The notes beneath the pieces are model-generated. The model was given only the letters and a program-made list of their open reading frames with translations. It was not told the origin of the DNA and ran no database searches. This document shows, piece after piece, positions 1 to 64,000 of a DNA stretch of 64,000 nt (positions are counted from its first letter, which is position 1; every line of letters begins with the position of its first letter). This stretch comes from Halomarina pelagica (GTDB taxonomy: Archaea; Halobacteriota; Halobacteria; Halobacteriales; Haloarculaceae). The stretch lies in assembly GCF_024228315.1 (NCBI RefSeq), contig NZ_CP100454.1, positions 2,666,001-2,730,000 on the forward strand. The letters run 5' to 3'. Made by a program: the position numbers and the translations under genes.

Positions 1-1466
1 CGCTCGCCGATCGCGTCGACAGCGCGGACTCCGACTACGTCGTCACCATCGACGGCTACTACCGCCGCGGGGAGTTCCTCAACCACGTCGAGAAGGCGGA
101 CAAGGCGATGGAGGAGGTCGACGGCGACCCCGAGGTGCTCGTCTGGACGCGCCACGACGAACCCCACGAGAGCGTCGACGTGAGCGAGGACTACACGCTC
201 GTCTCCGACCTGCTCTCCGAGCACCGCCGCGAGACGGTCGAACCCGTCTCGCGGGACGCCGAGGACCCCCTGTTCCTGATGTACACGTCGGGGACGACCG
301 GCGAGCCGAAGGGCTGTCAGCACCGCACCGGCGGCTACCTCGCGTACGTGACGGGCACGTCGAAGTACGTCCTCGACATCGAGCCCGAGGACACCTACTG
401 GTGCGCGGCCGACATCGGGTGGATCACCGGCCACTCCTACATCGTCTACGGCCCGCTCGCGCTCGGCACGACGAGCGTCATGTACGAGGGCGCGCCGGAC
501 TACCCGCACAAGAGCCGCATCTGGGAGATCGCGGAGAAGTACGACGTGGACGTCTTCCACACCTCCCCCACGGCCGTCCGGCAGTTCATGAAGTGGGGTC
601 CCGAGTACCTGGAGGGCTACGACTTCGACTTCCGCCACATGACGACGGTCGGCGAGCCGATCCAGCCCGAGGCGTGGCTGTGGTACTACAAGCACATCGG
701 GGACGAGGAGGCCGTCATCGTCGACACGTGGTGGCAGACCGAGACGGGCGGCCACCTCATCACGAACCTGCCCGCGCTGGAGGACATGAAACCCGGCAGC
801 GCCGGACTGCCCTGTCCCGGCATCGAACCGGCGCTGCTCGACGACGAGGGCGAGGAGATCGAACCCGCCTCCGGGCAGGCCGGCAACCTCATCATCAAGC
901 GCCCGTGGCCGGGGATGCTCCAGACCGTCTACGGCAACGACGAGCGGTTCATCAGCGAGTACTGGGAGGACTTCTCCGACACGGAGAGCGACGACTGGCG
1001 CGACTGGAACTACAAGGCGGGCGACGGGGCGGTCCACGAGCGCGACGGCTACTTCCGCATCCTCGGTCGCCTCGACGACGTGATGAACGTCGCCGGCCAC
1101 CGGCTCGGCACGATGGAACTCGAGAGCGCGGTGGCGGAGGTCGAGGACGTCGCCGAGGCCGCCGTCGTCTCGCGCGAGCACGCGGAGAAGGGCGAGGTGC
1201 CCGACGTGTACGTCATCCTCCGCGAGGGGGTCGAGGAGACCGAGGAGGTCAGAGATCGCATCGTGCGCGCCGTCGAGGACGAGATCGGCAAGTTCGCCCG
1301 CCCGTCGAACATCGTCTTCGTCGACGACCTGCCGAAGACGCGCTCGGGGAAGATCATGCGCCGCCTCCTCGAGAACATCTCCAACGACGAGGACCTGGGC
1401 GACACGACCACCCTCCGGGACCCGAGCGTCCCCGAGGAGATCCGCCAGCAGATCCGGGGCGACTGA
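1..1466 (+). CDS. acs: acetyl-CoA synthetase, C-terminal part (5' end outside window)
   Basis: AMP-forming acetate:CoA ligase, making acetyl-CoA from acetate, ATP and CoA in the cytoplasm. The frame is open from base 3, so the N-terminus lies before the window. Seen here: the adenylate-forming P-loop YTSGTTGEPKG, the downstream DTWWQTETGG motif, the hinge region GRLDDVMNVAGHRLGTMELE, and the C-terminal lysine motif LPKTRSGKIMRR, whose lysine is used for adenylation and can be acetylated in the family. Synthetase rather than acyl-CoA ligase is supported by the WWQTETGGH and GHR(L/I)GT motifs. A Na+/acetate-type symporter follows 280 bp downstream, which fits acetate use. Confidence 0.93.
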   Translation, partial: LADRVDSADSDYVVTIDGYYRRGEFLNHVEKADKAMEEVDGDPEVLVWTRHDEPHESVDVSEDYTLVSDLLSEHRRETVEPVSRDAEDPLFLMYTSGTTGEPKGCQHRTGGYLAYVTGTSKYVLDIEPEDTYWCAADIGWITGHSYIVYGPLALGTTSVMYEGAPDYPHKSRIWEIAEKYDVDVFHTSPTAVRQFMKWGPEYLEGYDFDFRHMTTVGEPIQPEAWLWYYKHIGDEEAVIVDTWWQTETGGHLITNLPALEDMKPGSAGLPCPGIEPALLDDEGEEIEPASGQAGNLIIKRPWPGMLQTVYGNDERFISEYWEDFSDTESDDWRDWNYKAGDGAVHERDGYFRILGRLDDVMNVAGHRLGTMELESAVAEVEDVAEAAVVSREHAEKGEVPDVYVILREGVEETEEVRDRIVRAVEDEIGKFARPSNIVFVDDLPKTRSGKIMRRLLENISNDEDLGDTTTLRDPSVPEEIRQQIRGD

Positions 1467-1580
1467 GCGGCCGGCCCGCGACCCACGGCGCACGCGGGGC
1501 GCTCCCCCGCCGACCGACCGGATAGTCGTCCTCGTCGGCACATACTCGACGGATTTTCAATCACGTTGACTCCTTTTGCG

Positions 1581-1592
1581 AAAATATAAATA
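1581..1592 (+). promoter_or_regulatory. TATA-box promoter of the symporter genes
   Basis: AAAATATAAATA lies in an AT-rich island in the otherwise GC-rich gap between acs and the symporter. It is a near-consensus archaeal TATA element. Transcription from it would start near 1615, leaving a leader of about 130 nt before the small-subunit ATG at 1747, which is unusually long for a haloarchaeon. I see no clear riboswitch fold in that leader. Confidence 0.6.
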
Positions 1593-1746
1593 GAAGATCG
1601 TTACACAGTGGTGACGTGGTGGGTGTGAACGGTACACGTGACGGGTCGGCGGGCGGGGGAGCGCAGCGTCGAGGAGGTCCGATCGGACGGCGTTCACCGA
1701 CGGTCGGCCATCGACACGCGATCGACCACCACGGAGACTGATACTC

Positions 1747-2055
1747 ATGAGTGAAGCCACGCCAGAGAGTGAGGCCGTGACGGAATCACGGGTGGAATCG
1801 CGAACGCAACCCGATTTGAACGAGTACTGGCGGCGGAACGTCAGGCTCATCGCCGGACTGTTCGCCGTCTGGTTCGTCGTCTCGTTCCTGATGGCGATCC
1901 TCCTCGCCGAACCGCTCAGCGACGTGTATCTCGGCAACCTGCCGATACCCTTCTGGTTCGCCCAGCAGGGTTCGATCATCGTCTTCGTCGTCCTCATCTT
2001 CGTCTACGCGCGACGGATGAACAAGCTCGACCGGGAGTTCGGGGTGGAAGACTGA
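1747..2055 (+). CDS. DUF4212 small subunit of sodium/solute symporter
   Basis: A 102-residue protein with two predicted membrane helices (about residues 34-54 and 74-92) after an acidic, hydrophilic N-terminus. The motif around EYWRRNVRLI and the helix content match DUF4212, the short partner encoded directly before SSS-family transporters, probably needed for their function. The stop codon is followed at once by the ATG of the large subunit (no gap), so the two are co-transcribed. Substrate is inferred from the acs neighbour, not seen in this protein. Confidence 0.85.
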   Translation: MSEATPESEAVTESRVESRTQPDLNEYWRRNVRLIAGLFAVWFVVSFLMAILLAEPLSDVYLGNLPIPFWFAQQGSIIVFVVLIFVYARRMNKLDREFGVED

Positions 2056-4017
2056 ATGTCGTCGCTCGTCACGCCCGTCGTCGCCCAGCTCGGACTCGGC
2101 GTGGACCAGTGGAGCCTCGCGCTCATCGTCGGGACCCTCCTCGTCTACTTCGGCGTCGCGATCTACATGCACGTCGGCGACACGGACGACTTCTACGTCG
2201 CCGGACGGTCCATCCCGGCGGTGGCGAACGGGGCGGCCGTCGCCGCGGACTGGATGTCGGCGGCGTCGTTCATCTCCATGGCGGGGCTGGTGGCCGTCCT
2301 CGGCTACGAGGGGTCGGTTTACCTGATGGGCTGGACCGGTGGGTACGTCGTGCTGGCGCTGCTCATCGCGCCGTACCTGCGGAAGTACGGCCAGTACACC
2401 ATCCCCGACTTCATCGGCGATCGGTACTACTCGAACACCGCCCGCGGGGTCGCGGCGGTCGCCACGCTGTTCGTCTCGCTCACGTACATCGCGGGGCAGA
2501 TGCGTGGGGTGGGGATCGTCCTCAGTCGCTTCCTCGGGATCAACATCGCGCTGGGCATCGTCGTCGCGCTCGCGCTCGTCGCGTTCATCGGCGTGCTCGG
2601 CGGCATGAAGGCGATCACGTGGACGCAGGCGATCCAGTACTTCGTCCTCATCGTCGCCTACCTCATCGTGACCGTCGCCATCGCCTACTCGCTGACGGGC
2701 ATGCCCGTCCCGCAGGTGGCGCTCGTCACCGAGGGGATCGCCTCCCGGCTGAGCCAGCTCCAGGCCGAGATCGGCATGGGACGGTACATCCTGCCGTACA
2801 ACGACTTCACCCTGCTTCAGGTGTTCACCATCACGCTCACGCTGATGATCGGGACCGCCGGCCTGCCGCACGTCATCATGCGCTTCTACACCGTCCCGAA
2901 GGCGTCCGACGCGCGCCGGTCCGTCGGCTGGGCGCTCCTGTTCATCGCCATCCTCTACCTGAGCGCCCCGGCGCTCGCCATCTTCGCGAAGTACAACCTG
3001 ATCAACACGCTCAACGGTATGCCCGTCGAGCAGGCGCAGTCGATCCCGTGGGTCAGGCGCTGGGCCGAGACCGGCCTGCTGTCCATCACGGACAAGAACG
3101 GCGACGGGATCGTCCAGATGGCCGGCGGCGCGGCCAACGAGGTCGTCCTCGACCCGGACATCATCGTGCTCTCGACCCCGGAGGTCGCCGGGCTGGCCCC
3201 GTTCGTCGTCGGACTGGTCGCCGCGGGCGGGCTCGCGGCCGCGCTCTCGACGGCCGACGGGCTGCTCATCGCCATGTCGAGCGCCGTCTCGCACGACCTC
3301 TACTACAAGATCTTCCGCCAGGACGCGAGCCAGCGCGAGCGCCTCATCGTCGCGCGCGTGGTCATCCTCCTCGCGGCGGTCGTTGCGGCGGTCTTCGGCA
3401 TCTACCCGCCGGGGTTCGTCGCCGAGGTGGTCGCGATCGCGTTCGGCATCGCCGCGGCGAGCCTCTTTCCGCCCATCCTCCTCGGGATCTTCGACAAGCG
3501 CATGAACAAGGAGGGGGCGGTCTCCGGCATCGTCGTCGGTCTCGGGTTCACGCTGGTCATGGTCGTGCTGATGCGCGCCCACGTCGTACTCGGACTCGAA
3601 CGGCCGTTCCTCGACACGTTCCTCGGCATCAACGCCCAGGGGATCGGGCTGGTGGGGGCGATCCTGAACTTCGCCGTGGCGTTCAGCGTCTCGCGCTTCA
3701 CGCCCGCCCCGCCAGACCGCATCGGGGAGATGGTCGAGGACATCCGCCTGCCCCGCGGCTCCGCGCACACGGTGACCGAAGGCGGCGGGACCGCGGCCGA
3801 CGGCGGCGAGGACGTCGCGACCGACGGCGGGATCGACGGACCGGTCGACGGACCGGTCGACGGACGAGCCCGACGGGTCGACCGGGAGGACGCGACGACC
3901 GACTCGACGACGGACGATCCGACGACGGGCGATCCGATGACGGACGATCCAACGACGGACGATCCGACGACGGACGACCCGACGGCGGTCGACGACGCCC
4001 GCCCGGGGGACGAGTAG
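2056..4017 (+). CDS. sodium:solute symporter family protein (acetate-permease-like)
   Basis: A 653-residue SSS-family (TC 2.A.21) transporter with about 13 membrane helices up to residue 555. The helix-1 segment DDFYVAGRSIPAVANGAAVAADWMSAASFI and the GLPHVIMRFYTVP motif resemble ActP-type cation/acetate symporters. It follows its DUF4212 partner without a gap and sits after acs, so acetate or a short monocarboxylate is the likely cargo (inference). After the last helix there is a hydrophilic tail of about 90 residues with degenerate repeats (GPVDGPVDG, then several TTDDP units, encoded by a 15-bp period at about 3900-3985). Such a tail is not part of the transporter fold. Confidence 0.88.
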   Translation: MSSLVTPVVAQLGLGVDQWSLALIVGTLLVYFGVAIYMHVGDTDDFYVAGRSIPAVANGAAVAADWMSAASFISMAGLVAVLGYEGSVYLMGWTGGYVVLALLIAPYLRKYGQYTIPDFIGDRYYSNTARGVAAVATLFVSLTYIAGQMRGVGIVLSRFLGINIALGIVVALALVAFIGVLGGMKAITWTQAIQYFVLIVAYLIVTVAIAYSLTGMPVPQVALVTEGIASRLSQLQAEIGMGRYILPYNDFTLLQVFTITLTLMIGTAGLPHVIMRFYTVPKASDARRSVGWALLFIAILYLSAPALAIFAKYNLINTLNGMPVEQAQSIPWVRRWAETGLLSITDKNGDGIVQMAGGAANEVVLDPDIIVLSTPEVAGLAPFVVGLVAAGGLAAALSTADGLLIAMSSAVSHDLYYKIFRQDASQRERLIVARVVILLAAVVAAVFGIYPPGFVAEVVAIAFGIAAASLFPPILLGIFDKRMNKEGAVSGIVVGLGFTLVMVVLMRAHVVLGLERPFLDTFLGINAQGIGLVGAILNFAVAFSVSRFTPAPPDRIGEMVEDIRLPRGSAHTVTEGGGTAADGGEDVATDGGIDGPVDGPVDGRARRVDREDATTDSTTDDPTTGDPMTDDPTTDDPTTDDPTAVDDARPGDE

Positions 4018-4021
4018 GTCG

Positions 4022-4504
4022 GTGTTCGACGCGGTCGGGGCGCGGGTGCCGCCGCGGCGGACGCTCGCGCTCCTCGTAGTCCGTCGGACCCTCGGCGTGT
4101 CGGCGTTCGTCTCGCTCTTCTACGTCGCCGCCTACTACCTCTGGGACCAGCCGTTCCCGACGCCGCTCGACCTCGCGGTCATCTTTCTGCTCGTCCTCGC
4201 GGGGACGCTCCTCGGCGTCGCGTTCAGCAGGGCCTGGCCGCTCCCGGCGGAGCGGGGACTCCCGCGGGTCATCAGGACCGTCCTGCTCGCGGTCCCGGCA
4301 CTCGGCATCGGCATCGCGCTGCAGGTGCTCCTCGCGGGTGCCGTCGCCGATCGCGCGTACTACGTCGTCTTCGGGCTGTCCGCGTGGCTCGGCTCGACCT
4401 TCATCCGCGAGGGGGAGCGAGAGCCCGGGACGGAAGCGGGGGTAGAGACGGAAGGAGATGCGGAGGCCGAGACGGAGGCGGGAACCGACCGCTCCGACGC
4501 CTGA
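4022..4504 (+). CDS. small multi-pass membrane protein, unknown function
   Basis: 160 residues, GTG start five bases after the symporter stop, so probably the last gene of that operon. Four hydrophobic segments (about residues 24-42, 50-67, 82-106, 110-127) are followed by an acidic tail rich in Glu, Thr and Gly. I do not recognise a family. Its position suggests a role linked to the transporter or acetate uptake, but nothing in the sequence proves it. Confidence 0.7.
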   Translation: MFDAVGARVPPRRTLALLVVRRTLGVSAFVSLFYVAAYYLWDQPFPTPLDLAVIFLLVLAGTLLGVAFSRAWPLPAERGLPRVIRTVLLAVPALGIGIALQVLLAGAVADRAYYVVFGLSAWLGSTFIREGEREPGTEAGVETEGDAEAETEAGTDRSDA

Positions 4505-4534
4505 GCGTGCCCGACGCTCGGGCGTTCACGACGC

Positions 4535-4810
4535 TCAGCGGTCCGCGTCGATCGGTTCGGCGTACCGCTCGGAGACGAACACGATCGCGACGATGAGGAC
4601 CCCGAGGATCGTCGCGAGCGTGATCGCGCCGTAGGCGGCGACGCCGAGCGACGTCCCCGGGAGCGGAACGACGCCGAACAGCCGCGGGTCCCACGGACCG
4701 GGGCGGACGATCGGCAGGATGTAGCCGAGTCCCCCCGCGACGGCGACCACGATGGCGTAGAGGATGAGCACGGCGGTCCGTCCCCGGAGGTGTGGCGTGT
4801 CGTCGCTCAC
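4535..4810 (-). CDS. small two/three-helix membrane protein (haloarchaeal, DUF7520-like)
   Basis: 91 residues starting MSDDTPHLRGRTAVLILYA, with hydrophobic helices at about 12-33 and 55-80. The length and pattern match small haloarchaeal membrane proteins found near terminal oxidase genes; the DUF7520 label is from memory and uncertain. It is convergent with the preceding gene and divergent from the 30-residue protein at 4870. A role in oxidase assembly or as an accessory subunit is only suggested by its place beside coxA. Confidence 0.7.
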   Translation of the reverse strand: MSDDTPHLRGRTAVLILYAIVVAVAGGLGYILPIVRPGPWDPRLFGVVPLPGTSLGVAAYGAITLATILGVLIVAIVFVSERYAEPIDADR

Positions 4811-4869
4811 ACCCGCACTACGGAATCCCGTGTGATTACCCTTTTGAACCGCCCGCTCGAACCCACCCT

Positions 4870-4962
4870 ATGGGCCAGAAGGAACTCATCCTCCTGATTC
4901 TCGTCGCCATCGCCGTGTTGATGTTCGTGAGCGGCATCGTCCTCGTCCTGAACACGGTCTAG
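4870..4962 (+). CDS. 30-residue single-helix membrane miniprotein
   Basis: The ORF encodes MGQKELILLILVAIAVLMF and continues for 11 more residues to a TAG. A short polar N-terminus with one lysine-flanked end and a single 24-residue hydrophobic helix is a believable membrane miniprotein. It starts 60 bp upstream of, and divergent from, the small membrane protein at 4535-4810, and faces the end of coxA. The frame keeps haloarchaeal third-position GC bias, which supports coding. Very small subunits exist in haloarchaeal oxidases, but assignment to this oxidase is inference. Confidence 0.55.
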   Translation: MGQKELILLILVAIAVLMFVSGIVLVLNTV

Positions 4963-5049
4963 GCGGGCGATCCGACCCCGCGCGCGGGCGGAGCGCGAAT
5001 CGAGGGAGCGTGAGAAACAGTCGAATCGGGTGGTCGGGTTCGGTCGCGC

Positions 5050-6861
5050 TCAGGCGTCCTCGGTCGGACGCCCGCCGTCGGTCACCGCCTCCGTCTCCTC
5101 GCCGCCGTCCGCGACGGTCGTCTGGAGGCGGCGGTCGTTCCACAGGAACTCGCGACCCTCCAGGCCGACCTCCTCCAGGTTCCACGGGTCGGGGCCCGCG
5201 TCGGGCCCCTCGTACCACGACTGGACGAAGTTGTAGAGGAAGACGATCCCGCCGAACAGCATCAGGAACGCGCCGAGCGTCGCGGCGACGTGCAGCAGCT
5301 GGATGAGATCGAGCGACACGAGCTTGTCGTTGAACTCGTAGGTGGCGTACCGCCGCGGCATTCCCTCGTAGCCGAGCAGCAGCATCGCCAGGAACGTGAT
5401 GTTCGTCCCGATCATCCACGTCCAGAAGTGCACCTTCGCGAGCGTCCGCTGGTACATCTTCCCGGCGTAGATCGGGAACCAGTAGTAGAGTCCCGCGAAG
5501 CCGGCGAACGCGATCGCCCCCATCACGATGTAGTGGAAGTGACCGACGACGTAGTAGGTGTCGTGGAGCACGAGGTCGACGGGGATCGACGCGAGGAACA
5601 CGCCCGTCACCCCGCCGATGATGAAGTTCTGCACGAACCCGATACAGAACAGCATCGGCGTCGTCAGTCGGATGCGCCCGTTCCACATCGTCGTGATCCA
5701 GTTGAACACCTTCACGGCGCTCGGGATGGCGATGGCCAGCGAGACGGCCATGAACGACGCGCGGATGCGCGGGTCGATGCCCGTCGAGAACATGTGGTGG
5801 GCCCAGACGCCGAAGCTGAGCACGCCAATGGCGAGCGTCGAGTAGACGACGAACTTGAAGCCGAACAGCTTCCGACCCGCGAACCGCGGGAGGACGTAGC
5901 TGACGATCCCCATCGGGGGGAGCACCAGGATGTACACCTCGGGGTGGCCGAAGAACCAGAACAGGTGCTGGTAGAGGATGGGCGAGCCGCCCTGGACCGT
6001 GAAGAACGTCGTCGCGAAGTTCCGGTCGAGCAGCAGCATGATGAGCACGCTCCCGAGCAGCGGGAAGGAGAACAGGATGAGCCCCGACTGGGTGAGGATG
6101 GTCCAGCTGAAGATGTCGAGGTTGGCCCAGTTTACGTCCTCGCCCGCCTCGGTGAAGATGGTGGCGATGAAGTTGATCGCCCCCATGGTCGCCGAGACCC
6201 CCGTGAGGTGCAACCCCAGCAGCATCAGGTCCGCGCCGGCCTCGGGCTGTTCGATCGACAGCGGCGTGTACATCGTCCAGGAGAGCTGCGAGGGATCGAC
6301 GCCGAACGGGGCGAGGAAGAACCCGGCCCAGATGAGGAGCGCCCCCGGCGGGAGCAGCCAGAAGGCGATGGCGTTGATCCGCGGGAACGCCATGTCGTCC
6401 GCCCCGATGAGGAGGGGGATCAGGTAGTTGGAGAACGCGGCGATGATCGGCGTCCCGAACAGGAACAGCATCGTGATCCCGTGGGTCGTCAGGAGGGCGT
6501 TGTAGAGGTTCTCTCCCTCCCCGACGCCCATCGCCTCCGCCAGGGGTCCGAGCACGTCGGCGGCGGGGGTGAGCAGTTCCGTGCGCATGAGGATGACGGC
6601 GAGACCGCCCCACACGAAGGCGATGACGCCGTACGCCCCGTACATCATCCCGATGTCCTTGTGATCGACCGTCGTCAGCCAGCGGATGAGGCCCGCCGGT
6701 TTCTCCTCCGTCGCGTACGCCGACTCCTCGCCGTACCCGCCGCCACCCCCGGCGAGCGGCGTGTACGACCGCCAGTCCTCGACGCGGGCGAGCATCACCG
6801 CAACGGCGGCGAGGAACACGCCCATGAGGACCGTCAGCGCAAGCTGTGCTGAGACTTCCAT
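5050..6861 (-). CDS. coxA: heme-copper cytochrome oxidase subunit I
   Basis: 603-residue catalytic subunit of a terminal oxidase in the cell membrane, reducing O2 to water and pumping protons. Visible ligands: His127 (TTHGITM) and His443 for low-spin heme, His306 in HPEVY with Tyr310 (the cross-linked His-Tyr), His355/His356 for CuB, and His441 for the high-spin heme. The K-channel lysine is kept (SAVKVFNW, about residue 384), marking an A-type enzyme. An N-terminal helix precedes the usual first helix. Subunit II is not adjacent; small membrane proteins surround the gene instead. A TATA-like TTTCTAAT lies about 25 nt upstream on the minus strand. Confidence 0.95.
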   Translation of the reverse strand: MEVSAQLALTVLMGVFLAAVAVMLARVEDWRSYTPLAGGGGGYGEESAYATEEKPAGLIRWLTTVDHKDIGMMYGAYGVIAFVWGGLAVILMRTELLTPAADVLGPLAEAMGVGEGENLYNALLTTHGITMLFLFGTPIIAAFSNYLIPLLIGADDMAFPRINAIAFWLLPPGALLIWAGFFLAPFGVDPSQLSWTMYTPLSIEQPEAGADLMLLGLHLTGVSATMGAINFIATIFTEAGEDVNWANLDIFSWTILTQSGLILFSFPLLGSVLIMLLLDRNFATTFFTVQGGSPILYQHLFWFFGHPEVYILVLPPMGIVSYVLPRFAGRKLFGFKFVVYSTLAIGVLSFGVWAHHMFSTGIDPRIRASFMAVSLAIAIPSAVKVFNWITTMWNGRIRLTTPMLFCIGFVQNFIIGGVTGVFLASIPVDLVLHDTYYVVGHFHYIVMGAIAFAGFAGLYYWFPIYAGKMYQRTLAKVHFWTWMIGTNITFLAMLLLGYEGMPRRYATYEFNDKLVSLDLIQLLHVAATLGAFLMLFGGIVFLYNFVQSWYEGPDAGPDPWNLEEVGLEGREFLWNDRRLQTTVADGGEETEAVTDGGRPTEDA

Positions 6862-7043
6862 ACGTTCCCTGCGTACTGGGGGATTAGAAAGGTTGTGTTC
6901 GCGCGTCGATCCGCCGACGGCGGGCGATCTCGCTCATCGGATCGACCAGCTCGTCGGGGCGAATCTCGCGTCCGAACCGGTCGCACGCCGGGACGCGACG
7001 AGCGGTTTCGCCCACCCGCGCGGTGCGGCCCGGCGGGATCGCT

Positions 7044-7367
7044 TCACTCGGCTGTCGTGGTCGCCTCGTCGTCGCCGGGCTCGAGGTCCCCGGACGAGCC
7101 CTCGACGGCACCCGCCACGGGCTCGCTCTCCCGCGCCTCGGTCTCTCCTTCCGCCTCGGCGATGGCCTTGCCCGCGTAGTACGTGAGGATCGCGAGCGCG
7201 AGGAACGGTGCGACGAGCAGCCCCATCTGGATGGTCGTGTCTACCGGACTGTACCCGAACGGGGCCAGGACGAGGAACACCCCGACGAAGAACACGATGA
7301 TGAACAGGGGGATGATGTTCACCGAGAGGTCGAGCAGAGTCTCCCGGTCGAAGACGTCCGATGCCAT
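7044..7367 (-). CDS. DUF6684-type small membrane protein
   Basis: 107 residues: MASDVFDRETLLDLSVNIIP, two hydrophobic helices (about 15-35 and 45-66), then an acidic Glu/Ala/Thr-rich tail. This pattern is the haloarchaeal DUF6684 family as I recall it, commonly next to cytochrome oxidase genes. It lies 182 bp upstream of coxA on the same strand with its own TATA-like element (rev-comp CTATTTAC at 7389-7396, about 25 nt before the ATG), so it may be transcribed separately. Function is unknown; an oxidase-related role is inferred from position. Confidence 0.75.
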   Translation of the reverse strand: MASDVFDRETLLDLSVNIIPLFIIVFFVGVFLVLAPFGYSPVDTTIQMGLLVAPFLALAILTYYAGKAIAEAEGETEARESEPVAGAVEGSSGDLEPGDDEATTTAE

Positions 7368-7438
7368 ACCGACACATTCGCGAGCGTCGTAAATAGTGTG
7401 TTGGTTCGACGTATGCCCCGCCCCCGGTCGGTCGCCGA

Positions 7439-7870
7439 TCAGAGCGCGTCGGCGTCACGCTCGACGAGCTGGGCGGCCTGAGCCGCCGCGACCGCGATGA
7501 CGCCGGCGAAGAGGACGGAAACGCCCCGCTGGATGACGCCGTTCATGTCTGGGCCGACCAGTCCGCTCCAGACGGTGTCGAGCGCCGTCGAGACGCCCTC
7601 GAACGGGAGGAGTTGCGACGCGACGACGACGGCCCCCAGGGCGACCAGCAGCCCGCCGACGATCGAGAGGGTGCCCCACGGTCGCTCGGCGTAGCCGGAC
7701 TCCTGTACGATGCCCGCGACGCTCCCGGCGAACAGCAGGAGACCGCCCACCGACAGCGGAACGACGTTGAGGAAGACGCCGATCTCGGAGATGACGAACC
7801 CGAGGGCGACGAACAGCGGCCACGGACTCGACATCCGGTATTGATCGCTCAGTCCCGGTTGATCGTCCAT
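7439..7870 (-). CDS. DUF7541-type membrane protein near oxidase genes
   Basis: 143 residues from the ATG at 7870 (MDDQPGLSDQYRMSSPWPLF); an upstream ATG eight codons earlier is less likely because it would push the start into an AT-poor region without a TATA box at the right distance. Four hydrophobic segments span the protein (about 20-37, 40-58, 68-86, 112-133). The start with SDQYR..SPWPLFVALGF resembles haloarchaeal DUF7541 proteins, usually beside coxA and DUF6684. Function unknown. Confidence 0.7.
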   Translation of the reverse strand: MDDQPGLSDQYRMSSPWPLFVALGFVISEIGVFLNVVPLSVGGLLLFAGSVAGIVQESGYAERPWGTLSIVGGLLVALGAVVVASQLLPFEGVSTALDTVWSGLVGPDMNGVIQRGVSVLFAGVIAVAAAQAAQLVERDADAL

Positions 7871-7927
7871 ACGGTACCGACGGGGCGACGCCACAAAAGG
7901 AGGTCGAATCGCGCGAGCGACGGACGC

Positions 7928-9145
7928 TCAGGCGAACGTCCGCGAGACGTCCTCGTTCTCCGCCGCCTCCTCCTGCTGGATCTTCTCCCAGGCGGCCTCG
8001 AAGTCCGTCATGTACACCTCGGTCCGGTCGTCGCGGATGGCGAACATCCCCGCCTCGGTGCAGACGGCCTTCACGTCGGCACCGCTCGCGTCCTCGGTCG
8101 CCTCGGCGAGTTTCGCGAAGTCGACGTCGTCCGCGACGTTCATGCTGCGGGTGTGGATCTGGAAGATGCGCTCGCGACCCTCGACGCCCGGCTTCGGCAC
8201 CTCGATGAGGCGGTCGAAGCGGCCGGGGCGGAGGATGGCGCGGTCGAGCATGTCGAAGCGGTTCGTCGCCGCGATGATGGAGATCTGCCCGCGCTCGTCG
8301 AAGCCGTCCATCTCCGAGAGCAGTTGCATCATGGTGCGCTGGACCTCCGCGTCGCCCGAGGTCTTCGAGTCGGTCCGCTTCGACGCGATCGCGTCGATCT
8401 CGTCGATGAAGATCACCGCCGGCTCGTGCTGGCGGGCGAGTTCGAACAGGTCGCGCACGAGCTTCGCGCCCTCGCCGATGAACTTGTGGACGAGTTCGGA
8501 GCCGGCCATCTTGATGAACGTCGCGTCGGTCTGGTTCGCGACGGCCTTCGCGAGCATCGTCTTGCCGGTCCCCGGCGGCCCGTACAGCAGTACCCCCGCC
8601 GGCGGGTCGATGCCGACGGCGTCGAACATGTCCGGGCTGGTGAGCGGCATCTCGACGGTCTCTCTGACCTCGTCGATCTGTTCGTCGATGCCGCCGATGT
8701 CGGCGTAGGTGACCTCGGGCTTGTGTTCGACCTGCATGACGCGGGCGCGAACGTCGGTCTCGTTGTCGAGCGTCTTGACGATGGACAGCGAGTTGTTCAC
8801 CGCGACGCGGCTGTCCGGCTCGATCTGCGACCGCATCTCCTCGGTGACGTCGGTGAGGGCCTCCTGGTTGTTGCCGTGTTGCTTGATGATGACCCCGTTT
8901 TCGGTCACCTCCTGAACGGTGGCGACGAACAGCGGCGACTGCTTGAGCTTCTTGTTCTCGTGGGTCAGCCGCTCGAGCTTCTGCTGGAACTTGTTGTTCT
9001 CGGCGTTCGCGTCGAGGAGCTTGTCCCGTATCTCCTCGTTCTGCCGTTCGATGATCTCGAGCCGTTCGCGGAGGGCTGAAATCTTGTCCTGCTGTGACGC
9101 GTCGTCGTCGTAGGGCAGGTCGACGTCGTCAACAGTGTCGGTCAT
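7928..9145 (-). CDS. pan: proteasome-activating nucleotidase (PAN)
   Basis: 405-residue AAA+ unfoldase that caps the 20S proteasome and feeds it substrates. N-terminal coiled coil (about residues 20-70), OB domain (75-140), then the AAA module: Walker A GPPGTGKT (189-196), Walker B VIFIDEID (244-251), second region of homology [20 protein letters not shown] with arginine finger. The C-terminus is TFA, so the HbYX-type tail that opens the proteasome gate has Phe where Tyr is usual. Haloarchaea often carry two PAN paralogues; I cannot say which this is. A TATA-like CTTATGAA (minus strand, 9168-9175) lies about 25 nt before the ATG. Confidence 0.95.
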
Positions 9146-9320
9146 TGGACCCGTCTAGCACGTGCGTTCATAAGAGGTTTCGGGTCAGTACAAGACCGCA
9201 AAAGCCGCGGTGAGCCGACGCCTGTCGGGCGGTTTCGGTCGGACGACCGTCCGCAGGAAGATTCATGGCGGTAATTTTGAATACAGAAATATTATTACGC
9301 AGCATCGAGAAGGGCGGGGC

Positions 9321-9590
9321 ATGAGTACGACGTGCGAACCGGAGTCGGATCGAGGGGACGGCTGGGAATCGGTACGCGACCTGCCGCCGAGTGCGAAGCT
9401 CGTCGCGAAGGTACTCGAGTACGACGGACCGCTCACGCAGCGCGAGATCGCCGAGGCGACGCTCCTGCCGACCCGAACGGTCAGGTACGCCCTCACCCGG
9501 CTCGAGACGGTCGACGCCGTCGCCTCCCGGGTGTCGTTCACCGACGCGAGAAAGCGGATCTACTCGCTCGAATTATCAGATAATCAGTAA
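9321..9590 (+). CDS. small winged-helix (MarR-like) transcriptional regulator
   Basis: 89 residues from the ATG at 9321; an in-frame upstream start at 9210 would read through the AT-rich promoter region (9265-9300) and is rejected. The segment SAKLVAKVLEYDGPLTQREI, continuing to the recognition helix around PTRTVRYALTRLE, is a winged helix-turn-helix fold like the haloarchaeal MarR/helix-turn-helix proteins of this size. It has no effector domain. It stands between divergent PAN and the deacetylase operon; its targets are not visible from sequence. Confidence 0.75.
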   Translation: MSTTCEPESDRGDGWESVRDLPPSAKLVAKVLEYDGPLTQREIAEATLLPTRTVRYALTRLETVDAVASRVSFTDARKRIYSLELSDNQ

Positions 9591-9802
9591 CGTGTAACAC
9601 TCAGACATTTGCCACTGTTCTTCGGACGGAACACTCACCGGTATGTGCGGGTTAGAAGGCCATTTACCGGCTGATACGGCGTTTTTCGGTAGGTCCCGGG
9701 TGCAGTGACTAACGCTAAAGACTGTCCAACAAAAACGAAGTCAGCACCTCAATGATCATATGTGTTTCATAACTATCCGAACGGAAAGTGAACGCCGGTG
9801 TA

Positions 9803-10729
9803 ATGGCGCACGCAGTCATCTCGCTCGACGCGGAACTCGCCTGGGGGTTCCACGACCACCCCCACCCGCCGGCCCACGAGCGACGGCGCATGGCGGCCGG
9901 CCGACGCGGCTGGGAGACGCTCGTGGACCTCCTCGACGAGTTCGATCTCCCGGCGACGTGGGCGATCGTCGGACGGCTGTTCCTCGATCGGACCGACGAT
10001 CAGCGCTACGCCACCTACGCCGCCGACGGCGGTGCGCCGGTCGACCCCCGGCCGCGTCCGGCGGACGACGATCAGTGGTACGGACGCGACCTCATCGATC
10101 GAGTCCGAGACGCGACGGTCGACCACGAGATCGGCTGCCACACGTTCACCCACCTCGACTTCACGGCTAGCACCACGACGGCCGACGTGGCCCACGCCGA
10201 ACTCCGCGCCTGCGTCGACGTGGCCCGGGAGCGCGGGATCGAGATGAACTCGTTCGTCTACCCGCGAAACCGGGTCGCCCACCGGGACGTGCTCGCTGAG
10301 TACGGGTTCACCTGCTACCGCGGTCGGGAACCGTCACGGTGGTACGACGGCACGCCCCTCCGCGCCCTCGGGAAGTTCGCCTCCTACGCTGCCGGACTCT
10401 CCGCGCCGCCGGTCACGCACCCCTCCGTCGACGAGTACGGGCTGGTGAACATCCCCGCGTCGCTGCACCTGTTCGGCTTCGAGCGTCATGCCCGACTGTT
10501 CTCCCGCCCGTTCAACCGGCGACCGATCGTCACGCAGGCGAGGCTGGGCCTCGAACGCGCCGTCGAGGAGGACGGCGTCTTCCACGTCTGGTTCCACCCG
10601 AACGACCTCGTCGGTCCGGAGGAGGTGGGCCGCGTCCGGGACGTCTTCGCGCTCATGGACGCCATGCGCGAGCGCGGCGACCTAACCGTCGAAACCATGG
10701 GGGAGGTCGCGAAACGAACGGTCGCATGA
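9803..10729 (+). CDS. polysaccharide deacetylase family protein (NodB fold)
   Basis: 308 residues from the ATG at 9803 (a GTG at 9788 is also possible). Carbohydrate esterase 4-like: the first metal-binding/catalytic Asp is in VISLDAELAWGF, the HxxxH-type motif is GCHTFTHLDF, and later motifs are FVYPRN and HVWFHPNDL. Such proteins in haloarchaea occur in surface-glycan or N-glycosylation clusters and may remove N-acetyl groups from sugars; the actual substrate is unknown. It overlaps the next gene by 4 bp (ATGA), so the two are translationally coupled. Confidence 0.83.
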   Translation: MAHAVISLDAELAWGFHDHPHPPAHERRRMAAGRRGWETLVDLLDEFDLPATWAIVGRLFLDRTDDQRYATYAADGGAPVDPRPRPADDDQWYGRDLIDRVRDATVDHEIGCHTFTHLDFTASTTTADVAHAELRACVDVARERGIEMNSFVYPRNRVAHRDVLAEYGFTCYRGREPSRWYDGTPLRALGKFASYAAGLSAPPVTHPSVDEYGLVNIPASLHLFGFERHARLFSRPFNRRPIVTQARLGLERAVEEDGVFHVWFHPNDLVGPEEVGRVRDVFALMDAMRERGDLTVETMGEVAKRTVA

Positions 10730-11829
10730 GCAGTGACGAGTACACGGTTCGCCCGTTTCGGGCGGGCGACAGGCAGGGATACCTGCGCCTCTACGAGACG
10801 GTGTTCGGCGGACGGAAGGACCGCCGGTGGTTCGCCTGGAAGTACGAGGACAACCCGTACGTCGACCACGTCCCCATCTACGTGACCGAACGCGACGGCG
10901 ACCTCGTCGGCGCGCGGTCGTTCTTCTGTCTCCGCCTCCGTGCCGACGGTCACACCTACGAGAGCCTCCAGCCGTGCGACACGATGGTCCACCCGGACCA
11001 CCAGCGCAAGGGGCTGTTCACCCGGATGACCGAACGCGCCATCGAGCGCTACGCGGACGAGTCGTTCGACCTCTTCTTCGACTTCCCGAACGAGAAGTCC
11101 CTCCCCGGCAACCTCAAACTCGGCTGGGAGGTCGTCGAGACGATCCCGACGTACTACCGGATCCAGCACCCCGGCGCGTTCACCCCGTTCGGCGACGAGA
11201 GCCTCGTCGGCCGGGTCGTCGACGGGGTCGGGGCGGCGGCGATGAGCGCCTACTTCGACCTCCGGGGGGCGCGCGCGCGCCGACTCGCCAGGAGCGCGGG
11301 CGTCACCGTCTCCCGGTACGACGCGATCCCCGCCGAGACGCTCGTCTCGCTGTACGAGGAGTACGTCCCCGATCGCTTTCACGCCTGCCGCGACGAGACG
11401 TTCTACGGCTGGCGGTACGAGAACCCCGAGTACGAGTACACGACCTACGTCGCCCGACGCGGCGACGATCCGGTCGGGGCGGCGGTCGTCGGGACGAGCG
11501 CCCGACGCGGCGTCGCCAACCTGATGGACGTCCACCCGCTCACCGGCGGGTCGACCCACGGCCGGGTCTACGCGGCCCTCCTGCGGACGCTCCTGCGCGA
11601 CGCCGAGGACGTGCCGATAGTGGCCGTCCGTCGGGGCGTCGTCCCCGAACCGGTGCTCTCGAGCTTCGGCTTCTTCCCCGACACGACCGTCCCGCTCTCG
11701 CAGTTCACGCAACCCGCGATCCTCGTCGCGCGCCCGCTGACGGACGAGCACTCGTGGACGATCGACGGGAAGGACCTCACGGACCCGGCCAGCTGGGTGG
11801 TCTCCATCTGCGAGAAGGACACGACGTAG
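10726..11829 (+). CDS. GNAT-family N-acetyltransferase (double-domain)
   Basis: 367 residues; ATG overlaps the deacetylase stop. The N-terminal half is a GNAT domain with the acetyl-CoA-binding loop VHPDHQRKGLFTRM (about residues 88-101). The C-terminal half repeats a transferase-like region without an obvious acetyl-CoA loop, similar to the long haloarchaeal GNAT proteins found in glycan clusters. Paired with a deacetylase it could re-acylate the amino sugar that the first enzyme frees, but this is inference. The long in-frame upstream extension is antisense-like shadow of the deacetylase and is excluded. Confidence 0.8.
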   Translation: MSSDEYTVRPFRAGDRQGYLRLYETVFGGRKDRRWFAWKYEDNPYVDHVPIYVTERDGDLVGARSFFCLRLRADGHTYESLQPCDTMVHPDHQRKGLFTRMTERAIERYADESFDLFFDFPNEKSLPGNLKLGWEVVETIPTYYRIQHPGAFTPFGDESLVGRVVDGVGAAAMSAYFDLRGARARRLARSAGVTVSRYDAIPAETLVSLYEEYVPDRFHACRDETFYGWRYENPEYEYTTYVARRGDDPVGAAVVGTSARRGVANLMDVHPLTGGSTHGRVYAALLRTLLRDAEDVPIVAVRRGVVPEPVLSSFGFFPDTTVPLSQFTQPAILVARPLTDEHSWTIDGKDLTDPASWVVSICEKDTT

Positions 11830-11882
11830 CGGCGTTCGGCGAGGCGAACGGCGCGGAGCGGTCGACCGTCGCTCCACTGCGG

Positions 11883-12854
11883 TCACGGTTCGTCGGCCGC
11901 CGCCCCCTCGACGCGGTCGCGGTCCGCCGGTCGCCGCGTCGTCTCGGACCGCTCGGTCGGCGACTGCGCGTCGCCGTTCACCAGGTACACCCCGAGCAGC
12001 AGGAGGCCCCCGCCGCCGACGAACCCGGGGCCGACCGTCTCGCCGAGGAACGCGACCCCCAGCAGGACGCCGACGAGGGGCTGGGCGAAGAAGAACGCGG
12101 CGACCGCGCTCGCGTCCGCGTACTCCATCCCCTTGTACCAGCAGTACCAGGCGGCGGCGGTGCTGAGCAGTCCGAGGTAGAGGACGGCCCCGACGACGGG
12201 GGGCGTCGTCGGGATCGACTCGAGGGCACCGGGCCGCAGGGCGAGTTCGACCGGGACCAGCGCGCCGAACAGCGGAACCGACAGCACTGTCGCGTACGTG
12301 ACCGTCTCGAGCGCGGAGTAACGCCGAACGAGCGGTTTCCCGAACGCGGTGAACGCGGCGAAACAGAACGCGGAGAACAGCAGGAGTCCGGCCCCGAGGA
12401 GAGTTCCGCCGGCGAGCGTCCCGAAGTCGTACCGGCCGGCCAGCACGACGAGCGTTCCGACGGCCGCGAGGGCCGTCCCGACGGCCCTCCGACGCGTGAG
12501 CCGCTCGTCGAGCGCCGTCACCCCGAGGCCGATGACGAACACCGGCGTCGAGACCGTCAACAGCGCGCCCTGGCTCGCGGTCGTCAGGTCGGTCCCCACG
12601 AACTGCGTCGTGAGCGCCGCCGTCAGCCAGACTGCCAGGCCGCCGAGCCGTCGCCACTCCCGCCGGGTGAACGATCGAGTCGGTCGCGTCAGCCGAACGA
12701 TCGAATAGAGCGCGCCGGCCCCGATCGCGACCCGCAGGAACGCGAGCGTCAGCGGCGGGACCGCGCTGAACCCCCACTTGCTCACGACGTACATCCCGCC
12801 CCACAGCGCCGCCGCCAGGAGCGGTGCGGCCGCGAGGAGTCGATCGCGATCCAT
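11883..12854 (-). CDS. EamA/DMT-family transporter
   Basis: 323 residues with ten predicted helices arranged as two EamA repeats: first repeat about 8-140 (LLAAALWGGMYVVSKWGFSA start), second about 150-285 (GLLLFSAFCFAAFTAFGKPL). This is the drug/metabolite exporter superfamily in the cell membrane; substrates are diverse and cannot be read from the sequence. The C-terminus is a polar, acidic tail. The gene is convergent with the preceding acetyltransferase and stands alone. Confidence 0.85.
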   Translation of the reverse strand: MDRDRLLAAAPLLAAALWGGMYVVSKWGFSAVPPLTLAFLRVAIGAGALYSIVRLTRPTRSFTRREWRRLGGLAVWLTAALTTQFVGTDLTTASQGALLTVSTPVFVIGLGVTALDERLTRRRAVGTALAAVGTLVVLAGRYDFGTLAGGTLLGAGLLLFSAFCFAAFTAFGKPLVRRYSALETVTYATVLSVPLFGALVPVELALRPGALESIPTTPPVVGAVLYLGLLSTAAAWYCWYKGMEYADASAVAAFFFAQPLVGVLLGVAFLGETVGPGFVGGGGLLLLGVYLVNGDAQSPTERSETTRRPADRDRVEGAAADEP

Positions 12855-12953
12855 CGGGCCGACGGACGTTCGCCGGGCCGAAGAGTCGGTCGGTTCGTAT
12901 CCCCCCTCGTCTGCGCCGGCGCGTCCCGAGATCTGTCGGGGCCGTCGAGGTCG

Positions 12954-13445
12954 TCAGCCCGAGCGATCCTCGGCGGGTGGCGCTTCTAACCCCGGCGGGA
13001 GCCCGAGGTGTTCGATGCCGACGCGCTCTTCGATCTGGAACCGGTAGAGCGTGGTGGCCTCCGACGCGCCCGCCCGTTCGAACACGTCCGGACGCCACTT
13101 CATCTCCAGGGCGGACCGAACGGCGTCCCGGTCGCTCGCGGGGACCTCGTCGATCGTCCCGGTGAGGAGGACGCTCCGCCAGTTGAACGGCGTCTCCGCG
13201 CGGTACACGAGGAACCGGGCGGCCTCCGCCCGGTCGCTCAGTTCCCCCTTCCGGTTATCGGAGCCGAGGACGTAGACGAAGTAGAGCCGGGCGTCACCGT
13301 CGAACCAGAAGGACATGGGACGCATCGCGGGCGCTCCCTCCGCAGGGAGACCGAGCACCCCCACGCTCTGGCTCGACAGGAACCCTCGAATCGCCTCGTC
13401 GTCCATGCGGACCATGCCGTAGTCGCCGAGATCGTCAATTGTCAT
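12954..13445 (-). CDS. pyridoxamine 5'-phosphate oxidase family (FMN-binding split barrel)
   Basis: 163 residues from the ATG at 13445 (MTIDDLGDYGMVRMDDEAIR). The split-barrel core is visible as VGVLGLPAEGAPAMRPMSFW, ARLYFVYVLGSDNRKGELSD and NWRSVLLTGTIDEVP, as in the haloarchaeal pyridoxamine-oxidase-like proteins that bind FMN or F420. A longer in-frame start at 13577 is rejected, because it would overlap the divergent gene at 13555. Redox partner and substrate are unknown. Confidence 0.82.
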   Translation of the reverse strand: MTIDDLGDYGMVRMDDEAIRGFLSSQSVGVLGLPAEGAPAMRPMSFWFDGDARLYFVYVLGSDNRKGELSDRAEAARFLVYRAETPFNWRSVLLTGTIDEVPASDRDAVRSALEMKWRPDVFERAGASEATTLYRFQIEERVGIEHLGLPPGLEAPPAEDRSG

Positions 13446-13554
13446 CGAGTAAATAGAAGCGGCCAGGTCCCATAACGGGTTCGCCGGTTCCCGGGCGGCG
13501 GAGACGACGTCGTACCCCCTGAACTTCTTATACCGGTACGCACCATCCGACGGC

Positions 13555-13956
13555 ATGGCCGACCCCGTCGCCGTCAAGCGCGCGCTCGCCCGGCTCGCCG
13601 CACCGACGGATCACGACAGAACCGTCGTCGAGCGGGCCGTCGCCGCCCGCGAGGACATCGAGCGGGCCGCGACGTTCGTCGAGTCGGTCGGACTGCCGCG
13701 GCTCCGCCGGGCCGTGGCGCGTACTCCGGGGGAGGAACGCGAGGGATTCGAGGAGCGCGGGGAACGCGGGGAACGCGGGGAGCGCGACGGACGCGAGAGG
13801 CGCGACGGACGTGCGGAACGCGATCCGACCGTCGCTCGGGAGGGGCGGGCCGCGCTCCGCGCGTTCGAGCGCTGTCGCGCCGCCGCCAGGGGGGACCACT
13901 TCCGCCCCGGTCACGCAACGGATTTAGGACCGGATACGAAACGAGGAGACAGATGA
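13555..13956 (+). CDS. small Arg/Glu-rich protein, first gene of the mre11-rad50 operon
   Basis: 133 residues, ATG at 13555, ending in an ATGA overlap with mre11. The N-terminal half is a predicted helical domain (ADPVAVKRALARLAAPTDHD and the following ERAVAAREDIERAATFVESV); the middle is a degenerate repeat (ERGERGERGERDGRERRDGR) encoded by imperfect 9-bp units near 13756-13815. I do not recognise a family with a known role. Conserved position before mre11 in an operon suggests a part in double-strand break repair; that is inference. Confidence 0.72.
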   Translation: MADPVAVKRALARLAAPTDHDRTVVERAVAAREDIERAATFVESVGLPRLRRAVARTPGEEREGFEERGERGERGERDGRERRDGRAERDPTVAREGRAALRAFERCRAAARGDHFRPGHATDLGPDTKRGDR

Positions 13957-15320
13957 CGCGCGTGATACATACCGGGGACACACACATCGGGTACCGACAG
14001 TATCACCGTCCGGAGCGCCGTCAGGACTTCCTCGAGGCGTTCGAGCGGGTCGTCGCGGACGCCGTCGGCGACGGCGTCGACGCGGTGGTCCACGCGGGCG
14101 ACCTGTTTCACGACCGCCGGCCGGACCTGCCCGATCTCCTCGGCACGCTCTCCGCGCTTCGAACCCTCGACGACGCCGGGGTTCCGTTTCTCGCCGTCGT
14201 CGGGAACCACGAGTCGAAGCGGGGCAGGCAGTGGCTCGACCTCTTCGAGTCGCTCGGCCTCGCCGTCCGCCTCGACCGCGAGCCGCACGTGATCGGATCG
14301 ACGGCGTTCTACGGTCTCGACTTCGTCCCCCGATCACAGCGCGACGCCCTCGACTACGAGTTCGCCGACCACGACGCCGACCACGCGGCGCTCGTCACCC
14401 ACGGCCTGTTCACGCCCTTCGACTTCGGCGAGTGGGACTCGGCGGAGGTGCTCTCCGAGTCGACCGTCGCGTTCGACGCGATGCTCCTCGGGGACAACCA
14501 CGCCGCGGACCGGGCGCAGGTCGAGGGGGCGTGGGTCACCTACTGCGGGTCGACCGAGCGCGCCAGCGCGGACGAGCGGGACGCCCGGGGGTACAACGTC
14601 GTCACCTTCGACGGCGAGGTGTCGATCGCCCGACGGGGGCTGGACACCCGTGAGTTCGTCTTCGTCGACGTCGAACTCGCGCCGGGGGAGGGGATCGAGC
14701 GCGTCCGCGAGCGGGTCGATCAGCACGACCTCGCGGACGCCGTCGTCATCGTCAGCGTCGAGGGCGACGGCGAGGAGATCGCCCCGGCCGAACTGGAACG
14801 CCACATCGTCGACCGGGGCGCGCTCGTCGCCCGGGTGAACGACCACCGGGAGTTCGAGGAGGTGCGGGACCTGGAGGTGAGCTTCGCCGACCCCGACGAG
14901 GCGGTCACCGAGCGCGTCCGCGAACTCGGCCTCAGCACGGCGGCCCGCCACGTCGACGAGGTGGTCCGGGCGAGCAAGGTCGCCGACGCGAACGTCGCCG
15001 AGGAGGTGGAGTCGCTCGTCGCGGAGGTCGTCGAGACGGGCGAGACGGAGGCCTTCGCCCGGACGGAACCCGGGACGGAAGTCGAGAACGCGGCGGACGA
15101 AGACGGGCAGGACGAGCAGACGGCGACCGGGAGCGAGGCGGCAGGGGGATCCGATTCCGGGGAGACGGGGACGGGAGCGGAGACGAAGATGGAGACGGGA
15201 GCGGAGACAGAGGGAGAGCCGGGGGCGGAGCCGGACCCCGCGACCGCGGCGACGACCGCATCCGACGCCGAGACCGACGAGGCCGGGAGCGAGGGACAGT
15301 CCACGATGGGTGAGTACTGA
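13953..15320 (+). CDS. mre11: DNA double-strand break repair nuclease Mre11
   Basis: 455 residues. Mn-dependent nuclease partner of Rad50. Phosphoesterase motifs in order: GDTHIG (residues 7-12), HAGDLFHD (I count about 49-56), VGNHE (about 87-91), LVTHG (about 148) and LLGDNHAAD, which stands where many archaea have GH(x)H. The last 90 residues are a low-complexity Glu/Thr/Gly/Ala tail, typical of haloarchaeal proteins in length variation. Stop overlaps the rad50 start (TGATG), so the two subunits are made together. Confidence 0.95.
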   Translation: MTRVIHTGDTHIGYRQYHRPERRQDFLEAFERVVADAVGDGVDAVVHAGDLFHDRRPDLPDLLGTLSALRTLDDAGVPFLAVVGNHESKRGRQWLDLFESLGLAVRLDREPHVIGSTAFYGLDFVPRSQRDALDYEFADHDADHAALVTHGLFTPFDFGEWDSAEVLSESTVAFDAMLLGDNHAADRAQVEGAWVTYCGSTERASADERDARGYNVVTFDGEVSIARRGLDTREFVFVDVELAPGEGIERVRERVDQHDLADAVVIVSVEGDGEEIAPAELERHIVDRGALVARVNDHREFEEVRDLEVSFADPDEAVTERVRELGLSTAARHVDEVVRASKVADANVAEEVESLVAEVVETGETEAFARTEPGTEVENAADEDGQDEQTATGSEAAGGSDSGETGTGAETKMETGAETEGEPGAEPDPATAATTASDAETDEAGSEGQSTMGEY

Positions 15321-18001
15321 TGCAGTTCGAGCGCATCCGGCTGGAGCACTTCAAGTGCTACGACGACGCGGACCTCCACCTCGACCGCGGGGTGACGGTC
15401 ATCCACGGGCTGAACGGGAGCGGGAAGTCGTCGCTGCTCGAGGCGTGCTTCTTCGCGCTGTACGGCGCGAAGGCCCTCGACACGACGCTCGACGAGGTCG
15501 TCACCATCGGGCGGGACGAGGCGACGGTCGAACTCCGGTTCGTCCACGGGGGCGAGCGCTTCCGCCTCGAGCGTCGCGTTCGCGTCAGCGACGACCGCGC
15601 GCAGACCGCCTCGTGCGTCCTCGAGACGCCCTCCGGGACCGTCGAGGGCGCTCGCGACGTGCGCGCGTACGTGACCGATCTCCTGCGGATGGACGCGGAG
15701 GCGTTCGTCAACTGCGCCTACGTCCGCCAGGGCGAGGTGAACAAGCTCATCAACGCCTCGCCGAGCCAGCGCCAGGACGTGATCGACGACCTCCTCCAGC
15801 TCGGGAAGCTCGAGGAGTACCGCCAGCGGGCGAGCCAGGCCCGCGTCGGCGTCGGGCGGGTCCGCCGCGACCGGCGCGCCGTCCTCGACAGCGTCGAGGA
15901 GCGCATCGCCGAGAAGGAGGAGGAGGACCTCCACGGTCGCCTGAACGCCCTGGAGACGGAACTCAACGAGGCGAACGAGACGCTGGAGAACTACGAGCAG
16001 CAGCGCGAGAGAGCCCGCGAGAGCCGCGACGACGCCGAGGAGGTGCTCGACCGCTACGAGGAGACCCGAGACCGGCTCGACGCCCTCGACGCGGAGATCG
16101 ACGACCTCCGGTCGGACGTCGCCCGGGCGGAGCGCGAGCGCGAGGAGCACCGTGAGGCCGCGCGGGAGAAACGAGAGCGCATCGCCGACCTGGAGGAGCG
16201 GGTCGAGCGCCTGCTCGCGGACACCGCCGTCGGGGAGCGGACCGAGGAGGCGATCGACGCCCGGCTCTCGGCGCTCGCGGAGCGCGACGAGGACCTCGCA
16301 GAGCGGGCGAACGAGCGACGGATGCAGGCGCAGGCGTTCGACAACCAGTCAGAGCGCCTCGCCGAGCGCGCCGACGAGCACGAGACCCGGGCGGCGGAGA
16401 AGCGCGAGCGCGCCGAGACGCTCGCGGCGGACGCCGAGGAGGCCGAGGCAGCCCTCGAGGCCGACCGCGAGACGATCGAGGACCTCGACGCCGAGGCGGA
16501 GATCCTCCGGGAGCGGTTCGTCGAGGCGTCGATCGAACCGGGGGAGGCGGCCGCCCGCCTCCGCGACCTCCGCGAGGAGCACGAGTCCGTCCAGGGGCGA
16601 GTCGCGGAACTCGTCGCCGATCGGAACACGACGGCGGAGCGCCTCGAGGAGATCCGGGACCTGCTCGACCAGGGGAAGTGTCCGGAGTGCGGCCAGCCGG
16701 TCGACGACTCGCCTCACGTCGAGTCGCAGTCGGAGTACGAATCGAGGGTGAGCGACCTCGACGCGAAGCTCGAGGCGCGGCGCGACGAACTGGCGGCGCT
16801 CGACGCGCGCGTCGAGCGCGCCGAGGACCTGCTCGAGGCGGAGAACCGCCTGGGAGAGATCGAGAGCCGCCGCGAGTTGCTCCGGGAACGCATCGCGGAG
16901 CGCGCCGAGTCGGTCACCGAGAAGCACGAGCGCGCCGACGAACTCCGCGAGGAGGCCGCCGACCTCGAATCGGCGGCGGCGGAGAAACGCGCGGTCGCGG
17001 CGGAGAAGGCCGACGAGGCCGACGCGGAGCGCGAGACGCGCGAGTCGATCGTCGAGGAGCGCGAGACGCTCGCGAGCGAGCGGGAGGCGCTCGAATCGGC
17101 CCGCGACCGCCTCGCCGAGATCGCGGAGGCGGAGGCGGCCGTCGAGGACCACCGCGGGAAGCGCGCGCACCTGGACGAACTCAACGACCAGCGCCGCGAC
17201 CGCCTCGCCGAGAAGCGCGAGCGCCGGTCGGAACTCGCGGAGGAGTTCGACGAGTCGAGCGTAGAGACGGCGCGAGAACGGCTGGAGAACGCCGAGGACT
17301 ACCTCGAGCGGGTCGCGTCGGCCATCGAGGAGGTGACCGAGCGGCGCGACGACCTCGTCGGCCGCATCGAGCGGACCCGCGGTGAGCTGTCCGACCTCGA
17401 ACGCCTGCGCGAGGAGCGCGAGGACCTCCTCGCGACCGTCGAGTACCTCGAGTCGCTCTACGACGAGACCCAGCAGCTCCAGGCGATGTACGCCGACCTC
17501 CGGGCGGAGCTTCGCCAGCGAAACGTCAGGAAGCTCGAACAGCTACTCAACGAGACGTTCGACCTCGTCTACCAGAACGACTCCTACGCCCGCATCGAAC
17601 TCGACGGCGAGTACGAACTCACGGTCTACCAGAAGGACGGCGAGCCGCTCGACCCCGAGCTGCTCTCCGGCGGGGAGCGCGCGCTGTTCAACCTCTCGCT
17701 CCGGTGCGCCATCTACCGCCTGCTCGCGGAGGGGATCGAGGGGTCGGCACCCATGCCGCCGCTCATCCTCGACGAGCCGACGGTGTTCCTCGATTCGGGG
17801 CACGTCTCGAAGCTCGTCGAACTCGTCGAGTCGATGCGTCGGGTGGGCGTCGAGCAGATCGTCGTCGTGAGCCACGACGAGGAACTCGTGGGCGCGGCCG
17901 ACGAACTCGTCCACGTCGAGAAGGACCCCACGAGCAACCGCTCGACCGTCGAGCACCACGAGGCGGCGTCGCTGACGGCGCTGCGGGCGGAGGGGGACTG
18001 A
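15320..18001 (+). CDS. rad50: DNA repair ATPase Rad50
   Basis: 893 residues, SMC-like ATPase that bridges DNA ends with Mre11. Walker A GLNGSGKSS (residues 30-38) and Q-loop (NCAYVRQGEVNKL), long Glu/Arg-rich coiled coils on both sides of the zinc hook CPECGQP (Cys454 and Cys457), then the signature LLSGGERALFNLSLR and Walker B LILDEPTVFLD. Length fits archaeal Rad50. It is the third and last gene of the overlapping operon beginning at 13555. Confidence 0.96.
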   Translation: MQFERIRLEHFKCYDDADLHLDRGVTVIHGLNGSGKSSLLEACFFALYGAKALDTTLDEVVTIGRDEATVELRFVHGGERFRLERRVRVSDDRAQTASCVLETPSGTVEGARDVRAYVTDLLRMDAEAFVNCAYVRQGEVNKLINASPSQRQDVIDDLLQLGKLEEYRQRASQARVGVGRVRRDRRAVLDSVEERIAEKEEEDLHGRLNALETELNEANETLENYEQQRERARESRDDAEEVLDRYEETRDRLDALDAEIDDLRSDVARAEREREEHREAAREKRERIADLEERVERLLADTAVGERTEEAIDARLSALAERDEDLAERANERRMQAQAFDNQSERLAERADEHETRAAEKRERAETLAADAEEAEAALEADRETIEDLDAEAEILRERFVEASIEPGEAAARLRDLREEHESVQGRVAELVADRNTTAERLEEIRDLLDQGKCPECGQPVDDSPHVESQSEYESRVSDLDAKLEARRDELAALDARVERAEDLLEAENRLGEIESRRELLRERIAERAESVTEKHERADELREEAADLESAAAEKRAVAAEKADEADAERETRESIVEERETLASEREALESARDRLAEIAEAEAAVEDHRGKRAHLDELNDQRRDRLAEKRERRSELAEEFDESSVETARERLENAEDYLERVASAIEEVTERRDDLVGRIERTRGELSDLERLREEREDLLATVEYLESLYDETQQLQAMYADLRAELRQRNVRKLEQLLNETFDLVYQNDSYARIELDGEYELTVYQKDGEPLDPELLSGGERALFNLSLRCAIYRLLAEGIEGSAPMPPLILDEPTVFLDSGHVSKLVELVESMRRVGVEQIVVVSHDEELVGAADELVHVEKDPTSNRSTVEHHEAASLTALRAEGD

Positions 18002-18052
18002 CCACCGTCGATCGGGTCGTCGATCGCGCCCGCCGTCCCCGCTCACCGGCGC

Positions 18053-18472
18053 TCAGCGGAGCGGGTCGAGCGCCTCGCGCGCCCGCGGCGTCGCGTCGTA
18101 GCCCGGTTCGCCCGCCACGTCCGCGGGTTCGACGAGGCCCGCCGCGCGGAACTCCGTGAGCAGACCGAGCACGTCGCTCTCGCAGAGGTCGTACGCGCCC
18201 ATCAGATCGCGGGCGGCGATCGGGCCGCGGCGGTCGAGTTCGAGGAGGAGGCCGAGACCGCGATCGTCGTGGACCGCGGTGAGCAGCCGACGGACAGGGT
18301 CGGGCACCGCTCGCGCGGCGGTCTCGAGCGGCGACTCCCCCTCGACGCGTTCGAGGCGGTCGTTCGCGACGTATCGCTCCTCTCCGGTCGCCGGATCGCG
18401 AACGCGAGAGGCGTCGCTCGAGCGCTTGAGGAGGAGGTAGATCGTTCCGTCGTCGGCGCGAACCGTCTGCAT
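18053..18472 (-). CDS. haloarchaeal conserved protein (DUF7346-like)
   Basis: 139 residues from the ATG at 18472 (MQTVRADDGTIYLLLKRSSD). The first 45 residues look like a small beta-rich domain (YLLLKRSSDASRVRDPATGE, then RYVAND); the rest (DPVRRLLTAVHDDRGLGLLL, then MGAYDLCESDVLGLLTEFRA) reads as a winged-helix. I recall this as a haloarchaeal family near polB; the DUF number is uncertain. A DNA-binding role is plausible from the second half. Convergent with rad50. Confidence 0.75.
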   Translation of the reverse strand: MQTVRADDGTIYLLLKRSSDASRVRDPATGEERYVANDRLERVEGESPLETAARAVPDPVRRLLTAVHDDRGLGLLLELDRRGPIAARDLMGAYDLCESDVLGLLTEFRAAGLVEPADVAGEPGYDATPRAREALDPLR

Positions 18473-18496
18473 GCCCGCCCCTTCGGTCCCCACGGA

Positions 18497-18823
18497 TTAG
18501 TCCCGTTCGGCGCGGTCGTCCTGGTAGCTCCGGTAGTACCGGTAGCCGAACAGGAGCGCAAGCGCGCCGACGCCGAAGACGACCCCGCCGAGGCGGTACT
18601 GCGCGCGGAAGACGACGAACATCAATCCGAGGCTGACGGCGAACAGGCCGACGTTCGCCATGAGGACGGTCGCCCAGAAGGCGCGGAAGAGTTCGTCCGA
18701 CACGTCCGCGTCCGCGAGGTCCTCGGGGGCGGCGTACTCGACGCGAGGGCCGATGCTCTCGGGGTCGAACTCCTCCGGCTCGTCCGGCCAGGCGTCCTCC
18801 TCGTCCTCCTCGAAGGGGTTCAC
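18497..18823 (-). CDS. small membrane protein, DUF7322-like
   Basis: 108 residues: an acidic N-terminus rich in Glu, Asp and Pro (MNPFEEDEEDAWPDEPEEFD), an amphipathic stretch, then two membrane helices (about 50-70 and 76-95). The pattern matches small haloarchaeal proteins I recall as DUF7322. It precedes the 139-residue protein on the same strand by 24 bp, so the two are probably one transcript. Function unknown. Confidence 0.75.
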   Translation of the reverse strand: MNPFEEDEEDAWPDEPEEFDPESIGPRVEYAAPEDLADADVSDELFRAFWATVLMANVGLFAVSLGLMFVVFRAQYRLGGVVFGVGALALLFGYRYYRSYQDDRAERD

Positions 18824-18954
18824 GGCGTTACGTACTCGCGCACGGCGAAAAAGGTCCCCGGTTGCAGCGTCCCCGGTTGCGGTGCCGCCGTCGTACGCCC
18901 GATCCGTTCGGACCGTGTCTGCATCCTTACGCCCCGATGACGGTTCGGCTCCTC

Positions 18955-19143
18955 TCAGAGTACGTCGTCGAGTCGGATCGTGCTCCCCGCGAGGATCCAG
19001 GCGAGGGGGTTCTGCGCGTCGTAGAAGACCAGCCCCTCGTCCGTCTCGTACGTCTCCGTCGTCTCTACGGCCTCCGAGACGTCCGGCTCGTGACGCGACT
19101 CGTCGATCGGCTCACCTTCCGACGGAACATCGTTATCGGCCAT
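18955..19143 (-). CDS. small acidic protein, DUF7331-like
   Basis: 62 residues from the ATG at 19143 (MADNDVPSEGEPIDESRHEP). Strongly acidic, followed by a conserved-looking end ETDEGLVFYDAQNPLAWILA and a short tail. The sequence resembles a tiny haloarchaeal family usually found divergent from polB. No catalytic motif is visible. An in-frame ATG eight codons upstream is less likely because it lies closer to the polB promoter. Confidence 0.7.
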   Translation of the reverse strand: MADNDVPSEGEPIDESRHEPDVSEAVETTETYETDEGLVFYDAQNPLAWILAGSTIRLDDVL

Positions 19144-19230
19144 GGTCGCACCGGAGTGGTATGCCATGTCACAGTAAATGCTTTGCGGCAGCGGAGATTC
19201 CCCCGCGCGCCACCGGGGCCGACACCGCGG

Positions 19231-19240
19231 GGATTTTTAC
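19231..19240 (+). promoter_or_regulatory. TATA-like promoter of polB
   Basis: GGATTTTTAC is the only AT-rich stretch upstream of polB and is centred about 28 nt before the ATG at 19265, the usual spacing for a leaderless haloarchaeal transcript. It also supports choosing that ATG over the in-frame start at 19178. Confidence 0.55.
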
Positions 19241-19264
19241 CGGAGAGGGCAAAGTCCACCTATC

Positions 19265-21985
19265 ATGCAACAGAGCGGGTTGGGCGACTTCGAGGCGGGC
19301 GGCGGTGGCCGCGACGCCCGCGACCTCGTGGAGGCCGAGGCCGAGGCGGTGGCCGGCGACGGCGCGGGCCTCGCCCCGGAGGTGGTCGACACCTCTTCGT
19401 ACCGCTATCCCGACGCCGACGGTGCCGTCGAGCTGTTCGTCACGCAGGTCGACTACACCATCGAGGGGAGCGGCCGCGACGAGCACCCGGTCGTCCACGT
19501 CTTCGGCCGGACCGCGGACGACGAGGTCGAACACGTCAGGGTCCGCGAGTTCGAGCCCTACTTCTACGCGCCGACGGACTCGCTCGAGGGCCGCCCCGAG
19601 GAGGAGTTCGACCGCCTGCTCGACTCCCGCGAGACCGACGAGGACGGCGACCCGTTCGTCAGCATCCGCGGCGAGCGGTTGACCAAGATCGTCGGACAGA
19701 CCCCCCGCGACGTCGGGCAACTGCGCGACCGCTTCGACCACTACGAGGCGGACATCCTCTTTCCCAATCGCCTCCTCATCGACAAGGACATCACGAGCGG
19801 CGTACGGGTGCCCTGTCGCCGGAACGACGACGGCGCGATCGACGTTCCCCACCAGGAACTGCGACCCGTCGAGATGGACGCGACCCTCCGGGTGAACACC
19901 TTCGACATCGAGGTCGACGACCGCTCGGGCTTCCCGGAGGAGGGCGAGGAGCCGATCATCTGTCTCACCAGCCACGACAACTACCGCGACGAGTACGTCG
20001 TGTGGCTCTACGAGGCTCCCGACGGCGCGGGCGGCCCCGACTCGCTTCCGGGGTACGATCCGCTCCGCGAGGGGCCGGCCGTCGAGGTCCGGGCGTTCGA
20101 GCGGGAGGAGGACATGCTCGCGGCGTTCCTCGACTACGTCGACGAGACCGACCCCGACGTGCTGACGGGGTGGAACTTCGCCGACTTCGACGCGCCCTAC
20201 CTGCTCGACCGACTCGAGGTGCTCGGCGGCGACGGCGCCCTCGACCCGAACCGGCTCTCCCGGGTGAACGAGGTCTGGCGCAGCGAGTGGCAGGGCCCGA
20301 ACGTCAAGGGTCGGGTCGTGTTCGACCTGCTGTACGCCTACAAGCGCATCAAGATCTCCGAACTCGACTCCTACCGCCTCGACGCGGTCGGGGAGGCCGA
20401 ACTCGGCGTCGGTAAGGAGCGCTACCCCGGCAGCATCGGCGACCTCTGGGAGGAGAACCCCGAGCGACTGCTCGAGTACAACCTGCGCGACGTCGAACTC
20501 TGCGTCGAACTCGACCGCAAGCAGAACATCGTCCCGTTCTGGACGGAGGTGGCGTCGTTCGTCGGCTGCAAGCTCGAGGACGCCACCACCCCCGGGGACG
20601 CGGTGGACCTCTACATCCTCCACAAGGTCCACGGCGAGTTCGCCCTCCCCTCCAAGGGGAGCGTCGACAGCGAGGAGTACGAGGGCGGCGCGGTGTTCGA
20701 CCCCATCACCGGCGTCCGGGAGAACGTCTCCGTGCTCGACCTGAAGTCGCTCTACCCGATGTGCATGGTGACGATCAACGCGTCCATCGAGACGAAGGTC
20801 GATCCGGCGACCTTCGACGGGGACACCTACGTCGCGCCCAACGGGACGCACTTCCGCCAGGAGCCGGCCGGCATCATCCGGGAGATGGTCGACGAACTGC
20901 TGGAGGAGCGCGACCGGAAGAAGGGCCTGCGCGACGAGCACCGACCGGGGTCGGACCAGTACGAGACCTACGACCGCCAGCAAGGAGCTGTCAAGGTTAT
21001 TATGAATTCTTTATATGGAGTACTCGGTTGGGATAGATTTAGGCTCTACGACAAGGAAATGGGGGCCGCCGTAACCGCGACGGGACGCCGAGTTATCGAG
21101 TTCACCGAGACCGTGGCGAACGAGATGGGCCACCGGGTCGCGTACGGAGATACGGATTCCGTCATGTTGGAACTCGGCGGTCAGGTTTCGAGGGACGAGG
21201 CGATCGAGCAGGCGTTCGCCATCGAGGAGGAGATCAACGCCTCCTACGACGAGTTCGCGAGCGAGGAACTCAACGCCGACCACCACCGGTTCCAGATCGA
21301 GTTCGAGAAGCTCTACCGTCGGTTCTTCCAGGCGGGCAAGAAGAAGCGCTACGCCGGCCACATCGTCTGGAAGGAGGGCAAGGACGTAGACGACATCGAC
21401 ATCACGGGCTTCGAGTACAAGCGCTCGGACATCGCGCCCATCACCAAGGAGGTCCAGAAGCGCGTCATCGAACTCATCGTCAGGAGCGAGGGCGAGGGGT
21501 ACCGCGAGGAGGTGAAGGAGTACGTCCACGACGTGATCCAGCGGTTCAAGGAGGGCGACATCGGCGTCGAGGAGATCGGCATCCCGGGAGGTATCGGCAA
21601 GCGCCTCGACAACTACGACACGGACACGGCGCACGTCCGCGGGGCGAAGTACGCGAACCTCCTGCTGGGGACGAACTTCGGGCGAGGGTCGAAGCCCAAG
21701 CGCCTCTACCTGAAGGGCGTCCACAACGACTTCTACGGACGCGTCGAGCGCGAACTCGGTATCGACGCCCGGACCGACGCGCTCTACCGCGAGTTCCGAC
21801 AGAAGGAGGACGTCATCTGCGTCGAGTACGCCGATCAACTGCCGGAGGAGTTCGAGATCGACCGGGAGAAGATGCTCGATCGCACCCTCCGCGGCCCCAT
21901 CGAGCGCATCCTCGACGCCATCGACGTCTCCTGGGACGAGGTCGAGAGCGGTCAGACCCAGACCGGCCTCGGGCAGTACTTCTGA
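19265..21985 (+). CDS. polB: DNA polymerase family B
   Basis: 906 residues; replicative polymerase with 3'-5' exonuclease. Exo I is FDIEV (Asp214, Glu216), Exo II lies in VLTGWNFADFDAPYL, motif A is DLKSLYPMCM (Asp492), motif B KVIMNSLYG (around residue 577-585) and motif C YGDTDS (627-632). Length fits an intein-free haloarchaeal PolB. Codon use in motifs B and C differs sharply from the rest: GTT ATT, AAT TCT TTA TAT GGA GTA, and GGA GAT ACG GAT, where the gene otherwise prefers C- or G-ending codons. The reading frame and protein are intact there. Start chosen by the TATA-like element 28 nt upstream. Confidence 0.96.
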   Translation: MQQSGLGDFEAGGGGRDARDLVEAEAEAVAGDGAGLAPEVVDTSSYRYPDADGAVELFVTQVDYTIEGSGRDEHPVVHVFGRTADDEVEHVRVREFEPYFYAPTDSLEGRPEEEFDRLLDSRETDEDGDPFVSIRGERLTKIVGQTPRDVGQLRDRFDHYEADILFPNRLLIDKDITSGVRVPCRRNDDGAIDVPHQELRPVEMDATLRVNTFDIEVDDRSGFPEEGEEPIICLTSHDNYRDEYVVWLYEAPDGAGGPDSLPGYDPLREGPAVEVRAFEREEDMLAAFLDYVDETDPDVLTGWNFADFDAPYLLDRLEVLGGDGALDPNRLSRVNEVWRSEWQGPNVKGRVVFDLLYAYKRIKISELDSYRLDAVGEAELGVGKERYPGSIGDLWEENPERLLEYNLRDVELCVELDRKQNIVPFWTEVASFVGCKLEDATTPGDAVDLYILHKVHGEFALPSKGSVDSEEYEGGAVFDPITGVRENVSVLDLKSLYPMCMVTINASIETKVDPATFDGDTYVAPNGTHFRQEPAGIIREMVDELLEERDRKKGLRDEHRPGSDQYETYDRQQGAVKVIMNSLYGVLGWDRFRLYDKEMGAAVTATGRRVIEFTETVANEMGHRVAYGDTDSVMLELGGQVSRDEAIEQAFAIEEEINASYDEFASEELNADHHRFQIEFEKLYRRFFQAGKKKRYAGHIVWKEGKDVDDIDITGFEYKRSDIAPITKEVQKRVIELIVRSEGEGYREEVKEYVHDVIQRFKEGDIGVEEIGIPGGIGKRLDNYDTDTAHVRGAKYANLLLGTNFGRGSKPKRLYLKGVHNDFYGRVERELGIDARTDALYREFRQKEDVICVEYADQLPEEFEIDREKMLDRTLRGPIERILDAIDVSWDEVESGQTQTGLGQYF

Positions 21986-22106
21986 TCGGGGAACGGGCCG
22001 GTCCGAGGCGCACCCGTTTCGAACCGGGCGCTCGGAACGCGAGGCGTCGCCACGCGCCGGCCCCCGGCCACTCGGTGAGCGCCGAGTGGCCACCATTGAC
22101 TTTGCT

Positions 22107-22163
22107 ATACGAAAACATCGTTTGTCGCTGCCGGAAGCGGAATTAGGTCAGATACGAAAACAT
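22107..22163 (+). promoter_or_regulatory. duplicated 12-bp motif in the suf promoter
   Basis: ATACGAAAACAT occurs perfectly at 22107-22118 and again at 22152-22163, 45 bp apart, in the AT-rich gap before sufC. The second copy runs into a TATA-like CATTATAC (22161-22168), about 45 nt before the ATG. Two identical boxes flanking a promoter suggest an operator for a regulator of Fe-S cluster synthesis, but the factor is unknown. Confidence 0.45.
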
Positions 22164-22211
22164 TATACACGTCACGCACCGATGGTGGGACGATAACCGT
22201 AGGTGCTCGTT

Positions 22212-23123
22212 ATGGCACGATTAGAGATACAGAACCTTCACGCGGAGGTCAACGAGGAAGGCGGAGAGCAGATCCTGATGGGCGTCGATCTCGAGGTGGA
22301 ATCCGGCGAGATCCACGCGCTGATGGGACCGAACGGGTCCGGGAAGTCGACGATGGCGAAGGTCATCGCCGGGCACCCGGCCTACACGGTCACCGAGGGC
22401 GAGGTGCTGATCCACCTGGAGGACGGCGACTTCGGCGAGGACTTCGAGATCCCCGAGGACAAGCGCACGTGGAACCTCCTCGACCTGGAGCCGAACGAGC
22501 GCGCCGCGCTCGGCGTGTTTCTCGGCTTCCAGTACCCCGCCGAGATCGAGGGCGTCACGATGGTGAACTTCCTCCGCACGGCGCTCAACGCCAAGCTCGA
22601 GGAGCGCGAGGAACTCTTCGAGGAGGACGAGGGCGAGGAGGACGAAGCGGAGGAGTCGGGGTACGCCACCTCCCCGATGGAGGGGCCGGTCGACGAGGGC
22701 GAGGTCGGCGTCGCCGAGTTCCAGGGGCTCCTGCGCGAGAAGATGGAGCTGCTGGACATGGACGAGAAGTTCGCCACCCGGTATCTCAACGCCGGCTTCT
22801 CCGGCGGGGAGAAGAAGCAGAACGAGGTGCTGCAGGCCGCCATCCTCGAACCCTCGATCGCCGTCCTCGACGAGATCGACTCCGGGCTGGACATCGACCG
22901 CCTGCAGGACGTCTCCGCGGGCATCAACGCCCTCCGCGACGAGCAGGGGACGGGCGTCCTCCAGATCACCCACTACCAGCGGATCCTCGACTACGTCGAG
23001 CCCGACCACGTCCACATCATGCTGGACGGGAAGGTCGTGAAGAGCGGCGGTCCCGAACTCGCCGAGGAACTCGAGGACAAGGGGTACGACTGGGTCCGCG
23101 AGGAGGTCTACGGGACGGCGTGA
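22212..23123 (+). CDS. sufC: Fe-S cluster assembly ATPase SufC
   Basis: 303 residues from the ATG at 22212. ABC-type ATPase of the SufBCD scaffold complex, cytoplasmic. Walker A GPNGSGKST (39-47), signature FSGGEKKQNE, Walker B SIAVLDEIDSGLD. A haloarchaeal acidic insertion rich in Glu/Asp sits between the Q-loop region and the signature (about residues 135-170), which makes it longer than bacterial SufC (about 250 residues). First gene of sufCBD; 63 bp separates it from sufB. Confidence 0.95.
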   Translation: MARLEIQNLHAEVNEEGGEQILMGVDLEVESGEIHALMGPNGSGKSTMAKVIAGHPAYTVTEGEVLIHLEDGDFGEDFEIPEDKRTWNLLDLEPNERAALGVFLGFQYPAEIEGVTMVNFLRTALNAKLEEREELFEEDEGEEDEAEESGYATSPMEGPVDEGEVGVAEFQGLLREKMELLDMDEKFATRYLNAGFSGGEKKQNEVLQAAILEPSIAVLDEIDSGLDIDRLQDVSAGINALRDEQGTGVLQITHYQRILDYVEPDHVHIMLDGKVVKSGGPELAEELEDKGYDWVREEVYGTA

Positions 23124-23186
23124 GGCGGTCACGTAACCGAATTCGGCTAGGACAAGCACATAAGTAAGCAAGCGTAACCACAGACA

Positions 23187-24617
23187 ATGAGTTCCGAACA
23201 AGACCACCTCAAAGAGACGGACACGGAAGCTCGCTTCGAGTTCAAGAAGGAGCAGCGCGCCGCGTTCAAGTCCGAGAAGGGGCTGACCGAGGAGACGATC
23301 CGCGTCATCTCCGAGGACAAGGACGAACCGGAGTGGATGCTGGAGCGCCGCCTGCGCGCGCTCCGGCAGTTCCACGAGATGCCGATGCCGACCGACTGGC
23401 CGGGCCAGCCCGACCTCTCGGAGGTCGACGTCGACGAGATCGTCCCGTACATCCGCCCGGACATCGAGACGCGCGGCGGTGCGGAGAGCTGGGAGGACCT
23501 CCCCGAGGAGATCAAGGACACCTTCGACAAGCTGGGCATCCCCGAGGCCGAGAAGAACGCCCTCTCCGGCGTCGGCGCGCAGTACGAGTCGGAGATCGTC
23601 TACCAGAACATGCAGGAGCAGTGGCAGGAGAAGGGCGTCGTCTTCATGGACATGGACCGGGCCGTGCGCGAGCACCCGGAGATCGTCGAGGAGTACTTCA
23701 TGACGAAGTGCGTCCCGCCGAGCGACAACAAGTTCGCCGCCCTCCACGGGGCGGTCTGGTCCGGTGGGAGCTTCGTCTACGTCCCGGAGGGCGTCACCGT
23801 CGAGATGCCGATTCAGGCGTACTTCCGGATGAACTCGGAGGGGATGGGCCAGTTCGAACACACCCTCATCATCGCCGAGGAGAACTCCGAGGTCCACTAC
23901 ATCGAGGGCTGCTCCGCACCGAAGTACTCCGCGTTCAACCTCCACAGCGGGGGCGTCGAAGTCTTCGTGAAGGAGGGGGCGCACGTCCAGTACTCGACGG
24001 TCCAGAACTGGTCGAAGAACACCTACAACCTCAACACCAAGCGCGCCATCGTCGAGAAGGACGGCACGATGGAGTGGGTCTCCGGCTCGATGGGGTCGAA
24101 GGCCACCATGCTCTACCCCTGTTCGATCCTCAAGGGCCCCGGTGCGACGGACAACCACATCACGATCGCGTTCGCGGGCAAGGGCCAGAACATCGACACG
24201 GGCGCGAAGGTCTACCACAACGCCCCCGACACCAAGTCCACGATCGAGTCGAAGTCGATCTCGAAGGACGGCGGGCGCACCAACTACCGCGGGCTCGTCC
24301 ACATCGCTGACGGGGCGACGAACTCCTCGACCAGCGTCGAGTGCGACGCGCTCATGTTCGACAACGAGTCCACCTCGGACACGATGCCGTACATGGAGAT
24401 CGAGGAGTCGAAGGTCGACGTGGCCCACGAGGCGACCGTCGGGAAGATCGGCGACGAGGACGTCTTCTACCTCCAGTCGCGCGGACTGGACGACGACGAC
24501 GCCAAGCAGATGATCGTCGCCGGCTTCATCGAGCCGATCACGGAGGAGTTGCCGATCGAGTACGCCGTCGAACTCAACCGGCTCATCGAGCTGGAGATGG
24601 AGGGAAGCCTCGGGTAA
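23187..24617 (+). CDS. sufB: Fe-S cluster assembly protein SufB
   Basis: 476 residues, beta-helix scaffold protein that with SufC and SufD builds and hands over Fe-S clusters. Visible family motifs: PSDNKFAALHGAVWSGGSFV, EGCSAPKYSAFNLHSGGVEV and the C-terminal YLQSRGLDDDDAKQMIVAGF with a nearby PITEELPIEYAVELNRLIE. A TATA-like CACATAAGTA at about 23157-23166 lies 20-30 nt before the ATG, so it may have its own promoter in addition to that of sufC. Confidence 0.95.
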   Translation: MSSEQDHLKETDTEARFEFKKEQRAAFKSEKGLTEETIRVISEDKDEPEWMLERRLRALRQFHEMPMPTDWPGQPDLSEVDVDEIVPYIRPDIETRGGAESWEDLPEEIKDTFDKLGIPEAEKNALSGVGAQYESEIVYQNMQEQWQEKGVVFMDMDRAVREHPEIVEEYFMTKCVPPSDNKFAALHGAVWSGGSFVYVPEGVTVEMPIQAYFRMNSEGMGQFEHTLIIAEENSEVHYIEGCSAPKYSAFNLHSGGVEVFVKEGAHVQYSTVQNWSKNTYNLNTKRAIVEKDGTMEWVSGSMGSKATMLYPCSILKGPGATDNHITIAFAGKGQNIDTGAKVYHNAPDTKSTIESKSISKDGGRTNYRGLVHIADGATNSSTSVECDALMFDNESTSDTMPYMEIEESKVDVAHEATVGKIGDEDVFYLQSRGLDDDDAKQMIVAGFIEPITEELPIEYAVELNRLIELEMEGSLG

Positions 24618-24632
24618 CCCCCGGAGGATCTC

Positions 24633-25862
24633 ATGAGTACGCAGGTACACGCAAACCTCACCGAGGAGCAGGTACGGGAGATAAGCGATCGGCTCGGCGA
24701 GCCCGAGTGGCTGCTCGAGACGCGCCTCGACGCGCTGTCGGCGCTCGACGACCTCCCCTTCCCGGACGTGATCCACACGCCGGGGCGCAAGTGGACGGAC
24801 CTCGCGGATCTCGACTTCGAGTCGTTCGTCGATCCGCTCACCGCCGCGGAGGAGAAGGACCTCGTCGCCCCCGAGACCGAGGGCGTCGAGGTGCTGCCGT
24901 TCGCGGAGGCGGTCGACGAGCACGAGGCGCTCTTGAAGGAGTACTTCGGCTCCGTCGTCGATCCGGAGACGAACTACCTGACGGCGCTCTCGACGGCGCT
25001 GTTCAGCACGGGGACCGTCGTCTACGTCCCGAGGGGCGTCACCGCGGAGGACGTGAAGATCCGCACGACGATGAACTCCCGGTCGCTGTTCAACTACACG
25101 CTGATCGTGACCGAGGAGTCCTCCTCGGTCACGATCCTCGAGCGGCAGGATAGCGGCGAGGAGGCCGTCGAGGGCGACCGCTACTACAGCGGCCTCGTCG
25201 AGGTCGTCGCGGGCGAGAACGCCTACGTCCAGTACGGCAGTCTCCAGGACCTCTCGGAGGAGACGTACAACTACCAGCTCAAGCGCGGGACGACCGACAC
25301 CTACGGGACGGTCAACGTCGTCGACTGCAACATCGGCTCGCGCCTGACGAAGACCTCCGTGGAGGTGGCCCTCGACGGCGACGCCTCGGAGACGAAGATC
25401 GTCGGGGCGTTCTTCGGCCACGAGGACCAGCACTTCGACGTGGACGCGCGCGTCTGGCACAACGCCGAGCACACGACCGCCGACCTCGTCACCCGCGGCG
25501 TCGTCGACGACCGCGCACGGTCGGTCTACGAGGGCGTCCAGCACGTCGGTCGCGACGCGTGGGACACCAACTCCTACCAGCGGGAGAACACCCTCATGCT
25601 CTCCGACGAGAGCGAGGCCGACGCCTCCCCGAAGCTCATCATCAACAACCACGACACCGAGGCCAGCCACGCGGCGACGGTCGGGCAGGTCGACGCCGAA
25701 GACCTGTTCTACATGACCTCCCGCGGCGTCCACGAGCGCCTCGCGAAGAACATGCTCGTGGAGGGCTTCTTCGTGCCCGTCCTGGAGGAGATCGCGGTCG
25801 ACGAACTCCGCGAGGACGTGCAGTCGCGCATCCGCGACCGGTTGCGGGCGCGCACGAAGTGA
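24633..25862 (+). CDS. sufD: Fe-S cluster assembly protein SufD
   Basis: 409 residues, paralogue of SufB and third member of the SufBCD complex. Starts MSTQVHANLTEEQVREISDR; the beta-helix is followed by TEASHAATVGQVDAEDLFYM and the C-terminal SRGVHERLAKNMLVEGFFVP motif shared with SufB. It begins 15 bp after the sufB stop behind a GGAGG-like element (about 24622-24627), so it is in the same transcript and probably uses a Shine-Dalgarno site. Confidence 0.94.
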   Translation: MSTQVHANLTEEQVREISDRLGEPEWLLETRLDALSALDDLPFPDVIHTPGRKWTDLADLDFESFVDPLTAAEEKDLVAPETEGVEVLPFAEAVDEHEALLKEYFGSVVDPETNYLTALSTALFSTGTVVYVPRGVTAEDVKIRTTMNSRSLFNYTLIVTEESSSVTILERQDSGEEAVEGDRYYSGLVEVVAGENAYVQYGSLQDLSEETYNYQLKRGTTDTYGTVNVVDCNIGSRLTKTSVEVALDGDASETKIVGAFFGHEDQHFDVDARVWHNAEHTTADLVTRGVVDDRARSVYEGVQHVGRDAWDTNSYQRENTLMLSDESEADASPKLIINNHDTEASHAATVGQVDAEDLFYMTSRGVHERLAKNMLVEGFFVPVLEEIAVDELREDVQSRIRDRLRARTK

Positions 25863-25940
25863 GCAAAACAGGGACGCGGGGACCTCCCCCCTCGTAACTC
25901 GTACGCTGTTCTTCTCGCCTTTCGAGCGCCGATCTCTCCC

Positions 25941-26410
25941 TCAGCGGTCGTCTAACAGATCGATGCCCCGTTCGACGACAGCGTCGGTCACGAAGAGGGT
26001 AGTCTCGCGTTGAAGCGCCCGCATGAGCGAGGCGGCCTCCTCTCGCTCGAGCGTCCCGCGTGCGTATCCCAGTGCGATGATGCCGAGCGATCCGTGCACC
26101 TCGACGTCGGCCGCCGTCGCCGCCTCTCGGGCGGCGAGGTCGTCGGTCAGGAGGATCACGTCGCGTTCGTTCGCCACCGCCAGGGCCGCCGTCTCCCCCG
26201 GATCCAGCTCCGCGGTTACGCTCGGATCCCCCTCTGCGGTTACGAGATCGTGATCGACCTCGGACAGTCCCTTCGGAACGCCGCCCTCTTCCAGTTCCCG
26301 GTAGACCGTTCTGGGGATAACGAGGGCGTCGAAGGCGGCCAGGAGGTCGAGCGAATCGATCTCCGCGAGATGGATGAGCGGCCCGCGTCAGAGGCTGCGA
26401 CGAGCGTCAC
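25941..26410 (-). pseudogene. PIN-domain toxin (DUF3368-like), frameshifted near its start
   Basis: The frame from about 26387 to 25941 encodes a PIN-like protein: GPLIHLAEIDSLDLLAAFDA, then TVYRELEEGG, LDPGETAALAVANERDVILL, TDDLAAREAA and GSLGIIALGYARGTL, the usual motif order of DUF3368 toxins (probable Mg-dependent RNase). The expected N-terminus, GTG ACG CTC GTC GCA GCC TCT GAC GCG, lies in another frame starting at 26410. One missing G in a GGGCCC-like run near 26379-26383 breaks the first catalytic Asp segment (SDAG-PLIHL). The GTG overlaps the antitoxin stop. Real mutation and sequencing error are both possible. A downstream GTG at 26177 would give only a 78-residue fragment lacking the first acidic residue. 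Confidence 0.7.
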
Positions 26411-26658
26411 GCATTGAGACCCCACTCCACGTCGTCCTCGACGATCGCGCGCTCGCGCTCCGCCCGCTCGATCTTCGTTCGTCCGACGCGCTCGATAGCC
26501 TCCTCGCGACCGAGATCGCCGTCGAAGTACGCAGAGATGACGACGTCCACCCACAGGTCCTCGAGACTCCGTTCGAGCGCGCGCTCGAAGACCTCCGACT
26601 CCGGAACGCCGCGGGCCGACGCGATCTCGCGCACTCGATCCGAGAGTTCTGCGCCCAT
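26407..26658 (-). CDS. UPF0175-like antitoxin
   Basis: 83 residues, MGAELSDRVREIASARGVPE start. An N-terminal ribbon-helix-helix-like segment is followed by VVISAYFDGDLGREEAIERV and a conserved end EDDVEWGLNA, the arrangement of UPF0175-type antitoxins paired with DUF3368 PIN proteins in archaea. It overlaps the toxin start by a GTGA. The intact antitoxin beside a broken toxin is discussed in the findings. Expected to bind its own promoter and the toxin (family knowledge). Confidence 0.75.
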   Translation of the reverse strand: MGAELSDRVREIASARGVPESEVFERALERSLEDLWVDVVISAYFDGDLGREEAIERVGRTKIERAERERAIVEDDVEWGLNA

Positions 26659-26854
26659 ACCGGTTTATCCTTCGGCACGCTACTTAAACTCACGTTGGGG
26701 CGGAGTGTCGCGGCTCCTCCGACGAACGACCGCGAACGACGGAACGACGTCGTCGGTACGCCACTGTGATCGTTCCACCCGCGTGAAAGCGGTAACCGAC
26801 GCGGCGTTGCCCAACGATCAAGCGCGTGACGCTCGAATCGAGACAGTTGCTACC

Positions 26855-27754
26855 ATGGGAGACATAGACGTCGCCATCGGCATCGACGCGGACTGCGTCG
26901 CGGGCTGGCTGGGCTCCTACGGCGGGGCGGACTCGCCCGCGGACCTCTCGCGGGGGCTCCTCGCCGGGACGGAGGGCATCCCGCGGCTGCTCCAGGTGTT
27001 CGAGGACATGGACGTGGACACGACGTGGTTCGTCCCGGGGCACACCATCGAGACGTTCCCCGAGGAGTGCGCGGCGGTCGCCGAGGCGGGCCACGAGATC
27101 GGCACCCACGGCTACACCCACGAGAACCCGACGGACCTCGCGCGCGAGCAGGAGGAGGCGATCCTCACGCGATCGATGGACCTCATCGAGGACCTCACCG
27201 GGTCGGAGCCGGTCGGTCACCGCGCCAGCTGGTGGGAGTTCAGCGAGAACACGCCCGAACTGGTCGAGGAGCACGGCTTCCTGTACGACAGCAGCCTCAT
27301 GATCCGGGACTTCGAGCCGGTCCGGATGCGCAAGGGCGACGCCTGGCACCGGATCCAGTACGATCAGGACCCCGAGACGTGGATGAAGCCGTACGAGCGC
27401 GGCGAGGAGACGGACGTCGTGGAGATACCCATCAGCTGGTACCGCGACGACATCCCGCCGATGATGTTCATCAAGCAGCCGAACTACAACTACGGTTACA
27501 CCAGCCCGCGGATGGTGTACGAGGAGCTGTACAAGGCGCACTTCGACTACCTCTACCAGCGCCGCGGCGCGGGCGTCTACACGCTCACGATCCACCCGGA
27601 CGTCCACGGTCGCCCGCAGCTGATCCCGCTGCTGGAGGAGTTCATCACGTACGTGAAGGGCCACGACGGCGTCGAGTTCAGCACGCTCGCGGACGTCGCC
27701 GAGAAGTACGACGCGGACGAGAGCGTCTACGAGAGCGAGGGGCGGTTCGTCTGA
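26855..27754 (+). CDS. polysaccharide deacetylase family protein
   Basis: 299 residues from the ATG at 26855; the longer frame from 26414 is only a shadow of the antisense antitoxin. NodB-type fold: AIGIDADCVAGWL carries the first Asp, GTHGYTHENP the metal-binding His pair, and RASWWEFSENTPELVEEHGF and TLTIHPDVHGRPQ the later motifs. Proteins of this type include the haloarchaeal and bacterial amide/allantoinase-like deacetylases (PuuE type), so substrate may be a small cyclic amide rather than a polymer. An asparaginase gene follows 3 bp after the stop, consistent with amide metabolism. Confidence 0.83.
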   Translation: MGDIDVAIGIDADCVAGWLGSYGGADSPADLSRGLLAGTEGIPRLLQVFEDMDVDTTWFVPGHTIETFPEECAAVAEAGHEIGTHGYTHENPTDLAREQEEAILTRSMDLIEDLTGSEPVGHRASWWEFSENTPELVEEHGFLYDSSLMIRDFEPVRMRKGDAWHRIQYDQDPETWMKPYERGEETDVVEIPISWYRDDIPPMMFIKQPNYNYGYTSPRMVYEELYKAHFDYLYQRRGAGVYTLTIHPDVHGRPQLIPLLEEFITYVKGHDGVEFSTLADVAEKYDADESVYESEGRFV

Positions 27755-27757
27755 TCG

Positions 27758-28771
27758 GTGGCGATGGCGGGGAAACCGACGGTCGCCGTCCTCGGGACGG
27801 GCGGGACGATCGCCAGCACGGATACGGACGACGGTGCCGAACCGACCCGGAGCGCGGCGGACCTGCTCGAGGCGGTCCCGGAACTCGCGTCGTACGCCGA
27901 CCTCGTCGTCGAGGAGGTCGCGGAGCGGCCGAGTTTCGACGTGGACTTCGAGACGGTCCTCGCGCTCGCGGACGCGGCGCGCGACGCGGACGCGGACGGG
28001 ATCGTCGTCACCCACGGGACGGACACGATGGCCGAGTCGGCCTACGCGCTCGATCGCCTGCTCGACGGAGGGACGCCGGTCGTCTTCACCGGGGCGCAGC
28101 GGCACGCGGACCTGCCGGGAGCCGACGGCCCGGCGAACCTCCTTGCGGCGGTCCGCGCGGCGGCGGACGACCGACTGCGGACGGCGGGCGGGACATACGT
28201 GGCCTTCGACGACGAACTCCACGCCGCCCGGTCGGTCGAAAAGCTCCACACCAGCCGCCTCGGGGCGTTCGAGTCGCCGACCGTCGGGCCGGTGGCGTCG
28301 TTCCTGCGGGGCGGGATCGAGTTCCACCGATCGCCGGGGAGCGACGCGCCGCGACTCGACGTGGAGCGGGCGACGGCGACCGTCCCCGTCCTGTCCTCGG
28401 GGATCGGCGTCGGCGACGCGGGGTTCCGGCGGGCGCTCGACGCCGGGGCCGACGGCGTCGTCGTCGAGGCGACCGGGATCGGGAACACGACCGGCGCGCT
28501 GGGTGAGGCGATCGCCGAGGCGGTCGCCGGCGGCGTTCCGGTCGTCGTGACCTCCCGGTGTCCCGCGGGACGCGTCCAGCCCGTCTACGGCACGCCCGGC
28601 GGGAGTCGAACGCTGGCTGAGGCGGGCGCGCTCTCCGGCGGTCGCCTCTCGGCGGCGAAGGCGCGCGTCGAACTGCTCCTCGCGCTGAGCCGGCGGGAGC
28701 CGGAGCCGGAGCCGCCGACCGAGGCGCTGTTCCCACCGTGGAGTCCCGCGGACGGGGAGGAAACGACTTAA
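27758..28771 (+). CDS. L-asparaginase family amidohydrolase
   Basis: 337 residues; GTG at 27758 or, nearly equally, ATG at 27764. Threonine-dependent asparaginase: first catalytic Thr in VLGTGGTIAS, second in VVTHGTDTMAESAYAL, with PVVFTGAQR and the later GVVVEATGIGNT motif. It hydrolyses asparagine (or a related amide) to aspartate and ammonia. Separated by 3 bp from the deacetylase-like gene, so both are one transcript. The C-terminus ends in a polar tail after LLLALSRREPE. Confidence 0.88.
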   Translation: MAMAGKPTVAVLGTGGTIASTDTDDGAEPTRSAADLLEAVPELASYADLVVEEVAERPSFDVDFETVLALADAARDADADGIVVTHGTDTMAESAYALDRLLDGGTPVVFTGAQRHADLPGADGPANLLAAVRAAADDRLRTAGGTYVAFDDELHAARSVEKLHTSRLGAFESPTVGPVASFLRGGIEFHRSPGSDAPRLDVERATATVPVLSSGIGVGDAGFRRALDAGADGVVVEATGIGNTTGALGEAIAEAVAGGVPVVVTSRCPAGRVQPVYGTPGGSRTLAEAGALSGGRLSAAKARVELLLALSRREPEPEPPTEALFPPWSPADGEETT

Positions 28772-28837
28772 CTGTCCACGCGCGAGAGGTCCACGTATGA
28801 CCGGATCGGACACCGAACGCCCCCGCCGTCGTCGGCC

Positions 28838-29329
28838 ATGAGCGTCTCGCGTCCCGTCGCGTCGGACCACCAGCTCGCCCGGCTCCTCCAGATCGGGATG
28901 GTCCTGGAGGAGGTCGTCGAGGCCCGGTCGGCGAAGCACGCACAGACGATGGACGGCGACGAACTCGACGCGGAGGTGTACGCGCTCCTCGAGCACGCCG
29001 CCGAGGAGTCGGCGGACCACCGCGCGCGGCTCGAGGCGCTCGTCGACGAACTCGACGCGGAACCGGTCCCGTTCGACCAGATCGAGGCGCTCGTCGAGGC
29101 GCAGTACGGCCAGACGAAGCCCGAGGACTTCGACGGCGTCCTGTACGATCAGCTCTGCAACGAGGAGACGGCGTACAAGTTCTACGACGACGTCATCGCG
29201 GCCATCGAGACCTCGGAGGCGACGTTCAGCATCGACACGAAACGGCTCGTGACCACGCTCTCTCGGATCCGCGAGGAGGAAGCCGAGGGCGTCGAAGAGG
29301 TGACCAAGCTGATGGAGACCCGAGCATGA
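28838..29329 (+). CDS. ferritin-like domain protein
   Basis: 163 residues, almost entirely helical with regularly placed Glu and His (LEEVVEARSAKHA, LEHAAEESADHRARLEALVD, CNEETAYKFYDDVIAAIE, IREEEAEGVEEVTKLM), the pattern of a four-helix diiron bundle of the rubrerythrin/ferritin-like superfamily. It overlaps the DtxR gene by 4 bp (ATGA), suggesting iron- or manganese-linked function under that regulator. A 14-codon ORF (28797-28841, MTGSDTERPRRRRP) ends in the ATGA at this start and could be a leader, but this is weak. Confidence 0.82.
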   Translation: MSVSRPVASDHQLARLLQIGMVLEEVVEARSAKHAQTMDGDELDAEVYALLEHAAEESADHRARLEALVDELDAEPVPFDQIEALVEAQYGQTKPEDFDGVLYDQLCNEETAYKFYDDVIAAIETSEATFSIDTKRLVTTLSRIREEEAEGVEEVTKLMETRA

Positions 29330-29760
29330 ACACGGCCGACCAGTACCTGAAAGCCATCTACCTCGCCCAGAAGTCCGAGGACGGACCCGCCGCGACCGGC
29401 CGCGTCGCCGAACTGCTCGACGTCAGCCCCGCCAGCGCCAACGAGATGATCGGCAAGCTCGAGGCGCGGGGGCTGGCCGACCACGAGAAGTACAAGGGCG
29501 TCTCGCTGACCGACGACGGGATCGTCCGCGCCCGCGACGCCCTCCAGAACTACTGCATCATCGAGCGGTTCCTCGTCGAGGTGCTCGACGTAGAGGAGTT
29601 CCGCGCCGAGGCGAAGACCCTGGAGAGCGTCATCGACGAGACGGTGGCAGAGCGCCTCGACACCATCATCGACCGCGAACCCGCCTGCCCCGACTGCTTC
29701 GACCCCGAGGCGGACGTCTGTGCGCTCCTCGAAGTCGAGTACCCAGAGACGGCTGACTGA
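29326..29760 (+). CDS. DtxR/SirR-family metal-dependent transcriptional regulator
   Basis: 144 residues. N-terminal winged helix (DQYLKAIYLAQKSEDGPAAT, then VAELLDVSPASANEMIGKLE), followed by the dimerisation/metal-binding domain (NYCIIERFLVEVLDVEEFRA). Near the end CPDCFDPEADVC adds three cysteines often seen in archaeal members. It would repress iron or manganese uptake when metal is bound; its neighbour, the ferritin-like protein, is a likely partner. Same operon as 28838-29329. Confidence 0.9.
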   Translation: MNTADQYLKAIYLAQKSEDGPAATGRVAELLDVSPASANEMIGKLEARGLADHEKYKGVSLTDDGIVRARDALQNYCIIERFLVEVLDVEEFRAEAKTLESVIDETVAERLDTIIDREPACPDCFDPEADVCALLEVEYPETAD

Positions 29761-29805
29761 CGGCTCGAAGCCTTGAAGTACGGCGGCGCGGAACCTCAGA
29801 CCGTC

Positions 29806-30061
29806 GTCCCGCGGTGAGCGAATCCAGAGGGTTCGCGCTCCGCCGAGCGAACTGAAGCCCCGTGGTGGTGAGTAAATCCGCAGGATTTACGAGGTACACG
29901 GGACGGGCGAACGAAACGGTCGAAGTCCCGTGGTGGTGAATGAATCTTGCGGATTCGTGAGGTACACGGGGCTGAGAGCGTGAAACGAACGAAGTCCCGT
30001 GGTGGTGAGTAAATCCGTAGGATTTACGAGGTACACGGGCCGAGCGAACGAAGCGAGTGAA
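29806..30061 (+). repeat. tandem ~68-bp hairpin repeats carrying the 5' end of tRNA-Gln
   Basis: Four head-to-tail units begin at 29806 (degenerate, 51 bp), 29857, 29925 and 29994 (68-69 bp each), and the tRNA-Gln gene itself begins one unit later. Each full unit starts with GTCCCGTGGTG (GCCCCGTGGTG in the first full unit), matching bases 2-11 of the tRNA and then diverging, and holds an outer stem CCCGTG/CACGGG around an inner stem such as GTAAATCC/GGATTTAC, then a spacer rich in GAACGAA. The AT-rich palindrome could serve as a TATA element. No spacers or cas genes are present, so it is not CRISPR. Confidence 0.85.
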
Positions 30062-30163
30062 GTCCCGTGGTGTAGCGGCCAATCATAACGGCCTTTGGAC
30101 GTGTGCGGACCGTTCCGGCGCGGAAGACAGCCGTTGACCCCGGTTCGAATCCGGGCGGGACTA
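30061..30163 (+). tRNA. tRNA-Gln (TTG) with an intron of about 30 nt
   Basis: The 7-bp acceptor stem pairs AGTCCCG (30061-30067) with CGGGACT (30156-30162), discriminator A at 30163. T arm CCCGG TTCGAAT CCGGG is perfect. The anticodon stem ACGGC/GCCGT (30088-30092 with 30130-30134) encloses a loop read as CT-TTG-G/A, anticodon TTG at 30095-30097. Between position 37 (30098) and 38 (30129) lie 30 extra bases (30099-30128), the usual site for archaeal bulge-helix-bulge introns; haloarchaeal tRNA-Gln is known to carry one of about 31 nt. CCA is not encoded. Confidence 0.88.
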
Positions 30164-30325
30164 TCGTTAACTAGTGAGAGAGTCCCAGTTTACGACGAGC
30201 GAGGGCGTTACTCTGTCCACAACGACCAGAAACTCGTCGGGTAGTCCGTTCGGATGGTGCTCGCGGCAGGGGGGACCGCAGTCCGAGCGCGGTAACACAC
30301 GCTCCCCGATCGAGTCCCCGGCGAG

Positions 30326-30652
30326 TCACTCCGTCGGTCCGGGGGCCGCTCTCCGCGCAATGACGTCGCCGGTGGATCGGACGGTCACCTCGTAGCCGGC
30401 GTACGTCACCGACAGCGAGACGTCGGTCGGGGATCGGCCGTCCGGGATCGACTGGAACAGCGCGTCTAACGCGTCCGGATCGACGCTGTCGTGCAGCGGG
30501 TTCATGGCCATCGGTTCTCGACCCCTCGCTCGGGCGACGGTTTCGATGACCGCGACAGATGGCGAGGTGACCGACCAGTCGTATGTGGCGTAAATCGTCT
30601 CCGTAGCCTGGGCGGGGATTCGTCGGTCGGTGGCTCGCTCATCGTCGCTCAT
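30326..30652 (-). CDS. HalOD1 output-domain protein
   Basis: 108 residues from the ATG at 30652 (MSDDERATDRRIPAQATETI). The conserved start of HalOD1, SPSVAVIETVARARGREPMA, and LHDSVDPDALDALFQS followed by VTYAGYEVTVRSTGDVIAR fit the stand-alone haloarchaeal HalOD1 family, a small domain of unknown biochemical role often in or near signalling genes. A longer frame reaching 31012 overlaps the opposite-strand ORF and lacks support. An imperfect inverted repeat (30683-30707) lies just upstream. Confidence 0.82.
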   Translation of the reverse strand: MSDDERATDRRIPAQATETIYATYDWSVTSPSVAVIETVARARGREPMAMNPLHDSVDPDALDALFQSIPDGRSPTDVSLSVTYAGYEVTVRSTGDVIARRAAPGPTE

Positions 30653-30682
30653 CGTCAGTCTGTGAGAGACACGGGGAGAACC

Positions 30683-30707
30683 CGGATAACTATTTCGTGA
30701 GTATCCG
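30683..30707. promoter_or_regulatory. inverted repeat in divergent promoter
   Basis: CGGATA (30683-30688) and TATCCG (30702-30707) form a palindrome with an AT-rich centre (ACTATTTCGTGAG) between the divergent HalOD1 gene and the ORF at 30719. It may be an operator or a shared core promoter with a TATA-like centre. Confidence 0.35.
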
Positions 30708-30718
30708 AGTAACAGAGC

Positions 30719-30982
30719 GTGTCGTCGCTCGTTCTCCGGATCGATCGAGTCACGGTGGGGGATCGGGCGGTGGTCTCCGAGGACCGCGAGACGATGATCC
30801 AGATGCACCACGTACATCTCCCGAAGGTAGCGGACCACGGGTTCGTCTGCTGGGATCGAGAGACGGGGACGGTGACGAAGGGGCCGCAGTTCGACGACAT
30901 CAGGCCGCTCCTGACGGTACTGATGGAGAATCGGGACGCCCTCCCGGACGGGACGATAGTCGATAGCCCGCCGCCGCCGTAG
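30719..30982 (+). CDS. small hypothetical protein divergent from HalOD1
   Basis: 87 residues with GTG start at 30719 (an inner ATG at 30794 is possible). Sequence features: MSSLVLRIDRVTVGDRAVVS, a His-rich stretch MIQMHHVHLPKVADHGFVCW and a Pro-rich end. I do not recognise a family. Codon use is haloarchaeal and the competing antisense frame has no family match, so I lean to this strand, but the call is weak. Confidence 0.4.
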   Translation: MSSLVLRIDRVTVGDRAVVSEDRETMIQMHHVHLPKVADHGFVCWDRETGTVTKGPQFDDIRPLLTVLMENRDALPDGTIVDSPPPP

Positions 30983-31185
30983 AAGCTGCCACGGGTGTGG
31001 CAGCGATGGCACGGAAGGTCAGTGGTTGGGACCCTACCGAACTCCGTGCCACGTGGCGATTCGAACCGACTCCGTATAACCTTACTGTGATTATCTGGGT
31101 AAACGTTTGGGCGGCGTGGTTCCTCGCCGTTTCCGCCTCGAACGGCCGGCATAGAGTACATACGCCCCGTCGGCCTAATCGAACT

Positions 31186-31650
31186 ATGCCGAAGGAGTTA
31201 GACCAGGTAGACAAGGGGATCCTGTACATGCTTCAGCGGGAGGCCCGGGAAACGACGGCGCAGGCGATCGCCGATACGGTCGGCGTCTCACCGAGTACCG
31301 TTCGGAATCGCATCGATCAACTCGAGACGGACGGAGTCATCCGGGGGTATCATCCGGAGATCGACTACGAGATGGCGAGTCTCCCCCTGCGGGTGCTCTT
31401 CATCTGCACCGCGCCGGCGACCAAACGGACGGAGTTAGCGAACGAGATCATGAATGTCCAGGGAGTGATCGACCTCCGCGAGATGATGACCGGACGGAGG
31501 AACGTCCACGTCGAGATCGTCGCGACGAGCACGACCGACATCTCCCGCATCGCGGACGCCATCCACGACCTGGGGCTCGAAATCGAGAGTTCCGAACTCG
31601 TGAAACGGCGACAGATGCAACCGTTCGACCACTTCCAGTTCAGGGAGTAG
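31186..31650 (+). CDS. Lrp/AsnC-family transcriptional regulator
   Basis: 154 residues from the ATG at 31186 (MPKELDQVDKGILYMLQREA). N-terminal winged helix (QAIADTVGVSPSTVRNRIDQ), then an alpha/beta ligand-sensing domain of the RAM type (LFICTAPATKRTELANEIMN, then VVDLREMMTG-like and VHVEIVATSTTDISRIADAI). A TATA-like AGAGTACATA about 25 nt upstream and an AT-rich block near 31070-31100 could be the promoter. Haloarchaea carry many such regulators; target unknown. Confidence 0.86.
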   Translation: MPKELDQVDKGILYMLQREARETTAQAIADTVGVSPSTVRNRIDQLETDGVIRGYHPEIDYEMASLPLRVLFICTAPATKRTELANEIMNVQGVIDLREMMTGRRNVHVEIVATSTTDISRIADAIHDLGLEIESSELVKRRQMQPFDHFQFRE

Positions 31651-31890
31651 ATGGGCGGGACGCGGACGCCGCCGGCGAGCAGGTGGATTGTTGAATCCGC
31701 AGCTATACGGGGTATATTCTACGATGAACACGATTATCGATCGGGCTTTCTGAATTTATTGCCGAATATTTGCGAGATTCACAACGTAATTGGCGCGCGA
31801 TACGTAGATTCATGCTTGTTGAGCCACTGTAACCCACTACGCTGAGCGATTCCGGCGCGCGGGACTGGTCGACCGAACAGGAACTGTCTT

Positions 31891-32778
31891 GTGACCGCCG
31901 AGTCAACAGCGGAGACGGTGCCGGACGATCCGGTAGCATGGTTGGGACCCATGGACGAGTTATCTAATCACCAACAAGCGGTCGAATTGCTACAGCAACT
32001 TGGCTTGAAGGAGTACGAGGCGAAGTGCTTCGTCGCCCTCTCGCGGATGCCGAAGGGAACGGCCAAGGAGATCAGCGAGACGTCCGACGTTCCCCGCACG
32101 CGCGTCTACGACGCGATCAGGGTGTTGGAGACGAAGGGGCTCGCGGAGGTCCAGCACTCGAACCCCCAGCAATTTCGGGCCGTCCCGATCGCCGAGGCCG
32201 CCGAAACGCTCCGGGAGGAGTACGAATCGCGGACGGAGACGCTCGTCCGGACGATCGAGGACATCGATCCGGCACCGGCTGACGAAGACCGGGAGATAGC
32301 ACACGAAGTCTGGGCGCTGTCGGGCGTCCCGGCGATCACGAACCGGACCCGACAACTCATCGACGCCGCCGAGCGAGAGATCGTCCTCGTCGTCGGTCGC
32401 GAAGCGGTCCTCACGGAGGAGTTGGTCGAACAACTGGGAGCGGCCCAGGAGACGGGACTTACGGTCGTCATCGGGACCGTCTCCGAGCGGCTTCGCGATA
32501 CCATCCAGGATGCGCTCCCCGACGTCGAGGTGTTCGTCTCGGGCTTGGAGTGGCTGAACAGCGATCCGACCGACGCCAGCGACGAGACGGCGATCAGTCG
32601 ACTCCTGCTGATCGACCGGAACACGATCCTGGTCAGTTCGGTCACGACCGACGAGACGGACGGGGACACCACCGAGACGGAGCGGGCGGTGTTCGGCAGA
32701 GGGTTCCACAACGGGATCGTGGTGATCGCTCGACGACTCATGGCGACGGGGTTACATACGGACGACGATCCGCAGTGA
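31891..32778 (+). CDS. TrmB-family transcriptional regulator
   Basis: 295 residues if the GTG at 31891 is used; an ATG at 31951 (MDELSNHQQAVELLQQLGLK) would remove 20 poorly conserved residues and may be the real start. N-terminal helix-turn-helix LGLKEYEAKCFVALSRMPKG with EISETSDVPRTRVYDAIRVL, then a long region with a phospholipase-D-like fold (RQLIDAAEREIVLVVGREAV). TrmB-like proteins in haloarchaea regulate sugar or central metabolism; no operon partner is visible here. The 240-bp gap upstream is unusually AT-rich (31680-31830). Confidence 0.84.
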   Translation: MTAESTAETVPDDPVAWLGPMDELSNHQQAVELLQQLGLKEYEAKCFVALSRMPKGTAKEISETSDVPRTRVYDAIRVLETKGLAEVQHSNPQQFRAVPIAEAAETLREEYESRTETLVRTIEDIDPAPADEDREIAHEVWALSGVPAITNRTRQLIDAAEREIVLVVGREAVLTEELVEQLGAAQETGLTVVIGTVSERLRDTIQDALPDVEVFVSGLEWLNSDPTDASDETAISRLLLIDRNTILVSSVTTDETDGDTTETERAVFGRGFHNGIVVIARRLMATGLHTDDDPQ

Positions 32779-33748
32779 CCCAGAACGTCGACGCTCCCGA
32801 TTCGAATAGCGCTCGAAACTGTTGAATTCCGCGCGCGTCCGTCGGGCGGAGCGGTCGGCTGGCCGTAACCCCTTGGCCAATCGACAGTGTGGTGTGATGA
32901 AGAGGGTGAATCGCCCACCCTACGCGAAAGTCCTCACGACTCCGGCCGGCGCGAAATCATCGCAGCACCCTCCCGTTTCGCCCGGATCGTGACAGACACG
33001 AGTAGGGGAGCGACATCGGCGAACGCGCCCTCGTGTGCCATCCGTCCATGCGTGGTTCGGTGTCGAGGCGTGCCACCTCACGCCGGACCGTACGGCTTTT
33101 ATGTGATTCCGCGTCCCTGTACCGGCATCCTCCGCGGCGTCGGTACACCTCGAATAGTTGCAGGCCCGACGCATCTCTCCTAGCCGTTCGAAGCACCGTA
33201 CATCGAATCTGTTTTCACGCAGATCACATCTGCGTATCACAGAACATCTTATAATTTAATTAATAGCATATGTCTATAAATAGAAAATTACTCAAGGATC
33301 GGGGGTAAATGGTAGGACGAGGATAGCTGGCACTCCACCGAGGGGTGAGGGCGCATCCCGCTCCGCCCGAAATCATCGACGTTTCCGCCGTGGTCAGGTC
33401 GAAGCACAGGTGTGGGGAAAGATCAGCCGGCTGTCCTCACGGTCGCATCGTGGGGATGGGATCGGTCGATCCGCGGGCGGTGCCTCTGACAGTTCGCCCG
33501 CGCTCGAACCGTTATTCGGTCGGATCTCTTCGCCCCGAGTGCCACTGTGGCTGGGATTATTTTAAGAATTATGGCCGTAGAGAGGGGTGCCTCGACGATA
33601 TAGTGCCCCTCGATGGTGACCCGGGGAGCGAATGTCCTCGCTCCGCCACGGATCTCGTGGAGTGATTCCGCGAGTGAGCGCATCCCGGGTTCGGTAACGG
33701 AGGTCGGTCGCCCAACGTGAAGGCGAGCGCGGAGCGTTACGGGATTTC
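32779..33748. other. gene-free stretch with an AT-rich promoter-like island
   Basis: No open frame here has a recognisable motif or steady haloarchaeal codon bias. A hairpin GTACCG/CGGTAC is at about 33119-33147. The block 33246-33296 is extremely AT-rich (TTATAATTTAATTAATAGCA, then TCTATAAATAGAAAATTACT) and contains good TATA-like elements; about 430 bp of GC-richer sequence without a gene follows. It might drive a non-coding RNA or be remnant DNA of a mobile element. Confidence 0.4.
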
Positions 33749-34123
33749 GAGGGGAAGGCCCCGTGCTTTAGCGCGGGGATGAATCCGACAACGGGGGTGC
33801 CACCCACGATTATTACGTAGTCCGACGGCGTGTCCAGAAGCGAGCACATCGGGCAAAAATTGGAGTTGGATTGGGGTCTCCGTCAACAAAAAGCAACCCT
33901 GCGTCGGATGTCTACTCGCCCCCTTGTGGGTGAGTCGGGTCGATGGCACGACCCGTGAGGTGCGAGCGGATACCCAAGCATCCCACGCCTCGAATGAGGC
34001 CCGACGCACTACTCACGAACCACAGCCAGACCCCGTGGTCTGGTCAGGGTGCCTCCGGGGACGCACGAACGACGTGCTGTCCCACGAAGGAATCCTCGCC
34101 CGTCAGGGCAGGGAGGATATCAA
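33749..34123 (+). mobile_element. IS200/IS605-like remnant with omega-RNA-like hairpins, no transposase
   Basis: Two end-type hairpins are seen: CCCCGTGC-TTTA-GCGCGGGG (33759-33778) and ATCCTC/GCCC-GTCA-GGGC/GAGGAT (34092-34118), both like terminal hairpins of haloarchaeal IS200/IS605 (TnpB) elements as I know them. Between them are consecutive hairpins: 33914-33935, CGGGTCG/CGACCCG (33936-33955), GCCTC/GAGGC (33987-34000), CCAGACC/GGTCTGG (34026-34043). No TnpA or TnpB frame is present. The last bases, ATATCAA, supply the stop codon of the acetyltransferase on the other strand. Confidence 0.5.
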
Positions 34124-34851
34124 AGGTACGCCGCGTCCCAGCGGGAGGCCTTGCTGACGTTGCCACACTCGTTGCAGTGGACGCGGTCCATCGTGTCGAC
34201 GGCGATGTCGAGGCTACCGCAGTTCCCGCAGTAGTAGCCCCAGCGCGTCTCCCGATCGGTGTCCGAGAACGCCGTGAAGAAGGGACCGAGGCTGGCGCGG
34301 AAGGCGTCGTCGTGGTCGACGTAGACCCGTTTGCCGTCGTCGGTCGTCACGGCCTCCAGTTCGGTCGGTTCGCCCTCGACGTAGACGTTCTCGACGTAGT
34401 CCGTTCCGTCGATGTCGACGTGATCCTCGCCGACCTTCTGGAAGCCGAGGTGTCTGTAGAACTGGTTTCCGTCGGTGTTGTCCCGGAGGACGCGCCCGTG
34501 CAGACGAGTGCCACCCATCTCCTCGAGGCGCTCGCGGGTCTCGGCGAAGAGCGCGCTGGCGATCCCTTCGCCTCGGTAGTCGGGGTCGACGTGCAGCCAG
34601 TTGAGGTCGGCGTCGCCCTCCTCGTCGAGGACGACGCTCTCGCTGAAGGCGCGCGGTTCCCCACCCTCCTCGGCGACGAGGACGAGTTGGTCGTCGTCTT
34701 CGATCCGCTCTGCGAACGCCTCGTCGCTGTACCACTGCTTGACCGCCCCCTCGATGGTCTGCGGACTCAGCGTGTAGGATGCCTCCATCGACCGGCGGGC
34801 GATCTCCCGAACCGTCTCCACGTCGGCGGCGTCGGCAGCGCGTACCTCCAT
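34120..34851 (-). CDS. GNAT N-acetyltransferase with C-terminal zinc ribbon
   Basis: 243 residues from the ATG at 34851. GNAT domain with acetyl-CoA loop VDPDYRGEGIASAL (about residues 75-88) and NQFYRHLGFQKVGED; then a zinc ribbon YYCGNCGSLDI...HCNECGNV with four cysteines at the C-terminus. The added ribbon suggests a nucleic-acid or protein target. A TATA-like TTATTTTC (minus strand, 34873-34880) is about 25 nt upstream, supporting this start. The stop codon (34120-34122) lies inside the end of the putative IS remnant, so the C-terminus abuts the element. Confidence 0.85.
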   Translation of the reverse strand: MEVRAADAADVETVREIARRSMEASYTLSPQTIEGAVKQWYSDEAFAERIEDDDQLVLVAEEGGEPRAFSESVVLDEEGDADLNWLHVDPDYRGEGIASALFAETRERLEEMGGTRLHGRVLRDNTDGNQFYRHLGFQKVGEDHVDIDGTDYVENVYVEGEPTELEAVTTDDGKRVYVDHDDAFRASLGPFFTAFSDTDRETRWGYYCGNCGSLDIAVDTMDRVHCNECGNVSKASRWDAAYL

Positions 34852-35090
34852 GCCCCATCGCACACGGTGGGAGAAAATAAAGCTACCCCGCCAAACGCGT
34901 GAAGCTCCCGATTCCGTTCGCCTCAGTGCCCGAGGGCCCGTTCCAAGAGGCCACAGATCACTCACGGAAGAGAGAGATATAGCAGCGACGGAGGTCCGCC
35001 GGAGGGTGTGATACCTTGTCGTAAACCTCAAGAGCGGAAGTGCAGTAATTACGGTCAATATGAACGAAGGGATTCGTCGGGGGTGGTCTC

Positions 35091-35780
35091 ATGGGGGTCG
35101 AAATTAGGGAGTCCCCCGTTACTGATTCGGGGTTCGAGGAGATGAAGCAGTTCGCGCACGACTACCTCGCCGCGAGCGTCGAGAGCGAGGACACCGGCGG
35201 GCGGATGCGCTGGTACCCGTGGCACTCCGCTGAGTACCGGTTCAACCACATCCTGAACGTCGTCGATCTCGCGACGAGGATCGCGGAGCGCGAGGGTGCG
35301 AACGTCGACGTGGTCCGGGTCGCCGCGCTGTTCCACGACATCGCGAAACTGGAGGTCGACCAGGACGTCCACGCGGAGGAGGGTGCCCGCGTCGCGCGCG
35401 AGTACCTGACCTCGCACGGCGACTACCCGCAGTCGTTCGTCGAGGAGGTCTGCGCCGCCATCCGCGATCACTCCTACCAGGGGTCGCTCACGGACCTACC
35501 CCTCGAAACGCGCTGTCTCATCGAGGCGGACCTGCTCGACAAGGTGGGCGCGAACGGGACGACGCTGATGCTCCTCCGGATGGGCTACGAGGCGCGCACC
35601 CACATGGACGCCTCGGAGATGGTCGCCCGTGTGCTCGAACGCGGCGAGGACGCCGTCCGGCGCATCGAGAGCGACACCGCCGAGAGCATCGCCCACCAGC
35701 GGCTCAAACGCGTCCGCTGGTTCCGCGAGTGGCTGGAGAGCGAGATCGCCGAGGTGGAACCGGGCGACGATCGCGCCTGA
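35091..35780 (+). CDS. HD-domain phosphohydrolase
   Basis: 229 residues. HD superfamily metal-binding residues: His53 (FNHILNVVDL), His82-Asp83 (AALFHDIAK), His127 (IRDHSYQG) and an Asp in ADLLDKVG. It is likely to hydrolyse a nucleotide or other phosphoester; no specific class could be read. The upstream region has an AT-rich stretch near 35040-35062 that may be the promoter. Divergent from the acetyltransferase gene and convergent with the LysE-type gene. Confidence 0.83.
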   Translation: MGVEIRESPVTDSGFEEMKQFAHDYLAASVESEDTGGRMRWYPWHSAEYRFNHILNVVDLATRIAEREGANVDVVRVAALFHDIAKLEVDQDVHAEEGARVAREYLTSHGDYPQSFVEEVCAAIRDHSYQGSLTDLPLETRCLIEADLLDKVGANGTTLMLLRMGYEARTHMDASEMVARVLERGEDAVRRIESDTAESIAHQRLKRVRWFREWLESEIAEVEPGDDRA

Positions 35781-36449
35781 TCAGATCGCTCCGGCCACCG
35801 CCCGCGCCGCGTCGACGAGGAAGTAACAACCGAACCCCGCGAGCACGAGCGCGCTGAGTCCGGCGACCGCCGGTGCGAGCGTCCGGGTGCGCCGCTCCGC
35901 CGCCGTCAGCGCCGCCGGGAACGCCGTTATCCAGACGACGATTCCGCCGAACAGCCCCGCGAGCAGCGCCGGACTCCCCGTCCGCACGACGAGGACCCCG
36001 TCGAGCCCCGCCGAGAGCGGTTCGAGCACGTCGAGCGTCCCGGGGTTCAGCAACCCCACGCCGACGGTGAGCCAGAAGAGGATCTGGTAGGGGTTGGTCA
36101 GCGCGAGCGCGAACGCCTTCCGGAACCCCCTGCCGTCGGCTCCCGCGGCACGAAAGCCCGCGCGCACCTCGCGGACCGCGCCGTACGCGAAGTAGAGCAT
36201 CAACGCGCCACCGGCACCGACCATGACCGCCCGCACGGTCGGAAAGCGCCGCACGAACGTGACCACGCCGAGCAGCGACCCGACCAGGAAGCAGAGGTCG
36301 GCCGTCATCGCCCCCAGACCGGCGCGGAAGCCCGCAGACCACCCCCGGACGACGCTCTCCTCGGCGATGATCGCGTTCATCGGCCCCGGCGGGGCGGCGA
36401 GCGCGAGACCGAAGACGACCCCCGCGAGGAACGTGACGACTGCACCCAT
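35781..36449 (-). CDS. LysE-family amino-acid exporter
   Basis: 222 residues with six membrane helices. The N-terminal GLALAAPPGPMNAIIAEESV (APPGP motif) and the later FALALTNPYQILFWLTVGVG with NP motif are LysE/RhtB signatures. Exports amino acids or analogues across the cell membrane; cargo unknown. Its stop lies directly next to the HD gene stop (convergent, no gap). Confidence 0.87.
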   Translation of the reverse strand: MGAVVTFLAGVVFGLALAAPPGPMNAIIAEESVVRGWSAGFRAGLGAMTADLCFLVGSLLGVVTFVRRFPTVRAVMVGAGGALMLYFAYGAVREVRAGFRAAGADGRGFRKAFALALTNPYQILFWLTVGVGLLNPGTLDVLEPLSAGLDGVLVVRTGSPALLAGLFGGIVVWITAFPAALTAAERRTRTLAPAVAGLSALVLAGFGCYFLVDAARAVAGAI

Positions 36450-36621
36450 CTCCGACTACGTGTTCGCGGACGGGGAGAAAAACCTGTGGAAGCCCTGCGA
36501 GGGTTTATCACCGATACCGCGGCCAGGGTCCCCGTGATCTGACGATCGCCGCGGGCCGCCCTGCGATCGCGCGGCACACCGGTCCGCGGACGCGACGTGC
36601 CGCCTGTTCGCCCCGTTCCGC

Positions 36622-37794
36622 TCAGAACCCCTGTCCCATCAGGTGACTCCTGAGGAGGTCGGCGTCCTTCGCTCCGGCCGCCGTGTTGACGAGGACGACG
36701 GTGGCGTCCTCGTCCAGATCGTCCGCCATCTCCCACGCCGCGCTCGCGGCGGCGGCCGCGGAGACGCCCACGCCGACGCCCTCGCGACTGGCGACGGTTA
36801 CCGCGCTCTCCAGGATGTCGTCGTCGTCGGTAGCGACGGCACCGCCGCCGCTCTCGCGCAGCGCCGTCTGGACGAGGTCGCCGCCCGGGGGATCGGGTCG
36901 CTCTAGCCCGCCGCAGACGGTGTCCGGAACCTCCCACGGCTCGTGCTCGCTCGCACCCGCCTCGAACGCCTCGACGATCGGGGCGCAGCCGGTCGACTGG
37001 GCGGCGTACAGCGGCGGCACGTCGTCCACGAGCCCCAGCTCTCGGAACTCCCGCGCGCCCTTGTGGAGCCCGACGAGCCCGTCGCTCCCCTCGAACGGGT
37101 AGAAGACGGCGTCCGGTACCTCCCAGTCGAGCTGTTCGAGTAGCTCGAACAATATCGTCTTCGCGCCCTCGTGGCGGTACGGCGTCTCGAGCGCCGCGAG
37201 CGAGTACCGCGGTTCCTCGGCCATCGCCTCGCGGAACGCCTCCTCGGCGTCCGGCAGTCGCCCCTCGACGACGCGCATGTCGCCGCCGTGGACGTTGATC
37301 ATCGCCTTGTTGAGGAACGTCGAGCGCGTCGGAACGAACGGACGGCTAGCGACGCCCACCCGAGCGGCGTACGCCGCCGCCGAGTACCCCGCGTCGCCCG
37401 TGGTCGCGAGCGCCACGTCCTCGGCCCCGTGGAGCCGAGCGGCCGTCAGCGCCAGCGCCATCCCGCGATCGGCGAACGTTCCCGTCGGGTTTCCCCCCTC
37501 GTCCTTCACGACGACGCGCTCGACCCCGAGTTCGTCCGCGAGGACCGGACAGTCGATCAGCGGCGTCCCTCCCTCGCCGAGCGTCGCGAGCGACGCCGCC
37601 GGAAACGGAAGCAGTTCGGCGTACTTCCCGAGCCCCGGCCCGCGGGATTCGATCGCCGCCCGGTCGAGATCGATCGCGTCGTAGTCGTAGACGGCGTCGA
37701 GGACGCCGCCGTCGGGATGGTGGCTCGTCTCGACGTCGAAGCGTCGACCCGTCTCCGTGCAGACGAGACCGTCGAAGGCCGCAGTCGTCTCCAT
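36622..37794 (-). CDS. PLP-dependent threonine-synthase-like enzyme
   Basis: 390 residues from the ATG at 37794 (METTAAFDGLVCTETGRRFD); a longer frame reaching 38124 runs into the promoter of the divergent gene and is rejected. Fold type II PLP enzyme: the PLP lysine is in VVVKDEGGNPTGTFADRGMA, the phosphate loop in ALATTGDAGYSAAAYAARVG, and the end has VVLVNTAAG. Resembles haloarchaeal threonine synthase or cysteate synthase paralogues; which one cannot be settled by eye. Single-gene transcript. Confidence 0.85.
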   Translation of the reverse strand: METTAAFDGLVCTETGRRFDVETSHHPDGGVLDAVYDYDAIDLDRAAIESRGPGLGKYAELLPFPAASLATLGEGGTPLIDCPVLADELGVERVVVKDEGGNPTGTFADRGMALALTAARLHGAEDVALATTGDAGYSAAAYAARVGVASRPFVPTRSTFLNKAMINVHGGDMRVVEGRLPDAEEAFREAMAEEPRYSLAALETPYRHEGAKTILFELLEQLDWEVPDAVFYPFEGSDGLVGLHKGAREFRELGLVDDVPPLYAAQSTGCAPIVEAFEAGASEHEPWEVPDTVCGGLERPDPPGGDLVQTALRESGGGAVATDDDDILESAVTVASREGVGVGVSAAAAASAAWEMADDLDEDATVVLVNTAAGAKDADLLRSHLMGQGF

Positions 37795-37978
37795 GCGGAC
37801 GCTATCGTCGGGGGCGACAAATCGCTGTCCTTCGCCGTCTCGACGGGAGGGCAGGCGCGGCGGCCGTGAATAGCGCCTGCCGTACCGATTCGTTCCTGCT
37901 CGCCACCGACGGGTCGGCGGAACCGTCCGGGGACGGAGAGTCGACAGCGTATTTACCCGTTCCGCGAGAACGCCCGGC

Positions 37979-39241
37979 ATGACACGCGCAGCGGTCGTGG
38001 GTGGTGGACTCGCCGGACTCGTCGCCGCTCGACGCCTGGCGGACGCGGGCGTCGACGTCGAACTGTTCGAGGAGAACGCCGAGGTCGGCGGGCGCGTCCG
38101 CAGCGTCCACGAGGACGGGTTCACCTTCGACCGCGGCTTTCAGGTGCTGTTCACCGCGTACCCGGCCGCGCGCCGCGAACTCGACTACGACGCGCTCTCC
38201 CTCAGGTCGTTTAGGCCGGGGGCGGTCATCGCCCGCCCGGGGGAGCGGTCGGTGCTCTCGGACCCGCTTCGCGACCCCGGTGCGCTCACGGAGACGCTGT
38301 TCAACCGGGAGATCGGCCTCGCCGACAAACTCCGAACGTTCGCGCTCCAGCGCGAACTCAGACGGAAGGACGGCGAGGCGATCCTGAACGGCGGCGACGA
38401 CGACATCGGGTCGTACCTCGCCGACCGCGGGTTCTCTCGGCGGTACGTCGAGAACTTCGCCGCGCCCTTCTTCGGCGGCATCACCCTCGACCGGTCGCTG
38501 TCGTCGTCGAGCGTCGTCTTCGAGTACGTGTTCAAGACCCTCGCGAGTGGCGCGATCGCCGTCCCGGCCGACGGGATGGGCGCGATCCCCGAGCAACTGG
38601 TCGACCGCGCTCGCGACGCGGGCGCGACCGTCCGCCGCGAGGCCCCCGTCGAGGCCGTCACGCCCGACGGCGACGGCGTGACGCTGGCGGTCGACGGCGC
38701 GGAGGCATCGTTCGACGCCTGCGTCGTCGCGGCGGACCCGAAGACGGCGGGCGACCTGACGGGCGTCGAGACGCCGACCGAAGCCCGGGACTGCGTCACG
38801 CAGTACTTCTCGCTCCCCGAGCACGTCGACCTCGATACGGGACGACGCATCGTCCTCAACGCGGCCGACGACAGGCCGAACGAGATCGTCCCGCTCTCGG
38901 CCGTCGCGCCGGAGTACGCGCCGGAGGGGACACAGCTTCTGAGCGCGACGTTCCTCGGCGACCCGGACGACTCCGACGCGGACCTCACGGCGGAGGTGCG
39001 CGAGGCGCTCGAATCGTGGTACCCTGCCCGCCGGTTCGACGACCTCGAACACCTCCGCACCGAGCGCGTCCCGTTCTCGCAGTTCGCCCAGCCCCCGGGG
39101 TTCCGTCGGACCCTCCCGGCGACGGACGCGCCCGACGGACCGATCTACCTCGCCGGGGACTACACCCGGTGGTCGTCGATCGACGGCGCGCTGGAGAGCG
39201 GGAGGCGCGCGGCGGACGCCCTGATCGGGAATCTAGAGTAA
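37979..39241 (+). CDS. FAD-dependent amine/phytoene oxidoreductase
   Basis: 420 residues. Rossmann FAD-binding start AAVVGGGLAGLVAARRLADA with ELFEENAEVGGRVRS, and the C-terminal FAD motif PIYLAGDYTRWSSIDGALES. This belongs to the NAD(P)/FAD-dependent oxidoreductases related to protoporphyrinogen oxidase and carotenoid desaturases; a role in carotenoid/isoprenoid modification is possible but not shown. A TATA-like GTATTTAC (about 37949-37956) lies about 25 nt upstream. It overlaps the convergent phosphoesterase gene by 9 bp. Confidence 0.85.
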   Translation: MTRAAVVGGGLAGLVAARRLADAGVDVELFEENAEVGGRVRSVHEDGFTFDRGFQVLFTAYPAARRELDYDALSLRSFRPGAVIARPGERSVLSDPLRDPGALTETLFNREIGLADKLRTFALQRELRRKDGEAILNGGDDDIGSYLADRGFSRRYVENFAAPFFGGITLDRSLSSSSVVFEYVFKTLASGAIAVPADGMGAIPEQLVDRARDAGATVRREAPVEAVTPDGDGVTLAVDGAEASFDACVVAADPKTAGDLTGVETPTEARDCVTQYFSLPEHVDLDTGRRIVLNAADDRPNEIVPLSAVAPEYAPEGTQLLSATFLGDPDDSDADLTAEVREALESWYPARRFDDLEHLRTERVPFSQFAQPPGFRRTLPATDAPDGPIYLAGDYTRWSSIDGALESGRRAADALIGNLE

Positions 39242-39943
39242 CCGTCGGAGGTCGCCGAGCGGCGGGAAGGCGCGCGTCTCGTCGGCCCCCTCGTCGCGGA
39301 CGATCGGCCGGAAGCGGTCGACGTCGTCTGTCAGGGGGGATCGAAGGGTCGATCCACGCCCCACCGTCCCGTTGACCGCCACGCCGCTCGCGAGGCGGGT
39401 GAAGGCGGGGAGGACGAGCACGTCTGCCCCGCGGTAGCAGCCCTCGCCGTAGAGGAAGCACGGCCAGTCCCGCCCCTCGATGGTGATCTTCGGGTGGTCG
39501 TGGCCGACGACGTAGCGCGGGGCGTCCCGGTCGTCGGGTTCGGGTGGCTCGTGACCGTGGAGGACGACGGTACCGTCCGCGAGCCGGTAGGTACGGGGGG
39601 TCCGCCCCGACCACACCGCGTCGAGCATCGCGTCGTGATTTCCCGGCGTGACGACGAGCCGCGCGCCCGACTCGAGGACGAGTCTCTCTAGCGTCGCGAC
39701 GGTCTCCGGAACCCCCGCCGGGACGCGGTCGAACGCGTGGAGCACGTCGCCCGCGAAGACGACCTCGGCGGGGGCGAAGCGGTCGAGCAGCGCGCCGAGA
39801 CGCTCGACGAGGTCCGCGCGCTCGCCGAGCGGGAACGTCACGTCGGAGGTCGCGTCCTTGCCGACGTGGAGGTCGGCGAGGACGAGCGCGTCGGCGTCCG
39901 CGAGATGGACCGCGCGGTCGCGGAACGCGAACCCGTCCGGCAC
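39233..39943 (-). CDS. metallophosphoesterase (YkuE/SbcD-like fold)
   Basis: 236 residues. Motifs: LADLHVGKD, FAGDVLHAFD, VTPGNHD, VVLHGHEPP and YVVGHDHPK, the five blocks of calcineurin-like metallophosphoesterases. Similar archaeal proteins often lie beside helicases and are thought to be nucleases, but no helicase is in view here. Two bp from the J-domain gene upstream on the same strand, so they form one transcription unit. Confidence 0.87.
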   Translation of the reverse strand: MPDGFAFRDRAVHLADADALVLADLHVGKDATSDVTFPLGERADLVERLGALLDRFAPAEVVFAGDVLHAFDRVPAGVPETVATLERLVLESGARLVVTPGNHDAMLDAVWSGRTPRTYRLADGTVVLHGHEPPEPDDRDAPRYVVGHDHPKITIEGRDWPCFLYGEGCYRGADVLVLPAFTRLASGVAVNGTVGRGSTLRSPLTDDVDRFRPIVRDEGADETRAFPPLGDLRRLL

Positions 39944-39944
39944 G

Positions 39945-40562
39945 TCAGCTCGCCGCCTGTTCGCGGGCGGTCGCGTACGCCTCCTGTAGTTGCCTGAACG
40001 CCTCCCGGTCGCCGCCCTGGTCAGGGTGGGCGGTCTTCGCCTTCTCCCGGTAGGCGACTCGCACCTGCCGCTCGGTGGCGGTCGCGGGCAGGCCGAGCAC
40101 CGCGAACGCCGCCCGGGTGCGATCGAGCGCCCCCGAGTCGTCCGCCCGTGAGTCCTCGCCGCCGCCGAAGTCGATCGTCGGCGTCTCGAACGGGAGGCGG
40201 CTCCCGAGGTAGAACCCCGGCATCTCGTGTTCGACGAGGACGGCGTACGTGGGCGACGCCTCGATGGCGATGAACGCGCGGCCGTCGAACGTGATCGCCA
40301 CGTCGCGCTTCGGGAGGTAGAACTCGACCGTGTACCCCTCGACGAAGTGGTCCTCGGCGAACGGTTCGCCGATCGCGGTGAGGTACTCGCGGATCTCGGC
40401 CCGCCGGCGCGTCTCGGTGCTGCGGCTCGGCTCCGAGGGCGGCGGGTCGGGGTAGAGCCATCGCCCCAGGAGGAAGGTTCCCGCGGCGACGGCGCTCAGG
40501 AGGAGGCCGATCAGGACGCCGAGGAACAGCCAGTTGGGGACGACCGCCAGCACCTTGAACAC
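39945..40562 (-). CDS. membrane-anchored J-domain protein
   Basis: 205 residues with GTG start at 40562 (a second GTG at 40553 is possible; the longer frame to 40670 overlaps the PAC2 gene and is rejected). One membrane helix (NWLFLGVLIGLLLSAVAAGT), a middle domain, then a C-terminal J-domain with the HPD motif (KTAHPDQGGD). The J domain would recruit DnaK-type Hsp70 to the membrane. The middle domain is like haloarchaeal DnaJ-like proteins with a split barrel; details unknown. Confidence 0.8.
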   Translation of the reverse strand: MFKVLAVVPNWLFLGVLIGLLLSAVAAGTFLLGRWLYPDPPPSEPSRSTETRRRAEIREYLTAIGEPFAEDHFVEGYTVEFYLPKRDVAITFDGRAFIAIEASPTYAVLVEHEMPGFYLGSRLPFETPTIDFGGGEDSRADDSGALDRTRAAFAVLGLPATATERQVRVAYREKAKTAHPDQGGDREAFRQLQEAYATAREQAAS

Positions 40563-40623
40563 ACCCGCTATTGGAGGTGCGATACCAAGAATCCCTCGCT
40601 GACGGCGCGGACGCGGGACCGAC

Positions 40624-41373
40624 TCAACCGATGTACCGGAGGTCCTCGTCGCTGGGGGCCTGCTGGGCACCCTCCATCTCCTGGATCTTCTTGATGACTT
40701 CCTCCATCTCCTCGGCCCGCTCCTCCAGGGAGTCGTAGCCGACGTCGAAGCCGACGATTCCCTGGAGGACCTCGAGGACGGCGCGGGCGCTCTTCGGATC
40801 GACGAGGTAGCCGCTGGTCTCGCCCATCAGGCAGGCGGTCGGAATTCCGCGGCGCTCGCCGAGACCGAGCAGGAGGCCGCTGACGCCGACGATGCCGCCC
40901 GCGGGTTCGTCCTCGCGGAACTCGACGCGCGGTTCGAGTTCCTCGATGAGCGCGTCGTCGGAGGCGGCGGCGATGACGTCGTACTCGTCGATGAGTTCGC
41001 CCGTCGGGACGCCGCCCAGGGCGTAGATCCGGGAGACGCCGTGGTCGACGGCCACGTCGATGATCGCGTCGGTGATGAGGTAGTGGCCCTCGTTGTCCTG
41101 CGCCTGGTGGTCGCCCGTGAGCACCAGCAGGTCGGCATCGTCGGTCTCGACGGCGTGGAACTCGAGACAGACGAGCTGTGAGCGACCGTTCTCGACGGTC
41201 ACCTGCGGGGGGAAGTGCCGGGAGTAGAGCCGCGCGACGAGGGTCGTCTCGAACTCCTCCAGCAGGTGCTCGGCGGCGAGTTTGCCGACGTGCCCGACGC
41301 CGGGCAGCCCCTCGATGAGCACGGGATCGTCGAGGGCGACGTCGGCGAGGACCTCGGTGTGAACTTCGTCCAT
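40624..41373 (-). CDS. PAC2-family protein (proteasome assembly chaperone 2-like)
   Basis: 249 residues. Starts DPVLIEGLPGVGHVGKLAAE, the PAC2 signature, with VLTGDHQAQDNEGHYLITDA and CLMGETSGYLVDPKSARAVL later, and a C-terminal helix. Archaeal members are conserved ATP-grasp-unrelated proteins thought to be involved in proteasome assembly or in handling tRNA/ribosome genes; role not proven. It is linked to the translation genes upstream (6 bp after nop10), so one operon is likely. Confidence 0.88.
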   Translation of the reverse strand: MDEVHTEVLADVALDDPVLIEGLPGVGHVGKLAAEHLLEEFETTLVARLYSRHFPPQVTVENGRSQLVCLEFHAVETDDADLLVLTGDHQAQDNEGHYLITDAIIDVAVDHGVSRIYALGGVPTGELIDEYDVIAAASDDALIEELEPRVEFREDEPAGGIVGVSGLLLGLGERRGIPTACLMGETSGYLVDPKSARAVLEVLQGIVGFDVGYDSLEERAEEMEEVIKKIQEMEGAQQAPSDEDLRYIG

Positions 41374-41379
41374 GTGCGC

Positions 41380-41562
41380 CTACTCGCGAGCGCGGCGCTT
41401 AAGTGCGCGTCGGTACTCCCCGTACCGGTCCGTCGGGTCGTAGGGCGCGGGCGCGCTGTTGACCGCCGAGCCGCCGCACTCGGGGCAGGCGTCGGAGAGG
41501 GTGTACACCGGGCGGTCGTGACGGTCGCGCCACGACGCGCAGACCCGGATGTCGCTCTTCAT
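41380..41562 (-). CDS. nop10: H/ACA RNP protein Nop10
   Basis: 60 residues. Part of the box H/ACA pseudouridylation complex. The C-terminal YGEYRRALKRR and the preceding PYDPTDRYG are the Nop10 signature. The zinc-binding part has only three cysteines (Cys8, Cys26, Cys29): the first CxxC pair of other archaea is reduced to CASW. The gene begins directly after the aIF2-alpha stop and 6 bp before the PAC2 gene. Confidence 0.9.
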   Translation of the reverse strand: MKSDIRVCASWRDRHDRPVYTLSDACPECGGSAVNSAPAPYDPTDRYGEYRRALKRRARE

Positions 41563-42363
41563 TTACTCGTCTTCGGTCTGGCGCTCGCGGTGGAAGACGG
41601 CGCTGCCGCCGCGCTCCTCGATCGTCGCGCGGGCGCGGTCGGCGCTGGCCTCGAGGGCGCTCTCCGCGACCTTGTAGCTCGGCGCGCGCACCTTGATCCG
41701 GTACTCGGGCGCGCCGACGTAGCTGACGGAGAGTTCGATCTCCTCGGGGATCTCGCCGTTGCCCTCGGCGGCCTCCAGGGCGGCCTTCACGTCGTCTACC
41801 CCGTCGGGGCTGGGCGAGCGCAGGTGGACGTACCCCGTGATGTTGACGTACGGGACGGAGACGTTCTCGCGGGCGGTCTCGACGATGGCGCTCACCTCCT
41901 CGTCGTCGAGGTCGGTTTCGGAGAGCGCCTCCGCGCCGTGGATGGCCGCCTGCTCGAAGCCGTCGTAGAGCGAGCCGAACTCGCCGAGCAGTTCGTTGGC
42001 GACGGCGATGTACTGCTCGTCGGTCATCTCCTCGCCGAACGCGAGCGTCATCCACTTGTCGGCCTTCTGCTCGTTCTTCCATTCCTGGACCTTGTCAGAG
42101 CGCTGGTGCTCGTTTACGTCCTTGATCGAGAGGTCGATCTGCTGGGAGGACTCGTTCACGTCGAGCACCTTGCAGACGACGAGTTCGCCGGGCGTGACGT
42201 GGTCGCGGATGTTCTTGATCCACCCGCTCGCGACCTCGCTCACGTGGACGAGGCCGCGTCGGTCCTCGTACTCCTCCAGGTCGACGAACACGCCGAAATC
42301 GGTGATCTCGTCGACCTTGCCGACGACGAGGTCGCCGGGGTCGGGCCAGCCGGTGTACTTCAT
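41563..42363 (-). CDS. translation initiation factor aIF2 subunit alpha
   Basis: 266 residues from the ATG at 42363 ([20 protein letters not shown]); the longer frame runs into an unrelated extension. S1 domain (about 10-85, [20 protein letters not shown]), helical middle domain, then the C-terminal alpha/beta domain ([20 protein letters not shown]) that contacts the gamma subunit. It delivers initiator tRNA-Met as part of aIF2. Followed without gap by nop10, a common archaeal gene order with S27e and L44e upstream. Confidence 0.95.
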
Positions 42364-42538
42364 ACCCGGTGGTAACCGTCTCGCGAGAATAAAAGCACCG
42401 TCACGCGAGCGCCGGGCGTCGGGGGCCGGGCGTCGCCGTCGCTGGTCGGCGGAGAACACGAACGGCGAGCGGTATCGGAGGAGTCGCGTCGGTTCAGTCG
42501 AGTCGGTCGGTTCCGTCAGTTCCGTGGGGTCGGTCAGT

Positions 42539-42715
42539 TCAGGCGCGCCGCTCGACCGTCTCGAGGACCTCGCCCTCGATGTCGGCCTTGCCGCCGGTCG
42601 GGCGGACGAGGACGTGCCCGCAGACGGCGCAGGCGACCTCGGTCGCGGCCTTGCCGTAGACGACCTGCTCGTTCTCGCAGTCCGGGCACCTGACCTGGTA
42701 GAAGTTCCCCGCCAT
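42539..42715 (-). CDS. rps27e: 30S ribosomal protein S27e
   Basis: 58 residues starting [20 protein letters not shown]. Four cysteines at 10, 13, 29 and 32 form the zinc ribbon (CPDC...CAVC) typical of S27e, followed by [20 protein letters not shown]. It starts 3 bp after the L44e stop and belongs to the ribosomal/translation operon. Confidence 0.93.
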
Positions 42716-42718
42716 GGT

Positions 42719-43003
42719 CTACTCCTGGAACTCCAGGCGGCCCGCGCGCCAGCCCTCGCGGAGGTGCGCCTTCCCGCACTCGCTGCAGCGGTAGACGAGG
42801 TTCGTCTTCTTCGTCGGCTTGTCGCCGCCGGGCACCTTCGAGAACTTCCCGGCGTTACCGATGCCCGACCCGCGGCGGCGGCGCTGGCGGTCGTTGACCT
42901 TCTTCATCCCGGTGGTGCGGCCGCGTCGGACCTTCTCCACCTCGTGTTCGTTGTGCTCCTTGCAGTGGGGGCAGTACGTGTTGAACCGGCGTGGCATCTG
43001 CAT
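42719..43003 (-). CDS. rpl44e: 50S ribosomal protein L44e
   Basis: 94 residues ([20 protein letters not shown]). CPHC at 11-14 and CSEC near 73-76 make the zinc ribbon, and [20 protein letters not shown] is the conserved L44e core. First gene of the L44e-S27e-aIF2-alpha-Nop10 group. A TATA-like TTTTAAGC (minus strand, 43033-43040) stands about 30 nt upstream. Confidence 0.94.
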
Positions 43004-43194
43004 GGTTATTGCAGCGTGGTACTCGACCGCCGCTTAAAACCCGTTTGGTATCGAGTCGGCCGATCGGGCGCGGAGACGCGGCCCGCACGCCACGGCCGCC
43101 AGCAGGATTTATTACATAGGTATTCTCATCGATAATTGGGTAGACGCCGGCGAATCTCACGATTCCCGGCCCGTCTATCCGGAGAGAGACATCG

Positions 43195-44103
43195 ATGCGA
43201 GAGACATCCACGCGATCTACGCGACGCCAGTTCGTCCGCCGCGCGACCGCCGCGACCGCAGGGGCCCTCACCCTGGGGGCGCTCGGTTCCCCGGCCGCGG
43301 CCGCGACGTACGTCCCGGTGGTATCGACGCGCGAACACTTCGACGACAGTGCGACCCTGACGAGCGGTCACACCGCGACCGACTACGACACCGACGGAAC
43401 CGTCCCGGGGGTCGACGTCGGCTGCGTCGACGACCTGCTCGTGTTCGTTCACGGCTGGGACAAGAAGAGCAGCGAGAGCGAGGCCGAGGCCGCCGCGGAG
43501 GAGAAGTTCGAACACGCAGACGCCCGCCTCGACGCCGAGGGCTACTGGGGCACCGTGGTCGGCTACTCCTGGGACAACGACAAGGGCGGCGGCGTCGACT
43601 ACGGCTGGGCCGAATCGAAGGAGATCGCCACGAAGAACGGTCCGAAGTTGGCGAACTTCCTGACCGACTACGCGTCCGCCTGCGGCGGGACGATCCGCCT
43701 CGCGTGTCACTCCCTCGGGGCGCGGGTGACGTTCAGCGCCCTCCAGACGCTCGACGGCTGGGGGTACGCCGACCTCGTCGAGTCGGTCCACGTCCTCGGC
43801 GGGGCGGTGGACAACGAGCGCCCGACGCTCGAACACGGCGACGGGTACGACGCCGTGGCGAACGTCACGCGCGCGACGTTCAACTACTACAGCGGGGAGG
43901 ACGACGTGCTCGAGTGGGTCTACAACTCCTTCGAGTTCGACCAGGCGCTCGGCGAGACGGGCGCGGAGAGCGGGAACGCCGTCCCCGGCAACTACACCGA
44001 CTTCGACGCCACCGGCCAGGTCGGCGACGATCACTCGGGTTACCTGGACGCCCTCACAGACGAGATGGTCTACCACATGCGGTACGTCTCGTACTACGAC
44101 TGA
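43195..44103 (+). CDS. Tat-exported alpha/beta hydrolase (lipase-like)
   Basis: 302 residues. N-terminal twin-arginine signal RRQFVRRATAATAGALTLGA ending AAA, then an alpha/beta hydrolase: VFVHGWDKKS supplies the oxyanion region and LACHSLGARVTF the nucleophile Ser (HSLG). A late GDDHSGYL gives a candidate catalytic His. Similar to DUF900/triacylglycerol-lipase-like secreted proteins of haloarchaea; substrate not known. It lies alone, with a promoter-like TTATTACATAGGTATT about 60 nt upstream. Confidence 0.82.
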   Translation: MRETSTRSTRRQFVRRATAATAGALTLGALGSPAAAATYVPVVSTREHFDDSATLTSGHTATDYDTDGTVPGVDVGCVDDLLVFVHGWDKKSSESEAEAAAEEKFEHADARLDAEGYWGTVVGYSWDNDKGGGVDYGWAESKEIATKNGPKLANFLTDYASACGGTIRLACHSLGARVTFSALQTLDGWGYADLVESVHVLGGAVDNERPTLEHGDGYDAVANVTRATFNYYSGEDDVLEWVYNSFEFDQALGETGAESGNAVPGNYTDFDATGQVGDDHSGYLDALTDEMVYHMRYVSYYD

Positions 44104-44222
44104 ACGGCCCGAACCCGGCGACGAGGCGCTGATCACCACGCGTGTCGGGTCTGTCCCCGGGGCGTGAACGATTTATTCGTCTCGGAGTAAACTTTTTTGT
44201 ACATGCGGCGCGAAGTGTTACC

Positions 44223-45653
44223 ATGGCCACCAGAGGAGTCCACGCTCACGACCGACTGTACGTCGACGGACGGTGGGTGTCCGCCGAGCGGACGCGCGAC
44301 GTCAGCGACCTCGCGGAGGGCGGCACCTTCGCGACGGTCGCGGCCGCGACCCCGGAGCAAGCCGACGCCGCGCTCGCGGCCGCGGAACGCGCGCAGGCCG
44401 CGATGCGCGAGAGCACCGTCGTCCAGCGCGCCGAGTGGCTCGACGCCATCGCCGACGGGATCGAGGAGCGCGCCGACGAACTCGCGGACGTCATCGTCCG
44501 CGAGGCGGGGAAACCGATCACGAGCGCGCGAAACGAGGTCAACGCCGCCGCGGAGCGGTTCCGCCGCGCCGTAGAGGAGGTCAGGACCATGCGCGGCGAG
44601 TACCGCGAGGGGACGACGTCGGGCCACGAGGGGTGGCGCGCCATCGTCAAGCCCGTCCCGCGCGGGACCGTCCTGTGCATCTCGCCGTACAACTACCCGC
44701 TGTCGACGACGGCGCTCCAGGTCGCCCCCGCGCTCGCGGCGGGCAACAGCGTCGTCCTCAAGCCCGCCAGCCAGACGCCGGTCAGCTCCAAGCTGCTCGC
44801 CGAGGTCGTCGCCGACGTCGGCCTGCCCGACGGGGCGTTCAACTACGTCACCGGCCCCAGCAGCGAGATCGGCGACGTCCTCGCCGGCGACGACCGTGTC
44901 AACGCCATCGCGATGACCGGTTCGTCGGCCGCGGGCAAGCACGTCGCCCGGGAGAGCGGCATGGTCGAACTGCACATGGAACTGGGCGGTAACGCCCCGG
45001 CGATCGTCTTCTCCGACGCCGACCTCGCGGCGGCGGCGGCGGCGAGCGCCAAGGGGTCGCTCAAGTACGCCGGACAGCGCTGTTCGGCGGTGAGTCGCGT
45101 CCTCGTCCACGAGTCCGTCCACGACGAATTGGCGGGCCGCATCGACGAGGAGATGGACCAGTGGCAGCCCGGCGACCTCTTCGACGAGGAGACTGCGCTC
45201 GGCCCGCTCATCGACGAGGGGCAGGCGGAGTGGGTGGAGGAACTCGTCGAGGACGCCGTCGAACGCGGCGCGTCGCTCGTCCGCGGCGGAGAGCGCGACG
45301 GGCAGTTCTTCGAGCCGACCCTGCTGACGAACGTCCCCCACGACGCGTGCATCCTGCGCGAGGAGCAGTTCGGTCCCGTGGTCGCGATCGCCTCGTTCGA
45401 AGACGAGAGCGAGGCCCTGGAACTCGCGAACGCGGGCGAGTACGGACTCGACGCCGCCGTGTTCACCGCGGACTACGACCGCGCGATGCGACTCGCCGAG
45501 CGGATCGAGGCCGGCGCGGTCCGCATCAACGGCGCGCCGAGCCACGGCCTCGGCGACATCCCGTTCGGCGGCGTGAAGGACTCCGGCATCGGGCGCGAAG
45601 GGCTGGGCGTCTCCATCGAGTCGTTCGTCCAGCGAAAGAGCATCGTCCTGTAG
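44223..45653 (+). CDS. aldehyde dehydrogenase family protein, GapN-like
   Basis: 476 residues from the ATG at 44223. NAD(P)-dependent aldehyde dehydrogenase: general base Glu in MELGGNAP, catalytic Cys in YAGQRCSAV, and the cofactor loop FVYTG-like NYVTGPSSEI and GSSAAGKHV. The close pyruvate kinase gene (3 bp after the stop) makes a non-phosphorylating glyceraldehyde-3-phosphate dehydrogenase (GapN) a good guess, but other substrates are possible. A TATA-like GATTTATTCG (44168-44177) or TTTTTTGTAC (44190-44199) is upstream. Confidence 0.8.
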   Translation: MATRGVHAHDRLYVDGRWVSAERTRDVSDLAEGGTFATVAAATPEQADAALAAAERAQAAMRESTVVQRAEWLDAIADGIEERADELADVIVREAGKPITSARNEVNAAAERFRRAVEEVRTMRGEYREGTTSGHEGWRAIVKPVPRGTVLCISPYNYPLSTTALQVAPALAAGNSVVLKPASQTPVSSKLLAEVVADVGLPDGAFNYVTGPSSEIGDVLAGDDRVNAIAMTGSSAAGKHVARESGMVELHMELGGNAPAIVFSDADLAAAAAASAKGSLKYAGQRCSAVSRVLVHESVHDELAGRIDEEMDQWQPGDLFDEETALGPLIDEGQAEWVEELVEDAVERGASLVRGGERDGQFFEPTLLTNVPHDACILREEQFGPVVAIASFEDESEALELANAGEYGLDAAVFTADYDRAMRLAERIEAGAVRINGAPSHGLGDIPFGGVKDSGIGREGLGVSIESFVQRKSIVL

Positions 45654-45656
45654 ACC

Positions 45657-47459
45657 GTGAGCGGGAGCGACGCTCACTCGCGGAAGCGACGGCCCGCCGA
45701 CGCGGTCGGGTCCGCCTCGGCGCGGCGCAACAGTAAGATCGTCTGCACGCTCGGGCCGGCCTCGGCGTCGCGCGAGACCGTCGAAGGGCTGATCGACGCG
45801 GGGATGGCCGTCGCGCGCATGAACGCGAGCCACGGCACCCTCGACGACCGGCGCGCGCTCGCGGAGACCGTTCGCGCCGCCGCCGGCGAGCGGAGCGTCG
45901 CCCTCATGCACGACATCCCCGGACCCGAGGTCCGGACCGCCCCGCTCGACGACCCCGTGGGGCTGGAGGCCGGCGAGACGGTCCGGTTCGTCCCCGACGC
46001 GTCGGTCGACCTCCCGACGGTCGGGATCTCGGAGTCGATCGCGGCGGCGGGACCGGGCGACCGGGTACTGATCGACGACGGGCGGATCGAGGCGACCGTC
46101 GAGCGCGTCGAGGGCGACGCCGTCGTCGCCCGTATCGACAGCGGCGGCGACCTCGAGAGCCGCAAGGGCGTGAACGTTCCGGGCGTCGACCTCGACCTCC
46201 CGTCGGTGACCGAGGACGACCGCCGGGAACTCGAACTCGCGGCCGAACTGGAGGTGGACTTCGTCGCGGCGAGCTTCATCGGGAGCGCAGACGACGTGTA
46301 CGCGGTCAACGAGGTGCTCGAGTCCCACGGCGCGGACGTACCCGTCGTCGCGAAGATCGAGCGCGCCGACGCGGTCGAGCGCCTGGACGAGATCGTCGAC
46401 GCCGCGGACGGCGTGATGGTGGCACGCGGCGACCTCGGCGTCGAGTGCCCGATGGAGGAGGTGCCGCTCATCCAGAAGCGGATCATCCGACGCTGTCGGG
46501 AGGCCGGCGTCCCCGTCATCACGGCGACGGAGATGCTCGACTCGATGGTCCACGCTCGCCGCCCCACTCGCGCCGAAGCCACCGACGTGGCGAACGCGGT
46601 GCTCGACGGGACCGACGCGGTGATGCTCTCGGCGGAGACCGCCGTCGGCGACCACCCCGTCCGCGTCGTCGAGACGATGGCCCGCATCGTCCGGAGCGTC
46701 GAGGCGAGCGAGGAGTACGCCACCGCGAGGGAGCAGTGGGTCCCCGCGGCCGGGGAGACGAAGACGGACGCGCTCGCGCGCTCGGCGCGCTTCCTCGCCC
46801 GCGACGTCGAGGCCGACGCCATCGCCGCCGCCAGCGAGTCCGGCTACACCGCGCGGAAGGTCGCGAAGTACCGCCCCGAGCGCCCCATCGTCGTCGTGAC
46901 GCCCGACGAGCGCGTCTACCGCCAGCTGTCCCTCCTCTGGGGGACCGTCCCCCGTCTGTCGCCGCTCAGCGTCGGCGCGGCGGACGCCGTCATCGAGGCG
47001 GCGGCCACCGAGGCCCTCCGGGTCGGCGCGGCCGAACCGGGCGGCACCGTCGTCGTCCTCTCGGGGATGATGAAGGAACTGGAGGGAACGAACACCACGA
47101 ACACGCTCAAGGTCCACATGGCGGCCGACGTGATCGCGTCCGGCCGGATCACGGTGACCGGCCGCGCGACCGGTCCCGTCGTCCGGACCGAGACGGGCGA
47201 CCTGCGGGACGCCCCCGAGGGGGCGATCGTCGCCCTCCCGGAGGACTTCGCGGGCGAGTTCACCGGCGACCTCTCGGCCATCGGGGGGCTGATCCACGAG
47301 CGCCCCGAGTCGACGAACTACGCCGCCATCGTCGCCCGCGAACTGGGGGTCCCGATGGTCGGCGACGTCACCCTCCCGGACGACGTGCCCGACGGGACGC
47401 GCATCACCGTCGACGGCGAGCGCGGCGTGATCTACCGGGTGCCGGGCCAGGAGGCGTGA
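45657..47459 (+). CDS. pyk: pyruvate kinase with C-terminal phosphohistidine-like domain
   Basis: 600 residues, GTG start 3 bp after the dehydrogenase stop. Core domain: KIVCTLGPAS start, MARGDLGVECPMEEVPLIQK and ITATEMLDSM signature. Makes pyruvate and ATP from PEP. The last 110 residues (about 487-600) form a PEP-utiliser mobile-domain-like extension with GGLIHERPESTNYAAIVARE, where the His of active phosphohistidine domains (usually SHAA) is replaced by NY; this form is known in pyruvate kinases of some bacteria. Long for archaea (about 475-590). Confidence 0.93.
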   Translation: MSGSDAHSRKRRPADAVGSASARRNSKIVCTLGPASASRETVEGLIDAGMAVARMNASHGTLDDRRALAETVRAAAGERSVALMHDIPGPEVRTAPLDDPVGLEAGETVRFVPDASVDLPTVGISESIAAAGPGDRVLIDDGRIEATVERVEGDAVVARIDSGGDLESRKGVNVPGVDLDLPSVTEDDRRELELAAELEVDFVAASFIGSADDVYAVNEVLESHGADVPVVAKIERADAVERLDEIVDAADGVMVARGDLGVECPMEEVPLIQKRIIRRCREAGVPVITATEMLDSMVHARRPTRAEATDVANAVLDGTDAVMLSAETAVGDHPVRVVETMARIVRSVEASEEYATAREQWVPAAGETKTDALARSARFLARDVEADAIAAASESGYTARKVAKYRPERPIVVVTPDERVYRQLSLLWGTVPRLSPLSVGAADAVIEAAATEALRVGAAEPGGTVVVLSGMMKELEGTNTTNTLKVHMAADVIASGRITVTGRATGPVVRTETGDLRDAPEGAIVALPEDFAGEFTGDLSAIGGLIHERPESTNYAAIVARELGVPMVGDVTLPDDVPDGTRITVDGERGVIYRVPGQEA

Positions 47460-47544
47460 GCAGGAACGCGACGGTCCCCCGGCGGTCTCGCGACGCGCCC
47501 GGAGACTCGAAGCGCTTAACCGCCAGTCAGTGCGAGGAGGGTAC

Positions 47545-47811
47545 ATGAAGAACCTCATCATCAACGGGGACCCCGGCATCCGGAAGGACGCCGTCATCGA
47601 GCACGACGGTGAGGAGGTCGTCTGCTTCTCGGTCAAGCGCCAGGGCGACTGGCACGGCCCCGAGCGGGTCCAGCTCTGGTGTACGATCGGCGACGAGTCA
47701 GAGCGCGAGGCCTACGAGCGCCGCGAGTACATCCCGATGCACCTCGATACGGACCACGTGGACGCCGAGGCGGTGACCGTGATCAAGGCGAAGGGCGACA
47801 TGGCCGTATAA
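47545..47811 (+). CDS. HAH_0734-family small protein
   Basis: 88 residues from the ATG at 47545 (MKNLIINGDPGIRKDAVIEH). The compact alpha/beta sequence with HDGEEVVCFSVKRQGDWHGP and REYIPMHLDTDHVDAEAVTV matches the haloarchaeal HAH_0734 family that I recall. Function is not established. It starts at a spacing of 85 bp from pyk, so it may have its own promoter. No operon partner. Confidence 0.8.
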   Translation: MKNLIINGDPGIRKDAVIEHDGEEVVCFSVKRQGDWHGPERVQLWCTIGDESEREAYERREYIPMHLDTDHVDAEAVTVIKAKGDMAV

Positions 47812-48065
47812 ACCGCCACCTTTTGCCGCGGTCGCGTGCGCGCGTCACGCATCCGCGGTCGCGCGCCGGCTCCCTGGCAAAAGCTGGACCAAAAGCCTTC
47901 GTCACCCCCTCACTTCGTTCGGGGGTTCCTCGGCCCGCTCGCTCGCTCCGCTCGCTCGCGGTGCGAGTTGGAGTGTGACGATGGTCGCGCCCCCGTCGAA
48001 TCGCCCTGCGTCGTGCTGCCAGTTGTACCCCCGTGCCTTTTACCCGGTTCCTCGTAGGCCCTCGC

Positions 48066-48644
48066 ATGTTCCCCGAGCGCATCGAGACGGAGCGCCTCGC
48101 GCTGGAGCGGTTCTGCCGGGAGCGAGTGGACCTCCTCGACCTGTATCGCCTCTTCGCCGCGGGGAGCGCGAGCGCCGACGGCGTGTTCGAGTACGTGCCT
48201 CACGACCCCTATCGGACGGTCAAGGAGGCGCGGGACCGACTGGAGCGGGCCGAGCGGCGGTGGAGCGAGGGTGAGGCGGCCTGGTACGCCGTCTACCCGG
48301 CGGAGGGCGAACTCGCGGGGTACGCCGCGCTCTCGGTGGAGTGGGAGCGCCGAACGGGGAGCCCGGGGTTCGTGTTCGCGAGGCCGTTCTGGGGGCGCGG
48401 GTACGCCGGGGAGTGCGCGACCGCGCTCACCGAACTCGCGTTCGACCGCCTCGACCTCGACCTGGTCGCCATCGGGTACGAGGAGGGAAACGAGAACTCG
48501 AGGCGGGCCGTCGAGAAGTACGTCGAGCGCTACGGCGGGCGGTACGACGGCGTGCTCCGGAACTGGACGCCGATCGGCGACGACGTGCTCGACCACCACC
48601 GGTACACCATCACGCGCGGGCAGTATCGGCGTGCGACCGAGTGA
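48066..48644 (+). CDS. GNAT family N-acetyltransferase (RimJ/RimL-like)
   Basis: 192 residues from the ATG at 48066. Starts RIETERLALERFCRERVDLL, typical for RimJ/RimL-type GNATs, with acetyl-CoA-binding segment FARPFWGRGYAGECATALTE and VAIGYEEGNENSRRAVEKYV. It acetylates an amino group on a protein or small molecule; target unknown. Flanked by palindromic GC-rich intergenic DNA (see findings). Confidence 0.85.
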   Translation: MFPERIETERLALERFCRERVDLLDLYRLFAAGSASADGVFEYVPHDPYRTVKEARDRLERAERRWSEGEAAWYAVYPAEGELAGYAALSVEWERRTGSPGFVFARPFWGRGYAGECATALTELAFDRLDLDLVAIGYEEGNENSRRAVEKYVERYGGRYDGVLRNWTPIGDDVLDHHRYTITRGQYRRATE

Positions 48645-48894
48645 ATTCACGTCGTCAGTCGCCGCTCGGCTGTTCGAGGCGCTCGCTTCGCTCACGCCTC
48701 GCTCTCGCTTGCGGGAACAGGTCTTTCCGGGGAAGTCACTGTGCCGTACCGCGAGCGAGGCCGAAGGCCGAGCGAGCGGCCTTTTTAGTGCAGGTTTTTG
48801 ACCGGGGGTCGAGCGCCCGCCGTAGACGGGCGCGAGGCCCCGGTTAAAAAAGTGCTTTCGAAGCATTCAGTTAGCCCCGTTTCGAATGGTCGGT
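48645..48894. other. palindromic GC-rich intergenic region
   Basis: Contains nested inverted repeats, for example GAGGCGCTCGCTTCGCTCAC with GCCTC (48678-48700), GCGAGCGAGGCC/GGCC..AGCGAGCGG before a T-rich stretch CTTTTTAGTG (48758-48787, a possible terminator of the preceding gene), and CGCCCG..CGGGCG (48814-48830). A TATA-like GGTTAAAAAAG (48841-48851) precedes the halocyanin gene. Confidence 0.45.
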
Positions 48895-49554
48895 ATGGAC
48901 GAAGACACGGGAATGAACCGGCGCGACTTCCTCCGCGCGGCGGGCGCGGGCGCGGGCGTCGTCGCCGCGAGCGGGGCGGCCGCGGCGCAGGGTAACGAGA
49001 GCGGCGGCGGCAACGCGTCCGGTGGGAACGCCTCCGGCGGTGGCGGTGGTGGCGGCGGGAGCGGGCCGATCGACTACGGCGGGTGGCTCGACGGCGCGAA
49101 CGGGTGGGAGGAAGGCGGCACCGTCGACATGCGGGGGAAGAAGAAGGTGACGGTGCAGGTGGGGGTGGGCGAGGGGGGGCTCGCGTTCGATCCGGTCGCC
49201 GTCCACGTCGACGAGGGCGCGACGATCGTCTGGGAGTGGCAGTCGGCCGGCCACAACGTGGCGGCCCAGCAGGGAGCGGACTTCGCCAGCGACATCCAGT
49301 CGTCGGGCACCTACGAGTGGAAGGCGACGGGCGGGCCGATCGTCACCTATCAGTGCGATCCCCACGCCGGCCAGGGCATGCTCGGCGCGATCGCCATCGG
49401 CAGCAACGTCCCGCGGGCCGCGCCCACCGGTCCGGTCAAGCCCGCCGTCTCCGACGGCGCGAAGACCCTCGGCATCGCGACCATCATCGCGATGGTCTCG
49501 ACGCTCGGCCTCGCGTACTTCTTCATCCGGTACGGCGGCGACTACGAACAGTAG
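48895..49554 (+). CDS. halocyanin-type blue copper protein, Tat-exported, membrane anchored
   Basis: 219 residues from the ATG at 48895. Twin-arginine signal NRRDFLRAAGAGAGVVAASG, a Gly/Ser/Asn-rich linker, then a plastocyanin-like domain with copper ligands His (SAGHNV), Cys and His in YQCDPHAGQGM, and Met. A C-terminal hydrophobic helix (IATIIAMVSTLGLAYFFIRY) anchors it. It would carry electrons on the outer face, possibly to the terminal oxidase. Start and TATA-like upstream fit. Confidence 0.88.
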   Translation: MDEDTGMNRRDFLRAAGAGAGVVAASGAAAAQGNESGGGNASGGNASGGGGGGGGSGPIDYGGWLDGANGWEEGGTVDMRGKKKVTVQVGVGEGGLAFDPVAVHVDEGATIVWEWQSAGHNVAAQQGADFASDIQSSGTYEWKATGGPIVTYQCDPHAGQGMLGAIAIGSNVPRAAPTGPVKPAVSDGAKTLGIATIIAMVSTLGLAYFFIRYGGDYEQ

Positions 49555-49665
49555 GGCGCTCCGCTCGTCGCGTCGATCGTTCCCGTCGGGCAGTCGTTCA
49601 CCGACCGTCGCGACGAACTCCTCTACGCCGGACCGCCGTCCACGCCGGAACCGGAACGGCCGCTA

Positions 49666-50196
49666 TCAGATCGTCTCCGGACCCTCGTGAACCACGAGTT
49701 CGACCGGGCGCTCCTCGCCCTCCAGGTCGGCGACGATGCGTCTGACGACGCGCTCTGCCTCCTCCATGATCTTCGGCTTCACCTTGTCCACCACCCAGTC
49801 GAGCGAGACGAACCGCGGGAGCGAGATCGCGCTCCGATCGACCGACCCGGAGGAGAACTCGACGACGAAGCGCACGCGGGAGGCGTCCGCCTTCCCCGGG
49901 GGGGCCTCCTCGGGGACGTGCTCGACGGCCCAGTGGCCGTGCGCGTGGATGTCCTTCACGACCTCCCAGTCGATGCGTTCGGGCGGGTCCACGTCCGTCA
50001 CCCGCGAGCGGGCGGTGTAGGTGAGCTTCCACCACGCGAAGGTGAGGTCGTACTCGGTCCCCGGCGACCCGTCGCCGTGCCGCCTGACCTCCGTCAGGTG
50101 CTTCGAGTAGTCGGCGTAGCGCGGGAAGTCGACGAGGAAGTCGTAGACCTCCTCGGGGGGGAGATAGACGATGGTGCTGACTTCGACGGAGTCCAC
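49666..50196 (-). CDS. SRPBCC/START-like polyketide cyclase family protein
   Basis: 176 residues. Start VEVSTIVYLPPEEVYDFLVD with FPRYADYSKHLTEVRRHGDG is the coenzyme-Q-binding/SRPBCC signature; a hydrophobic pocket and terminal helix (IMEEAERVVRRIVADLEGEE) follow. It probably binds a lipid or other hydrophobic ligand. No enzymatic residues are obvious. Divergent from the FAD protein at 50283. Confidence 0.82.
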   Translation of the reverse strand: MDSVEVSTIVYLPPEEVYDFLVDFPRYADYSKHLTEVRRHGDGSPGTEYDLTFAWWKLTYTARSRVTDVDPPERIDWEVVKDIHAHGHWAVEHVPEEAPPGKADASRVRFVVEFSSGSVDRSAISLPRFVSLDWVVDKVKPKIMEEAERVVRRIVADLEGEERPVELVVHEGPETI

Positions 50197-50282
50197 GGGG
50201 TGCCGTTGACCCGCCCGCGCCGTAAGTGTTCACCACGCCGGTGAACCGGGGCGTTTGTTACCCCCTCGCGCCGAGCGCGGGT

Positions 50283-51017
50283 ATGGAAGACGCAGCGACG
50301 CACGACGTCTGCATCGTCGGCGGCGGGATCGCCGGGCTGACCGCTGGTATCTTCACCGCGCGGGCGGGCCTCGACACGCTCGTCGTCCGGGGCGGCGAGT
50401 CCATCCTCCGGCGGAACGCCCACCTGGAGAACGTCCCCGGCTTCCCGGCCGGGGTCAACCCGCGCACGTTCCTCGACCTGACCGAGCGACAGGCCGAGCG
50501 CGCGGGGTGCGCGTTCCTCGACGGCGAGGTGACCGACGTCGCCCGCGACGCGTCGGGCTTCGACGTGCAGGCGGGGGAGTCGGTCGTCCGGGCCGACTTC
50601 GTCCTCGTCGCCACCAAGAACGCGACGGACTTCCTCGCCGACCTGGACGTGGGGATCATCAGACGCGGGAGCAAGACCTACCTCGACGTGGACGAGTACG
50701 GCCGGACCGACGTCGAGGGGCTGTACGCGGCCGGCCGCGTCGCGGAGAAGCGCCACCAGACGGTCGTCGCGGCGGGCCACGGCGCGGACGTGGCGATGAC
50801 GGTCGTCGAGGACGCGGACGTGCCGTTCTACCACGACTGGGTCGCCCCCGAGGGCTACTTCACGGGCCGCGACCGCGAGGTGCCCCCCGGGTGCGAGGAG
50901 ATCGACGACGGGGAGCGCCTGCGCCGCGAGCGCGAGTCGATGGAGGCGATGCGCGAGGCGTTCGCCGAACCGCACCCGGACGACCCGACGCCCCACCCGA
51001 GCCTCCGGGAGGAGTAG
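50283..51017 (+). CDS. FAD/NAD(P)-binding oxidoreductase, thioredoxin-reductase-like but short
   Basis: 244 residues from the ATG at 50283. Rossmann GXGXXG-type start VCIVGGGIAGLTAGIFTARA, the loop ENVPGFPAGVNPRTFLDL, and the FAD motif TDVEGLYAAGRVAEKRHQTV. Unlike thioredoxin reductase it lacks the CxxC redox pair and the NADPH-binding second Rossmann domain, so it is a half-length relative. Substrate unknown. The last 70 residues are polar and acidic. Confidence 0.8.
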   Translation: MEDAATHDVCIVGGGIAGLTAGIFTARAGLDTLVVRGGESILRRNAHLENVPGFPAGVNPRTFLDLTERQAERAGCAFLDGEVTDVARDASGFDVQAGESVVRADFVLVATKNATDFLADLDVGIIRRGSKTYLDVDEYGRTDVEGLYAAGRVAEKRHQTVVAAGHGADVAMTVVEDADVPFYHDWVAPEGYFTGRDREVPPGCEEIDDGERLRRERESMEAMREAFAEPHPDDPTPHPSLREE

Positions 51018-51117
51018 GGCGCGGCGATCGGGACGGGACGGAGCCAACGTCGGAGTCGGGGCCGAAGTCGAAGCCAGGGTCGGGGTCGTTTTTATACGCC
51101 GGTCACGAACCCCGGGT

Positions 51118-52272
51118 ATGCTCGAAGGCGTCAACGTCGCGCTGGGGGTCACGGGGTCGATCGCGGCGGTCAAGACCGTCGAACTGGCCCACGAACTCCG
51201 GCGGCGGGGAGCCGAGGTCCGGGGCGTGATGACCGGGAGCGCGCGGGGGATCGTCCACCCGTGGGCGCTCGAGTACGCCACCGGCACCCCGGTCGTGACG
51301 GAGATCACGGGGCGCGTGGAGCACGTCGAGCTGTGCGGCCGGGAGGGCTGGGCCGACGTCCTCCTGATCGCCCCGGCCACCGCCAACACCGTCGGGAAGG
51401 TGGCGGCCGCCGTCGACGACTCGACGGTCACGACGTGCGCGACGACCGCCCTCGGCGCGGGCGTGCCGGTCGTCGTCGCCCCCGCGATGCACGAGCCGAT
51501 GTACGACCACCCGGGCGTCCTCGACGCGATCGAGCGCGTCCGCGAGTGGGGCGTGGCGTTCGTCGACCCGCGGGTCGAGGAGGGGAAGGCGAAGATCGCG
51601 ACCGAGGAGGCGATCTGCCTCGACGTCGCCCGCGCGGTGGACGGGCGACCCCTCGCCGGGCGGCGGATCGTCGTCACCAGCGGCGCGACGAGCGAGCGCA
51701 TCGACCCCGTTCGAACCCTCTCGAACCGCGCCTCGGGGCGGATGGGGCGGGCGGTCGCCCGGGCGTGCTACGTCCGCGGCGCGGACGTGACGCTCGTCCA
51801 CGACGGTCCCGACGTTCCGTACGCGACCGTCGAGCGCGTCGAGAGCGCCGCCGAGATGACCGCCGCGACGGAGGCCGCCTGCGACGACGCCGACGCTCTC
51901 GTCTCCGCGGCGGCCATCTCCGACTACACCGTCGAACCGAGCGACGAGAAGATCCGATCGGGAAAGCGGCTCACGCTCGACCTCGAACCCACGCCGAAGC
52001 TCATCGACGCCGTCCGCGAGGCCCACCCCGACCTCCCCATCGCGGGGTTCAAACTGGAGACCGCCGCCTCGGACGAGGCGCTCGCCGAGGCCGCCCGCGG
52101 CCCGCTCTCCCGGACCGGCCTCGCCTTCGTCGTCGCCAACGACGCGAGCGTGATGGGCGAGGACGAGACGCGCGCGCTCGTCGTCCGGGCGGACAGCGCC
52201 GACGAGTTCGTCGGGACGAAGGACGCCCTCGGCTTGCGCGTCGCCGACGAACTCGCGCGTGAATTCGCCTGA
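51118..52272 (+). CDS. coaBC: bifunctional phosphopantothenoylcysteine decarboxylase/ligase CoaBC
   Basis: 384 residues. N-terminal flavoprotein CoaC: VTGSIAAVK, LIAPATANTVGKVA and APAMHEPMYD; C-terminal ligase CoaB: SGATSERIDPVRTLSNRASG. Together they turn phosphopantothenate and cysteine into phosphopantetheine for CoA synthesis. The domain order and length match archaeal CoaBC. The start is well placed near GTATG with a TATA-like TTTTTATAC at about 51088-51096. Confidence 0.94.
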   Translation: MLEGVNVALGVTGSIAAVKTVELAHELRRRGAEVRGVMTGSARGIVHPWALEYATGTPVVTEITGRVEHVELCGREGWADVLLIAPATANTVGKVAAAVDDSTVTTCATTALGAGVPVVVAPAMHEPMYDHPGVLDAIERVREWGVAFVDPRVEEGKAKIATEEAICLDVARAVDGRPLAGRRIVVTSGATSERIDPVRTLSNRASGRMGRAVARACYVRGADVTLVHDGPDVPYATVERVESAAEMTAATEAACDDADALVSAAAISDYTVEPSDEKIRSGKRLTLDLEPTPKLIDAVREAHPDLPIAGFKLETAASDEALAEAARGPLSRTGLAFVVANDASVMGEDETRALVVRADSADEFVGTKDALGLRVADELAREFA

Positions 52273-52333
52273 TCCAGTTCGATTGATCCGGTCCGATCGC
52301 GGTTGCGACTCGGTCCGGTCCGATCGCGCGGCG

Positions 52334-53335
52334 TCAGCCGGTCGCGTTCGCGTTCCGTCCGTCGACGGTGACGTTCCCGGCCGCGGGACCGCCGATCGCG
52401 TCGCCCGCGTTCCCCCGGATGAGGGTCTCGCTGACGGTGACGTCGGTCGCCTCGACCAGCCGCGCCGGCAGGGCGCGGATGCCGTCGCCGCCGTTGTCCG
52501 CGACGGTGCTGTTCGACACGTCGAGCGTCCCCGCGACGAGGATCCCGTCGCCCGCGTTGTTCGAGAGGGTCGTGCTGAAGACCCCGACGTCGGTGCTCTC
52601 TGCGACGACCAGCCCCGCCGCGTCATTGCCGGTCACGGTGGCGTTGGCGAGCGTCGCGCCCGACACCTCGTCGAGGAAGACGCCCGCGCCCCCGTTGTCC
52701 CGGACGACCGTGTCGCGGACCGTCGGCGTACCCGACGCGAAGAACAGCCCGCCCTTCCCGTTGTTCTCGACGACGTTCCCGATCAGGGTGGTCGCCTCAC
52801 CGGGCGCGGTGGACAGCCCGTAGCGGCCGTTGTCCGCGAGCCGGTTGTTCTCCAGGGTCACCGACCCGAGCAGGACGTTCACGCCGTCGCCGGTGTTGTT
52901 GACGACGGTGTTGTTCGCCAGCGTCGCGTTACGCGGCGCGGTGACGGTGACGCCGACGCGGTTCTCCGAGAAGGTGCTCCCCGCGATCGAACTGTTCCCC
53001 CCCGCGAGGTCCGCCCCGGCCTCGAACCCGCTCGCGGTCACGTTCCTGACGGTGACGTTGTCGCCACCGACGACGACGCCGGTGCCGGTCCCGTTGCCCG
53101 CGAGTTCGCGGCCCGCGCCGTCCAGGGTGACGTCGTCCGCCTCGATCGTCAGGCACGTGCCGTCTGCGGAGAGGTTCCCCCCGAGGACGTACTCGCCCGA
53201 CACGTCGATCGTGGTGCAGGAGTCGACGGTGGTCGGGTTCGTCGATCCCGGCGGCGTCGCTCCCGCGAGCGCCGACGACGCGACGAACAATACGACGAGC
53301 GCTACCCCTCCCTGCCGCCACTGCCCAGGTGCCAT
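52334..53335 (-). CDS. secreted right-handed beta-helix (NosD-like) repeat protein
   Basis: 333 residues from the ATG at 53335 with a Sec-type signal (VALVVLFVASSALAGA). Parallel beta-helix coils repeat throughout: GNGTGTGVVVGGDNVTVRNV, STFSENRVGVTVTAPRNATL, NNTVVNNTGDGVNVLLGSVT, VVENNGKGGLFFASGTPTVR, VVRDNGGAGVFLDEVSG. Periodic N-x-G-x-G turns of NosD/pectate-lyase-like families. No catalytic residues can be named; binding or scaffold role at the cell surface is possible. Many N-x-S/T sites favour N-glycosylation. Confidence 0.82.
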   Translation of the reverse strand: MAPGQWRQGGVALVVLFVASSALAGATPPGSTNPTTVDSCTTIDVSGEYVLGGNLSADGTCLTIEADDVTLDGAGRELAGNGTGTGVVVGGDNVTVRNVTASGFEAGADLAGGNSSIAGSTFSENRVGVTVTAPRNATLANNTVVNNTGDGVNVLLGSVTLENNRLADNGRYGLSTAPGEATTLIGNVVENNGKGGLFFASGTPTVRDTVVRDNGGAGVFLDEVSGATLANATVTGNDAAGLVVAESTDVGVFSTTLSNNAGDGILVAGTLDVSNSTVADNGGDGIRALPARLVEATDVTVSETLIRGNAGDAIGGPAAGNVTVDGRNANATG

Positions 53336-53441
53336 ATACGCTCCGTCTGGGGAGGAGACTGGCTTGGTTACTCGGCGGTGAATACCGGTTATCGGCGGCT
53401 TAACCACCGACGAAACGGGACGGACACGGCGTCCGACGGTA

Positions 53442-53816
53442 TCACGCCTCCGCCTGCTCCTCGCCGTCTGCGGGTTCGTCCGGGCGACTGTCCGGCATCC
53501 CGGGCCAGGTCGCGCCGAGCGCGAACTCGACGCCCATGCGCTGGGCCGACCGCGAGATCATGTGTGCTCCCGTCGGAGCGGTGATGAACAGGAAGACGAT
53601 GCCGACGATGGCGGTCAGCGACTGCCCCGCGGGGGTGAAGTAGACCGTCGCCGCGAGGAACATCGAGGCCGCGCCGAGGGTGGTCGCCTTGCTGGTCGCG
53701 TGCATCCGGTTGTAGACGTCGGGCAGACGCAACAGCCCCACCGTGCCGACGAACAGGAAGAAGCTCCCGACGACGACGAGGGCGGTCGTGACGGCCGCCT
53801 GTAGCGTGCTCACCAT
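53442..53816 (-). CDS. mnhG: Mrp antiporter subunit G
   Basis: 124 residues from the ATG at 53816 (a GTG at 53822 overlapping mnhF is also possible). Three membrane helices (about 5-25, 36-54, 62-82) with LLRLPDVYNRMHATSKATTL and IVFLFITAPTGAHMISRSAQ, the MnhG/PhaG signature. Last gene of the seven-gene Mrp Na+/H+ antiporter operon. The C-terminal tail is acidic. Confidence 0.92.
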   Translation of the reverse strand: MVSTLQAAVTTALVVVGSFFLFVGTVGLLRLPDVYNRMHATSKATTLGAASMFLAATVYFTPAGQSLTAIVGIVFLFITAPTGAHMISRSAQRMGVEFALGATWPGMPDSRPDEPADGEEQAEA

Positions 53817-53818
53817 GG

Positions 53819-54118
53819 TCACTCGATGATGTCCCCCTCCGTGACGTACCGCGCGACGGCGACGGTGCTGACGAAGCCGATGATGGCGAGCACGAGGCTC
53901 ACGTCGACGAACAGCGCCTCGCCGGTCTGGAGCGCGAACAGCAGCGCGATGGCGACGACGTTCGTCGCGATCACGTCGAGCGCGACGACGCGGTCGGGCG
54001 TCGTCGGCCCGACGATGACCCGGTAGCCGGCGAGCAGGGTGAGCCCGCTCGCGACGAGCAGGCCCGCGAAGACCACCGGCCCGAGGAGGCCTGGCAGTTC
54101 AGTCGCCACGGACGCCAC
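53819..54118 (-). CDS. mnhF: Mrp antiporter subunit F
   Basis: 99 residues with three helices; MnhF signature GYRVIVGPTTPDRVVALDVI and FVDVSLVLAIIGFVSTVAVA. Start is a GTG at 54118 overlapping mnhE by 20 bp; GTG at 54109 would overlap less. Part of the membrane complex that exchanges Na+ for H+. Confidence 0.92.
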   Translation of the reverse strand: MASVATELPGLLGPVVFAGLLVASGLTLLAGYRVIVGPTTPDRVVALDVIATNVVAIALLFALQTGEALFVDVSLVLAIIGFVSTVAVARYVTEGDIIE

Positions 54119-54662
54119 CTCCGGGCCGCGGCGGGGCCGCCTCCTCGGGTTCGACCTCCTCGTCGAAGATGATCAGCGCGAGGTCCTCCCACGCGCGGAT
54201 GGGGTCGACGACCGCGTCGTAGTCGCTCTGTCCGGTGATCGCGTGCACGTACAGCGTGTTGGTCTCCTCGTCGTAGTCCATGGTCAGGGTTCCGGGGGTG
54301 AGCGTGATGCTGTTGGCGATGGTGGTGATCGCGACGGGGTTCTCGACGCGCAGCGGGACGGCCACCACGTCCGGCTCGATGGGGAGCGACGGGCTCAGGA
54401 CGCGGTAGGCCACGTCCAGGTTCGCCGTGATCAGCTCCCGCAGGAACACGAACAGGTAGAGCGTCGCCTCGGGGACGACCCGCACCGCCCGCGGGACGTC
54501 GATCTCCTCGGCGTAGAGGTCGCGCGTCGCGTAGGCGATTGCGAAGCCGACCGCCAGTCCGAAGACGAACTGGCCGAGCAGCCCGAGCGGGGTGAGCGGC
54601 GCGCCGCTCACGAACACCCACAGGACGGCCAGCACGCACCCGACGGCGGGCCAGCGCTTCAC
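54099..54662 (-). CDS. mnhE: Mrp antiporter subunit E
   Basis: 187 residues from the GTG at 54662, which overlaps the mnhD stop (GTGA). N-terminal helices, then FLRELITANLDVAYRVLSPS and ITLTPGTLTMDYDEETNTLY with VHAITGQSD, the MnhE family core, then an acidic tail. Longer upstream frame rejected because it would lie inside mnhD. Subunit of the Mrp complex. Confidence 0.92.
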   Translation of the reverse strand: MKRWPAVGCVLAVLWVFVSGAPLTPLGLLGQFVFGLAVGFAIAYATRDLYAEEIDVPRAVRVVPEATLYLFVFLRELITANLDVAYRVLSPSLPIEPDVVAVPLRVENPVAITTIANSITLTPGTLTMDYDEETNTLYVHAITGQSDYDAVVDPIRAWEDLALIIFDEEVEPEEAAPPRPGGGVRGD

Positions 54663-56278
54663 GCGCCACCACCCCCGCTCCGGAGGACCGCGTCGACGTA
54701 CGCACCGGTGTCGGTGCCGACCCGGGCGGCCCGCTCGGCGGCCGCGTAGAGCGGCTCGAACCCGATCCCGAGGACGACGATGCTCACCGCGAGCGCGACG
54801 GCCACGACCACGAACAGCGAGTCGACCGACGACTCCTCGACGCCGGGGGAGGGCGCGCCCCAGAACCCCCGGTTCCACGCGAGCGAGAGGTACGCGATGG
54901 TGAGGATCGCGCCGCCGAGGGCGACGGCCAGCGCGAGCGCCGACTCCGCCTCGACGGCCGCGTCGAACACCAGCAGTTTACCGAAGAAGCCCGACAGCGG
55001 CGGAATACCGATCAGCGCGAGCGCGCCGACGAAGAACGATCCCGCGAGCACCGGCTCCCGTTCGGAGATCCCGCCCAGGTAGTCGAAGGTGACGGTCCCG
55101 AGGGTCTTCTCGACGGCCCCGCTGACGAGGAACAGCAGCCCCTTCGCCAGCCCGTGGTTGACCGAGTAGATCAGCGCGGCGGTGACCCCGAGGACGCGGA
55201 GAGCGCTGTCGGCGGGCGCGGCCGCCGCGAGCGCGAGCGGCAGGACGATGAACCCGACCTGCCCGATGCTCGAGTAGGCGAGCAGGCCGTCGAGGTCGGA
55301 GCGGTTCATCGCGCCGACGCCCCCGACGACGATGCTGCCGACGGCCATCGCGAACAGGATCGGCGCGAAGAACGCGAGGAACGACCCCTCGATCCCGAAG
55401 ACGGCCCGGGGCAGTTCCGCCGCGGCGAAGATCGTGAAGTACAGCCGGACGATCGCGTAGATGCCCACCTTCTTCACGACGCCCGCGAGCACCGCCGTCA
55501 CCGGCGAGGGGGCGGCGCGGTAGGCGTCCGGCACCCAGAACTGGAACGGGACGATCCCCGACTTCAGCGCGAACACCGAAAGGAGCATCGCCGAGAGACC
55601 GAGGACGGCCGCGAGGTCGACGTTGAACTGACCCGCGTTCGCGAGCCGACGGGCCATGTCGGCCATGTTGAGCGTCCCCGTCGTGGCGTACAGCCCGCCG
55701 ATGGCGAGGAGCATGACCGCGCTCCCCACCAGGTTGAGGAAGGCGTAGTGCAGCGCCGCGCGGGTCTGTTCCGGGCCGCTGTAGAAGACGACGAGCACGT
55801 AGCTCGACATGAGCATCACCTCGAACCAGACGAACAGGTTGAACACGTCGCCCGTGAGGAACGATCCGGTGATCCCCACCACCATGAGGTGGTACAGCGG
55901 GTGAAACGAGAGCCGCTGGCCGACGTCGTTCACCGACCGGACGGCGAAGACGAGCGCCGCCAGCGTGACGACCGCCGTCAGGCCGAGCATGAACACGGAG
56001 AGCGGGTCGGCGACGAACGAGATGCCGAACGGCGCTCGCCAGCTGGAGAGCTGGTAGACGATGTACCCGTCCGCGTCGGCGGCGACGGCCATCGCGAGCG
56101 CGACGACCGTCGCGCCGTAGGCGAGGCTCCCGAGGACGCTCACCGCGCGCTGGAGGCGGAGTCGCGAGCGCAGCGCGAGCGTCGCGACGGCCGCGAACAG
56201 CGCGACGAGCAGCGGCGCGACCACGAGGTCCATCCCGCTGGCCGGTGCCACCCCGGCCTGGAGCAGCGACGGCGTCAC
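54659..56278 (-). CDS. mnhD: Mrp antiporter subunit D (NuoL/M/N-like)
   Basis: 539 residues, about 14 helices, proton-translocating subunit homologous to complex I NuoM/N. The motifs LFVWFEVMLMSSYVLVVFYS (conserved Glu), GIVPFQFWVPDAYRAAPSPV (Lys/His region) and YSIGQVGFIVLPLAL-like VNHGLAKGLLFLVSGAVEKT are all visible. GTG start overlaps mnhC stop. The genes mnhD to mnhG and mnhA to mnhC lie head to tail in order A-B-C-D-E-F-G. Confidence 0.94.
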   Translation of the reverse strand: MTPSLLQAGVAPASGMDLVVAPLLVALFAAVATLALRSRLRLQRAVSVLGSLAYGATVVALAMAVAADADGYIVYQLSSWRAPFGISFVADPLSVFMLGLTAVVTLAALVFAVRSVNDVGQRLSFHPLYHLMVVGITGSFLTGDVFNLFVWFEVMLMSSYVLVVFYSGPEQTRAALHYAFLNLVGSAVMLLAIGGLYATTGTLNMADMARRLANAGQFNVDLAAVLGLSAMLLSVFALKSGIVPFQFWVPDAYRAAPSPVTAVLAGVVKKVGIYAIVRLYFTIFAAAELPRAVFGIEGSFLAFFAPILFAMAVGSIVVGGVGAMNRSDLDGLLAYSSIGQVGFIVLPLALAAAAPADSALRVLGVTAALIYSVNHGLAKGLLFLVSGAVEKTLGTVTFDYLGGISEREPVLAGSFFVGALALIGIPPLSGFFGKLLVFDAAVEAESALALAVALGGAILTIAYLSLAWNRGFWGAPSPGVEESSVDSLFVVVAVALAVSIVVLGIGFEPLYAAAERAARVGTDTGAYVDAVLRSGGGGA

Positions 56279-56628
56279 AGCTCCACCTCCTCCTCGCCGA
56301 GTTCGCGCAGGTCGATGGTGCCGTGCTCCTCGTAGACGCGGTAGGTGAGCACCAGCGCGAACGCCGTCGTCCCGAAGCCGATGACGATGGCGGTGAGCAC
56401 CAGCGCCTGCACGAGCGGGTCGGTCACCGTCGACGGGTCGACGTGGCCGCCGTGCCCGAGGACGGGCACCGACCCGGTCAGCCCGCCCATCGTGACGAGG
56501 TAGACGTTCGTCGCCTGGCTGATGATCGTGACGCCCCAGACGACCCGGACGACGTCGCGGCGCAGGAGCAGGAACGTCCCGACCGCGAACATCGCGCCGA
56601 GGACGACCGCGAGGACGACCTGGGTCAT
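56275..56628 (-). CDS. mnhC: Mrp antiporter subunit C (NuoK-like)
   Basis: 117 residues from the ATG at 56628. Three helices, homologous to NuoK: LGAMFAVGTFLLLRRDVVRV, IISQATNVYLVTMGG, and LVQALVLTAIVIGFGTTAFA. ATG overlaps mnhB stop (ATGA) and its own stop overlaps the mnhD GTG. Confidence 0.93.
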   Translation of the reverse strand: MTQVVLAVVLGAMFAVGTFLLLRRDVVRVVWGVTIISQATNVYLVTMGGLTGSVPVLGHGGHVDPSTVTDPLVQALVLTAIVIGFGTTAFALVLTYRVYEEHGTIDLRELGEEEVEL

Positions 56629-57101
56629 TCGCGACCCACCACCGCGAGGATCGTCAGGAGCGCCCCGACGACGACGAAGTAGACGCCGAGGTCGAACCAG
56701 AGCGCGCTCGCGATCTCCACCTCGCCGTACAGCGGCACGTGCTCGACGAACACGACCACCTGGGTCAGGAAGTTCCCGCCCAGCGCGATGAACGTCGCGC
56801 CGGCGACGGCCGCGAGACCGAGGCCGAACGTGAACGTCCGGCCGTACTCGGCGATCGCGCCGCCCTCGAACTCGGCGTCCGAACCGACGTGGAGCAGCTC
56901 GCGCTGGACGTAGTCCTGACCGAAGACGATGTAGACGAGCGCGAACGCGACCACCGTGAGCACGCCCGCGATGAACCCGCCGCCGGGCAGGTTGTGCCCC
57001 TGGATCAACAGCGCGACGGCCGTCAGCAGGACGATCGGGACGACCGCGCGCGCGACGGTGCGGGCGATGAGCGTCGTCGGGTGGTCGGAGCCCGAACTCA
57101 C
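56625..57101 (-). CDS. mnhB: Mrp antiporter subunit B
   Basis: 158 residues, GTG start overlapping the mnhA stop (GTGA). Four helices: TVARAVVPIVLLTAVALLIQ, GHNLPGGGFIAGVLTVVAFA (MnhB signature), RTFTFGLGLAAVAGATFIAL, LGVYFVVVGALLTILAVVGR. Subunit of the Mrp antiporter. Confidence 0.93.
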   Translation of the reverse strand: MSSGSDHPTTLIARTVARAVVPIVLLTAVALLIQGHNLPGGGFIAGVLTVVAFALVYIVFGQDYVQRELLHVGSDAEFEGGAIAEYGRTFTFGLGLAAVAGATFIALGGNFLTQVVVFVEHVPLYGEVEIASALWFDLGVYFVVVGALLTILAVVGRE

Positions 57102-59503
57102 GCGCGCTCACCCCTGTTTCGCATCCCGACGAGGGTCAACACCGCGAGCGCCGCCATCGCGATCACCGAGATCTCGCCCATCGTGTCGAAGGCTCGGAAG
57201 TCGACCAGGATCACGTTCACGATGTTGCTCCCGCCGCCCGCGTCGACGATGAGGTGGCCGTGCTCCTCCGGGACGGGTGCGGTCTCGACGAAGAACGTCG
57301 CGATCCCGTCCTCGGGGCTCGCCGCCGTCGTCAGCAGGACGGTGAGCGTCACCGTCCCGCCGACGATCCCCGCGACGACCGCGTCCGGGATCGCCTCTCG
57401 GCGGTTCAACTCGCCGTAGAACGCCGGGAGCTTGTCGAGCACGAGCAGGAAGATCAGCAACACGAGCGTCTCGATGACCAGCTGGGTCAGCGCGAGGTCC
57501 GGCGCGCTCGCGAGGATGAAGAAGATCGCCACCATGAAGCCGACGATCGAGAGCGTCAGCACGCCCGCGACGTGCGAGGGAGCGACGCTCACCGCGACCG
57601 CGCCGATCACGGCCACGAACGCGACCACCATGATGGGGAGTTCGAGGCCGACCCCCGTGATCGCCGGGAGCCCGACGCCGCCGACGACGTACCCGGAGAG
57701 CGCGAGCGCACAGACCGACAGCAGCACCGTCGCGGCGTAGGTGCGGAGCTGCCGGGTCTGGACGTACGCCGGCACGAGGTCGCTCCCGACGGCGAGCGCC
57801 CGCATCGAGCCGTCGTAGTAGGCGTTCGGCGAGAGGACCGGGACCGAGGCGAGGCGTCTGACGCCGAGGTGCAGGCGGTCGTAGAACGGGTACGCCGCCG
57901 CGCCGATCGCGATGGTGACGGCGCTCATGAGCACGTAGGGACTGAGCGTCGTCGGGAAGTGGAGGTCGAAGTCGTGGGCGTGGAGGAGCACGCTGTCGAG
58001 CGCCGGTTGCGCGACGGTCGCGACGAACACCTGCGGCAGCAGCCCGGTGTAGGAGAGTGCCGTGTACGCCCCGATGACCGTCAGCGCGAGCGGCGGTAGG
58101 AGCATCGGCAGCGGCGGGCGGTGGACGTGTCCGAGGTCGTCGGACCGCTCCCCGAGGAACAGCGAGAGGAACTTCACGGAGTAGAGGAACGTGAAGACGC
58201 TCCCGAACACCGCCACGACGGGCAGGAGCCACCAGATCCCGCCGAGGTCGTGGGCGACCTCGTAGGTCGCCTCGAACAGCAACTCCTTCGAGTAGAACCC
58301 CGCGAACGGGGGGACGCCGGCCATGCTGAGCGCGGCGATCGCCGTGACGCCCGCGGTGATCGGGAGGTCGTGGCGCAGCCCTCCCAGCTCCGAGATGGCG
58401 CGCGTCCCCGCCTCGTGGGCGACGATGCCCGCGACGAGGAACAGCGTCGCCTTGAACACCGCGTGGTTGAAGATGTGGAGGACGCCCGCCTCCCCGCCGT
58501 AGAAGGTCTCGAGGCCGAAGCCCGCGACGATGAGACCCAGGTGGGAGGCCGTCGAGTACGCGAGCAGCTCCTTGATGTCGGTCGCCCCGACCGCCAGTAT
58601 CGCGGCGACGGTCATGGTCAGCAGGCCGAGCGCGGCGAAGAACACCATCCACTCCTCGGTCAGCAGGAGGGGGCGGAACCGCCCGACGAGGTAGACGCCC
58701 GCCTTCACCATCGTCGCGCTGTGGAGGAACGCGGAGACGGGCGTGGGGGCCTCCATCGCGTTCGGTAGCCAGACGTGAAGCGGCACCTGCGCGGACTTCG
58801 CCGCCGCGCCGATCCCGAGGAGCACGAGCACCGGGACGTAGAGGCCGCGCGCTTCGAGCGCCTCGCGGACCGCCCCCGCGTTCTCGATCAGTCCGGGTGC
58901 GTTCTCGGTCCCGAACAGCGCGAACGTCGCCTGCCCGAGCGCGTCGGGCGAGACGTAGTTGAGCAGGAGGAACCCGACGAGCATGAACAGCCCCCCGGAG
59001 ACCGTGATGAGCATCGACTTGCGCGCCGCGTAGAGCGAGGAGTCGCGGCGCTGGTAGTGGCCGATGAGGACGAACGAGGAGACGCTCGTGAGTTCCCAGA
59101 AGACGAACAGCGCGACGAGGTCGGCCGCGAGCGCGATCCCGAGCATCGCGCCCATGAACACCAGCAGCGTGGTGTAGTACTTCGCCTGCCCCGGCTCGCC
59201 GTGCATGTACCCGCCGGAGTAGGTGAAGATGAGGACACCGACTCCGCTCGCGAGCAGCCCGATGAGGAACGCCAGCCCGTCGAGATAGAGCACGAGCGAG
59301 ACGTCGAGGGAGGGGATCCACTCCACGCTGACGGTGCCCCGGGTCCCGTACTGCGTGAGCAGGAGCCCGAGACACCCGGCGGCGATCGCGGCCGCGTAGT
59401 ACGCGGTCCGCTCGCCGAGCCAGCGGTAGACGAGTGGGGTCGCCGCCGCGCCGACGAACGGGAGCGCCAGCACGGCGAGGAGAATCGCCGGTTCCGGTTG
59501 CAC
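57098..59503 (-). CDS. mnhA: Mrp antiporter subunit A (NuoL-like, with MnhB-like extension)
   Basis: 801 residues from the GTG at 59503; the extra 46 codons upstream are not conserved-looking and would read through the promoter. Large proton-antiporter subunit: YSGGYMHGEPGQAKYYTTLL, FVFWELTSVSSFVLIGHYQR (Glu), QVPLHVWLPNAMEAPTPVSA, YSTASHLGLIVAGFGLETFY. The C-terminal part (after about residue 600) adds the hydrogenase-4/MrpA C-domain (VETLVLLIFLLVLDKLPAF). First gene of the Mrp operon; TATA-like CTATTAAG (minus strand, 59528-59535) is about 25-30 nt upstream. Confidence 0.93.
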   Translation of the reverse strand: MQPEPAILLAVLALPFVGAAATPLVYRWLGERTAYYAAAIAAGCLGLLLTQYGTRGTVSVEWIPSLDVSLVLYLDGLAFLIGLLASGVGVLIFTYSGGYMHGEPGQAKYYTTLLVFMGAMLGIALAADLVALFVFWELTSVSSFVLIGHYQRRDSSLYAARKSMLITVSGGLFMLVGFLLLNYVSPDALGQATFALFGTENAPGLIENAGAVREALEARGLYVPVLVLLGIGAAAKSAQVPLHVWLPNAMEAPTPVSAFLHSATMVKAGVYLVGRFRPLLLTEEWMVFFAALGLLTMTVAAILAVGATDIKELLAYSTASHLGLIVAGFGLETFYGGEAGVLHIFNHAVFKATLFLVAGIVAHEAGTRAISELGGLRHDLPITAGVTAIAALSMAGVPPFAGFYSKELLFEATYEVAHDLGGIWWLLPVVAVFGSVFTFLYSVKFLSLFLGERSDDLGHVHRPPLPMLLPPLALTVIGAYTALSYTGLLPQVFVATVAQPALDSVLLHAHDFDLHFPTTLSPYVLMSAVTIAIGAAAYPFYDRLHLGVRRLASVPVLSPNAYYDGSMRALAVGSDLVPAYVQTRQLRTYAATVLLSVCALALSGYVVGGVGLPAITGVGLELPIMVVAFVAVIGAVAVSVAPSHVAGVLTLSIVGFMVAIFFILASAPDLALTQLVIETLVLLIFLLVLDKLPAFYGELNRREAIPDAVVAGIVGGTVTLTVLLTTAASPEDGIATFFVETAPVPEEHGHLIVDAGGGSNIVNVILVDFRAFDTMGEISVIAMAALAVLTLVGMRNRGERA

Positions 59504-59667
59504 AGTAAGAGGAGCGGGCGAGGCGCGCTTAATAGTTCTCAAACGCCACCGACGACGGGAGCGCGCGGTAGCGACGGCGACGCGGCCTCTCGTCCCCGCG
59601 AAGGTCTCCACGCGCCCCGTTACCTCGATCCTGTCGACCACCCCACACGGTCACCCCGACCACACTA

Positions 59668-59677
59668 ACTTATATTC
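59668..59677 (+). promoter_or_regulatory. TATA-like promoter of the exported/membrane gene pair
   Basis: ACTTATATTC in an AT-rich gap between divergent mnhA and the gene at 59699; its centre is about 26 nt before the ATG, the usual spacing for a leaderless haloarchaeal transcript. Confidence 0.55.
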
Positions 59678-59698
59678 TTGTATGTCACGTTTTAGATA

Positions 59699-60187
59699 AT
59701 GAACCTCCGCGCGACACCGACTCGCGTCACGGTCGGGATCGTCGTCGCGACGCTCCTGCTGTCGGGTCCCCACGGCGTCGTCGATCTCACGCCGGAACGG
59801 GGTTCGGGGTTCGGCTCGGGCGAGGGGGCGGCGTCCGTGCGCGACGTGGCGCTCCCGGACGCCGCGACGCTGGAGCGCGGTCGCTACGGCGCGGACGCCT
59901 ACGCGCTCTCGGTCCCTCCGGCACGGGCGACCGTGCGCGACGTGACGGGACGGCCGATACTGGTCTACGCGGTGAGCGTCCCCGACCTCGGGTACTCGCG
60001 CGTGACGCTCCGCTCGCTCGACGCGACGACGACGGGGCGGGTGGAACTCGCGCTCGCCCGCGACGCCTTCGCGCCCGACCGGATCGACCGGGCGACGTAC
60101 GAGGCGGAACTGTCCCTGACGCTCCGATCGGGCGAGGAGGTGACGGTCCTCCGCCGGGAGACGGTGACCGTCGAGGTGGTCGGGTGA
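59699..60187 (+). CDS. predicted exported protein, unknown function
   Basis: 162 residues with an N-terminal hydrophobic signal (VGIVVATLLLSGPHGVVDL). The rest is beta-rich and polar (LGYSRVTLRSLDATTTGRVE, then LSLTLRSGEEVTVLRRETVT). I do not recognise the family. It overlaps the large membrane-protein gene by 4 bp (GTGA), so they are translated together and may work as a pair at the membrane. Confidence 0.72.
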   Translation: MNLRATPTRVTVGIVVATLLLSGPHGVVDLTPERGSGFGSGEGAASVRDVALPDAATLERGRYGADAYALSVPPARATVRDVTGRPILVYAVSVPDLGYSRVTLRSLDATTTGRVELALARDAFAPDRIDRATYEAELSLTLRSGEEVTVLRRETVTVEVVG

Positions 60188-62115
60188 GCGTCGTCGGACG
60201 GCTCGACCGCCGACGCGCCGACGCGGCCGCGGGACTCACCGCCGCCGCGCGCGCGGCGGGCCGCGCGCTCTTCGGCGACCGCCTCGGGGTCGTCGTCTTC
60301 CTCGCGACGACGCTGTTCGCCCTCTCCTGCTGGCGGGTCGGCTTCTTCATCACCGACAACTACACGATCGCCAACGCGCTCGTCGGGGTCTCGCGGGGAC
60401 ACCTCTGGATCCCCCCGGCGGTGACGTACGGCGGTTCGCCGGATACCCCGGGGATGCACCTCGTCGGGGGGCGGCTCTACGGGCGCAACTACGGCCACGT
60501 CTTCCTCGCGCTCCCCCTCCTCCGGGCGGTCGAGGCGGTCGCCGCCGTCGCCGACCCGCGCGTCGCGCTCGCCGCCTGCTACGGCCTCCTCCTGCTCGCC
60601 CTCTCGACGGCGATCGGGCGGATCGCGGGACGCCGACGCGCGTTCGAACTCGGCGGGAGCGCGCTCTCGCTCGCCGTCTTCGCCGCGAACCTCGCCGTCG
60701 CGACGCCTCTCGATCCCGTCTGGTTCCCGATGCTGGCGCTGCAGGCGAGCACGATCGTCGCCGCCGGAATGGTCGCGGTCCTCCTCTACCGCCTCGTCGC
60801 GCGCGCCCACGACCGGCGCGCTGGACTGTTCGCGGGGCTCGCGGGCGTCCTCGCGACGCCGGTCGGGTTCTGGGCGTCGATCCCGAAGCGCCACGTCGTC
60901 GTGACCGCGCTGACCCTCGCCGCGCTCTACTCGCTGTACCGGAGTCGCGAGGGCGACCCGACGTCGGAACGACGGTTCCGGGCGCTCGCGTACGCCTGGG
61001 TCGCGCTCCTCGCGTGGGTCCACGCGCCGGAGGCGCTCGTCGTCCTCGTCGCGCTGCTCGCGGTCGATCTCCCCACCGCGCGCGCGAACGACCCGCGGAC
61101 GCTCGCGACCGTCGCGGCGGCGTTCGGGGTCGCGCTCCTCCTCTTTCTGCTCACGAACGCGCTCGTCGTCGGCACGCCGATCCAGCCGCCGCGCCTGTGG
61201 CCCGACTACGCCGGGGGACCGCTGCCGCCGGTCGCGGGGGACGGCGGGGCGACACCGGGCCCGGGCACCGGCGGCGACTCCGCCGTCGGCGGTCCCCGCG
61301 GGGCTCGCTCGCCGGACGCCCCCACCGGACGGCCGGATCCGAACGCGGGCGGCGGCGTCCTCGGGAAGGTGGGCGTCCTGCTCGCGCTCCTGACTCGCGG
61401 GGCGCGCGCCGTCGTCGAACGCCCGGCGCGCCTGCGCTACACGTTCCTCAGGAGCGGGACGATCCCGGGCGTGGACGAACCCGGGATCGGTCAGGCGATC
61501 AACCTCACCGTCCTCGAATCGGTCCCCCTGCTCGGGGCGCTCTGTCCCCTCCCCGTCGCGCTCGCCCGGCACCTCCGCTCCGGACGGCGACTCCCCGACG
61601 GGCGCGACCCGACGGTCGTCGCCGACGCCTTCGCGGTCGCCGTGAGCGTCGGCCTGACGCTCGTCTACCTCCCCCGCCTGCCGCTCCACGCGCAGGTCAC
61701 CGTGCGCTATCTCCTCCCGCTGTTCGCCCTCGGCGTCTACGGCGTCGCCCGACAGACGCCGGTTCGGCGCGTCCTCGCCGCGCGGGGGCCGCTCGTCGGG
61801 TGGACGGTGGTCGTCGGTGTGCTCGTCGGGGGACAGGCCGTCTTCGCGTGGCTCGCGCTCACCGACGCGGCGCTCGGCGAGGCGATGCAGTTTCACGCGT
61901 GGCTCGGCCTCGCGACGGCCGGCGGACTCGCCGCGTGGCTCCTCGTCGCCCGCGCCGGGCGGTTCCTGCCCCGCGTCGGTGCGGTCTGCCTCGGCCTCGC
62001 GCTGGCCGCGGGCGCGGACCTCGCGCTGTTCGCGTCGTTCGTTCACTTCGCGGACGCGGGCGTCCACGCCCTCCCGCTCGCCCGGGCGCTGGCCGCCGCG
62101 CTCGCCACCGGGTGA
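60184..62115 (+). CDS. large multi-pass membrane protein, possibly glycosyltransferase-like
   Basis: 643 residues, GTG start overlapping the preceding gene. About 12 membrane helices with a polar Gly/Pro-rich loop (residues about 345-395). The first extracytoplasmic loop reads GFFITDNYTIANALVGVSRG, with an Asp soon after helix 1 as in GT-C glycosyltransferases, but I see no firm catalytic motif. The pattern also fits other polytopic haloarchaeal proteins; function is not assigned. Confidence 0.72.
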   Translation: MSVVGRLDRRRADAAAGLTAAARAAGRALFGDRLGVVVFLATTLFALSCWRVGFFITDNYTIANALVGVSRGHLWIPPAVTYGGSPDTPGMHLVGGRLYGRNYGHVFLALPLLRAVEAVAAVADPRVALAACYGLLLLALSTAIGRIAGRRRAFELGGSALSLAVFAANLAVATPLDPVWFPMLALQASTIVAAGMVAVLLYRLVARAHDRRAGLFAGLAGVLATPVGFWASIPKRHVVVTALTLAALYSLYRSREGDPTSERRFRALAYAWVALLAWVHAPEALVVLVALLAVDLPTARANDPRTLATVAAAFGVALLLFLLTNALVVGTPIQPPRLWPDYAGGPLPPVAGDGGATPGPGTGGDSAVGGPRGARSPDAPTGRPDPNAGGGVLGKVGVLLALLTRGARAVVERPARLRYTFLRSGTIPGVDEPGIGQAINLTVLESVPLLGALCPLPVALARHLRSGRRLPDGRDPTVVADAFAVAVSVGLTLVYLPRLPLHAQVTVRYLLPLFALGVYGVARQTPVRRVLAARGPLVGWTVVVGVLVGGQAVFAWLALTDAALGEAMQFHAWLGLATAGGLAAWLLVARAGRFLPRVGAVCLGLALAAGADLALFASFVHFADAGVHALPLARALAAALATG

Positions 62116-62253
62116 CGACGGGTCGATCGCGACGGCGACGTGTGACGAGGCGAGCGGCGACGCGAGGCGACCCGACGACTCCCCGGCGTGCGACGGGGAG
62201 TCAGTCCCGTCGCGTACCACCGTCATTTTTACCACCCACCGAATAGGGGCGAC

Positions 62254-62817
62254 ATGGACAAGCTCGCCCGGTCACTGCGCGAGGCACCGATCATCGAGAA
62301 GGGGGACTACCACTACTTCGTCCACCCCATCAGCGACGGCGTGCCGATGCTCGAACCCTCGCTCCTGCGCGAGATCGTCATCAAGATCATCCGGAAGGCG
62401 AACTTAGAGGAGGTCGACAAGATCGTCACGCCCGCCGCGATGGGCATCCACATCTCGACCGCCGTCTCGCTCATGACCGACATCCCGCTCGTCGTCATCC
62501 GCAAGCGACAGTACGGGCTGGAGGGCGAGGTCTCGCTCGCGCAGGTGACGGGCTACTCGGAGAACGAGATGTACATGAACGACGTCGCCGAGGGCGACCG
62601 CGTGCTCGTCCTCGACGACGTGCTCTCGACCGGCGGGACGCTCCGCGGGATCACCCAGGCGCTCGAGGAGGTCGGAGCCGACGTCGCCGACATCGTCGCC
62701 GTCATCAAGAAGGTGGGCGGCGAGAACGCGATGGCCGACTACGACGTGAAGACGCTGATCAACGTCGACGTCGTCGACGGACGGGTCGTCATCGTCGACG
62801 AACACGGCGACGGGTGA
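62254..62817 (+). CDS. hpt: hypoxanthine/guanine phosphoribosyltransferase
   Basis: 187 residues from the ATG at 62254 ([20 protein letters not shown]). PRPP-binding motif [16 protein letters not shown] (about residues 119-134), with [10 protein letters not shown] as flexible loop. The type I PRTase fold and lengths match archaeal HGPRTase-like Hpt, which salvages hypoxanthine and guanine. A TATA-like ATTTTTACC (62225-62233) is about 25 nt upstream. Confidence 0.9.
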
Positions 62818-62922
62818 ATTTCGAGGGAGGACGGCGAATCGGCGGGCGACATAACGGGCGCGAAAGCGGCGACCGGCGCGGGGTAACCCACACTTTTCCG
62901 GAGGGCGCGCGTAACGACGACG

Positions 62923-63621
62923 ATGGCATCAGCGCTGTTCGTCGTAAGCGAGGAGGGGTACTGGGGCGAGGAGTGTATCGAGCCGCTGACGACGCTCGAC
63001 GAGGCGGGCGTGGACGTCACGGTCGCGACGCCGACCGGAGGCCCGGCGGTCGTCGACGAGCGCTCGGTGGACCCCGAGACCGTCGGCGAGGAGACCGCAG
63101 AGCGGATCAGGGAGGTACACGAGACCGACGAGCGGCTGAACGACCCCGAGGCGCTCGCGACCGTCGACGCGGCGGACTTCGACGCCGTCGTCTTCCCCGG
63201 CGGCCACGGCACCGAGTGGGACGTGAACCAGGACCGCCACGCGCGGGCGCTCCTGCGCGACGCCGTGGAGAACGAGGGAAGCGTCGCGCTCGTCGTCTGC
63301 CACGCCGTCGGCCTCCTCGGGTTCACCCGGGCGAGCGACGGCTCGTTCCTCGTCGAGGGGCGCGACGTCACCGGCTTCCCGAACGACTGGGAGGAGGGCA
63401 TCGTCGACGAGAACGACCTGATGCCCGACGGGCGAAAGCTCCCCTACTGGGTCGAAGACGAGGTGATCGCCGCCGGCGGCGACTGGGACGCCGAACTCGA
63501 CGAGGACGTGAGCGTCACCGTCGACGGCGACCTCATCACCGCCCGCGGCCCGGAGTCCTCGGCCGCCGCCGCGAACGAACTCCAGCAGGCGCTCGCGAGG
63601 GACGCCGACGCAAAGCCGTAG
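62923..63621 (+). CDS. DJ-1/PfpI family protein (Hsp31-like glutamine amidotransferase fold)
   Basis: 232 residues. VVFPGGHGTEWDVNQD and the nucleophile Cys in VALVVCHAVGLLG define the class I amidotransferase-like DJ-1/PfpI fold; the Glu and flap sequence (TGFPNDWEEGIVDENDLMPD) resemble Hsp31-type glyoxalase/deglycase proteins. Probable role: detoxifying reactive carbonyls (family knowledge). Stands alone with its own ATG at 62923, after a 105-bp gap. Confidence 0.85.
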   Translation: MASALFVVSEEGYWGEECIEPLTTLDEAGVDVTVATPTGGPAVVDERSVDPETVGEETAERIREVHETDERLNDPEALATVDAADFDAVVFPGGHGTEWDVNQDRHARALLRDAVENEGSVALVVCHAVGLLGFTRASDGSFLVEGRDVTGFPNDWEEGIVDENDLMPDGRKLPYWVEDEVIAAGGDWDAELDEDVSVTVDGDLITARGPESSAAAANELQQALARDADAKP

Positions 63622-63715
63622 GCCGGTCGCGCGGTCGAATCGCTCCGGAAACGATCGGAAACGAATGGCCGATTTTCTACGTGGGATCGCGACTCGACGC
63701 TCGGTGTGTGGATCC

Positions 63716-64000
63716 GAGAGAAGTAGCGGGAGGTAGATTCGAACTACGCGGACTCGCTTCGCTCGTCCTCTCGTTCAAATCTACTCCGGACGATATACAC
63801 GGAACCACGTAGGGGCGTCGAGCTAAAACTCACGCCCGGAGCGTGGGTCTGAGAGAAGTAGCGGGAGGTAGATTTGAACCACGGTCGCTCATCCCGCTCG
63901 CTCCCTGATTCAAATCTACTCGACGCTATCGTCGTGGCGCACGGCTCACGACTCGCTTCGCTCCTCGTTCGCTGTGTGCGCCACAGAAGATAGCGGGAGG
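63716..64000 (-). repeat. tandem ~133-bp repeats carrying the 3' end of initiator tRNA-Met
   Basis: Reading the minus strand, the segments at 63716-63742 and 63851-63880 contain GTTCGAATCTACC or GTTCAAATCTACC, then TCCCGCTA: the T arm and 3' acceptor strand of archaeal initiator tRNA-Met. A third start, CCTCCCGCTA, is cut by the window end (63991-64000) and may be the true tRNA 3' end. The repeats are 135 and about 132 bp apart, and each has an inverted partner of the T-arm (CAAATCTAC at 63776-63784 and 63911-63919) that would form a long hairpin. The 379-bp stretch after 63621 holds nothing else that looks coding. Confidence 0.72.
63991..64000 (-). tRNA. possible 3' end of initiator tRNA-Met (continues beyond window)
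   Basis: The last ten bases give CCTCCCGCTA on the minus strand, equal to the last stem-3' strand plus discriminator A of initiator tRNA-Met. Being the third of three similar copies, it is either the gene itself or one more partial copy; only sequence past 64000 can decide. Confidence 0.3.

Follow-up and report, generated by a model that had tools for sequence, protein, structure and literature searches.

Tandem hairpin units that copy the 5' end of the adjoining gene precede tRNA-Gln in Halomarina pelagica and recur across haloarchaea

The gene for tRNA-Gln(UUG) in the archaeon Halomarina pelagica is preceded by a tandem array whose units each open with the 5' end of that same tRNA, which raises the question of what these units are and whether they act on the gene that they copy. 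The array was analysed in a window of 64,000 nucleotides (contig NZ_CP100454.1, positions 2,666,001 to 2,730,000 of the forward strand), and positions below are those of this window unless a genome is named. It spans 29848-30072 with a period of 68 and 3.3 copies, is the top-scoring tandem array of the window according to TRF, and is present once in the 4.6-Mb genome. An earlier note on this DNA had described three full units and one degenerate unit in phase with the tRNA, and this arrangement is real, as TRF and the sequence positions agree. Its register also stands, except that the full units begin at an A one base before the starts it had given (29857, 29925 and 29994). The features of the locus are as follows.

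29764-29781, plus strand: promoter-like element CTCGAAGCCTTGAAGTAC (BRE/TATA-like), 5' of the entire array, matching the element of relatives and putatively active
29805-29855, plus strand: degenerate first unit, U0, with tRNA-like start CGTCCCGCGG; the inner hairpin GCGAATCC/GGGTTCGC is kept and the outer-stem 3' arm CACGGG is missing
29856-29923, plus strand: unit 1, 68 bp, with tRNA 5'-end copy, GA/GA-flanked inner hairpin, antisense arm and spacer (TRF; unit model R1, E=1.5e-21)
29924-29992, plus strand: unit 2, 69 bp, with mostly compensatory inner-stem substitutions (TRF; R1, E=7.7e-19)
29993-30060, plus strand: unit 3, 68 bp, with a spacer that runs up to the tRNA 5' end (TRF; R1, E=1.4e-23)
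30061-30163, plus strand: tRNA-Gln(UUG) (RF00005, 49.2 bits; intron-less and intron-bearing relatives compared by eye)
30099-30129, plus strand: tRNA intron, about 31 nt, with ends placed to within 1 nt (comparison with intron-less tRNA-Gln of relatives)

The full units read E-H-E'-S. Segment E, AG(T/C)CCCGTGGTG, is a copy of tRNA nucleotides 1-12 (AGTCCCGTGGTG) that is complete in units 2 and 3 and carries one mismatch in unit 1; the match of 10-11 bases reported earlier is thus genuine and in fact extends to 12. Segment H, an inner hairpin of 8 bp, has GA on either side, and tandem G.A pairs flank its stem. Segment E' (CACGGGAC) is the complement of tRNA nucleotides 2-9, its final bases deviating in units 2 and 3, and S is a purine-rich spacer of about 20 nt (for example GAGCGAACGAAGCGAGTGA). 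Both the outer stem (GTCCCGTG/CACGGGAC) and the 8-bp inner stem proposed earlier are present in the sequence. Because only 0.03% of 6,962 mismatched tRNA/upstream pairs share at least 12 nt, the copies exceed chance. U0 scores only E=0.23 against R1, and its counterpart is intact in a related genome of the same genus (G004). Rfam 15 at the gathering threshold returned zero matches in the window, a weak negative because the same setting overlooked even the intron-bearing tRNA, which ARAGORN without its intron option also missed and RF00005 recovered. An intron of 31 nt is likewise present in Haloferax volcanii tRNA-Gln(TTG) (PMC7714728).

How widely the design occurs was addressed at two scales. 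Searching 59 relatives at the nucleotide level yielded 30 tRNA-Gln loci with their flanks. Genome G004 carries the same array at 86% identity, and seven further relatives (G032, G054, G001, G039, G006, G050 and G015) have a single unit of the same build but with other stems before tRNA-Gln. G038 has one enlarged unit (L007) with extra hairpins between the tRNA-copy arm and its complement. At the remaining loci a promoter-like element mostly stands immediately before the tRNA, and four members of the genus (G002, G003, G005 and G007) are without a unit. A covariance model built from 13 units was then run on 391 haloarchaeal genomes and matched 257 of them at E<=0.01, and these belong to 67 of the 86 genera; matches at 1e-5 or better occur in about 198 of the 391, by hand count of the table. 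The pattern was found in Haloarcula, Natrinema, Haladaptatus, Halorussus and Halapricum, among others. The earlier note had suggested looking in haloarchaeal genomes for such arrays before tRNA-Gln, and the design proves to be class-wide. A degenerate pattern scan of public genomes was enriched in haloarchaeal matches, the scattered bacterial ones being chance-like, and plasmid and phage collections held no copies except one 41-nt Halobaculum plasmid match at the tRNA-Gln 5'-end segment.

Some related repeats were seen elsewhere in the H. pelagica genome. An orphan unit (contig C1, positions 832556-832625, minus strand) lies beside a remnant resembling a tRNA 3' end (GTGGACCCGCCGCGATTCC), and no tRNA was detected there. 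The spacer motif also forms a tandem array of its own (contig C1, positions 1015044-1015210, minus strand), with five copies of GAGCGAACGCAGTGAGCGA at an exact 37-bp spacing. A nested hairpin that has a GAA triloop and two tandem G.A pairs is one possible fold of the spacer motif GAGCGAACGAAGTGAGCGA, which occurs 40 times genome-wide (at most two mismatches) versus 7 times for a reversed control.

The units are matched to the tRNA that they adjoin. At 78 loci, where tRNAs were located with ARAGORN, 100 model matches were obtained, and 98 precede a tRNA on the same strand (57 Gln, 39 Gly with anticodon CCC or TCC, and 2 Thr); the remaining two are at tRNA-Gly loci but on the opposite strand. 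In H. pelagica itself, tRNA-Gly(CCC) has two units too. The outer stem of sense-strand units copies the 5' end of the following tRNA together with its complement and is tRNA-specific, being GTCCCG/CGGGAC at Gln and GCGGCG/CGCCGC, GTGCCG/CGGCAC or GCGCCG/CGGCGC at Gly, with CCCATG/CATGGG in unit and tRNA alike in G054. The unit 5' arm agrees better with its own tRNA than with other acceptors of the same isotype (9.5 versus 8.6 and 9.7 versus 8.7 of 10 positions), a result that none of 1000 permutations equalled. The almost complete tRNA complements of four genomes (173 genes, with three G039 genes left out) were also surveyed for exact 5'-end copies of at least 9 nt within 250 nt upstream. Such copies precede tRNA-Gln(UUG) in all four genomes, tRNA-Gly(CCC) in three, tRNA-Gly(TCC) in two and one tRNA-Glu(CTC), against a null of 0.4%; a probable tRNA-Glu case of the unit design was noted by eye. 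A 7-mer detector for tRNA-end copies used earlier was too lax (14% in the null) and did not contribute to the counts.

Pairing is maintained while the sequence changes. An alignment of 96 distinct units has 97% of its cells paired, and at 14 of 16 base pairs both partners vary, shuffled and slid controls being far lower; this alignment was fitted to the structure and is biased towards it, and a smaller structure-free alignment agrees. The covariance analysis that the earlier note had in view finds covariation in both stems. Its suggestion of selection on structure gains support from these figures, and palindrome-templated mutation could yield the same pattern. The frequency of G.U pairs and two-sided changes does not discriminate between RNA and DNA, as tRNA acceptor stems behave like the units. 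GA occurs on both sides of the inner stem in 92 of 96 units, the inner loop is 3 nt long in 76, and the closing pair is C-G in 91. Loops of 3 nt closed by C-G, of the d(GCGAAGC) type, are typical of very stable single-stranded DNA hairpins, and this form hints at a role at the DNA level without proving it. The consensus has two helices, outer and inner, and an asymmetric internal loop. Substrates of EndA (bulge-helix-bulge) have two 3-nt bulges with a 4-bp helix between them. The tRNA-splicing decoys that the earlier note had listed as a possibility find no positive support. In the kink-turn bound by L7Ae, two helices are joined through a 3-nt bulge and the tandem G.A pairs next to it. Compared with the kink-turn, the GA/GA at the inner helix fits (92/96), but the adjacent C-helix and 3-nt bulge are not evident in the consensus.

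Sequence upstream of the units suggests that they are transcribed. In relatives, the first unit is preceded by a conserved promoter-like sequence (CGAAGCGTTCAAGTG or TAACACTATTGTG); the element that 29764-29781 matches (CGAAGCGTTCAAGTG/TTGAAGTG) stands 5' of the first unit in relatives and directly 5' of the tRNA in a unit-less one. Because this candidate promoter is conserved upstream of the array, the units would be part of a transcribed leader, if the element is active as its sequence implies. Within the genus of G188, each inspected gene for tRNA-Gly(CCC) carries between one and three units, those of G114 being degenerate, and the promoter-like element is roughly 100-250 nt upstream of the unit-bearing gene. 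According to a published start-site map of H. volcanii (PMC4983044), tRNA-Gly(CCC) has an exceptionally long leader of 300 nt and tRNA-Gly(TCC) lacks a nearby start; both belong to the three isoacceptors at which units are commonest. The H. volcanii tRNA-Gly(CCC) leader itself was not identified among the genomes searched, which counts against the leader reading. Positions 28838-29760 of the window hold a 163-aa ORF and then a 144-aa ORF that by eye resembles a DtxR/SirR-type regulator. Also by eye, this coding sequence precedes tRNA-Gln in several relatives, indicating a conserved neighbourhood.

Units are gained and lost as wholes. In Haloarcula-type genomes, the stretch TCGAAGCGTTCAAGTGCGTTCCGTCGATTA leads to the tRNA within 49 nt and with no unit in G012, while the same promoter stretch is followed by one unit in G239, G295 and others and by two in G152 and G364. 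G239 and G012 differ essentially by one 68-bp unit and have near-identical flanks, and thus 0, 1 and 2 units occur between one promoter and the tRNA within a single genus. The earlier idea of a slippage array is partly right because unit number changes by whole units, here between close species, but it does not extend to a design that is class-wide, tRNA-specific and also present at tRNA-Gly. As relatives of the unit occur across the class, the genomes compared indicate that the array is not a local slippage product.

A mirror image exists at tRNA 3' ends. The unit model also matched three 3' flanks of the H. pelagica genome on the opposite strand (L405, L407 and L408), which adjoin tRNA-Arg(CCG), tRNA-Arg(CCT) and tRNA-Ala(CGC) and copy the last 12-13 nt in reverse complement. 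These matches led us to survey 3' flanks. In the four genomes, 75 of the 173 tRNA genes are followed within 250 nt by an exact copy of 12 nt or more taken from their own final 16 nt, compared with 0.06% when the ends of other tRNAs are used. The copies are often 20-27 nt long, reaching from the T-loop to the gene end, and mostly lie 70-140 nt downstream. A complementary arm of at least 8 nt between tRNA and copy was found in 69 of 92 cases (null 18%). Purine-rich motifs in the 3' stretches favour the tRNA-sense strand (139 versus 17), whereas the three 3' units have their GA motif on the antisense strand. No 3'-end copies were found for 28 tRNAs from non-halophilic members of the phylum, a small sample. 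One such copy lies in the window, preceded in tRNA sense by a near-complement, GTAGATTTGAATC:

63859-63879, minus strand: 21-nt exact copy of the tRNA-Met(CAT) 3' end, downstream of the gene, which occupies 63991-64000 and beyond on the minus strand at the window edge

On both flanks the order read outwards from the tRNA is tRNA end, spacer, antisense arm, hairpin and sense copy, which gives the antisense arm two possible partners, the sense copy and the tRNA. Because the unit holds both a copy of the tRNA 5' strand and its antisense, a strand-swapped fold is predicted to be preferred, being the computed minimum in 59 of 70 leader-tRNA pairs and lying on average 2.4 kcal/mol below the canonical sum over all 70; these energies ignore molar KCl and kinetics, and the canonical and swapped folds are close. 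Since E is a copy, the swapped fold arises automatically and is not evidence of selection. On these computed energies, a folding switch is plausible.

We therefore tentatively interpret the array as a structured, transcribed 5' leader of pre-tRNA-Gln, made of tRNA-templated hairpin units that would act in cis, and assign this reading a probability of roughly 0.45. Whole units would come and go by recombination between E copies and the tRNA's own end, and the same exchange with the tRNA end would keep E identical to the tRNA. The least certain step is a possible cis effect of the unit on how the precursor folds and matures. With E' complementary to the tRNA 5' strand and E able to stand in for that strand, two folds would compete: one in which each unit pairs with itself and the tRNA folds normally, and one in swapped register in which the tRNA 5' strand would be trapped. 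As the units would be transcribed first, co-transcriptional folding should favour the productive fold, and an altered transcription start, processing or unit number could shift the balance and with it the yield of 5' cleavage by RNase P. This reading draws on the class survey, the matching to tRNAs, the covariation, the constancy of GA/GA, the upstream promoter, the H. volcanii leader, the swapped-fold minimum and the strand bias of the purine motifs. Against it stand the many species without units, in which tRNA-Gln presumably works. A wider version, in which strand-exchange hairpins templated by tRNAs would form a two-state maturation switch in pre-tRNA leaders and trailers throughout haloarchaea, continually rebuilt from the tRNA gene, seems to us unlikely.

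Other explanations have to be weighed against this leader. The earlier note had offered a duplication of tRNA promoters in which the AT-rich inner palindrome would serve as TATA box, and the AT-rich inner stem of units 1-3 is suitably spaced for this; yet in many relatives the inner stem is GC-rich (GAGCGATCCC, GTCGTCCG), its composition varies freely while pairing is kept, and no TATA/BRE is retained per unit. With a conserved promoter-like element upstream of the array and, in the H. volcanii map, a tRNA-Gly(CCC) start 300 nt upstream, we give this proposal practically no credence. That the unit starts mimic the tRNA 5' end and titrate or stagger RNase P is very improbable: unit start and outer stem do reproduce the leader-acceptor geometry in register, but the T-arm is absent, an inner loop takes the place of the tRNA core, and few tRNAs have units. 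Scars or mini-elements of tRNA-targeting integration, in which E and the tRNA end would resemble attL and attR around a tiny insert excised by a recombinase in trans, are somewhat less far-fetched and still improbable. The direct repeats (29856, 29924, 29993 and the tRNA, and the 3' copies) coincide with tRNA ends, and the 3' copies, from T-loop to gene end, fall within the range of archaeal integrase sites; pTN3-type integrases target tRNA 5' halves (PMC8371274), and integrase-linked 3'-end repeats are known from Haloquadratum (PMC3119063). However, simple integration leaves unexplained why the inverted copy E' adapts to each tRNA, and the near-constant sizes (about 60-70 bp for units, and mostly 70-140 nt for the distance to the 3' copies) are unlike those of normal elements. 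No integrase was recognised by eye among the ORFs listed beside the tRNA, and about 56 bp separate the repeats. Transposition as the whole story was rejected as the main explanation because E' follows each tRNA.

Given the strand-swapped fold predicted in 59 of 70 pairs, we favour a folding or maturation element, and its main rival is a recombinational by-product without cis function, which is quite possible. Short direct duplication of tRNA ends, recombination with the tRNA end and palindrome-templated correction of the arm would then generate the units, and RNase P would remove the RNA. Turnover by presence and absence within one genus, close genomes that differ by whole units, mirror-image copies at nearly half of tRNA genes, some of them antisense, and a C-G-closed 3-nt loop favoured in single-stranded DNA are all consistent with this explanation, which needs fewer assumptions to account for the turnover of whole units and for the mirror image. 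A DNA-level origin also fits better because the T-loop lies within the duplex in the 3' version and three GA motifs are antisense. On the other hand, the 5' units occur mainly at a few isoacceptors across many families, GA/GA is nearly invariant, and the purine motifs are strongly biased to the sense strand, none of which a by-product would readily predict.

The nearest known systems share parts of this design. The rtT repeats of E. coli tyrT have a 178-bp unit that includes the 3' 19 bp of the tRNA and lie downstream of one locus. They resemble the present units as tandem repeats adjoining a tRNA gene, each with a fragment of that tRNA, but the units described here use 5' ends in hairpins of about 68 bp, are class-wide, occur both upstream and downstream, and have tRNA-matched complementary arms, which are not known from rtT. 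The att sites of tRNA-integrating elements (SSV, SNJ2 and pTN3 types; PMC8371274) likewise place a direct repeat of a tRNA end beside the intact gene, whereas here no gene-bearing element lies between the repeats, spacing is short and near-constant, the inverted copy follows the tRNA, and units form tandem arrays. Haloarchaeal PATEs, MITEs and small mobile repeats (PMC3119063) are also short palindromic intergenic repeats, but they are dispersed and keep their own sequence, while here the neighbouring tRNA serves as the template for a palindrome arm. The H. volcanii tRNA-Gly(CCC) leader (PMC4983044) joins an isoacceptor type that bears units to a long transcribed 5' leader, of which the accessible text gives the length only, with no repeat or structure described. 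In the papers that we found, tRNA-copy hairpins are undescribed, which is weak evidence of novelty because the search reached few subscription papers. We know of no family that accommodates the units; an antisense arm that follows each tRNA fits neither rtT nor att sites.

The flanks of tRNA genes are usually regarded as featureless. In four haloarchaeal genomes, nearly half of tRNA genes are accompanied by elements templated by the tRNA's own ends, and at some isoacceptors (Gln, Gly) these elements should fall within the transcribed leader. The recurrence of this tRNA-matched design suggests that tRNA genes have a layer of architecture or control not described before. It may also account for the odd 300-nt leader reported for H. 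volcanii tRNA-Gly(CCC). If the units are a by-product, they expose an unusually regular process of recombination or palindrome formation specific to tRNA ends; if they are functional, they would constitute a new control of tRNA supply in archaea.
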